A stretch of 36,026 bases of DNA from a virus. The DNA lies in IMG/VR virus record IMGVR_UViG_3300020204_000179, positions 1-36,026 of that record, one strand, 5' to 3'. This document shows positions 1 to 36,026 of this stretch, one piece after another. Within the stretch, counting starts at the first letter, position 1. The number at the start of each line of letters is the position of its first letter. A program made the position numbers and the translations under genes. The notes beneath the pieces were generated by a model that had not been told where the DNA came from, ran no database searches, and saw only the letters and a program-made list of their open reading frames with translations.

Positions 1-539
1 TCAAGCATACCATCACGACCTATCACATATCCAACAGGAATTGGTTTACACTTTTTATCCGTATAGCAATAATAGTTTCCTGGTTTACACCTATTCCTCT
101 TTTTTTCCTCGTTCATTTCTTCTGTTTTCTTTTTCATTGAGTTGATAAATTTTCTAAAAATAGCAGCTTCAGAAGTCTTTCCCATTACTCTTGCTCTTTG
201 TTCCATAGCAATTGCTGCTTGAATTTTGTGAGCATGAGATCTTCCAGAGTTTCTTATTTTTGAAACACTTTCTTTTGCAGTTGCAACATCCTTAAATCCC
301 AATCCACGAATTGTTCCTTTTGGATCTTCGTCTGTGTAAAGATCAGAGTGTTTATCAGACTTATCTGGTTGTCCTGGTTTCTTTGGAATGCGAGGATCGT
401 TCATTTCGCTGAAAGGTGATTTTGATTTTGTTTCTTCACCCTTTGTTCTTTTTTTACGAGCAGCACAATGAGCTTTCTGAGAAAATCCACTAGGATTATC
501 ACAGTTTATTGATCTTTTATATTTGTTAGACCAACCCAT
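1..539 (-). CDS. Basic Cys-containing hypothetical protein, 3' end outside window
   Basis: Open frame from an ATG at 539 running off the left edge; 179 residues are visible. Three segments can be seen. An N-terminal stretch has C13 and an HC pair at 24-25 (SINCDNPSGFSQKAHC). A central block holds SDLYTDEDPKGTI (65-77) followed by a basic helical stretch around SHAHKIQAAIAMEQRAR (101-117). A Lys-rich linker leads to a Cys-rich tail with C141, C148 and C154. I recall similar blocks in hypothetical proteins of marine T4-like phages but know no function. The strong positive charge would suit nucleic-acid binding, which is inference only. The gene starts 12 nt after gp16, where T4 has the large terminase gene 17, so it may separate gp16 from gp17. 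No clear Shine-Dalgarno precedes the start. A real gene is likely from frame length, composition and tight packing. Confidence 0.8.
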   Translation of the reverse strand, partial: MGWSNKYKRSINCDNPSGFSQKAHCAARKKRTKGEETKSKSPFSEMNDPRIPKKPGQPDKSDKHSDLYTDEDPKGTIRGLGFKDVATAKESVSKIRNSGRSHAHKIQAAIAMEQRARVMGKTSEAAIFRKFINSMKKKTEEMNEEKKRNRCKPGNYYCYTDKKCKPIPVGYVIGRDGML

Positions 540-551
540 TGAAGAAATAGA

Positions 552-974
552 TTACTCTTTATTATTTAGAAAACCTTGTTTAAGTAGTTTTGATAATTCG
601 GAAGTCGACCCTACAAATACGGCATTGTTTGTGACATTGTTAGTTGTTTTAATGCTGTCATCTTCGACATCTTTTAATTTTTTCTGTAGATCTATTAATT
701 TATCTGTGACATCACCAACACTTTTAATTAATTGACCTGCGACTTCATATGCTCTTGGACTTCCACCTTCACCGGCAAGTTCCATAATTCCATTAATTGC
801 TTCTTGCCCCTTTTCAATCAAAGAGTATAAATTTGCACGAGTGTATTCATAATCTTTTTTAATATCTTGTTGACTTGTTGATTCAACTTTAACCAATGAG
901 TTATCTTTTTCAACAGCAACTATTTCGCTCTCAATATTGAGAGATTGATCGAGTTTTTCATAATTATCGGGCAT
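552..974 (-). CDS. 16: Small terminase subunit gp16
   Basis: 140 residues (T4 gp16 has 164). The small terminase recognises phage DNA and regulates the large subunit's nuclease and ATPase during head filling; it works as a ring oligomer in the cytoplasm. The match is by layout: an acidic N-terminus, then DYEYTRANLY (41-50) like the T4 region DDYGVVRRNM, a central helical coiled-coil stretch (about 50-105), and a C-terminal NAVFVGSTSELSKLL (117-131) corresponding to the T4 motif ATVFMGSPTELMDEI. The start lies 4 nt after the gp15 stop, matching the T4 order 13-14-15-16. No separate promoter box is visible, so it is probably cotranscribed with gp15. The Shine-Dalgarno is not obvious. Confidence 0.88.
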   Translation of the reverse strand: MPDNYEKLDQSLNIESEIVAVEKDNSLVKVESTSQQDIKKDYEYTRANLYSLIEKGQEAINGIMELAGEGGSPRAYEVAGQLIKSVGDVTDKLIDLQKKLKDVEDDSIKTTNNVTNNAVFVGSTSELSKLLKQGFLNNKE

Positions 975-978
975 AATA

Positions 979-1776
979 TCAAAGATCTATTTTACGTGTT
1001 GGACTAAAATCTTTAGAATCTCCAAAAAACTCTATGGTTTCATCAAATCCAAAATTATCATCTGGATTCGCATCAATAGGATCTGGAGTAACAGTATATC
1101 GCATTTCTCTTTTTGCAGTTTGCACATCTGTTGATGTGTAAATATCAGCCTGAACTTTACGAATAAGTCCATCTGTAGAATCTGCAATAGGACCAAACAG
1201 ATAAGTTTTTGCAGTAAAACTTAGAGTGTAGATAAGTGCTCTTCTTGTTGAGAAATCACCTTCATAGTCATCTTGAAAAGTAATGTTTTCCAAAACAACA
1301 GGAATATCTCTCTTTTCTCCAATTGAATCAACCAAATCTATTGTCATATTAAATGATGGTTGGAAAAATGGTAATATCTGTTCTACAATTTGCAAAGCAT
1401 CATCATTTAACTTGGTTAAAATATTAAGATCAAATCCAATATTATAAGGCACTGGCATAAAAACTTTTTTTAAGTTTTGTCCATCTAGTACTTTAAATGT
1501 TTGAGTTACATTAGATTTTCTTGTTGGATCATACCTGATAGACGTCATTTCAAATGACATTCTAGGTAATGTAATTTGAGTTGCTTTATTGAGTTCTGGT
1601 TGTTGTTGGATTCTTGCTAGAAACTTTTGAACAGGTGCATATGCCAAAGGAACTCTAATATCACTTATATCATTACCATCTCTATCTTCATGGCGAACGT
1701 GAATCTGATTAAAAAGAGTTCCAAAAGAAATGACTGTTTTCCTAATAATTTCGTGATAAAAATAAGTTCCTAACAT
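979..1776 (-). CDS. 15: Tail completion / sheath stabiliser gp15
   Basis: 265 residues (T4 gp15 has 272). gp15 forms the hexameric ring that caps the tail tube and sheath and joins the tail to the neck. Matches to T4 gp15 include the start MLGTYFYHEIIRK (T4 MFGYFYNSSFRR), the stretch IRVPLAYA near residue 40, the near-identical QIVEQILPFFQP around 130-141 (T4 QIVEQILPYFQP), and a C-terminal part with STRRALIYTLSF (T4 LSRRRIEWSLTF) and DGLIRK. Its ATG shares one base with the stop of the 226-aa gene (TAATG), so translation is probably coupled. It lies directly before gp16, as in T4, but is separated from gp14 by four extra genes. Confidence 0.92.
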   Translation of the reverse strand: MLGTYFYHEIIRKTVISFGTLFNQIHVRHEDRDGNDISDIRVPLAYAPVQKFLARIQQQPELNKATQITLPRMSFEMTSIRYDPTRKSNVTQTFKVLDGQNLKKVFMPVPYNIGFDLNILTKLNDDALQIVEQILPFFQPSFNMTIDLVDSIGEKRDIPVVLENITFQDDYEGDFSTRRALIYTLSFTAKTYLFGPIADSTDGLIRKVQADIYTSTDVQTAKREMRYTVTPDPIDANPDDNFGFDETIEFFGDSKDFSPTRKIDL

Positions 1777-2456
1777 TAATAAGTACCAAATGGATTTGAT
1801 TCTGAAAAATCTATAATAAAATCTGATTCTTCTTCTATTTCATCATTTTGACTATATTTATCGTATGTGTCTTGTTGGTTAAAGGTTTTAACACTGTAAA
1901 TGGCGCCAGATTTGGTTCCAACGATATTTTCTCCAGTAACAAATCCTTTTGTTGTTGCTCCTATACCAACATAAGAAATCTTTAAAATCTTAGCATCAGA
2001 ATCCCATTCCTTGACTCTAGCTTTTGTTTTTGATCTAGATCCAACTATAACTTCATTAAACTCGTAATTGCCATATCCTGTTAATATATTTGGATTTCCT
2101 ATTGTAACTTGTGGAGCAACAGTATATCCAAATCCTGGATTTGTAATGTAAATAGACCTTACATCATTATTCGCAGACCCTATTGAAGCAATTCCAACAG
2201 CAGTTCCCAAACCACTAATAACGGGATAATATCCAGATCCAGATGATAAAACTCTTATACTTTTAATCTGCCCATCTGCAATGATTGGATAAAAGGAACC
2301 TGCAATAGTTGGCGTTGTTGTTCCTAAAATGACAACTTTTGGTGGATTAGTAGTAGCATACCCAGTTCCACCATTTACAACGGTAAATGCCTGTACTCCA
2401 TAATTTTGATTAAAAGTTGCTTGTACTATGGCTCCGGATCCAGGTATTATTTTCAT
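1776..2456 (-). CDS. Glycine-rich modular virion protein (GSGY modules)
   Basis: 226 residues of unknown function, probably structural. The first ~130 residues hold three copies of a short beta-type module centred on NGGTGY, SSGSGY and NPGFGY, each followed by a PP/VTI-like strand. The next ~60 residues resemble another module common in this window (GSRSKTKARV ... GFVTGENIVGTKSGA). The tail is acidic and ends FGTY. The same modules occur in gp14, in the 4007-aa protein and in the 2435-aa protein, so this looks like a free-standing version of an accessory domain. It lies 24 nt after the 844-aa gene, with an AATAAATA box between. A GGAG sits about 14 nt upstream, rather far for a good ribosome site. 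It overlaps gp15 by one base. Confidence 0.82.
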   Translation of the reverse strand: MKIIPGSGAIVQATFNQNYGVQAFTVVNGGTGYATTNPPKVVILGTTTPTIAGSFYPIIADGQIKSIRVLSSGSGYYPVISGLGTAVGIASIGSANNDVRSIYITNPGFGYTVAPQVTIGNPNILTGYGNYEFNEVIVGSRSKTKARVKEWDSDAKILKISYVGIGATTKGFVTGENIVGTKSGAIYSVKTFNQQDTYDKYSQNDEIEEESDFIIDFSESNPFGTY

Positions 2457-2480
2457 TTAAATTAATTTTACTCCAACAAA

Positions 2481-5015
2481 CTATTTATTTTTTTTAAGTG
2501 CTTTTTTTAATCTTAGTGATAAATTTTTAGATGTTTGATTTTCAACTTCTCTATTAATTTTTTCATCATCAGTTTGCGGAATACTCATACTATCAGCACT
2601 ATGAGGATCTAATTTTTTATAGTAGTCAACTTTTTGCCCATATTCTGGATGCCATCCATCTATAGGTTCTGGTGGAGGAGTATCTGGATATCCAAGTTTT
2701 GATGGCTTATCTTGATAGTCAATTATGGGTTTTAACTTATCGGCAACTCTTTTGAAAAGTGGATCTTTATCTGCTTGCATAGTTTGCTGCTCTAGCATTT
2801 TTTGTTCAAACTCTTTATGCAATCTTTCATTTAAAACAGATTGAGTTGTAATGACCTCTTTACCAGTATCGTCAACCATTCTAACAATATAATCATTACA
2901 AATTTCTTCTTTACTTATAATTTTATAAGTGTTATATACATATTCTATTTTTGGAATGTTGTCCTCTTTACCTTTTTTGCCAGTATCAAAATTTCCATAC
3001 ATAATCTTTTTTGATTTAGTTTGATTTTTTTCAGTTAACCATTCCCAAGCATGATCTGACGTACCAATTGAATCCAGAATCATATTTTTTCTTTCTTGAG
3101 ATAGACGAGTATTTTGATGTTTTTCATGTTTACCCCACGTTTTTTCTTCAATTGGTTTAAATGAAGTTGGAACTTCAGCTTGTTTCATTAAATCTTTACC
3201 TATTGTTCTAGGTGGCATCCCAATCACTTTTGGACGATGTTTGATTTTTACTTTTTTTTCTTCTGGTAAATAATAAGGTTTTCTTATTTCTTTAATAACT
3301 TTTCTATGATTCTTTAGGTGGTTCTCATTCGTTTGATATTTCTTACTACGCTCTTCTAAATTCTTCAACATTTTTGGAAGAGCATTTTTAATGAACTTAA
3401 TTTCATCATCAGACAATTTTGTATTATAATATGCTTTTATAACAAGAGTGACAACATCTGGATGCATTCCAAAAGAAAGCATCATGCTTGCTAACATTCT
3501 AATGTATCTATCTTTTCCAACATCATTAAAAACTTTTAGTATTTCATCTTTTGTATCTTCGATGATAAAAGATTCTTTTCTATAATTCCCTCCACTCCAT
3601 CCCAATGCATCCATACCCATTTGTGCCCCAAAAGCAACCCACCCAATTGGTCCTGGTATGGCAGAAAGTGCTCCAGCAACTGCTCCCGTATAATCGCCCC
3701 TACTAATTCTTATTCCCACATCTGCAGCTGCAGCCGCTGCTGCTACTCCTGGAACAACTCTACTTAAAATTTTAGAAGTTTTTGTTCCTTGTGCTCCTAA
3801 TCTGGCTAAGTCATCTGCGGATGCTCTAGCCATATCAACTCCACCTCCAGAAGTTGATATTTGAACTTCTGGAAATCCTGACCAACCCCTACTAACTTTA
3901 GAACCAAATGGATTTTTAATACCATGTTTTCCCTGGTTTGGAGCATCTCCAATCCAAAGATCTCCAGTTTTATCACCCCATGGAACTCCTCTGGTGTCAG
4001 TTGGATCAGCATACATCTTGGCAACATCCACCTCTCCAGGACGAAGTGTTCCCTGGGGTGCAGCATAATCAGTGTTATACCAATCTTTTCCCAATATTTT
4101 TTCGGCTTTTTCTGCACTACCGAATAACTTATCAACAAGTTTTTTTCCACCCCCCTGCCAATCCTTAATATAGTCGATTCCAGGTGGAAGACCTTTTACA
4201 ATTTTATCACCAGCGTATCTTATATCATCCGTAAGTGCCCTAAGTATTCTAGCCCCAACTTGTCCCGCTGTTCCAAGATTTTTCATCAAATCACTAAGAT
4301 CTTTAGCATATTGTTGATTTGCAATTCCTGCAGGTAGATTAGGATCTGGTCCTTTTAGTGTAGTAAATATTTTTTGTATTAATGCTGGAGTTAATACATG
4401 TGGATCACTAATAATTTTTCCAAGCCATCTGCCCAAATTATCAATATCAACTCCACTACTTGGATCAGTAACATCACTTCTTGGTATGGGTTCAAAAATA
4501 CCAATATAAAAAATCCTATAATCTGATACTTTATTTTCTTTATATTTTTGCCAATACCAAACTGCTTGTGCCAATGTTAATTGACTATAACTAATAAAAC
4601 CATCCGTACCATTCCAGTCTTCTAATGATCCAGATAATCTTGCCAAGTTAACAACTTGTCTAGTATCTTTTTGAATATATCCAATAGCTGTATAATCTCC
4701 ATCTGGGAAATAAACACTAACCATTGGACCAAGTATATAACTATTGTCTCCTGGTGGTTGCTCTGTTAATATTTCACCAGCCGCATTGAATAATCCAGAG
4801 GTATCAGTTCCATTTGGATTTGAGTCAGCAGACAAATTTAAACCTTCTCTATAAACCGCTGGAGTGACAATAAATTTGTCAGGTTCCACAGCATACATTG
4901 TTGTTGTATTATTAGTTGGTATTTCATTAAGCAAATGAAGTTTTTCATCAATTTGAGTCGATCTCAAATGATGCCTGATTTTATTAAACTTACTTGCGTT
5001 TCTTTTTTCAGGCAT
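2481..5015 (-). CDS. Large hypothetical virion protein with hydrophobic Ala/Gly segment
   Basis: About 844 residues from the ATG at 5015; a TTG at 5027 would add four residues and is less likely. I do not recognise a named T4 counterpart. Residues ~1-180 look globular (SYILGPMVSVYFPDGDY, then LARLSGSLEDW). Residues ~423-473 form an unusual Ala/Gly-rich hydrophobic stretch (VVPGVAAAAAAADVG and AVAGALSAIPGPIGWVAFG) that could contact or insert into a membrane. The last ~300 residues are Lys/Glu/Pro-rich, probably extended or helical, and end LRLKKALKKNK. It lies between the subtilase and the 226-aa module protein, inside the block inserted between gp14 and gp15. A structural or ejected protein is the best guess from context. 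An AATAAATA box ends 30 nt before the ATG; no clear Shine-Dalgarno is seen. Confidence 0.82.
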   Translation of the reverse strand: MPEKRNASKFNKIRHHLRSTQIDEKLHLLNEIPTNNTTTMYAVEPDKFIVTPAVYREGLNLSADSNPNGTDTSGLFNAAGEILTEQPPGDNSYILGPMVSVYFPDGDYTAIGYIQKDTRQVVNLARLSGSLEDWNGTDGFISYSQLTLAQAVWYWQKYKENKVSDYRIFYIGIFEPIPRSDVTDPSSGVDIDNLGRWLGKIISDPHVLTPALIQKIFTTLKGPDPNLPAGIANQQYAKDLSDLMKNLGTAGQVGARILRALTDDIRYAGDKIVKGLPPGIDYIKDWQGGGKKLVDKLFGSAEKAEKILGKDWYNTDYAAPQGTLRPGEVDVAKMYADPTDTRGVPWGDKTGDLWIGDAPNQGKHGIKNPFGSKVSRGWSGFPEVQISTSGGGVDMARASADDLARLGAQGTKTSKILSRVVPGVAAAAAAADVGIRISRGDYTGAVAGALSAIPGPIGWVAFGAQMGMDALGWSGGNYRKESFIIEDTKDEILKVFNDVGKDRYIRMLASMMLSFGMHPDVVTLVIKAYYNTKLSDDEIKFIKNALPKMLKNLEERSKKYQTNENHLKNHRKVIKEIRKPYYLPEEKKVKIKHRPKVIGMPPRTIGKDLMKQAEVPTSFKPIEEKTWGKHEKHQNTRLSQERKNMILDSIGTSDHAWEWLTEKNQTKSKKIMYGNFDTGKKGKEDNIPKIEYVYNTYKIISKEEICNDYIVRMVDDTGKEVITTQSVLNERLHKEFEQKMLEQQTMQADKDPLFKRVADKLKPIIDYQDKPSKLGYPDTPPPEPIDGWHPEYGQKVDYYKKLDPHSADSMSIPQTDDEKINREVENQTSKNLSLRLKKALKKNK
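2482..2489 (-). promoter_or_regulatory. Candidate late promoter box (AATAAATA)
   Basis: One mismatch to the T4 late-promoter sequence TATAAATA. It overlaps the stop of the 844-aa gene and ends 25 nt before the start of the 226-aa gene. Such boxes are also expected by chance in AT-rich DNA; spacing and placement in a gap are the main support. Confidence 0.4.
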
Positions 5016-5045
5016 TAGAATATTCAATAATGTATTGGTTTGTAT

Positions 5046-5053
5046 TATTTATT
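5046..5053 (-). promoter_or_regulatory. Candidate late promoter box (AATAAATA)
   Basis: One mismatch to TATAAATA. It lies directly after the subtilase stop codon and ends 30 nt before the ATG at 5015 of the 844-aa gene. Placement in one of the few real gaps supports it; the sequence alone does not. Confidence 0.42.
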
Positions 5054-6733
5054 TTATCCACCATATACTGTACTCTTTCTTGGCCAAACATTACCACGTG
5101 CTGGTCTCTCCCAATGATTTGTTCTTGGTTGTGTTATTCCTACTAATTTTCTATCCTTAACATGAATGGCATATAGATTTGCTGCACCTTGTAAAGAAAC
5201 CTCATCGGTATAACTATCTTCTCCACTATTTAAAAGTGCATTTTTTTGCCAGTACTTATCAATATATTCTAATGCCATTTTTTGAGTTATTCTTGGATAA
5301 TGTTCGGCAAGACATGCAAGTAATCCAGAAACTTGAGGGCATGACATACTTGTGCCATTTAGTTTTCCTCTTGTATAAGTTGCATTTCTTGGATCTGGAA
5401 CGGGACCAGTAGTTAAATGTGAAGATTGGATATTTGTCCCAGGTGCAAAGACATTAACTCTTGGTCCACAATCACTAAATGCTCTTTTTGCGTCTACAAC
5501 AGCAGAGTTAGTAGCTCCAACACATATTGTACTTGAACCAACACCAGGACTACTTCCTTGATGATAGAAAACACCAAATGCTGAAATAGTTCCAACTGAA
5601 CTAGAAATATATGTTGCGGCAACTCTATTATTATAATCAATTCCTCCTAAAACATCTATTTTCATCCTACCATTACCTGAAGAACCACATGTAATAACAC
5701 CTTCATTAATCATGTCTTCGATATCTGCATTTATTGAACCTGAGTTTGTACTAACAGTTATCGTACCAAGACCATATGATCCACCAGAAGATGTATATTG
5801 CATTACACCATGACTCTCAAGTTGTTGATCAGTAAACGGACCATAATATGTGGTCCCCCTCCTCAGAACATACATACTATTTCCAATACCAGTATTACTA
5901 TCTCTATGTAAAGTTAATTCTATTCCCCAACTATTATTAACAATTGTTGGGTTCTTATGACCCGTCAATGGATTGATGGGTTTAGTTTTATGAAACATTC
6001 TTATATAATCATAGACTCTGGATGTTTGTATCTGAGAATTAGTTCCAGGATAAGAAAATACTGTAATATTGTAAATGTTAGCGTCTCTTGCCCATCCTTG
6101 AGTATTTCCTGCAACTGTACCTGCTACGTGTTGACCATGAGATTCCTGGCCTACTGGTACATATTGATATGGTGCTGATGCGGGTAATCCTAGTGCTGCA
6201 TTGTGTTGATACCAATTGTATGCAACAAATCTAGAACCACCAGTACCATCTGGATTTTTTGCATACTCTGGGTCATTGCCATCAATAATAGTGTCTAATA
6301 TAACAACATCAACATTTTTTCCAGTACTTGTTGTTGTAATAACACCAACTTGATTTGGAATTCCATCAGCACCCCAAGCATATATTTGCTGACCCCTTTC
6401 ACACCTCAGTAAACCCCAATTTGTATGATTGGAATTCTCAGTAGCTCCTTTATTGAAAAAACTAGAAGATTGCTCAAAAGTTGTCACAGGAGTCATAGAT
6501 CTTAGAAAATCTGCAGATTCAACAAAAATAACTCTTTCATCATTAATAAGTTTTTTTACCTCATCATCTGTCAGAAAATAATGTGTATTCCTACTAATCG
6601 GTCTTCTATCACAACAATGTACTTCTCTCTCTGGAATTGTATCAGATCCGCCAGGAGTTTCTAAATCATGATATAAACATTCCAGACATTCATAATCTTT
6701 TGCTGTTACAATGTATTCTTTTAGATCTTCCAT
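5054..6733 (-). CDS. Subtilisin-like serine protease (peptidase S8 family)
   Basis: 559 residues. The catalytic triad of a subtilase is complete: Asp147 in VDVVILDT, His199 in ESHGQHVAG, and Ser462 in LNGTSMSCPQVSG. Asn354 in SSGNG fits the oxyanion-hole position, and VNNSWG (265-270) is another family landmark. Residues ~1-75 resemble an I9-type inhibitory propeptide, ending LTDDEVKKLINDERVIFVES, followed by TNWGLLRC (104-111), like the NWGLDRI start of mature subtilases. No signal peptide is evident, so it probably acts in the cytoplasm during assembly or is carried in the virion. The N-terminus is Cys-rich (C15, C18, C40, C41). The gene overlaps the preceding fibre-like gene by one base (TGATG). 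The T4 assembly protease is gp21, an unrelated family, so this is an extra protease. Possible roles are maturation of a tail or fibre protein, or attack on host surface protein at infection; neither is shown by the sequence. Confidence 0.93.
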   Translation of the reverse strand: MEDLKEYIVTAKDYECLECLYHDLETPGGSDTIPEREVHCCDRRPISRNTHYFLTDDEVKKLINDERVIFVESADFLRSMTPVTTFEQSSSFFNKGATENSNHTNWGLLRCERGQQIYAWGADGIPNQVGVITTTSTGKNVDVVILDTIIDGNDPEYAKNPDGTGGSRFVAYNWYQHNAALGLPASAPYQYVPVGQESHGQHVAGTVAGNTQGWARDANIYNITVFSYPGTNSQIQTSRVYDYIRMFHKTKPINPLTGHKNPTIVNNSWGIELTLHRDSNTGIGNSMYVLRRGTTYYGPFTDQQLESHGVMQYTSSGGSYGLGTITVSTNSGSINADIEDMINEGVITCGSSGNGRMKIDVLGGIDYNNRVAATYISSSVGTISAFGVFYHQGSSPGVGSSTICVGATNSAVVDAKRAFSDCGPRVNVFAPGTNIQSSHLTTGPVPDPRNATYTRGKLNGTSMSCPQVSGLLACLAEHYPRITQKMALEYIDKYWQKNALLNSGEDSYTDEVSLQGAANLYAIHVKDRKLVGITQPRTNHWERPARGNVWPRKSTVYGG

Positions 6734-7491
6734 CAGGTTTCTAGTTGAAGAATTGTTAGTGTTACTGTAATATTTGCCGTAGATCCACTATTATTTTTAA
6801 CTTTAGCGTAGATAGTTGTTGATACTGGATTATCATTATTAAATCCGATAGTTGCTGGAGTGATTGTGGCAATACCAGCAGAAGCAGTGATTACTTCAGC
6901 AATAACCCCAGATCCTGCGGTTGGATCTGATGATTGTGATCTAGAAGCATCATTTGCTCTAGAGGCAGAATCTGTATATATTGTTATCCAAGAAGCGTGT
7001 GAAGATTGAACTTTATATAAAGTATAAGATTTAAATCCAGCAAAACTTATGTTTGCGGATGCATTATTTGCAATTGATCCAGTGGATTGTGAAACTTCTG
7101 TTCTTACTCCAAGTTGATTACTACCAACAAAAACGGAAGTTACCGTGCAAATTCCAGATGAAATCGGAGAAACACTTAAATAATCACCAAAATCAATTAT
7201 TGTTGCAGTTCCAATACCTGAACCATTATCTCTAACTGTCACTCCAGCACCAACATTATTATTGTTGCCAGAAACAGAAACTCCAGTTAATGAAGATCCA
7301 TCCCCATAATATTTTGTTGCTGTTACGATTCCTACAGTTAGGTTTGGATTACCTGCAAATATAGTTGTTCCGTTTCCAATAGCACCATAAATCTCATTAA
7401 AATTTTTATTAATCTTTATGGCTGCCGATAATAGTGTGTCACCATTACCATCATTCGGTATTACTCCAGTTGATATTCCTAATTTTGCCAT
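6733..7491 (-). CDS. Fibre-like virion protein
   Basis: 252 residues. The N-terminus STGVIPNDGNGDTLLSAAIK followed by INKNFNEIYGAIG is the kind of leader I associate with tail-fibre and appendage proteins of cyanomyoviruses, probably a particle-attachment segment. It continues with GIVTATKYYGDGSSLTGV, another recurrent fibre motif. The rest is Ser/Thr/Ala/Gly/Ile-rich, consistent with a beta-structured shaft or head, ending NITVTLTILQLET. It is the first gene after gp14 and overlaps the subtilase start by one base, so the protease and this protein are probably made together. A GATAAATA box ends 19 nt before its ATG. Which part of the particle carries it cannot be told from the sequence. Confidence 0.8.
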   Translation of the reverse strand: MAKLGISTGVIPNDGNGDTLLSAAIKINKNFNEIYGAIGNGTTIFAGNPNLTVGIVTATKYYGDGSSLTGVSVSGNNNNVGAGVTVRDNGSGIGTATIIDFGDYLSVSPISSGICTVTSVFVGSNQLGVRTEVSQSTGSIANNASANISFAGFKSYTLYKVQSSHASWITIYTDSASRANDASRSQSSDPTAGSGVIAEVITASAGIATITPATIGFNNDNPVSTTIYAKVKNNSGSTANITVTLTILQLET

Positions 7492-7510
7492 TACTCAAAA
7501 CACTTTATTA

Positions 7511-7518
7511 TATTTATC
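7511..7518 (-). promoter_or_regulatory. Candidate late promoter box (GATAAATA)
   Basis: One mismatch to TATAAATA. It overlaps the gp14 stop codon and ends 19 nt before the ATG of the fibre-like gene. If active it would drive the inserted fibre-protease block separately from the neck genes. Confidence 0.45.
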
Positions 7519-8626
7519 AATTGCCATCAAAAGTTACTCCAGTTTGGTCAAATGAAATAATCGTAGAATCAAAATTATATGATACTGAGTATGCAAAAGA
7601 ATCTTCTACATTAGTTACAATATTAACATTTGACGATAAACTGGATACTGGAGGTCCTGTAAATGTTACTGTTGGTGTAGTTACATATCCAAATCCAGGA
7701 TCGGTTATAAGAACTCTAATAACACCTTTTGTATTACCTTGAGAGATAGAGCAAGTTGCAGCTGCTCCAACTCCTCCACCACCAGAGAATGTTATGATTG
7801 GTGCTACAGTATAACCAACTCCTGCATTTGTTAAGTAAATATCTTGAAGATTAAAAGATCTTCCTTTATATGTGCCTATTGCAACTGCTGTGGCATTATC
7901 ACCATTATTTCCTGTAGGTGATGGGCTAAAGGTGACTCTTGGTGGAGAAGTATATCTATATCCATCGTTATTTAAATATATTCTATTAACATATCCAGTA
8001 TTAATGAATGATGTTGCATGTGCTGTTGCACCAATACCAATCAAAGATAAGGTAGTTATATAACCTTCTTCTTGAACCTGAGTATCAATTTCTTCAATTG
8101 TAGTATTAATAACTTCATCTTCATATTCAAATAGTTCACACTTTAATTCATAGACATAATTTTTTCCAAGTTGATAAAATGGTTGTTCATGCTCTACAAA
8201 CTTAACTTCAAATATCCTTTCACCTAGTGGAAAATAAACTAAGTCTCCCTCTCTTGGGCGTGTAGATAATACTATTTCGCTTTCTCCAGTTCCATCATCT
8301 ATTGCCCCAAGAAAAGGCGCTATAAAATCTTCAAATCTTTCTTTGGAAATAGTTAAGATTAACTCATCTCTCAAACTCATTCCAAATTTTGTTAAAATGT
8401 CTCCAGATCCAGAATACCCCTCATAACTATTTACATATGCTTCAAGATAAAAATTGTCGTCAAATCTAGAAGATTGAACCTCTTCTATAATTGTTTTTTT
8501 ATTAACAAATTTTCTAGGAATATAAATGACTTCTACACCATAGATCTTTAACTGCTCATTAATGAGATCTTGTACTAATCGTTGTTCGGATGCAGATCCT
8601 TGTAAGAAAAATGGATTAAGTGCCAT
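7517..8626 (-). CDS. 14: Neck protein gp14
   Basis: 369 residues against 256 in T4. gp14 joins the head portal/gp13 ring to the tail. The first ~175 residues match T4 gp14: GVEVIYIPRKFV (30-41; T4 GVECYYVPREYV), AYVNSYEGYSG (63-73; T4 AYLNSFEGYEG), FGMSLRDEL (81-89), REGDLVYFP (125-133; T4 KEGDLIYFP) and PFYQLGKN (149-156). From about 205 to 325 come three glycine-rich modules with cores DGYRY (221), GVGY (269) and GFGY (311), each followed by a PP or AP and a VTF/ITF strand; T4 gp14 lacks these. The modules explain the extra length and may decorate the outside of the neck. The ATG overlaps the gp13 stop by one base (TAATG). Confidence 0.93.
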   Translation of the reverse strand: MALNPFFLQGSASEQRLVQDLINEQLKIYGVEVIYIPRKFVNKKTIIEEVQSSRFDDNFYLEAYVNSYEGYSGSGDILTKFGMSLRDELILTISKERFEDFIAPFLGAIDDGTGESEIVLSTRPREGDLVYFPLGERIFEVKFVEHEQPFYQLGKNYVYELKCELFEYEDEVINTTIEEIDTQVQEEGYITTLSLIGIGATAHATSFINTGYVNRIYLNNDGYRYTSPPRVTFSPSPTGNNGDNATAVAIGTYKGRSFNLQDIYLTNAGVGYTVAPIITFSGGGGVGAAATCSISQGNTKGVIRVLITDPGFGYVTTPTVTFTGPPVSSLSSNVNIVTNVEDSFAYSVSYNFDSTIISFDQTGVTFDGN

Positions 8627-9462
8627 TATCCGATAAAATCATATGGTGGAAGTTCGTGCTCTAGAACCATGACTTGTTTGAGATTTTGTAGTTCTCTTTC
8701 TGCATCTTCATATATTTCTCTACCATTTAACTCAATTCCACCCGGAAGTTTAACACCCCTAAACTTGATTAGATTCTGTCCCCACTGCTTTTTAATAAGA
8801 GCAGTTAAATATTTCTTCAAAAAACTATCGTTATAAACTTTAGTAAAATCATTTGGATTTAATATTCTATAGCAATCCAAAATAATAAAGTTTCCAACAG
8901 ATTGAGAACCCCAATCAATGTCAAGGTATAACCTGTTTTGCCTTTTATTAAATCTAAGTTGTTTGTCGGTTGTTAATAAAAAGTCAATATCTGATAGATA
9001 TGATTTTACCATAGAATATTGCAAAAGTTCAACTGAATTAAAATAATATAAGTCATTTAAAAGTAACTGATATTTGATACTAAACATTCCACCCGAAATG
9101 GAACTTGTGTCAAACTTAAATACATTTTCTATACCAATAACACTATCTGGAACTTGAATATAGTTTGAAGTTTCGTACCAGTTACTTACCAAACCAGTTG
9201 TTGATGTTGCAGTAGAAGTAACAATACCTGGACCAACTGGAGTTTTTGCGGTTGCCTTTCCTCTATCAATATCTTGTTGAGTAATAGGATGTTTTAAATA
9301 CATCCTTTCAACTCCATCAAAATGACGCTCTTGGAAATACTGTAAAGCATCGTCAACTAAATCATCAATCTGATCATCGTCAACATTTATTTCCAAAACG
9401 GGAGCACCCAAGCGCCTTAGACAGTAATCAATAAGTCCTTGTCTGGTTGCTGGTTGCGCCAT
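8626..9462 (-). CDS. 13: Neck protein gp13
   Basis: 278 residues (T4 gp13 has 309). gp13 forms the head-completion ring under the portal and binds gp14. The N-terminal region RQGLIDYCLRRLGAPVLEIN, followed by an acidic DDDQIDDLVDDALQYFQERH, is characteristic of gp13 in T4-like phages. A conserved C-terminal part includes YLTALIKKQWGQNLIKFRG and LPGGIELNGREIYEDA. It sits immediately before gp14 with a 1-nt overlap, the T4 arrangement, which supports the call. The upstream gene encodes a 70-aa coiled coil ending 5 nt before this ATG; GAAGAG about 10 nt upstream may serve as a weak ribosome site. Confidence 0.9.
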   Translation of the reverse strand: MAQPATRQGLIDYCLRRLGAPVLEINVDDDQIDDLVDDALQYFQERHFDGVERMYLKHPITQQDIDRGKATAKTPVGPGIVTSTATSTTGLVSNWYETSNYIQVPDSVIGIENVFKFDTSSISGGMFSIKYQLLLNDLYYFNSVELLQYSMVKSYLSDIDFLLTTDKQLRFNKRQNRLYLDIDWGSQSVGNFIILDCYRILNPNDFTKVYNDSFLKKYLTALIKKQWGQNLIKFRGVKLPGGIELNGREIYEDAERELQNLKQVMVLEHELPPYDFIG

Positions 9463-9467
9463 TTTTT

Positions 9468-9680
9468 TTACTCTTCAGATTTTTTAGATTTTTTAAAACT
9501 ATCAAGTTGGGATTGAAGTTCAAGATTTTTTTGCATTAACTGATTTCTTTGCTCTACAAAATCATCAGTTAATGTTTGAAGTTTTGCTTCTAATAAAATA
9601 TTTTGATTTGTTAGTGTCGCTAATTTTTGATTATATAAACGCACTAAAACATTAATATCAACTTCACTATCATTATTCAT
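9468..9680 (-). CDS. Small coiled-coil protein
   Basis: 70 residues, nearly all predicted helix. Hydrophobic residues recur at heptad-like spacing from about residue 8 to 60 (VLVRLYNQKLATL, then ILLEAKLQTL and LELQSQLDSF), and the end is basic (KKSKKSEE). Small coiled coils in this place are familiar to me from marine T4-like phages, but I know no function. It lies between the fibre-like gene and gp13, separated by 3 and 5 nt. A trimeric neck or fibre accessory is possible, since T4 carries the trimeric coiled-coil fibritin (wac) just before gp13; that is only a positional analogy, and at 70 residues it is far shorter than fibritin. Confidence 0.75.
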   Translation of the reverse strand: MNNDSEVDINVLVRLYNQKLATLTNQNILLEAKLQTLTDDFVEQRNQLMQKNLELQSQLDSFKKSKKSEE

Positions 9681-9683
9681 ATT

Positions 9684-11699
9684 TTAGAATGTTCCTCCAT
9701 CAAGAGTAGATGTCCAATGTGGTTTGTTAATATATATCATAGTAACTGAAGTAGGTATTATATTTAAACTAGTAATAGATCCACTAGTACCTTCTCGATT
9801 AATATTATGAGCATTCCCAAATGCGCTTCCAGTTGGACCATCCTCAACACCAATTAAATCAAGTGCAAACCCTCCACCACCTGCAATAGCAGGTGTAGTT
9901 ATTGCTGAAACTCCAGGTCCTAGAATTCCTGGAACTACACCATAAGCGCCTGTTGTATCTTGTCTTATAATATCTCCAGGATTAACCGTAATTGCACTAG
10001 CTAAAATTAATCTAATCGATGAAATGGCAGTTAGTATTTGTTTTGATGTGCAAACATCAGTCGATTGTGGATTATTAGTTGATCTTTGTAAACCAGTGCT
10101 ATCAAACCATACTACACCACCAGGATTAAAATCACCAGATTGATAATATAATCCTTTAACATCTAAAAATCCTTTAGTTCCAGTAACTAACTCGTTAGAA
10201 ATGGTCGCATCTGGAATATAAGTCCATCGTCTACTATCATTAGCATGTGTTCCATGATTACTAGAAGTGGCGGTGCTATTTGCAATTGAACCATCAATAA
10301 AACCAAAGAATCCAATTTTGTTATTTGCTACTCCAGAATTTGTATTATAATTAAATGCAACACCACGATCAGTATCAGTATCAAATGCGTGAGTAATTGT
10401 TAACTGTGTTGTTGTTACAATACCTGATAAGGTTGCAGAACTTAATGTTATAATTTTATTAGATGTATCATATGCTGTAACAGTACTAGCAGATCCAGCG
10501 CCTAATGCGGCACTACCACTAATAACATCTCCGGTATTAATGCCAACAACTGAATCTAATCTAATAGTACTTACACCAGAAACAACAGTTTCCATAACTG
10601 TTCTAATACTAGTTACGTCTCCAAGAATAACTATGGCGTCGTTAAGACTAACTGTAGTTGAGTTAACTGAAGTTGTAGTGCCATCTACTTGCAAGTCACC
10701 TTTAATGACTACCTTTCCAGCATTATCTAATGAATCTGGATATGGATCTAAGTATAAAACATTTCCAGATCCGGGTAAAGTTGAAATGATATTATCTCTA
10801 ATACGGATATTATCAATATCTGCACCACCATTAGCGTCTAATAAACCAGTTAAGGTCGTTTGTCCAGTGACTCCTAGTGTAGATGAAAGTGTAGTTGCTC
10901 CAGTGATCCCTAGAGTTCCAGAAATACTTACATTATCATCAAGTGTTGTTGTACCGCCTGCAGAATCAATCGTTAAGTTGCCTGTTGAAGTATCAATCTC
11001 ATTGTCATTAGCAATACCAATACGAATATTATCAATCTCTGCACCACCATTGGCATCTACAAGTCCAGTGAATGTAGAGATACCAGAAACTGAAAGTTGA
11101 GTTCCAAAGATTGTTGATCCGACATGTAAATTTCTTTTAATACCAATCCCACCATCAAAAATAACAGATCCAGTATCTGCACTTGAACTATCTGTAGTAT
11201 TAGCAAAGAAAACTTGAGATCCTTCAATTTCTAACCTATCATCAGTTAGTTCATCATATCTTATTTTTAAGTCTTTATTTGTACCAAAACTTAAATAGGT
11301 ATCATCTGGAATATTAATTTGTCCAATTCCATTCGGATCTAGTACAATATCACCATCAGTATTTGTTGATGATACGGTATTAGCATCAAGTCTTAAATTA
11401 TCAACATTCCACAGATCTACTTTTCTATCACTATCAAGAATAGCTACAAAACCATTCGCAGCAAGTACACTATTTGTAGCACTAGAGACGTTGCCTGGTG
11501 TATGGGACATCATAGATGTATAATAACGTCCACCAACTGGAAGTACATTATTACCATCATCACCTAGAAAAATTCTATCCTTATTTTCATTTACTCCTGT
11601 TGCACTACCATTACCACTTACATAGGCAAGTTCACCCCATTCTAATCTTGTAGGTTTCTGAGTTCCAGCGGATCTTTTAATCCTAATAATACTTGCCAT
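9684..11699 (-). CDS. Fibre-like virion protein with internal repeat
   Basis: 671 residues. The N-terminus MASIIRIKRSAGTQKPTRL followed by EWGELAYVSG is a leader I associate with appendage/fibre proteins of cyanomyoviruses. The body has Ser/Thr/Gly/Asp-rich repeats. A 73-residue unit occurs twice, marked by VDANGGAEIDNIRI and LDANGGADIDNIRI, and is visible in the DNA as a repeat with a 219-nt period starting near 10802 and 11021. The stretch between reads like stacked beta turns (GTLGITGATTLSSTLGVTG). It ends WTSTLDGGTF, resembling the end of the preceding 75-aa protein (LDINGGNF). The ATG overlaps that gene's stop by one base. The likely role is a tail or neck fibre; receptor binding is inference. 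Confidence 0.85.
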   Translation of the reverse strand: MASIIRIKRSAGTQKPTRLEWGELAYVSGNGSATGVNENKDRIFLGDDGNNVLPVGGRYYTSMMSHTPGNVSSATNSVLAANGFVAILDSDRKVDLWNVDNLRLDANTVSSTNTDGDIVLDPNGIGQINIPDDTYLSFGTNKDLKIRYDELTDDRLEIEGSQVFFANTTDSSSADTGSVIFDGGIGIKRNLHVGSTIFGTQLSVSGISTFTGLVDANGGAEIDNIRIGIANDNEIDTSTGNLTIDSAGGTTTLDDNVSISGTLGITGATTLSSTLGVTGQTTLTGLLDANGGADIDNIRIRDNIISTLPGSGNVLYLDPYPDSLDNAGKVVIKGDLQVDGTTTSVNSTTVSLNDAIVILGDVTSIRTVMETVVSGVSTIRLDSVVGINTGDVISGSAALGAGSASTVTAYDTSNKIITLSSATLSGIVTTTQLTITHAFDTDTDRGVAFNYNTNSGVANNKIGFFGFIDGSIANSTATSSNHGTHANDSRRWTYIPDATISNELVTGTKGFLDVKGLYYQSGDFNPGGVVWFDSTGLQRSTNNPQSTDVCTSKQILTAISSIRLILASAITVNPGDIIRQDTTGAYGVVPGILGPGVSAITTPAIAGGGGFALDLIGVEDGPTGSAFGNAHNINREGTSGSITSLNIIPTSVTMIYINKPHWTSTLDGGTF

Positions 11700-11926
11700 T
11701 AAAAGTTACCCCCGTTGATGTCTAAATTCTGTGTAGCCCCTGGTGTCAGAGTTAATGTTGCTTCCCATTTTTGTATGGCACTATTATAAACAATGACCAT
11801 TCCATTTTGTAAAGTGCCAGCACTAACATCACTAAGTTCAGATAATGAAAGACCTTGGGCACCAGCCAAGGATGATATGACTTTTACAGCATTTTGTTGA
11901 CCGACTCTAACTTTAATATCAGCCAT
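11699..11926 (-). CDS. Small fibre-associated virion protein
   Basis: 75 residues. It contains SLSELSDVSAGTLQNGMVIV and YNSAIQKWEAT, a short module I recall as recurring in cyanophage structural proteins (a 'LSDV ... NG.ilvyn ... W.a' pattern). It ends LDINGGNF, much like the C-terminus of the next gene's product, which hints at a shared assembly element. The function is unknown; a small fibre or baseplate-associated protein is likely from context. An exact TATAAATA box lies 31 nt before the ATG, so it probably starts a transcript with the fibre gene, which it overlaps by one base. No Shine-Dalgarno is visible. Confidence 0.78.
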   Translation of the reverse strand: MADIKVRVGQQNAVKVISSLAGAQGLSLSELSDVSAGTLQNGMVIVYNSAIQKWEATLTLTPGATQNLDINGGNF

Positions 11927-11957
11927 TTATGAAAAAATAGTCTCAGGATCTAAAATA

Positions 11958-11965
11958 TATTTATA
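11958..11965 (-). promoter_or_regulatory. Late promoter box (exact TATAAATA)
   Basis: Exact match on the coding strand to the T4 late-promoter element, in the 40-nt gap between the 59-aa and 75-aa genes and ending 31 nt before the ATG at 11926. In T4 this element is read by RNA polymerase with the late sigma factor gp55. One of three exact copies I found, all in gaps. Confidence 0.72.
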
Positions 11966-11966
11966 C

Positions 11967-12146
11967 TTAGTCAATACCTGCAATACTAAAAGATGAAATA
12001 ACTTCTTGTTGTTTTAAATAAAGTTTGTAGTAAAGTTTTGCAAACTCGCGTAACTCATTAACGTCTAAAGTATCAATCAATCTAGCATGTTTTTCATATT
12101 CAAATAACTTATTTAAGTTTTCAAGTTCAATTTTTTCTGGATTCAT
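11967..12146 (-). CDS. Small helical hypothetical protein, 59 aa
   Basis: A 59-residue protein starting MNPEKIELENLNKL and ending SFSIAGID. It is charged and predicted helical (EYEKHARLIDTLDVNELREF, then AKLYYKLYLKQQEVI), probably a two-helix hairpin. Its ATG overlaps the end of the 74-aa gene by 20 nt in another frame, a typical translational-coupling arrangement, and its stop lies just before the TATAAATA box of the next unit. Without it the stretch 11967-12126 would be an unexplained gap in an otherwise gapless block. I recall small proteins of this style near baseplate genes of marine T4-like phages; the function is unknown. Confidence 0.68.
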   Translation of the reverse strand: MNPEKIELENLNKLFEYEKHARLIDTLDVNELREFAKLYYKLYLKQQEVISSFSIAGID

Positions 12147-12351
12147 TGATAAACTCCTTTAGTAAAGATTTTATTTCTTCAATATCATTCTTTAGTTTAT
12201 CTATCTCTTCTTTTTCTTTTTGTTTTTTATTTCTCAGAGAAAGATATTGATTATAACCAAAGTTATCATAGTTAATAATAGCACCGGTAGTTTCATCCCT
12301 ATATAAGTTTTTAAACCCCTCAACTGGGATCATATTTGAGTTATTTTCCAT
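12127..12351 (-). CDS. Small conserved phage protein, 74 aa, helical C-terminus
   Basis: 74 residues from the ATG at 12351, which lies 4 nt after the stop of the 2435-aa gene. A longer frame to 12384 exists but would overlap that gene by 29 nt, so the internal ATG is preferred. The N-terminus MENNSNMIPVEGFKNLYRDE, then TGAIINYDNFGYNQYL, looks like a short folded part. The last ~40 residues are a charged helix (KEKEEIDKLKNDIEEIKSLL), probably a coiled coil. I recall this N-terminal pattern in small proteins of many marine T4-like phages, always hypothetical. It overlaps the 59-aa gene by 20 nt. Confidence 0.8.
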   Translation of the reverse strand: MENNSNMIPVEGFKNLYRDETTGAIINYDNFGYNQYLSLRNKKQKEKEEIDKLKNDIEEIKSLLKEFINESRKN

Positions 12352-12355
12352 GTTT

Positions 12356-15300
12356 TTATGCCAGAGCAATAGCTCTAAAATCACTAAGTTTAACTTGAGA
12401 ACACTCGTTTGTTGAGGACATAACGATTTTGATTACGAATCCATTAAATGGTTGTAGATTATTAACACTAAATTGATATTCCAAAAACTCATTTACTTTA
12501 CTAGGTCTAACAAAAGCATCTGGAAGTCCATTATTTAATGATGCATTAATAATTACATCTCCATACCCATCGTTATCAGTATCTCTTAGGTTAGTATATC
12601 CTGGAAATAGATTGTAAGATTGTGAAACTTCGGAAGAATCTGCAGTAAATAATCTATACAAAACTCTGAAATCAGTATCTGCTGGTCTACATGCTCCCAT
12701 CAAAACTTTTAATGATGTTGCAGATTGACTTAAATTAATTCTCTTAGTAATATATACTGAACTATGGGGATCACCAGATAAGTTATTCGATCTAGAATCA
12801 ATTGCATAGTTTAAAATAGGTTTATTTAACCTATTTCTAGAAAGAACAAAGGATGCTGTTGATAAATCTAGAACAGGAGAGAGATTTTTATCTCCTGAAG
12901 TAAAATCAAGTTTGAAAGTTAGTGATTTGTTTCTAGGTAAAGTTGTTAATCTTTCAAGTTCGTTAACTCTTGATGCTACTAATCTTGGTGTTGGGAAGAA
13001 AGTCGTTGAGTTAATGATTACGGGAGTATATCCATTATCTAAGAATGAAACTTCAGATCCACCTGCACTAGTTCCACTAATCGTTCTCACTTGACTAGAT
13101 ACTGAAACTCCTTCACCAGGAGTTATGATAGTAAATTGTGGTTTAATAGAACTAAATTGATGATTTTGAGATATTCCTGCGGTTGATCCTCCAACACTCT
13201 TCGTATCAATAAAATTTAACAGATTAAAACCACTAGATCTATTTCCTCGATCAATTGACAAATAATACTTATCAGTTGTTTTGGATGCAACTAGTAATTG
13301 ATCTGTAGGTAAATCATGAGTTTTATTAATCCTCCTTAAAGAAATTCCATTTATTTCATATGGACGAATCTGAGATCCTAATGGATGAGGTATAATCGAA
13401 GTTCCATCTACACCTCTAGATGCTATCTGTAAAGTTCCCGTTCCGATATTAGTATATTCAACTACTTCATTTTCTATAAGAGCATGTCCTCTAGTAGTAT
13501 TTCCAATACCTTCAAATGTTGTAAATGGAACTGTACTAGAAACATTAATTACCGTAGCAGTTGCAGAAAAATCTGATGTTGTTGTAGTTGATGTGGTATC
13601 TGGTTCAATATTTTGAATACTAACTTTATTGATTGGATTATGCATTCCATGATTATATTGTGTTATCTCAATAACATTTCCAGAGTACATTTGATCAATA
13701 AGAGTTGAGGTTACATTAACAGATGCAGTTGTAGTTGTTCTAGTATCACCTGCATAGTACACTAAAGTTTGACCAGATGGGAAAGATTCACCCTGAACGT
13801 TTGTTAGGTATAACGTATCCGCTGTACCATCAATTCCAGAAACTGAAACTACAGCTCCAGATCCACGTCCACCGGTGTTAGTTGTAGTTATTCCAAGAAC
13901 CTCTCCAATTACATATCCATTTCCTCTAGTTCCTCCAGTCACAGTTACACTACTTACAGTTCCTGAAGAAGTTGTAACAATAGTTGCCGTTGCACCACTT
14001 CCATTACCACTGATTGAATAAAGAGGAACATTATTGTAAGTTTGTGATCCCGCAAATCCAGTTCCAACAGAAACAAGAGTTAAACCATTGGAAGATGCTA
14101 CACTGCTACCAATTCTTTCAATAATACCAGTAGCACTACTACCACTAATATTCCCATAACCAACTTTTCTACCTGGAGTTAAAATAGAACTAAATGCTCC
14201 AATTCCAGTAACACCGACTTTAAGTTTCCTTGGTAGTGTTTTTATTGGATTATTTATTAGTCTTTGGCAATTTATATTCCCTGGGTTAATGGGAGTATTA
14301 TAGAAAGTTGCAGTCCCATTAGTAACAAACTGAGCTTTAAATAATTTGAAGGTTAGATCTTGATATTGACTTGGAGTCCATACTGTTCCATTTTGTGATT
14401 TAAACAAACTTCCACCAGAATATGGTTGTGAAACAACAACACTTTGAGCATCTGGTAGGTTACTAGTTCTCTTAGTCTTTTGTCCCATAGTTGCGACCCA
14501 CATTTCAAACTCATCAGAAGTTGGTGCCAAGAAGACTAGGGCATACTCTCTGCGTGCTTCAAGATAGATTGGTGCTGGGAACGTAATCCTTGTCGGAACA
14601 GATGCATCCGTTGATGTCTTAATCTGAGATGGTTCTAAAGCGATTCTTGCATAGTCTTGAACTAAAGTTGAGGTTGGTAGACCAAGTTCAACTGTTCTCA
14701 ACTCCACAAACAAACGAGCTGCTGGATCTTTAGATGCAAAGTAAACTTCGGCACCAGTTAAAAATGCTCCAGTTTCATCAACAGTAAATGATTGTGCTAA
14801 AGGATCCTTACCACCAGCACGACGAGCTGGTGGTGTAATATCTTCAATAGTTTGTCTAATATTTGGTGCTCTATCTGCTGGTTTAGCAGGATTTCTAACA
14901 CTTACACTACTGGTATCTTGAGTTATAATAGTTCCTGAAGAACTGAATATTGAAGAAGCATTACTCTCATTTTTTACACTTCCAGGAATACCAACACTTG
15001 ACCAAGGTTTGGGATTAGTCTGATTAGTTGCACTAAGTCTAAATGTTCTTTGACCAGTTTTAATTCTCACGGATGGTGTTGGATTCTCATTAGGATCTCT
15101 AATAAAGATAGTTCCCATAATATCTCCAAAGTTATCACTTATGAGTTCATTTCGGGTGCATCTAGCAATAGCTCCACTTGTTTCTCCATTAATAATAGCA
15201 CCAACCACCATAAAACCACCTACATCCTGTGTTAATCCATGTTCAGCCATGGCTCTAACACCAATATTTAATAATTTAGATGATGAAGAATATGAAGTTC

Positions 15301-18300
15301 CAGGTGCAGGTCTTGTTCTATCGTATGGATCCACCGTATACATTTGATCTGGATCATCAAATGGTCCAGTTTTGTGTTTTGGAGGTGGTACTGGGAATCT
15401 CATTATAAGTTGCCCATTTAAATGAGCTCTTGCAAGTTCTCCAACCTGGAAAGTTCCAGAAATCATTTCAATTTCTATAAGTTTTGCACAGAAATCTAAA
15501 ACTTGATTATCAAAATAGTGATAATGTACTGTCTGAGGTCTTAGTCCACTTGCAAGATATGAAATGTTTCTGGACCTTTGATATTCATCTGCAACTCCAT
15601 TAACCCTAACACTTTCAACATAATCAAATTCTCTTGAAGGTCCTTCAAGAACATTTTCAAATACAGTAGTCTCTGTTGTAACTCTTTCGGTTCTTCCGTT
15701 AACAACACGTTCTTGTACATCAGTTGATGATTTACTTCTTTCAACCCATTCTGCACCTGTTGATTCTGTTCTTGTATTATCAATATAAATGGTTCTAACC
15801 CAGTTATCGGATGCTGGGAATAACAAGATTCCACCAGCAAACTCAATCACATTAAAGGGATTGACATTCTCAACTTGAGATGCTAAAGGTTGCTCTAACC
15901 AACCAACTTCTGTATATTTTAGAGTTAATAAATCTCCAGTTTTTTGAATATTTGGATCTAATAATGGTAGATTTAAAGTTCTATCCACAATATCTGTGCT
16001 AGCTGGGTTAATACTAGGATCTAGTGCCAGTTCAGCACCCATTGACCAGTTATCCACCGCGTTAAGTAGTTCACTGCGTTCTGCGTTAACATCGCACTTA
16101 TTGTCGGGATTCTTAGTATCAATAAGATCCATATTTTTAAAATTATCAACAACAAATCCAGTTTTAAATCTAGTTAATCCATCAGCATCCTGAATCTGTA
16201 AGGTTTTGGTATCAAGTTCTAGTAGACTTAAACTAGTTGCTTTTTCTAAGTTTTTAATCCTAGATTCTAAACTAGCAATATCACGCATAGTAAATCTTCG
16301 ATTATCAAATAATCTAAATCCAATTTGCTTGACATCATAAATGTATGGTGGTAGATATATTTCAGCAATATCCATTACGTCATCCACATTAAGTGGTGGT
16401 TTTGGATTAATTGATGAAGTTCCTTTGATTACTGAAACTTCCCCGAACTTACTGATGGTTAGTTTATCTGTTCTTGGTAGATAAAAACTATATCCCATTA
16501 AAGAACTTTCATTAGGTGCAATAATATAATCAATATTGCTTTCAAAAGATCTACTACTAAATGCAAATGGAGATCCACTAGTAACAACTGGGTTGAAAGG
16601 TGTTACTCTTGGTCTAATATCGATAGTATCAGTTGCTCTAATTCTTCCACCAGATAAAAGTGGAATATCTTTTTTATACCTATCTTTTGTATATGATTGT
16701 GCAGTAAAGACTTCTCCACTATTTCCTGGAGAAACAATATAGTTATTAAAAATAACTAATAGTTGTTTAGATGGTACAACTCCACCTTCAATTCTAACTA
16801 TTTTTGAGTAATCATAATATTGATCTTTTTGACCTTTATCTAATGAATAGTTACTTGTAAGATTTGTGTAACTTCCATTAGTAATGCTCTGAACATTAGA
16901 AGCTATATTTGATTCTTCAAATGTTATAGTTTCTCCAACTTGAAATTTATTAGAGTTTAAATAGACAAATTCAACTTCTGTAGAGGAAACCCTTGTCACT
17001 AACTGTGCAACTGCCCTACTTCTGTTTCCAACTAACCTTTCACCAAGTATAGTATTATTATCTAAACCTAATCCAGAAACAAAGGTTAACTTATCTAAAG
17101 TTGGTGCGTTTGCAGTTGTTGATTGATAAACTGCAATAACATTAACAACATCCGGAATATTTAAAGAAATTTCACGATCTTCAACTCTTAAACCATAGAA
17201 ATTACTTGTAGTTAATCCAGAAACTGCAGTTGATCCAACACCAGCAGTTCCATTAACAATTAATTTAGAACTTCTTATAAAATCTTTTGTTTTACTGGTT
17301 ATTGTTTTTCTTCTTAATGTAGCTGTAACAGTTACATCTGATTGTGATATTTGTAGACCAGTAAAGTTTATAGATCCACCATTTGGGCCCAAAATAAACT
17401 GACTTGAAGTTAATGGTTCAGTGGTTCCATTACTATAATGAATGGAATATTTTTCTGCATCAAAAGGTTCAAAAAACGCACTAGTAATACCAACATTAGA
17501 AACAGATATTGGTGTAGTTAACTGTCCAGATGGATTTGTTTGTAACTCATATATTTGTTTAGTAACAACTAAATCAGATCTGGAAAAATCAATTGAGGCA
17601 ATATTATTTTCTGGAAGTGGTGTATACAGTGAAGCATTATTAACACCCAGCATTTTTGGAAGACCTAATGAAAATGTGGTTGTTTCCGTACTTCCTGGAA
17701 GTGTCCCATCAGCAACGCCACCAACTGAAGAATCTAGTGGGACAACTGTTAATGTTGCACCATCTGCAGAAATGGCAGAAACTCTATTATATGTTAATGA
17801 TGATGCACCTGCCTTTTGATAAGCAATAATAGAATCAGTTTTTATTCCAACAAAAGTTTTTCCAGGAGAAGTTATACTTCCACCACTAGTAATAGTAACT
17901 CTATCAGTAAGATTAAATCCAGTTGGTAATGCTCTGAATAAAATAGTATCTGCTATAAAATCAGTTTTCAGTCTTGCATCCAAAGATGTTGAATCTTGAT
18001 ATACTGACTTGACATCATCTATAGTGTATGTGACTATAGAAACTACAGAACATGAAACATTTACATTATCATTAAAGATTAACTGCTCCCCTTGAATAAA
18101 CGTGCCTGAAGTTTGATTAAGTCTTAAAGTATTACCATTTCTTTCGGCAATATATCCAGTTGCACCACTACTTTGTCCACGAACATATGAAGTTAAAGGA
18201 GCTGCTAAAGGTGCTATAACTCCACTAGTGTATATTTCAGTGTATGTTTGTATATCATACAGATATAAATCCCAGGATGTTGTTGCATTTGCATATGATG

Positions 18301-19663
18301 CATCAGTGACATTATATGCATATACTCTAGCTTCACCAATTTTTGTACCTGTTCCAGCATTAGTTGTTGATGTATTTCTTCTGCGATTATGCAGAGAAAT
18401 AGTATTCGTGTTTCTCAGTCCAACTAAAGGAGCTCCATATACATTATTGACACGCAACAAACTTCCCATTTCAAATGGGACAAGTGCCGACTCTACAGTT
18501 TCAGTATCTCTTGATTTTTCTACATCAATAACTCTAGATCCAGCTAATTCAACATCAAACCCCTTAACATATGCTTTTCCCGGTGAAACTCTAATACTCA
18601 ATAAATTTTCAGATGGTACGTTATTACTTTCTGTTATTTGACCATTAGTATAAATTCCATCACTAGAAACCTCATCGTTTAAACATTCTAATGCATCAAC
18701 AACAAAAGAATCTATAGCATAATTTCCAGACTCTTCATATGTTCTTTTAGCAAAATATTTTTGAATCTCTGAATAAACTGATCTATCTTGTAACTTTTTA
18801 ACTTCACCTTTATCAACCCTCATTACCTCAACGAAGTTAACATCTTTATCATCATTAAGGTTTTTCTTCCCAAGTGTTAGGGTAATTTTAAACCTATCGG
18901 CACCAGGTGCTGCATAATTTGAAAATCCCCTAGCATTATCATTTAAATCTTTGTCATCAGATGCAGTTACAATTTCTTCGTTAATAAAAAGTCCTACTCT
19001 ATAAGATGGTAGGATTGAATAAGGTTCTAAAACTATTTGTTGCTTACTTACATCAATAAATGTTCCTCGAACAAAATAAACCCCATCAGTGATTCCAACT
19101 GCGGATCCTATGGTATTTGGATCGGTATCAACCAAGGTTAAAATAGTATCCCCCGCGTTTAAAGTAGTATTACCGTAAGTAACATTTTCTTCAAGTAATA
19201 AAACTTCACCTGCTGGGAATTCTGATTGTTGTGAATCTAATGCTTCGTTTTCTTGTACACCAGAATTTAAATATTTAATATAAACTGTAATCTCATCAAC
19301 ACCATCTTCTGGTGGAAGAGAATATTTTTTAATAGACGCTAATATTTGAGATTTTTCTCCTTTAACCTTTTTACCAATCAACCTATCAAGATAAACTGTT
19401 ACATCTATACCAAGATGTTGTGGATTTATCTTAATTCCAAAAAATCTATTATCATAAGTAACAGATCCTGGAATAACCATAGATCCTTCTTTAAAAATAT
19501 GGCTACCAAAAGATTCTATTTGATTTTGTAAAATTGATTGTAGAGTGGTTAACTCTCTCGACTGTACAGGGAATCCAGGTTTAAATAAAACCTTATAATA
19601 GTTATCATTCTTATCAAAATCATCAAAATAAGGATTGATGTTTAGGTTAGTCTTTTGGGGCAT
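12356..19663 (-). CDS. Very large DUF4815-like baseplate/tail structural protein
   Basis: 2435 residues. The N-terminus (NINPYFDDFDKNDNYYKVLF, then FPVQSRELTTLQSILQNQIE and FKEGSMVIPGSV) matches my memory of the DUF4815 family of marine T4-like phages. Further on are modules shared with neighbours: GxSxA-type stretches (SSGATGYIAERNGNTLRL), a DPLAQSFTVDETG segment near 1619, GSGY-type modules near 1870-1930, and an IENEVVEYTNIGTGTL-RGVDGTSIIPH module near 2085. A C-terminal domain begins about LTFKLDFTSGDKNLSPVLDL and ends FRAIALA. It lies between gp8 and the neck genes, where T4 has gp9-gp12, so a peripheral baseplate or fibre-network role is likely. I see no clear similarity to T4 gp10 or gp12. 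It starts 3 nt after the gp8 stop and is probably coupled to it. Confidence 0.88.
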   Translation of the reverse strand: MPQKTNLNINPYFDDFDKNDNYYKVLFKPGFPVQSRELTTLQSILQNQIESFGSHIFKEGSMVIPGSVTYDNRFFGIKINPQHLGIDVTVYLDRLIGKKVKGEKSQILASIKKYSLPPEDGVDEITVYIKYLNSGVQENEALDSQQSEFPAGEVLLLEENVTYGNTTLNAGDTILTLVDTDPNTIGSAVGITDGVYFVRGTFIDVSKQQIVLEPYSILPSYRVGLFINEEIVTASDDKDLNDNARGFSNYAAPGADRFKITLTLGKKNLNDDKDVNFVEVMRVDKGEVKKLQDRSVYSEIQKYFAKRTYEESGNYAIDSFVVDALECLNDEVSSDGIYTNGQITESNNVPSENLLSIRVSPGKAYVKGFDVELAGSRVIDVEKSRDTETVESALVPFEMGSLLRVNNVYGAPLVGLRNTNTISLHNRRRNTSTTNAGTGTKIGEARVYAYNVTDASYANATTSWDLYLYDIQTYTEIYTSGVIAPLAAPLTSYVRGQSSGATGYIAERNGNTLRLNQTSGTFIQGEQLIFNDNVNVSCSVVSIVTYTIDDVKSVYQDSTSLDARLKTDFIADTILFRALPTGFNLTDRVTITSGGSITSPGKTFVGIKTDSIIAYQKAGASSLTYNRVSAISADGATLTVVPLDSSVGGVADGTLPGSTETTTFSLGLPKMLGVNNASLYTPLPENNIASIDFSRSDLVVTKQIYELQTNPSGQLTTPISVSNVGITSAFFEPFDAEKYSIHYSNGTTEPLTSSQFILGPNGGSINFTGLQISQSDVTVTATLRRKTITSKTKDFIRSSKLIVNGTAGVGSTAVSGLTTSNFYGLRVEDREISLNIPDVVNVIAVYQSTTANAPTLDKLTFVSGLGLDNNTILGERLVGNRSRAVAQLVTRVSSTEVEFVYLNSNKFQVGETITFEESNIASNVQSITNGSYTNLTSNYSLDKGQKDQYYDYSKIVRIEGGVVPSKQLLVIFNNYIVSPGNSGEVFTAQSYTKDRYKKDIPLLSGGRIRATDTIDIRPRVTPFNPVVTSGSPFAFSSRSFESNIDYIIAPNESSLMGYSFYLPRTDKLTISKFGEVSVIKGTSSINPKPPLNVDDVMDIAEIYLPPYIYDVKQIGFRLFDNRRFTMRDIASLESRIKNLEKATSLSLLELDTKTLQIQDADGLTRFKTGFVVDNFKNMDLIDTKNPDNKCDVNAERSELLNAVDNWSMGAELALDPSINPASTDIVDRTLNLPLLDPNIQKTGDLLTLKYTEVGWLEQPLASQVENVNPFNVIEFAGGILLFPASDNWVRTIYIDNTRTESTGAEWVERSKSSTDVQERVVNGRTERVTTETTVFENVLEGPSREFDYVESVRVNGVADEYQRSRNISYLASGLRPQTVHYHYFDNQVLDFCAKLIEIEMISGTFQVGELARAHLNGQLIMRFPVPPPKHKTGPFDDPDQMYTVDPYDRTRPAPGTSYSSSSKLLNIGVRAMAEHGLTQDVGGFMVVGAIINGETSGAIARCTRNELISDNFGDIMGTIFIRDPNENPTPSVRIKTGQRTFRLSATNQTNPKPWSSVGIPGSVKNESNASSIFSSSGTIITQDTSSVSVRNPAKPADRAPNIRQTIEDITPPARRAGGKDPLAQSFTVDETGAFLTGAEVYFASKDPAARLFVELRTVELGLPTSTLVQDYARIALEPSQIKTSTDASVPTRITFPAPIYLEARREYALVFLAPTSDEFEMWVATMGQKTKRTSNLPDAQSVVVSQPYSGGSLFKSQNGTVWTPSQYQDLTFKLFKAQFVTNGTATFYNTPINPGNINCQRLINNPIKTLPRKLKVGVTGIGAFSSILTPGRKVGYGNISGSSATGIIERIGSSVASSNGLTLVSVGTGFAGSQTYNNVPLYSISGNGSGATATIVTTSSGTVSSVTVTGGTRGNGYVIGEVLGITTTNTGGRGSGAVVSVSGIDGTADTLYLTNVQGESFPSGQTLVYYAGDTRTTTTASVNVTSTLIDQMYSGNVIEITQYNHGMHNPINKVSIQNIEPDTTSTTTTSDFSATATVINVSSTVPFTTFEGIGNTTRGHALIENEVVEYTNIGTGTLQIASRGVDGTSIIPHPLGSQIRPYEINGISLRRINKTHDLPTDQLLVASKTTDKYYLSIDRGNRSSGFNLLNFIDTKSVGGSTAGISQNHQFSSIKPQFTIITPGEGVSVSSQVRTISGTSAGGSEVSFLDNGYTPVIINSTTFFPTPRLVASRVNELERLTTLPRNKSLTFKLDFTSGDKNLSPVLDLSTASFVLSRNRLNKPILNYAIDSRSNNLSGDPHSSVYITKRINLSQSATSLKVLMGACRPADTDFRVLYRLFTADSSEVSQSYNLFPGYTNLRDTDNDGYGDVIINASLNNGLPDAFVRPSKVNEFLEYQFSVNNLQPFNGFVIKIVMSSTNECSQVKLSDFRAIALA

Positions 19664-19666
19664 TTT

Positions 19667-21223
19667 TTAAAATTCCAGAACGATTTTTATGTCTTCTTTT
19701 TGACGAGAATTTCTATTAATAAGTGGACGATTATCAATGTAAATAATCTCCCCCGATCCTTTATTTATTTCGGGATTTGCCATACCCTGAGTAAAGTTAA
19801 CACCTAGATTGATTAATCTAGTTCCTGATATGTTAGTTGTAATACCACTAAAGTTGGAGTCAATAGATGCTGAGAAACCAGAACTCAAACCATTTACTAG
19901 ATTGCTAACGGATGAACTAAATGTAAACGTTTTTCCTCTAGTAGAAATACCAACATAATCAGTTTCATCAAAGGTTGTTTGATTGTTGAAAAGTGATCTA
20001 TCGGTAAAATATTTTAAAACTCTTGTTTCTGTATCGTATGATGCTACGTATGCTGAAGCTACACCACCACTAACTATCTGAGATATTTTTTCTCCCACTA
20101 CAGGTTTTCCAACAACAGAGTTAAGTTTTAAAGAATATAATGAAGAAAATGTGTTAGAGTAAAATGTTTGTGCTGACCCAACTGCTGTTGGATTTCGTAA
20201 AATACCAACCTGAGCAAACTTAGTATCTATTGGGAAATCTTTTGTAGTATCATCAAATCTACTATAAATTAAAACCTTATCAGTTCCCAGTTCTTTGTAT
20301 AAATCATATCCATGTCCTTTAGATGGTGGAATAATCGGTATTAATCTAGCACTTGTTCCTACAGTTGCTGAGTTAATCGGTCCAAGATCTACGAGACCAT
20401 ACGTATAGTTTTTACCTCCAGCAGAAACAACAGTATTTACAATTTTTCCACCAACAACATCAACACGAACTTTACCACCAGTCCCATCCCCAAGTATGTT
20501 CAGTTCTTGGCCTAATCCATTTGAATAATTAGATCCTCGTTTATCTATATAAACTTTTTTAATTTGATTTTCAAAAATACTAGAGTCTCCATTCTCCCGA
20601 ATAGATCTATAAAGAGAATCTGTGGAGTTTTCCCAGTTATTTGGAACAGTTATGTACTCAGTAGAATCAAACTTAATAATATCACTTGGCGCAACACTAA
20701 AAAGATATTTCCAAACATATTCATCGCCACTATCACCCGCTCTTGCTGGTTCTAAGTCTGTAAATGTTGGTTGATCTTGAGAAATATTTCCAACTGTATT
20801 AATACCTGAGGAACCATTATCAATACAAATATAAACTCTATAATCCGAGTTCATTACATAATAGTTTGCATCATATAGTCTAGACGCCCTAGTCAATGGT
20901 GACGGATTTAGAATGCTATAATCATGACGATACATTTCATATCTAGTTCCTCTATTCCAATCTATTCTTCTAATAAGTCTGCGAACATTTGCAGAAGAAA
21001 CTCTTCTACCAAACATAGAGGTGTCTTTAACATGATTTAGATTAGAAATACTATCAATAGGTGCTGGTGTATTTGTATTCCAGTTTTCAGATCTACCAAA
21101 ACCTACTATATTTGGGTTTGGTAGACCCATAAAAACATAAAATGAGTTTGAACTGTCTTCTATAGACTGTACAAAATTACTAGCATTTAATATTCTAAAC
21201 TGATCAGTAACAATTGCCGACAT
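19667..21223 (-). CDS. 8: Baseplate wedge protein gp8, enlarged
   Basis: 518 residues against 334 in T4. gp8 is a dimeric wedge subunit that joins gp7 and gp10 in the baseplate. Landmarks shared with T4 gp8 are VTDQFRILNASNF near the start (T4 VTSKFRTEKMLNF), FGRSENW (42-48; T4 FGRSEPW), GDEYVWKYLFSVAPSD (166-181; T4 GDGYVWEYLFEIPPD), YITVPNNW (190-197), and the C-terminus SGEIIYIDNRP ... IKIVLEF (490-518; T4 SGEMIYMENRP ... INILFTF). The extra length is internal, roughly 205-480, and includes GSGY-like modules (KRGSNYSNGLGQ and SAGGKNYTYGL). An exact TATAAATA box ends 18 nt before the ATG. No good Shine-Dalgarno is visible. Confidence 0.92.
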   Translation of the reverse strand: MSAIVTDQFRILNASNFVQSIEDSSNSFYVFMGLPNPNIVGFGRSENWNTNTPAPIDSISNLNHVKDTSMFGRRVSSANVRRLIRRIDWNRGTRYEMYRHDYSILNPSPLTRASRLYDANYYVMNSDYRVYICIDNGSSGINTVGNISQDQPTFTDLEPARAGDSGDEYVWKYLFSVAPSDIIKFDSTEYITVPNNWENSTDSLYRSIRENGDSSIFENQIKKVYIDKRGSNYSNGLGQELNILGDGTGGKVRVDVVGGKIVNTVVSAGGKNYTYGLVDLGPINSATVGTSARLIPIIPPSKGHGYDLYKELGTDKVLIYSRFDDTTKDFPIDTKFAQVGILRNPTAVGSAQTFYSNTFSSLYSLKLNSVVGKPVVGEKISQIVSGGVASAYVASYDTETRVLKYFTDRSLFNNQTTFDETDYVGISTRGKTFTFSSSVSNLVNGLSSGFSASIDSNFSGITTNISGTRLINLGVNFTQGMANPEINKGSGEIIYIDNRPLINRNSRQKEDIKIVLEF

Positions 21224-21241
21224 CTTGGAGTCTTTTTTCTA

Positions 21242-21249
21242 TATTTATA
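21242..21249 (-). promoter_or_regulatory. Late promoter box (exact TATAAATA)
   Basis: Exact T4-type late box on the coding strand, in the 35-nt gap between the 4007-aa gene and gp8, ending 18 nt before the gp8 ATG at 21223. It would give gp8 and the 2435-aa gene their own transcript after a 12-kb gene. Confidence 0.73.
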
Positions 21250-21258
21250 CTATTATTC

Positions 21259-24200
21259 TTAATCTAAAGATGAAATGATTCTTATTGCACCACTATTCCT
21301 CAATCCAAAGGTTCTTCTTTGAATAGTTGGGAAATTAGTTAGCTCATGATCAACTGTTAAACCAGTTACACCTATTGATATTGGATTTGAGGATCTGGAT
21401 AGATTGTAAAGTCTACCCCAAGATATTCTACCCAATGGAATTGTACCTATTCCAGAACTATATGATTGTGTATTAATACCAATAACATTACTATTAGTAT
21501 GTACATTGCAGATAATAAATCCATCAGAAGCAATATTAGTTTCATCATGAACATAATAAATGTTGTCTAAAAATGTTGTCCCTATTCCAACAATAGATGA
21601 ATTTGAAGTATCAACTGACGTTACTCCATTTCCAACTTTTGTGTCAACAATATATACTGGATATCCAACAACCAGATCATCCGCTACTGCCACGTCTGCT
21701 TTATAGAAGAACTTTAATGCTAATGGATGACCACCTGTTCCAGGTGCCGTTGTTATTCCCGTGATAATACCCGAAAATCCTTGGACATTTGATATTGTTT
21801 TAACAGTTTCATATTCAAATTTTGGAGTCTCAATAATAACCAGTGGAGGATTAGTATATCCAAATCCAGGATTTGTTATTGATACTGAAGAAACAGATCC
21901 ATTCACAACTAATGCAGTTGCTACAGCGGTTGATCCAATACCTGCAGAGAGATTTATTGGGTTTGAAATTTTAAGATTTAATGGAGAAGTACTATACCCA
22001 AATCCAGGATTAACAATGGTTATTTGACTAATAGATCCACCAGTACCAACAGTTGCGGTAAATGCGGCGCCAATATATTCTCCACCAGGAACTATCAAAG
22101 CGTCAACACTGTTAATATTTACGCCATAATAGTTTTCCTCATAGTTAAAGAACTGGGCATCATCGACAAAAATTTGAGTATCTAATGGGTTAATATTCTT
22201 AATAACCTTTGCAGTTGGGTAAATTTTGGGTTCAATCATTTCTCTAGATTTGTAGATATAATCACCTTTTATGACTAAATCTTTTTTCTGCTTTTGCCAT
22301 TCTATAGGTTTACGATTGATTTCATCAACTCCGAGACCAACATAGATATCAGTTTCAACAACATCCGATCCAGGAATATCAAATATAGTTCTATAATTTT
22401 CTTGGGATATTGTTGATTGAATGTTTGGATTTTTGGAAACTAATACTTTATCTCCAATTTTTATAGTTTCATTGATATCTACAATCTGAACATCAACGTT
22501 TCTATTTCCAACATAGAAGAAAATGTCAATTTTATCATAAAACTGTGGTGCTTCTGAGAACACAAATGATGTTCCGCCACGGAATTCATAAGATACACCA
22601 GGAGTTTGTATAACTCCATTAACAAATATAACTAAAACAGCACTTAGGTCAATTTCTGAAGAAGTCGAATCTGCAGGATCAGTTTGGAAACTTAAAAGTT
22701 GACCGTTATAATATAACGGGAATCTAACTCGCGATCCATTTTGTAAGTTTTTAACAGAGTCAATATAATCTAACTCACCAAACTGCCATGCTGAGAAATA
22801 ATCATTAAATACTGATTCAACAGTTAACTCAAAGTGTTGTAGTGGTGCATTTAATCCCTTTGCTGTTACCAATCCAACAGCTCTAATAACATCACCAACC
22901 TTAAAAGCATATCCTGGACGAGATATTTGGAAAGATTTAACTTGATGGAGTGTAGATCCAATACCCGTAGTGCTTGCTGGACCAACATCAATAGTTAAAA
23001 GCATATTTTTACCAGTTTCTGATGTTACACCAACATCACGTCTAAAAACACCAGTAACTGGTAAGTTTTCATATATTGGTTCTGAAACAAGTATAGTTGG
23101 GTTAGTATATCCAGAACCACCCGAAATAATATTAAATGATAATGTTCCACCAGCACCTACAGTTGCTGTAATAGATGCAGATGCTCCAGTATGCCCAGTG
23201 TATTGTGTAACGCCGACAGAAACGATTCCACGGTATCCAGATCCAATGATATCAGTTGCACCTAATCCAACCGATACAATGCTGCCGCCAGAAACTATAG
23301 CGGTTACAGATGCACCAACTAATGGAGCATAACCCAATCCTGGAGTTGAACCTAAAGAAACAATAATACCACCTCTAGGAAGTTGATTTTGATTAACATC
23401 AAATTCGGATTCTACAGGAGATCCATTTGCTGAAGAAATACCACTGAAAACTACACTTGAGATTCCAGCATTTTCTACAAAACTATAGTTATTGCCTGAG
23501 TTATTGACAGTTGTTGGTGTTTGGAATACTCCATTAATGAACAGAATTCCATTTCCAATGGTCATTCCTGTTGTATTTGCACCTTGAACTGTTAAACTAT
23601 ATGTTTTACCTATACCCGTAAACTGATCGGATATATCATCAAACAAAGTGTTTGTGGTATAATCACTTCTTAAGAACGTTCTTCCAGCAAAAGCAGCTCT
23701 TACATATGGTAGATTACTTGCATCTCTTGAAGATCTAGTGTTTCCTTTTGGTGGTTCAAGGAAATAAATTTTACTTTCAACAATATTAAATGATCCTCTA
23801 TAAACTTGGGCAATAGATCCATCAGTATGTGTAGTTACTGCAGTTCCAACCGATCCTCTAGAAACTTGAACTAATGGATAAGTATCTATTCCAACTGGTG
23901 AACTTGAAGTTATAGGTCCTATAGGAGTTGATCCATATCCAACAATATTAACCTTCATAAACTCATTATCAATTTTCAACACATCTCTTGGTTGTAGTGT
24001 TGAAATACCTGTCAAAGAAATAAATGATGTTGCTATGCTGACAAGACCATTATTATTTTGTAAATAATGTCTAATCGGCGTGTATGTTATTGGTTGTTGA
24101 ACAATCCCATCTAAAGAAATCACAGATTTCTCTAGTTTTTTGGTCATATCTAGTTTATGTGCATTACCAGATCCAGAATCAGTAAATGTAACATAAATTC

Positions 24201-27200
24201 CTGCTTGTGCATACTCTTTTCTAGTTGAAAGTTTAAACTCATTTGGACCTATAACAATAGGATACACATAAGTTGGAAGTTTATTAGTAATAACACCAAC
24301 ATTATTTGCAGTAGATCCAATACCAACACTGGATGGTTCAACGTCATTGAATGTCGATCCTGGAGTGTAAACAAGCTCTTCACCAGTTCTGAAGAAATGA
24401 TTTGGAACATTGAATATTCCTGTTACTTTATTGAGTTGAGAACTATTTGCTGGGTTAAAAGTTTTCTGATAAACAGGTACGCCCTGATGTTTTAGATCAA
24501 AATCAACCTTATTCGCTCTATTTCCATTTATACCATCATATGCAGAAAGAAGAAGTTCTTGTCGAGAAGTTCCATAAACTAACGCAGGTGGTTGATTATC
24601 AAAATCATTCTGTGTATAGAAAACTTCATTATAGGTTTGAACTGTTACGTTTGCAGTATACTGTGAATCTGGATGAAAACTTATAGTTGATGTATTACCT
24701 ATAGAAACTACACCAAATGTTCCAATACCAGAAGTACTACCAACTGAAACAAAAGGATATTGAGTTATTTTTGTATTATTTTTATCTCTAACTGCAAGAA
24801 TCTGATGTAATGCACTTGTATTTCCACATGAAACTCTAATAAGACTTTTTACTGAAGAATCTACATTATTGTTTAGTTTACAAACACTAATATTTGTAGA
24901 CCCAACTTCATGAAGACTCTCTAGTCTTATTGTTCTTTCAGATCCTGGGGACTGATCTGCAACATTAAATCTATAAGTTCCTATACCGCTCGAAGTTTGA
25001 ACAAATCCAACTATATTTGCCCTAACTAAAATAGAAGATGATTGATTATTAATCATCTGCAGAGATATAGTATTATTTACACTATCAATTGATGCCGTAA
25101 CTATACCAATACTATTATTGCTGGAAAAAATATTATTATCATCAAAATAATATTCTGCTAAATGAGTGTCTTGTCCATCATAATCTAATAAAACCTCCAG
25201 ATAGTTAAGTTTTTTAGTAAAATTATTTTGTACTTGAATATTTGCGAATAAAGATTTAAAAGTTGAAATCGGATAAGATATAATTGTTGAAGATATACCA
25301 ACAGTCGACGCTGGAATAGTAATATTAGAACCAGAAACTTTTACTGATCCAAAAGATATTGTTCCTATTCCAGATCTATCATCATCAAAATAAGTTCGTA
25401 AAACTTTTATGTCATGATCAGTATTATATGGATCTGTTGGAGTAAATCTTAAACTTTTTTTATCAGACGAATCAATCTGTGCTTCTATATTTCCTATAGT
25501 TCCAGTGCTAAGTGTATTAACTGAAGATTTTTCTAAAGTTATTACATCATTTTCAGTCATTAAAACAATAATCTCCGCTATTTCAGTTTTAAAAGAATCT
25601 GGATCTGTAACTTGAACTAACAGTCTTTCAAAATTATTGTTTAAATCAAAAATATCAACATATCCATCTTGGAATCCTTTACTAGAAAATCTAGAACTAA
25701 CATCATCTATTAAAAGAACTCTGTTAGTTTTACATAATGTATAATCTGCTAAACTTCTATTATAAAACTTGAGATATTTTGATCTATCAAGATTACTCTG
25801 CTGACCATTAGGACGACTGTCATAATCACTTATTAAATCATAGTTGTTAATAGAATCAACTCTTTTTTCATCATAAATGTCCAAAATAATAAGATCATTA
25901 CTGAAAGAAGTGTATGCCGCCCCAACATCGAAAGAAGAAAGAATTGAAGTATCTGCAAAATTCTTTAGTCCTGCTGGGTGGAGTAACCTATTAACAGGAT
26001 CTACCATCTTATCATATGTAATAGAACTCTTTACTGTATATGATAGATTTTGATAATAGTCATTATCCGGTAAAACTTGATAGTCTTCACTTAGTTTTCC
26101 AGTACTACTATTCCATCCATATTCCTGACGACTCGAATAATCTATTTCAAAATAACCAGTGCTAGTTTTAATAGACTTTACTACACCTATTGCACCAGAT
26201 AAAGTTCCTTTCATTCTTTCATTTACAGAAAGTTCATATGTACCTTGAACTTTTATAAAATCTTTTCTAACTTGAGAAACATAAAGATCTCTCTCAAAAA
26301 ATCCAGATCCAGTATTAGTATAAAGTTTTTCACCTAAAGAAAAAATGGATCTTTCTTGAATAACATTAAAAACAGGATAATCTTTTTTATTAACAATAGA
26401 AGCATACCCAGATTGGAAAGTTTTTGCTATTCCTGGATTTGTAGTTAATCCAGCAATACTAAACTCTAATTTTGCAGGATTAGTATTTTCATATAGTGAA
26501 ACAGTAAAGAACTGATATTCATAATCAGAAGAGTTGAATCCTGTTCCAGAAACTGTATTTTCAATACCTTCTACATAAATTTGATCTCCAATGCTAAAGA
26601 TATTAGTGCTAAAACCAATAAAAGGAGTTTGTAAACTACAAGTAACAACTCCAGAACGACTAGAAATTATTGATCCAATCCCAACTCCATTTGAGTTATT
26701 GATTGCAATAACTTGATGTGTAACATTATCTAATCCATAAATTGGAGAAATGGTTTCTACGTTAGAAATAGATGCATTTTGAGATATTGCCTTTAAGGAT
26801 GCAGTATCAACAACTCTTTTAGATACTGGATTATAAACAATCAAATCTGGTGGAGATATGTAATTTTTTCCTCCAAATATAACCTCAACATTTTGAATTG
26901 TATCTGATGATTCTAAAACTACCGTTGGTGAAATAAATGCTTCAGGTCTTAACGTTTTATCTGAAGAATATTCATATCCATAATCTAAAACTCTAATTTT
27001 TTCAATTCTTCCTATAGTTTTGGATGATGGTAAAATATTTGCATTTTGACCATTTTGACTATCCACATTTACAAACTTAGGAAGTTTTTTATATCCATTA
27101 CCTGGAAATAATATTTTTATTTTTTCTATTGGACCACTTACACTTGCTGAAGATGTTGAATATTTCAGTACTTCACAATCTCTTTGCTCATAAACTAATT

Positions 27201-30200
27201 TTTCTGGAAGTTTTCCAATGGAAATATTGAATGTATTTGTTGAAATACCCGTTAAACCAAAAACTTTATGGGAACCAGTATATGCGCTATTTTTGAAAGT
27301 TATTTTTGAATAATTGACTACATCTTTGTCGGATGTGCTAATATATCCTCCCTTTTCTAAGGCATAATATAAGATTGATGGTAAAGATCTAGAATATGTC
27401 AATTTTAGATAAGAAGTTGTTCCAACCCCAACAACTCCAGGAGTTCCAACCCCAGAAACATTGAAATTAAAAGTATCAGACACACTTACAAACTCGTTGC
27501 GATAATCTGAATCTGTAAATAGTTTTAGTTTAAAGTTTCTAAGTGATGAATCACTAAGATTAAACACCAAATCGTTTCCTTTTGTAACAGAAATAGGAGG
27601 ATTAACCTTGGACAATTGGTGCATACTGCCACCTATTCCAGTTATTTTAACTGTATTAGGTGTTTCTAGTTGGATATCATAGTAAGTTTCAGATAATGAA
27701 ATAACATTAGAATCAATTTTAGATATAAAATAATATCCTGTAGATAAACCAGAAGCAATTACATCATTGCTGTTATAATAAACTTTTTCTCCATCACTAA
27801 ATCCATGATTTGAAATGGTTATTCTTCCGGTATTTGCATTAATATTTGCTGATGTAAATCCAACGGGATTTACTAAAAGTTTTTCATTATCAAAATCATA
27901 TTTTAATACGACTGGAGTTGTACCTCCAATGCCAACATCAAGACTTGGAGTAATCTGCAAATCTATATTATCCCCATTTTTTAATAAATGTGGAGCAGCA
28001 GTGATTACTTTGGTAGAAACATGATCAATTGTCCCTATAATCTGATTAAAATCAGACTCTATAGAGTATTCAAAGTTATTTGAACCATTACTGTAAAAAT
28101 ATAAACCAGAAGTTGTTGTAAGACCTACTTGTGTAGTTAATCCAATATAATCTTTAGACTTGTTTATAATATAAACAGTAGATTCTTGTGTGACTACATT
28201 TGGAATGTTAAAAGTTATTCCTGCAGGATTTTCTGGTGATGGTGGTTGATTTCCAACAATAAACGCTGATGCTGCTGGATGTTTAGATAATATAACTTTT
28301 TGTCCGGTTTTGAATGGGTGATTCTGTATATAAATTGATTGCGTTGGGATAGGAACAGACGTTGTAGTTTCGCCAACTGTATATGAAGTTTGAACTTGTA
28401 ATCCCTGAGTTGTTCCAATACCAACTGATTGAACACCATTAAAATAAACTTTATCATCAACGGATGACTCAAAATAAGGAACTTTTACTTGAACATCAAA
28501 TCTATTGTTTAAGATAGATATTGGCGTTGTCAAAGTGTGTGCTGCACCAACAGTATGCCTTTTTACTCTTAAAATAGACCCTTCTGGGAAAATGTTTAAA
28601 ACCGTTAAAACTTCGTTATCTATTTTAATAGAACTACCTACAGAAATATTATTTGGTATTCTAGAAACATAAATGTCTTCAACGCTTTCTGCAGCAGTGG
28701 AAGACATTGCCTTGAACAAAGATATATTTGCAGTAGGAATACCAACCCTAAAAATACCATCAAGTCCTGTAATAGAACTACTTAATCCAGATACAATAAC
28801 AGTATCACCTTCATTAAGTAAATTAAATGGTTTTTGATGAATAGTTACAGAATCATTATTGTTCCAAACAAAAACGGAGTTTTCATATTTTATAATTGAA
28901 CTTTCAACCTTAGTAATGTTTTTACCTCTAACATGAGAAACAACAGCACTCAATCCACTGCCATTTGTTTCAATATCATCAAAGGTTAAATTTTCTCCAA
29001 CTTTATAAAAATCACCACCATCAATAACTTCTAAAGAATCAACCTTTCCTCTTTTAACAGATTCAATAACAGAATATTGTGCTAAAGACTCATTAGATTC
29101 TATAATAAAATCATTGTTAGCAAACTTATCTTGAGTTTTATATGGGAAAGTATTTCTGGCAAGACTTGATTTATTAAAATCAAAGTTTTTTTGATTGAGT
29201 GTTTTATTTTCTAGTATAACTTTTGATCTAAAAGTGTTTCCAATAAAATATGGATATGATGGAATTAGTTGATTCGTTACAAAACTAGTTTGAACTCCAA
29301 CAAAATATGCATAAGTTCCATTTGGAAAATCTGGGGTTTTGCAATATCTACCGTTTGAATAATCTAAATCACCAGAATCACTATACTTGTAGTCTTCTAT
29401 GAAGAATCCACCAGAGAAAGATGATGGTCTATCTTCTATATTTGAAGTTACTAAATCATATCCTGGTTTTAATATCTTGATAGGTGAAGTAAGATCGTCT
29501 GGCTTCGAATATCCATAAGGTCCATATATGGGATTTCCATCATATGCCCATCCAATAATTGGAGAGTGTGAAGACCCATTATCTGAGAAATAATTTGTCG
29601 CTAGATTTTGATTATATCCAATAATATTATATGTTAAACCATCTTCTTGATCAAAGAGATAATCGCTTTCAAATTTAGACTGTTCATTTACAGTTAAACC
29701 ACGAACCCTAACGTCAAAAATTGCACCCGTTCCCCTTGGTTTAACATAGATTGACGTATTTGAAGCACTATATCCTATTCCTGGATTAATAACAATGATA
29801 TTGGTTAATCTTTCATTGCTAATAACTGGGCGTAAAATAGCACCAGATCCACTTCCAACGATTTCTAAATCTGGAGTTGAACTATACTCAGTTCCACCAC
29901 TTAAAACTTGAGCGGCAACGATTCCACCATTAACTATAATGGGTCTTACTTGAGCATTTTTTCCATTTTTTAATGATATTACTGGTTTTTTTTCAAGATT
30001 TATTATATTTGATCCATATCCAGTTCCAGATTCATATAGGTATGCATCTATAATTTTTCCAGTTACAACTGGAGTAATGTTAAATGATCCAGTAACTGTA
30101 CTCCCATAAGAAACATTTATAGAAACATTAATATCTGGGTATTTGAAGATATGATATCCGGATCCAGTTGAGTTGAAACTAACATTTTTTGATCTAATAT

Positions 30201-33200
30201 AATCCTGCTGATTCGGAGAGTTTACGTTTGCACCCGCATTTGCCAGTTTAAAAGAATTATCATTTATTTTTAAAATATAATATTGATTTGCTGTTGATAA
30301 ACCAGATATAGTAGATCCTGTTGTCTTATATTCTATAAGATCTCCATTTTTAAATCCATGGTTCTTAAAACTAATGGCATCATAATGAGTTGAAATACCA
30401 GATGGTTTTACCATCAGTTTTCTGTTTTCATATCTTTGTCCAGGATTTAAAACTTTGATTGATCTTATAGTATTTTTGGATAATGTTCTAAACTTATGAA
30501 TACCTCCTGAGACTCCACCAGCACTAGCAATACCTACAGTGTTAATACCGGCATTATAATCAGTTTCGTTTTTATAAACTCTGATGGTTCTTGGATTTAT
30601 GATTTTAGCGTAATATATTGTTCCACTTACAAGAGTCTGAGTTTGAATATTAGACCCTGCATAAGATGAAATACCGATTGGAGTATTTCCATTTTGATTG
30701 TAAATTATAGGTTCACCATCTCTTAGATTATGTTGAGAAATAAAAGTTATTGTTTCATCTGTAGAATCCAATCCACCACCAAAGAATAAATCTCTACTAT
30801 CAAACTCTATTTCTCTAAATCTTTCACCCATGACTGGTTGTAAAATACACCCAGACCCATTCCCACCAGATAATGAAAGAGATATAACTCTCTCAACATC
30901 AAAATCTTGAGGATCAATATAAACTGCAGTAACTATACCACTAATAACAGGTTGGACCAGAGCAGTTGTTGCCGCTCCTGTTAGAGATGATGGTGTTATT
31001 TCAATTTTTGGTGGGTTAATAACATCGTAATTTTTACCAGAACTTATAACATCAAATTTTTCTAAAGGACCATAATAGACTTTATCAGATGAATTCGGAC
31101 TGACAATTTCAACACCATTAACAAGTAATCCTACTGGTCCTATTTCCCTAAGATCTTCATTATTTTTTTGTGGTGTTTCAATCAAACTTTTATTGATTGG
31201 AAACTTTCTTAATATACTTTTAGGTGAAATTTGTTTTTCTCTATGAGATTCTAATATAAAATTATGAGATCCAGAAGAAGGTGTGAGGTCAAATTCAACG
31301 TAAGAAATATCACGCAACTGAAGTTGCCCCTTTGACTCATATAGTCTTATTGTATTTGATAATGTAAATGATACAAAATATTTGGCACCTGCTATTAAAC
31401 CAGATATTGGCGTAGAACTTGGTTCGTAAATTACACGATCTCCATCAACAAAAGGAACTGTTGATGGAAAAGAAATAGTTGAATATCTACCAGTTTCAAG
31501 ATTAAACCCCCCCAAATATACATCAGATCCATTTGGAATGGATGCTTTACTGATTGAAGTTCTGATTTGATAGTTTGGTATAGAGTTAGATGTCACATAT
31601 CCAAATCTATCTGATTCGGAATATACATTCAAAACGTTAGATAAAATCTTATTATTACCATATTTTAATGGAGTATTTAATGAAGTTCCTTTAGAAAGTT
31701 TTCTTCTAATATCATACTCCAAACTGGAGTTGGGTGTAAAAGATCCAGAAATATTTAAAATAACTTCATTAGTTGTTCTATTGACGTTAGAAACAATAGC
31801 TTCATTTAAAACAGTGTTTACACTACCCCTTAGTAATATTTCAACAGTATCACCTATGGCAAGACTTGACTTATCAATCTCACTAGAAAGTTTAAAAGTA
31901 GAACCAAATATTGTAGATACAAAGTATCTAGAACTTGTATTATAAATCCAAGAGTTGCCAAATATTTGTTTATATGTTTTATCTCTGCTTGGATTTTTAA
32001 TTGGATCTCCAACATTTTTTATAGAAATTTTTTCATTTTCATCTACCAGATAGATATCGGAAGTTGGTTTAAAATCAGAAATAACTCCAGTGATTCTTAG
32101 ATGAATCTTATCAGAATCATTTTTACCACCATATCCGTAAATAACTTCATTTGATCTTATAGCATCAGTTTGATTAATCTGATGAAGAACATTAAAACAG
32201 TCTAAAAATTGATTTACAGTTTTTGATCCATAAACTATTTGTACATTATTTCCAGAGACAAGAGTTCCAGTTTGGCCAAATCCTACGGTCGAATCTACGG
32301 AAATAATGGAAGATCCAATAGAAACCGTTTCTAAAACTTTGGTTTTTCCTGGAACAGTAAAAATACCGTTTATTAAATCACGCTCATCGTAACCAATGAA
32401 TAAAGAAATTTTATAATATATTTTACCATCTCTGGATATTGTTTCAACTTCAGATACCGAAGCATTGGTATTTACATCTGTTGATTTATAAATTGTTTTA
32501 CCAACTAATGTACTTGGATCTCCGCCAGATATTTTTTCTGCAACTATAACTTCTCTTCTAAGAAATTCTGATCCAGACGATTTTAATAATCTTTGCTCAA
32601 GATCAAAAACTTGAGCATTTTCTCCATATAAAACATTAAATAAGATTCTAAATGATTCTGCAGTTCCTTTTGATTGATAGAAACTTCTTGCATTTTTAAT
32701 AAAGTTTCCTACATTCAATCCAGAATAAAAATCATTATTTTCCAGACCAGGAGTTAGATAAAACTTTAACTTTTTATAAAATTCTTTTAAAAACAGTGAG
32801 CTCAGATTTTGAACTATACTTGATGAAGTATGTGCTGTACTTTTTGAAGTTGAAAAAATCAAAGATTTTTGATTTGTTACTGTTGCAACTCCACTATAAC
32901 CAGTAACGCCACTAAATCCTCTAATACATCCAGTAAAGGTGTTCCCAGAAATTCCAGTATATGTAATAATCTCATCATTAATCTTTAAAAGACCATATTC
33001 TTGAGGAAATCCTTTTGTTGAGGAAACTGTAATACTTGTATCAGTTGAAGAAATATAACTCGTGAGAGTTGTACTTCCAACCATTACTTCGGAGGTTAGA
33101 TTATCTAACTTTAAATATTGATCTAAATTTTCGGCAATATCTATCGAACCGCCTTGATATTCTTGAGAAATGTAATATTGCTTTAAAAACTCGACTGATT

Positions 33201-33282
33201 TTGGAAATTCAGATCTTATAAACTCAGGAAGATTATTTTCAATAATTTGATTAATCTGAACTCTTTTTTCAAAAACTGCCAT
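21259..33282 (-). CDS. 7: Giant gp7-like baseplate wedge protein with repeated modules, 4007 aa
   Basis: 4007 residues; T4 gp7 has 1032. Residues ~1-300 resemble the C-terminal wedge part of T4 gp7: VEFLKQYYISQEYQ near 30, FYQSKGTAESFRILFNVLYG at 201-220 (T4 FYSTKGIEASYKFLFKVLYN) and LVGKTIYKSTDVN (T4 LVGQTIYTATGRC). An IDDE-type module (INDEIITYTG ... RGFSG, 101-124) is inserted in it. The remaining ~3700 residues are beta-rich modules: at least five 'NHGF..GD.V.Y ... YY' units (about 615, 830, 957, 1817, 2955), many GSGY units, two 'NGV.QTP' units (VIFVNGVIQTPGVSYEF and ILFINGVFQTP), and a YHYH-like motif GWAYDGNPIYGPYGY near 1243. The place between gp6 and gp8 is that of T4 gene 7. The ATG follows gp6 closely and has a good ribosome site (GAGAGGAAAT). 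Gene symbol by N-terminal similarity and synteny only. Confidence 0.85.
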   Translation of the reverse strand: MAVFEKRVQINQIIENNLPEFIRSEFPKSVEFLKQYYISQEYQGGSIDIAENLDQYLKLDNLTSEVMVGSTTLTSYISSTDTSITVSSTKGFPQEYGLLKINDEIITYTGISGNTFTGCIRGFSGVTGYSGVATVTNQKSLIFSTSKSTAHTSSSIVQNLSSLFLKEFYKKLKFYLTPGLENNDFYSGLNVGNFIKNARSFYQSKGTAESFRILFNVLYGENAQVFDLEQRLLKSSGSEFLRREVIVAEKISGGDPSTLVGKTIYKSTDVNTNASVSEVETISRDGKIYYKISLFIGYDERDLINGIFTVPGKTKVLETVSIGSSIISVDSTVGFGQTGTLVSGNNVQIVYGSKTVNQFLDCFNVLHQINQTDAIRSNEVIYGYGGKNDSDKIHLRITGVISDFKPTSDIYLVDENEKISIKNVGDPIKNPSRDKTYKQIFGNSWIYNTSSRYFVSTIFGSTFKLSSEIDKSSLAIGDTVEILLRGSVNTVLNEAIVSNVNRTTNEVILNISGSFTPNSSLEYDIRRKLSKGTSLNTPLKYGNNKILSNVLNVYSESDRFGYVTSNSIPNYQIRTSISKASIPNGSDVYLGGFNLETGRYSTISFPSTVPFVDGDRVIYEPSSTPISGLIAGAKYFVSFTLSNTIRLYESKGQLQLRDISYVEFDLTPSSGSHNFILESHREKQISPKSILRKFPINKSLIETPQKNNEDLREIGPVGLLVNGVEIVSPNSSDKVYYGPLEKFDVISSGKNYDVINPPKIEITPSSLTGAATTALVQPVISGIVTAVYIDPQDFDVERVISLSLSGGNGSGCILQPVMGERFREIEFDSRDLFFGGGLDSTDETITFISQHNLRDGEPIIYNQNGNTPIGISSYAGSNIQTQTLVSGTIYYAKIINPRTIRVYKNETDYNAGINTVGIASAGGVSGGIHKFRTLSKNTIRSIKVLNPGQRYENRKLMVKPSGISTHYDAISFKNHGFKNGDLIEYKTTGSTISGLSTANQYYILKINDNSFKLANAGANVNSPNQQDYIRSKNVSFNSTGSGYHIFKYPDINVSINVSYGSTVTGSFNITPVVTGKIIDAYLYESGTGYGSNIINLEKKPVISLKNGKNAQVRPIIVNGGIVAAQVLSGGTEYSSTPDLEIVGSGSGAILRPVISNERLTNIIVINPGIGYSASNTSIYVKPRGTGAIFDVRVRGLTVNEQSKFESDYLFDQEDGLTYNIIGYNQNLATNYFSDNGSSHSPIIGWAYDGNPIYGPYGYSKPDDLTSPIKILKPGYDLVTSNIEDRPSSFSGGFFIEDYKYSDSGDLDYSNGRYCKTPDFPNGTYAYFVGVQTSFVTNQLIPSYPYFIGNTFRSKVILENKTLNQKNFDFNKSSLARNTFPYKTQDKFANNDFIIESNESLAQYSVIESVKRGKVDSLEVIDGGDFYKVGENLTFDDIETNGSGLSAVVSHVRGKNITKVESSIIKYENSVFVWNNNDSVTIHQKPFNLLNEGDTVIVSGLSSSITGLDGIFRVGIPTANISLFKAMSSTAAESVEDIYVSRIPNNISVGSSIKIDNEVLTVLNIFPEGSILRVKRHTVGAAHTLTTPISILNNRFDVQVKVPYFESSVDDKVYFNGVQSVGIGTTQGLQVQTSYTVGETTTSVPIPTQSIYIQNHPFKTGQKVILSKHPAASAFIVGNQPPSPENPAGITFNIPNVVTQESTVYIINKSKDYIGLTTQVGLTTTSGLYFYSNGSNNFEYSIESDFNQIIGTIDHVSTKVITAAPHLLKNGDNIDLQITPSLDVGIGGTTPVVLKYDFDNEKLLVNPVGFTSANINANTGRITISNHGFSDGEKVYYNSNDVIASGLSTGYYFISKIDSNVISLSETYYDIQLETPNTVKITGIGGSMHQLSKVNPPISVTKGNDLVFNLSDSSLRNFKLKLFTDSDYRNEFVSVSDTFNFNVSGVGTPGVVGVGTTSYLKLTYSRSLPSILYYALEKGGYISTSDKDVVNYSKITFKNSAYTGSHKVFGLTGISTNTFNISIGKLPEKLVYEQRDCEVLKYSTSSASVSGPIEKIKILFPGNGYKKLPKFVNVDSQNGQNANILPSSKTIGRIEKIRVLDYGYEYSSDKTLRPEAFISPTVVLESSDTIQNVEVIFGGKNYISPPDLIVYNPVSKRVVDTASLKAISQNASISNVETISPIYGLDNVTHQVIAINNSNGVGIGSIISSRSGVVTCSLQTPFIGFSTNIFSIGDQIYVEGIENTVSGTGFNSSDYEYQFFTVSLYENTNPAKLEFSIAGLTTNPGIAKTFQSGYASIVNKKDYPVFNVIQERSIFSLGEKLYTNTGSGFFERDLYVSQVRKDFIKVQGTYELSVNERMKGTLSGAIGVVKSIKTSTGYFEIDYSSRQEYGWNSSTGKLSEDYQVLPDNDYYQNLSYTVKSSITYDKMVDPVNRLLHPAGLKNFADTSILSSFDVGAAYTSFSNDLIILDIYDEKRVDSINNYDLISDYDSRPNGQQSNLDRSKYLKFYNRSLADYTLCKTNRVLLIDDVSSRFSSKGFQDGYVDIFDLNNNFERLLVQVTDPDSFKTEIAEIIVLMTENDVITLEKSSVNTLSTGTIGNIEAQIDSSDKKSLRFTPTDPYNTDHDIKVLRTYFDDDRSGIGTISFGSVKVSGSNITIPASTVGISSTIISYPISTFKSLFANIQVQNNFTKKLNYLEVLLDYDGQDTHLAEYYFDDNNIFSSNNSIGIVTASIDSVNNTISLQMINNQSSSILVRANIVGFVQTSSGIGTYRFNVADQSPGSERTIRLESLHEVGSTNISVCKLNNNVDSSVKSLIRVSCGNTSALHQILAVRDKNNTKITQYPFVSVGSTSGIGTFGVVSIGNTSTISFHPDSQYTANVTVQTYNEVFYTQNDFDNQPPALVYGTSRQELLLSAYDGINGNRANKVDFDLKHQGVPVYQKTFNPANSSQLNKVTGIFNVPNHFFRTGEELVYTPGSTFNDVEPSSVGIGSTANNVGVITNKLPTYVYPIVIGPNEFKLSTRKEYAQAGIYVTFTDSGSGNAHKLDMTKKLEKSVISLDGIVQQPITYTPIRHYLQNNNGLVSIATSFISLTGISTLQPRDVLKIDNEFMKVNIVGYGSTPIGPITSSSPVGIDTYPLVQVSRGSVGTAVTTHTDGSIAQVYRGSFNIVESKIYFLEPPKGNTRSSRDASNLPYVRAAFAGRTFLRSDYTTNTLFDDISDQFTGIGKTYSLTVQGANTTGMTIGNGILFINGVFQTPTTVNNSGNNYSFVENAGISSVVFSGISSANGSPVESEFDVNQNQLPRGGIIVSLGSTPGLGYAPLVGASVTAIVSGGSIVSVGLGATDIIGSGYRGIVSVGVTQYTGHTGASASITATVGAGGTLSFNIISGGSGYTNPTILVSEPIYENLPVTGVFRRDVGVTSETGKNMLLTIDVGPASTTGIGSTLHQVKSFQISRPGYAFKVGDVIRAVGLVTAKGLNAPLQHFELTVESVFNDYFSAWQFGELDYIDSVKNLQNGSRVRFPLYYNGQLLSFQTDPADSTSSEIDLSAVLVIFVNGVIQTPGVSYEFRGGTSFVFSEAPQFYDKIDIFFYVGNRNVDVQIVDINETIKIGDKVLVSKNPNIQSTISQENYRTIFDIPGSDVVETDIYVGLGVDEINRKPIEWQKQKKDLVIKGDYIYKSREMIEPKIYPTAKVIKNINPLDTQIFVDDAQFFNYEENYYGVNINSVDALIVPGGEYIGAAFTATVGTGGSISQITIVNPGFGYSTSPLNLKISNPINLSAGIGSTAVATALVVNGSVSSVSITNPGFGYTNPPLVIIETPKFEYETVKTISNVQGFSGIITGITTAPGTGGHPLALKFFYKADVAVADDLVVGYPVYIVDTKVGNGVTSVDTSNSSIVGIGTTFLDNIYYVHDETNIASDGFIICNVHTNSNVIGINTQSYSSGIGTIPLGRISWGRLYNLSRSSNPISIGVTGLTVDHELTNFPTIQRRTFGLRNSGAIRIISSLD

Positions 33283-33283
33283 T

Positions 33284-35212
33284 TTATTTCCTCTCTAACT
33301 GTCCGTTAGAATAACTTGAAGTATAATAATCTCTGGTAAATACAACCCCAGAAACATCTTCCCCTGAAGCGATAACATCTCTTATCATATTTATTCTGCT
33401 CTTGGAAACATCAAAACTAATATACAAGTCTTTAAGACCAACAACATCATTTGACTCTGGGTATGCTTGAATCTCTATAATATTGTTAGGTGCTAAAGTT
33501 GAAGTGATGTTGATTGTATTTAAAATAATTTCACCTGTTGCATAGTTAACTGTCCCAATAGATCTGAGAACAACGCGGACAGCACTAGTTGGTGTTTTTG
33601 TAATCGCAGTCAATATTCCCATATTACTTCCATCAAGTTTTCCAGTTAATGGATCAGTATTTGGAACATCAGTTATATAAACAACATCATTACTGCCAAA
33701 AATTGTAAATCCAGTACTTTTAATATTATATCCTTCACTTTTAAAATGAAAACGATTACCAAAACATAGTTCATATTGTGCATATTGATTAATCGATGCT
33801 GGAAGATCTCTTCGGATGACAATTTTTGTTATATTTGAAGTGATTGAATCAGAAACTCTATCAATTAACTGAACGATTTTACTATATTTAAATCTACCAC
33901 CAAACTTATTAATATCAACAGATCTTGAATATTCATAAAGAGAACTTACAACAGAGGTTTTCAAGTCATCAATATTTGAAACTTGTGCGCTGTTATAATA
34001 AACAGTTGAATCAAGTTCAACATACAGAACCTGAAGATCTGATATTTCTTGATTTATCCCTACAATAGAATATTCTCTTAGTTTATTTTTAATCACACCC
34101 TTATCAAAATCAGAAACATAAGATCCGTTTTTTGGTTTGATACTAATAAAAACTTTTCCAAATTGTGGAGGATCTAGTTCTTCTCCACCGACAACAGAAA
34201 CTGATTCTGTATTTGGATAGATCTCATGTATAACTGCTTCGTAATCCCTGGGTGTAACCGCCCTGTACTGCGCTGAATAAAGGCGAGGGGCAAAATACTT
34301 AATAGATGAAATATCTTCAATCTCGCCGCCATTTCTTGCCGAATTAACGGTCACTACCGAAACGTTTGTTAATGGTATAACTCGTACATTTGAACCATCA
34401 ACAAATGTACCTTGGAAATCAAATGCCGATGGTCCATTTCCACTTTCACCATCGGTTATAATATATTTTGCAGTAATAACTGTTCCAGATGGTAGTTTTT
34501 TACCAAAAATTCCATCACCAAAAAGAATTTCATATTTTTCGTCCTGAACCTCTTGAATCAAATATATTTCCGAATCTTTTTTAAGATTTAAAATATTATC
34601 AACTTTAAAATACTCACGTCCCAATCCAGTATCATTTATACCTTTAACATAAACAACCAATGTTGAAGTATCAATATTTGGATTTTCTAAGATAAATCTT
34701 TGAGTCACGGATCCATCAACAGTCCATTCTTTGGTTAAAAGAGAACCTTGATAAACACGAAGTGGATCCGTGGTTGAACCAAATGTGGCAGTACCACTTA
34801 TGATTGGTCTTGTAATATTTTCTGATACTGAGAATACATATGAACTATTACTCACTGTCCCGACACAAACCAAACCTGCCTCAAGAGTCAATAATGGGTT
34901 TGTGCTTGTAGTTTGTACATTGAAACGAATATCTGCCTGGGCCGCCTTTCTAGAGCGTGGTACGTAACCAATATTTCTTGCAAGAGAAACAACATTTTCT
35001 CTAAGTGCTGCAGAATCCAAAAACGATTCATTGACAATCAGATTTGAGTTAAATGCTGTAATATAAGTATTGTATGCAAGCGTATCGATTAAAATCGAAA
35101 AGTTAGATCCCTCAAAATCAAAGTCCGTAAAATTTGAGTTTGCACGGAGATAATCTTTGATTGAAGTTTTTATCTGATCGTAGTCAAGATTGGTAAACTG
35201 TGTAAAAGGCAT
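33284..35212 (-). CDS. 6: Baseplate wedge protein gp6
   Basis: 642 residues (T4 gp6 has 660). gp6 is the central wedge dimer that forms the inner baseplate ring with gp25 and gp53; its core belongs to the baseplate J-like family. Matches to T4 gp6: FDFEGSNFSILIDTLAYNTY near 33-52 (T4 YDFEGSRLNVLCDLLAYNTL), ESFLDSAALRENVVSLARNI followed by GYVPRSRKAAQADI (T4 ESFMRTANLRSSVVQAAQDNG ... SKSAAQTEI), EIYLIQEVQDEKYEILFGDG in the middle, and the T4-like RAVTPRDYEAVIHEIYPN. It ends 1 nt before the start of the giant gene, whose ribosome site lies inside the gp6 coding end, and begins 1 nt after gp25. GAGAT 5 nt before the ATG is a moderate ribosome site. Confidence 0.95.
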   Translation of the reverse strand: MPFTQFTNLDYDQIKTSIKDYLRANSNFTDFDFEGSNFSILIDTLAYNTYITAFNSNLIVNESFLDSAALRENVVSLARNIGYVPRSRKAAQADIRFNVQTTSTNPLLTLEAGLVCVGTVSNSSYVFSVSENITRPIISGTATFGSTTDPLRVYQGSLLTKEWTVDGSVTQRFILENPNIDTSTLVVYVKGINDTGLGREYFKVDNILNLKKDSEIYLIQEVQDEKYEILFGDGIFGKKLPSGTVITAKYIITDGESGNGPSAFDFQGTFVDGSNVRVIPLTNVSVVTVNSARNGGEIEDISSIKYFAPRLYSAQYRAVTPRDYEAVIHEIYPNTESVSVVGGEELDPPQFGKVFISIKPKNGSYVSDFDKGVIKNKLREYSIVGINQEISDLQVLYVELDSTVYYNSAQVSNIDDLKTSVVSSLYEYSRSVDINKFGGRFKYSKIVQLIDRVSDSITSNITKIVIRRDLPASINQYAQYELCFGNRFHFKSEGYNIKSTGFTIFGSNDVVYITDVPNTDPLTGKLDGSNMGILTAITKTPTSAVRVVLRSIGTVNYATGEIILNTINITSTLAPNNIIEIQAYPESNDVVGLKDLYISFDVSKSRINMIRDVIASGEDVSGVVFTRDYYTSSYSNGQLERK

Positions 35213-35213
35213 T

Positions 35214-35615
35214 TTATCTCGTTGCCTGTAGTAAGAAAGTAAACTGTTGCGTTGGAATCTCTAGTCCAACAATATCAAAAAAGACACTTATTTCAAAGGT
35301 ATTGACATCGGGTTGTGGATCAACCTGAACAACAACATTTGAAACTCTTGGTTCAAAATTACTAATGGTTGTTTTGATTTGATCTTGTATGATGTCTGCC
35401 GAGGCATAATCAACAAAATCAAACAGTTTTCTACGAATATCAGATCCGATAAGAGAGTTAAAAAACCTTTCTGTTGGAATGGTTTCAACTAGATTTCTTA
35501 CGGATCTGACAATAGAACGCTCATTAATCAATACTGGCAAATCTTTTGTCACAGGATGAGGATCAAAAGATAAGCTGATATCCTTAAAATATTGTGATTT
35601 TTTTTGAATTGCCAT
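35214..35615 (-). CDS. 25: Baseplate wedge protein gp25
   Basis: 133 residues (T4 gp25 has 132). gp25 is a small wedge protein of the inner baseplate, in the GPW/gp25 family shared with type VI secretion TssE, and contacts gp6, gp53 and the first sheath ring. Family signs are RSVRNLVETIPTERFFN (37-53; T4 RSIKNSLLGIITTRKGSRPF) and the conserved EPR motif at 88-90 (ISNFEPRVSNVVVQVD), followed by a hydrophobic strand VFFDIVG. An exact TATAAATA box lies 23 nt upstream. The space normally used by a Shine-Dalgarno is instead occupied by a short inverted repeat. Confidence 0.95.
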   Translation of the reverse strand: MAIQKKSQYFKDISLSFDPHPVTKDLPVLINERSIVRSVRNLVETIPTERFFNSLIGSDIRRKLFDFVDYASADIIQDQIKTTISNFEPRVSNVVVQVDPQPDVNTFEISVFFDIVGLEIPTQQFTFLLQATR

Positions 35616-35616
35616 C

Positions 35617-35632
35617 GAAAAATGGATTTTTC
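35617..35632 (-). promoter_or_regulatory. Short hairpin in gp25 leader
   Basis: A perfect inverted repeat with 7-base arms (GAAAAAT / ATTTTTC) and a 2-base centre, realistically a 6-bp stem with a 4-nt loop. It lies 1 nt before the gp25 ATG and downstream of the promoter box, where the ribosome site should be. AT-rich, so stability is low. Confidence 0.4.
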
Positions 35633-35638
35633 TTGCAC

Positions 35639-35646
35639 TATTTATA
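35639..35646 (-). promoter_or_regulatory. Late promoter box (exact TATAAATA)
   Basis: Exact T4-type late box on the coding strand, in the 36-nt gap between the 79-aa gene and gp25, ending 23 nt before the gp25 ATG. It would start the transcript for gp25, gp6 and the giant wedge gene. Confidence 0.75.
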
Positions 35647-35651
35647 GTGTG

Positions 35652-35891
35652 TCACCAAGATTTTCCATAGTTTGGTTCTGTTCCATAATCCCAATCGTTA
35701 TAGTCTTCATCATTACGAATCTTTTCATGAAGTTCAACTTGTTTTGAAAAATCATGCTTTGGTGCAGTATCGTGCATAACCTCTTGAATCACTCTTTTTT
35801 GAGGTAATGACTCATAATCACTCACTAACTTTGTGGTTCCCCACATTTGATACATGTAGTTTGAATCTCGGTCAACTGGTAAATTTGACAT
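35652..35891 (-). CDS. Small hypothetical protein, 79 aa
   Basis: 79 residues, starting MSNLPVDRDSNYMYQMWGTT and ending DWDYGTEPNYGKSW; polar and rich in Asp, Tyr and Trp, especially at the C-terminus. There is no signal peptide, membrane segment or motif I can name. I recall similar small proteins next to gp25 in marine T4-like phages, without a known function. The start is well supported by a good Shine-Dalgarno (AGGAG, 5 nt before ATG). A clear hairpin lies just upstream of that site. It is separated from gp25 by 36 nt holding a late promoter box. A baseplate-related role is only a guess from position. Confidence 0.82.
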   Translation of the reverse strand: MSNLPVDRDSNYMYQMWGTTKLVSDYESLPQKRVIQEVMHDTAPKHDFSKQVELHEKIRNDEDYNDWDYGTEPNYGKSW

Positions 35892-35899
35892 TTTAGCTC

Positions 35900-35921
35900 C
35901 TGTTTTAACTTAATAAAACAG
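35900..35921 (-). promoter_or_regulatory. Hairpin abutting the ribosome site of the 79-aa gene
   Basis: A perfect inverted repeat with 8-base arms (CTGTTTTA / TAAAACAG) and a 6-nt loop on the coding strand. The 3' arm ends inside the AGGAG ribosome site (35897-35901), sharing two bases with it, so folding could change ribosome access. It is not followed by a U-run, so it is unlikely to be a terminator for transcripts on this strand. Confidence 0.55.
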
Positions 35922-35923
35922 AA

Positions 35924-35931
35924 CTTTTATA
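35924..35931 (-). promoter_or_regulatory. Possible late promoter box (TATAAAAG)
   Basis: Six of eight bases match TATAAATA, in the 68-nt gap before the 79-aa gene, ending 32 nt from its ATG. Spacing is like that of the better boxes; the match is weak. The rest of this gap shows only the hairpin at 35900-35921. Confidence 0.3.
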
Positions 35932-35959
35932 AAGGAGGTTGCTATCTCCCTATTTCTAT

Positions 35960-36026
35960 TTAACGGTCTACTTCACGTATCGAATATGAGTCCGAATTGA
36001 GGTATTTTAAGATTTCCAAGGCAATC
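35960..36026 (-). CDS. C-terminal end of an unidentified upstream gene
   Basis: On the coding strand an open frame enters from the right edge and ends at TAA (35960-35962), giving the 21-residue tail IALEILKYLNSDSYSIREVD-R. The other two frames stop sooner or look less protein-like, and the stop falls just before the leader of the 79-aa gene, as expected for a gene end. It is too short to identify. Confidence 0.5.
   Translation of the reverse strand, partial: IALEILKYLNSDSYSIREVDR

Follow-up and report, generated by a model that had tools for sequence, protein, structure and literature searches.

Why would a T4-like phage carry a complete subtilase among its neck and tail genes, and on which proteins would such an enzyme act? 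This question is raised by the window, which is the entire 36,026-nt (36-kb) virus record IMGVR_UViG_3300020204_000179. A 559-aa open reading frame with an ATG start on the minus strand (5054..6733) matches Peptidase_S8 (PF00082) over residues 138-486 (5.8e-25; score 88.6 against a cut-off of 21.8 bits) and PHROG 9158 over residues 4-554 (1.8e-93). Asp147 (6293-6295), His199 (6137-6139), Asn354 (5672-5674) and Ser462 (5348-5350), all on the minus strand, are present in the order of the S8 family, as the original prediction had stated. Alignment of the window protein with 13 isolate sequences, extended to 81 distinct sequences by the addition of metagenomic loci, revealed the Asp, His and Asn in 81/81 and the Ser in all 79 sequences that cover its position, the other two stopping before Ser462. 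The frequent triad loss that the original prediction had named as refuting evidence was therefore absent from this set. We conclude that the gene encodes a real and complete subtilase, which, judged from its sequence, is probably active. PF00082 was the only Pfam match, which rejects an identity with the T4 prohead protease gp21 and agrees with the earlier statement that gp21 is unrelated. No hydrophobic signal-like stretch was detected in the subtilase, as had been predicted, and on this ground we reject a secreted protease. Scanning for promoters and terminators gave scores no higher than those of shuffled sequences.

An AlphaFold2 model of the subtilase (pLDDT 86.9) was aligned by VIA-align from about residue 86 to 532 with keratinase, aqualysin and proteinase K-like enzymes (Z 34-36; rmsd 2.0-2.6 over 270-279 residues). 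The modelled enzyme thus has a proteinase K-like subtilisin fold with a mature part that begins near residue 86, and the structure match and invariant residues place the catalytic domain at residues 86-526 (5156..6478, minus strand). Ahead of it lies a propeptide-like domain (residues 1-80; 6494..6733, minus strand), which in the model follows the beta-alpha-beta-beta-alpha-beta order of I9 propeptides over residues 5-73 and contains a RRPISRNTHY motif that is conserved among homologues. Although Pfam returned no Inhibitor_I9 match at E 0.01 in the subtilase, the structure prediction that had been proposed as a check yielded both the S8 fold and an I9-like fold where a propeptide-like region had been expected. 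The anticipated activity and self-processing are probable. The enzyme shares its catalytic fold, triad, oxyanion Asn and propeptide-like N-terminal domain with aqualysin I, keratinase 5wsl and proteinase K; unlike these proteinase K-like subtilases, it features long insertions, no signal peptide, a C-terminal tail linked to a fibre domain and a location in a phage tail-gene cassette.

As a gene, the subtilase is no novelty, since cyanophage annotations include it. Homologues occur in 40 phage records, nearly all of cyanophages, where they are annotated as 'subtilisin-like serine protease', 'peptidase' or hypothetical, and viral contigs contain at least 555 relatives. P-SSM2_297, for example, is annotated 'contains PF00082' and assigned to cluster T4-GC 292. 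Cyanophage S8 proteins of PHROG 9158 and T4-GC_292 (P-SSM2_297, S-CREM1_165 and the 'subtilisin-like serine protease' of S-H38) have the same triad and are homologous to the window subtilase over nearly its whole length, with 40-42% identity at best for isolate homologues. S-CREM1, S-H38 and Sf-FR1 also share with the window a pairing of fibre and S8 genes and a C-terminal tail, whereas the versions of P-SSM2, S-SCSM1, S-T4 and S-TIM54 lack the tail and the fibre domain, which we term fibC. The only S8 peptidase named by Sullivan et al. (2010) is that of P-HM1 and P-HM2, T4-GC518 (PMC3037559), and the peptidase goes unnamed in the main text of the S-CREM1 paper (PMC9964418), in which 14 virion proteins are covered. 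The literature searched yielded no paper on a module of fibC and subtilase or explaining the subtilase, and the combination of fibC and tail appears to be the new, undescribed part.

The gene directly upstream of the subtilase encodes a short, baseplate-type fibre of 252 aa (6733..7491, minus strand). Its stop codon and the subtilase start codon share one base in the sequence TGATG, which upholds the proposed translational coupling to a fibre-like protein. That protein is gp9/gp10-type, an assignment that derives from about residues 1-75 (7267..7491, minus strand), which matched PDB profiles of T4 gp10 (2.2e-6) and gp9 (7.3e-6); Pfam alone scored this anchor at 21.4 bits, under the cut-off of 25. 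By the sequence of its N-terminal domain, we therefore classify the fibre as a T4 gp9/gp10-type baseplate protein. The remainder includes fibC (residues 127-252; 6736..7113, minus strand), a domain of approximately 125 aa that is modelled as a confident beta-sandwich and that emerged from neighbour surveys as a near-obligate neighbour of the protease. Efforts to equate fibC with a known domain were unsuccessful: Pfam searches on 50 members returned the gp9/10 anchor and otherwise only single or weak matches, and in fold comparison Foldseek retrieved the HFTV1 turret (1.9e-4) and the beta-jelly-roll of the subtilase Tk-SP (about 1e-3), while VIA-align Z scores did not exceed 7.5, too weak for use.

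Within the S8 clade surveyed in viral contigs, which was seeded with fibC-bearing sequences and thus describes that clade, 80 of 81 S8 genes directly follow a gene that terminates in fibC. The junction between the two genes ranges from -20 to +8 nt, the fibre genes encode 90-1724 aa (some clipped by contig ends), and the downstream genes vary. Only one S8 gene departs from this arrangement, namely the latter of a tandem pair in locus L048, in which two subtilase genes (7652-10360, with an enlarged product of 902 aa, and 10362-12008) follow one fibC fibre. Pairs of fibC and S8 were also present in three contigs filed under bacterial MAGs (L186, L187 and L188; Rhodobacteraceae Water_Bin34 and a Rickettsiales MAG), which are probably binned phage contigs. 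An independent search seeded with fibC recovered 84 genes, always with fibC at the very C-terminus of the protein, and the coupled open reading frame was an S8 protease in 60 and another protein in 24. Global correlation between the fibC and S8 trees was not significant, but nearest neighbours agreed in 42 of 64 cases, with 5 expected.

Most of the 24 other proteins belong to a single non-protease family (22 members, two of them placed by operon-type position), for which no Pfam or PHROG match was found in the members scanned. Proteins of this family measure approximately 480-780 aa, many with an '...FCART' end, and are followed by a protein of roughly 75-80 aa (e.g., L137 2213-3688, L022 708-2678, L007 4572-6875 and L010 3172-5502); the family also occurs in S-BM3, S-H9-1, ACG-2014i, Sf-CH1b and S-SCSM1. 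Another of the 24 is a kumamolisin-like S53 sedolisin (8.8e-31; L131 4383-5660), and further fibC-coupled sedolisins were found (L315-L324); in all of them the Glu, the Asp, the oxyanion Asp and the Ser are intact. Sedolisins thus occupy in other phages the slot that the subtilase occupies in the window, although they represent a different family with Glu-Asp-Ser chemistry; the window encodes none. In S-CAM1, a divergent S8 protease follows fibC.

These dissimilar partners have a C-terminal motif in common. In the window subtilase it reads RPARGNVWPR (residues 543-552; 5078..5107, minus strand), and the fibC-seeded search showed that almost all fibC operons include a single protein bearing an RPxxGxx[FYW]PR tail, which is the subtilase, the S53 sedolisin or the ~75-aa protein behind the non-protease partner. 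Downstream of the catalytic domain, 96 of 106 fibC-coupled S8 proteins bear the form G..[FYW]PR, compared with 1 of 75 uncoupled ones. These counts are not phylogenetically independent, and part of the association is phylogenetic, with coupled and uncoupled S8 proteins forming different groups. The lone uncoupled protein with a tail is the tandem copy in L048, and most of the ten coupled exceptions retain [FYW]PR with the Gly missing. Coupled sedolisins also bear the tail (e.g., RRPATGMVWPRTKTL), which appears as a tandem double motif (GMTFPR...RPxQGQTFPR) at the C-termini of L321-L324 and is absent from all three sedolisins checked that lack fibC. Operons with a non-protease partner carry the tail on the small third gene (e.g., GRRPVSGQVFPRGVYNK), and a tblastn search with one such small protein matched a single phage record. 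The S-CAM1 form is GRRPVEGATYPR. The tail therefore occurs on four separate backgrounds (the S8 clade, the S-CAM1 type, sedolisins and small proteins), and its strict form was found in 0 of 1086 open reading frames from loci without fibC. Where homologues have C-terminal extensions, the tail follows the protease and precedes the extra domain. It is the lowest-confidence part of the AlphaFold2 model of the subtilase, as expected of a free peptide. From these sequence patterns, we infer that the tail is a docking tag that binds fibC.

The genomic setting of the window is T4-like, as originally described, and that of a marine cyanophage: homologues of gp13, gp14, gp15, gp16, gp8 and gp6 were recognised, and P-SSM2 and S-SRM01 are among the nearest records. 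A small coiled-coil-like open reading frame (9469-9680, minus strand) immediately precedes gp13, a position occupied in S-SCSM1 by the 72-aa 'prefoldin' SSCSM1_20. The neck and tail neighbours of the subtilase were likewise confirmed, but the significance that had been attached to this position was not, since the pair of fibre and S8 genes is kept in at least four genomic settings while its surroundings vary. It lies between gp14 and gp15 in L038, L042, L055 and L065, between giant wedge proteins in S-CREM1, S-H38, L057 and L083, and in a fibre region near talC or tRNA genes in S-RSM4, S-WAM2 and ACG-2014i. The fourth setting, in which the cassette divides neck gene 14, is confined to the window lineage among cyanophage S8 loci.

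In this lineage, an N-terminal part of head-closure gene 14 (369 aa, gp14 residues 1-325; 7517..8626, minus strand) and a C-terminal part (226 aa, gp14 residues 299-471; 1776..2456, minus strand) flank a cassette of fibre, subtilase and an 848-aa protein. Each half is a chimera where it meets the cassette: the 369-aa part has a wedge-type C-terminus that ends like the giant wedge protein upstream of the S-CREM1 pair, and the 226-aa part has a wedge-type N-terminus that starts like the gene downstream of that pair. The same order is found in three divergent contigs (L023, L024 and L025), so that an assembly error can be dismissed as the cause of the split. In the simplest scenario, the cassette derived from an S-CREM1-like order through recombination between related beta-repeat domains, and its insertion into gene 14 would explain the neck location. 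The large structural candidate that had been noted behind the subtilase does exist as the 848-aa open reading frame (2481..5027, minus strand), but its structural nature gained no support from a PHROG match or a Pfam match above cut-off. This protein occurs in the cassette of the window lineage only, with partial homologues in L023, L024 and L025; its N-terminal third is conserved in L024 and L025 and its C-terminal part, separately, in L023, which suggests a mosaic gene.

We propose that the subtilase is probably an exchangeable, fibre-borne protease that docks by its tail on fibC and is aimed at host surface proteins. The upstream gene would produce a short fibre whose N-terminus is a baseplate anchor of the gp9/gp10 type and whose tip is fibC. 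The subtilase would fold with its own propeptide, remove it near residues 80-86, be kept on fibC by the RPxxGxxWPR tail and be carried on the particle near the baseplate, where it would cut surface proteins of the cyanobacterial host during adsorption. We infer four of these elements, namely the binding of the tail to fibC, self-processing, the virion location in this phage and a host surface protein as substrate. An enzyme carried on the particle is favoured by two lines of analysis. S8 homologues are fused to Laminin G, Ig-like, esterase-like, cupredoxin-like, tail-fibre and Gly-rich domains. In the record of S-SCSM1, for which 45 virion proteins were reported by mass spectrometry (PMC9602691), the label 'virion protein' stands on an S8 homologue, on a fibC fibre (231) and on the partner of that fibre (232). 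This evidence is indirect, as such labels cover 48 coding sequences as opposed to the 45 reported detections, and the labelled S8 protein is one without fibC and tail. The domain content of the esterase-like, Ig-like or cupredoxin-like fusions (L006 7989-10913, L014 6030-12452 and L190 4992-8399) suggests cyanophage structural proteins with several enzyme activities or an adhesive role.

The original prediction had offered two functions for the enzyme, digestion of host surface proteins from the particle or cleavage of a tail or fibre protein in the course of assembly, and the former fits better. An assembly protease would act in morphogenesis on its partner fibre (e.g., by removing fibC if that domain were a folding chaperone) or on a different tail protein, comparable to the chaperone domains of fibres that cleave themselves but working in trans. 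Its tight coupling to the fibre gene, the absence of a signal peptide and the conservation of fibC as a C-terminal domain, similar in size to the known chaperone domains of fibres, speak for this role, which we nevertheless regard as unlikely. A non-protease family stands behind fibC in 22 of 84 cases, so fibC needs no protease, which argues against fibC as a mere substrate; replacement by an S53 sedolisin would require two families to cut the same site and suggests that proteolysis itself is under selection; and lectin, Ig-like and esterase-like fusions would be odd for a processing enzyme. The missing signal peptide and the placement among late structural genes would also suit a protease that acts off the particle, either unbound in the host cytoplasm or once the cell has lysed, but a near-obligate, baseplate-anchored fibre partner in several genomic settings, the common tail motif, the structural-domain fusions and the S-SCSM1 labels make this improbable. 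Serine proteases are used for head maturation in some tailed phages, yet a capsid maturation protease in place of gp21 is scarcely credible here, as S8 genes sit in tail or fibre gene sets and S-SCSM1, which has an S8 gene, also has a prohead protease annotated separately in its head gene cluster (S-SCSM1_40).

The fibre-borne arrangement that we prefer has functional analogies. In T-even phages, the tip protein gp38 is encoded directly behind the fibre gene for gp37 and sits on the fibre tip. The subtilase is likewise encoded right after a fibre on whose C-terminal tip it is proposed to sit, but it is a protease, the anchor is gp9/gp10-type rather than a long tail fibre, and neither the window fibre nor the subtilase gave a Pfam or PHROG match to gp37 or gp38. 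Like phage tailspike depolymerases, the subtilase would be a particle-borne enzyme that acts on the host envelope; in contrast to them, it would attack protein instead of polysaccharide and be a separate polypeptide mounted by its tail. We see an even chance for the broader idea that fibC and the RPxxGxx[FYW]PR tail are a general snap-on coupling for exchangeable fibre proteins of aquatic phages, proteases of two families included, with the mounted protease being a virion-borne protein depolymerase comparable to the polysaccharide ones.

The locus thus places an annotated gene in an unremarked and testable context, with the novelty residing in the module of fibC and tail. The model would suggest a function for PHROG 9158 and T4-GC_292, both of which currently lack one. 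If true, a short, transferable docking tail would provide a concrete rule for predicting particle-borne phage proteins. The receptors that myoviruses use on marine Synechococcus and Prochlorococcus, and the surface barriers that they meet there, are largely unknown, and a fibre-mounted protease, if true, would point to host surface proteins as targets.
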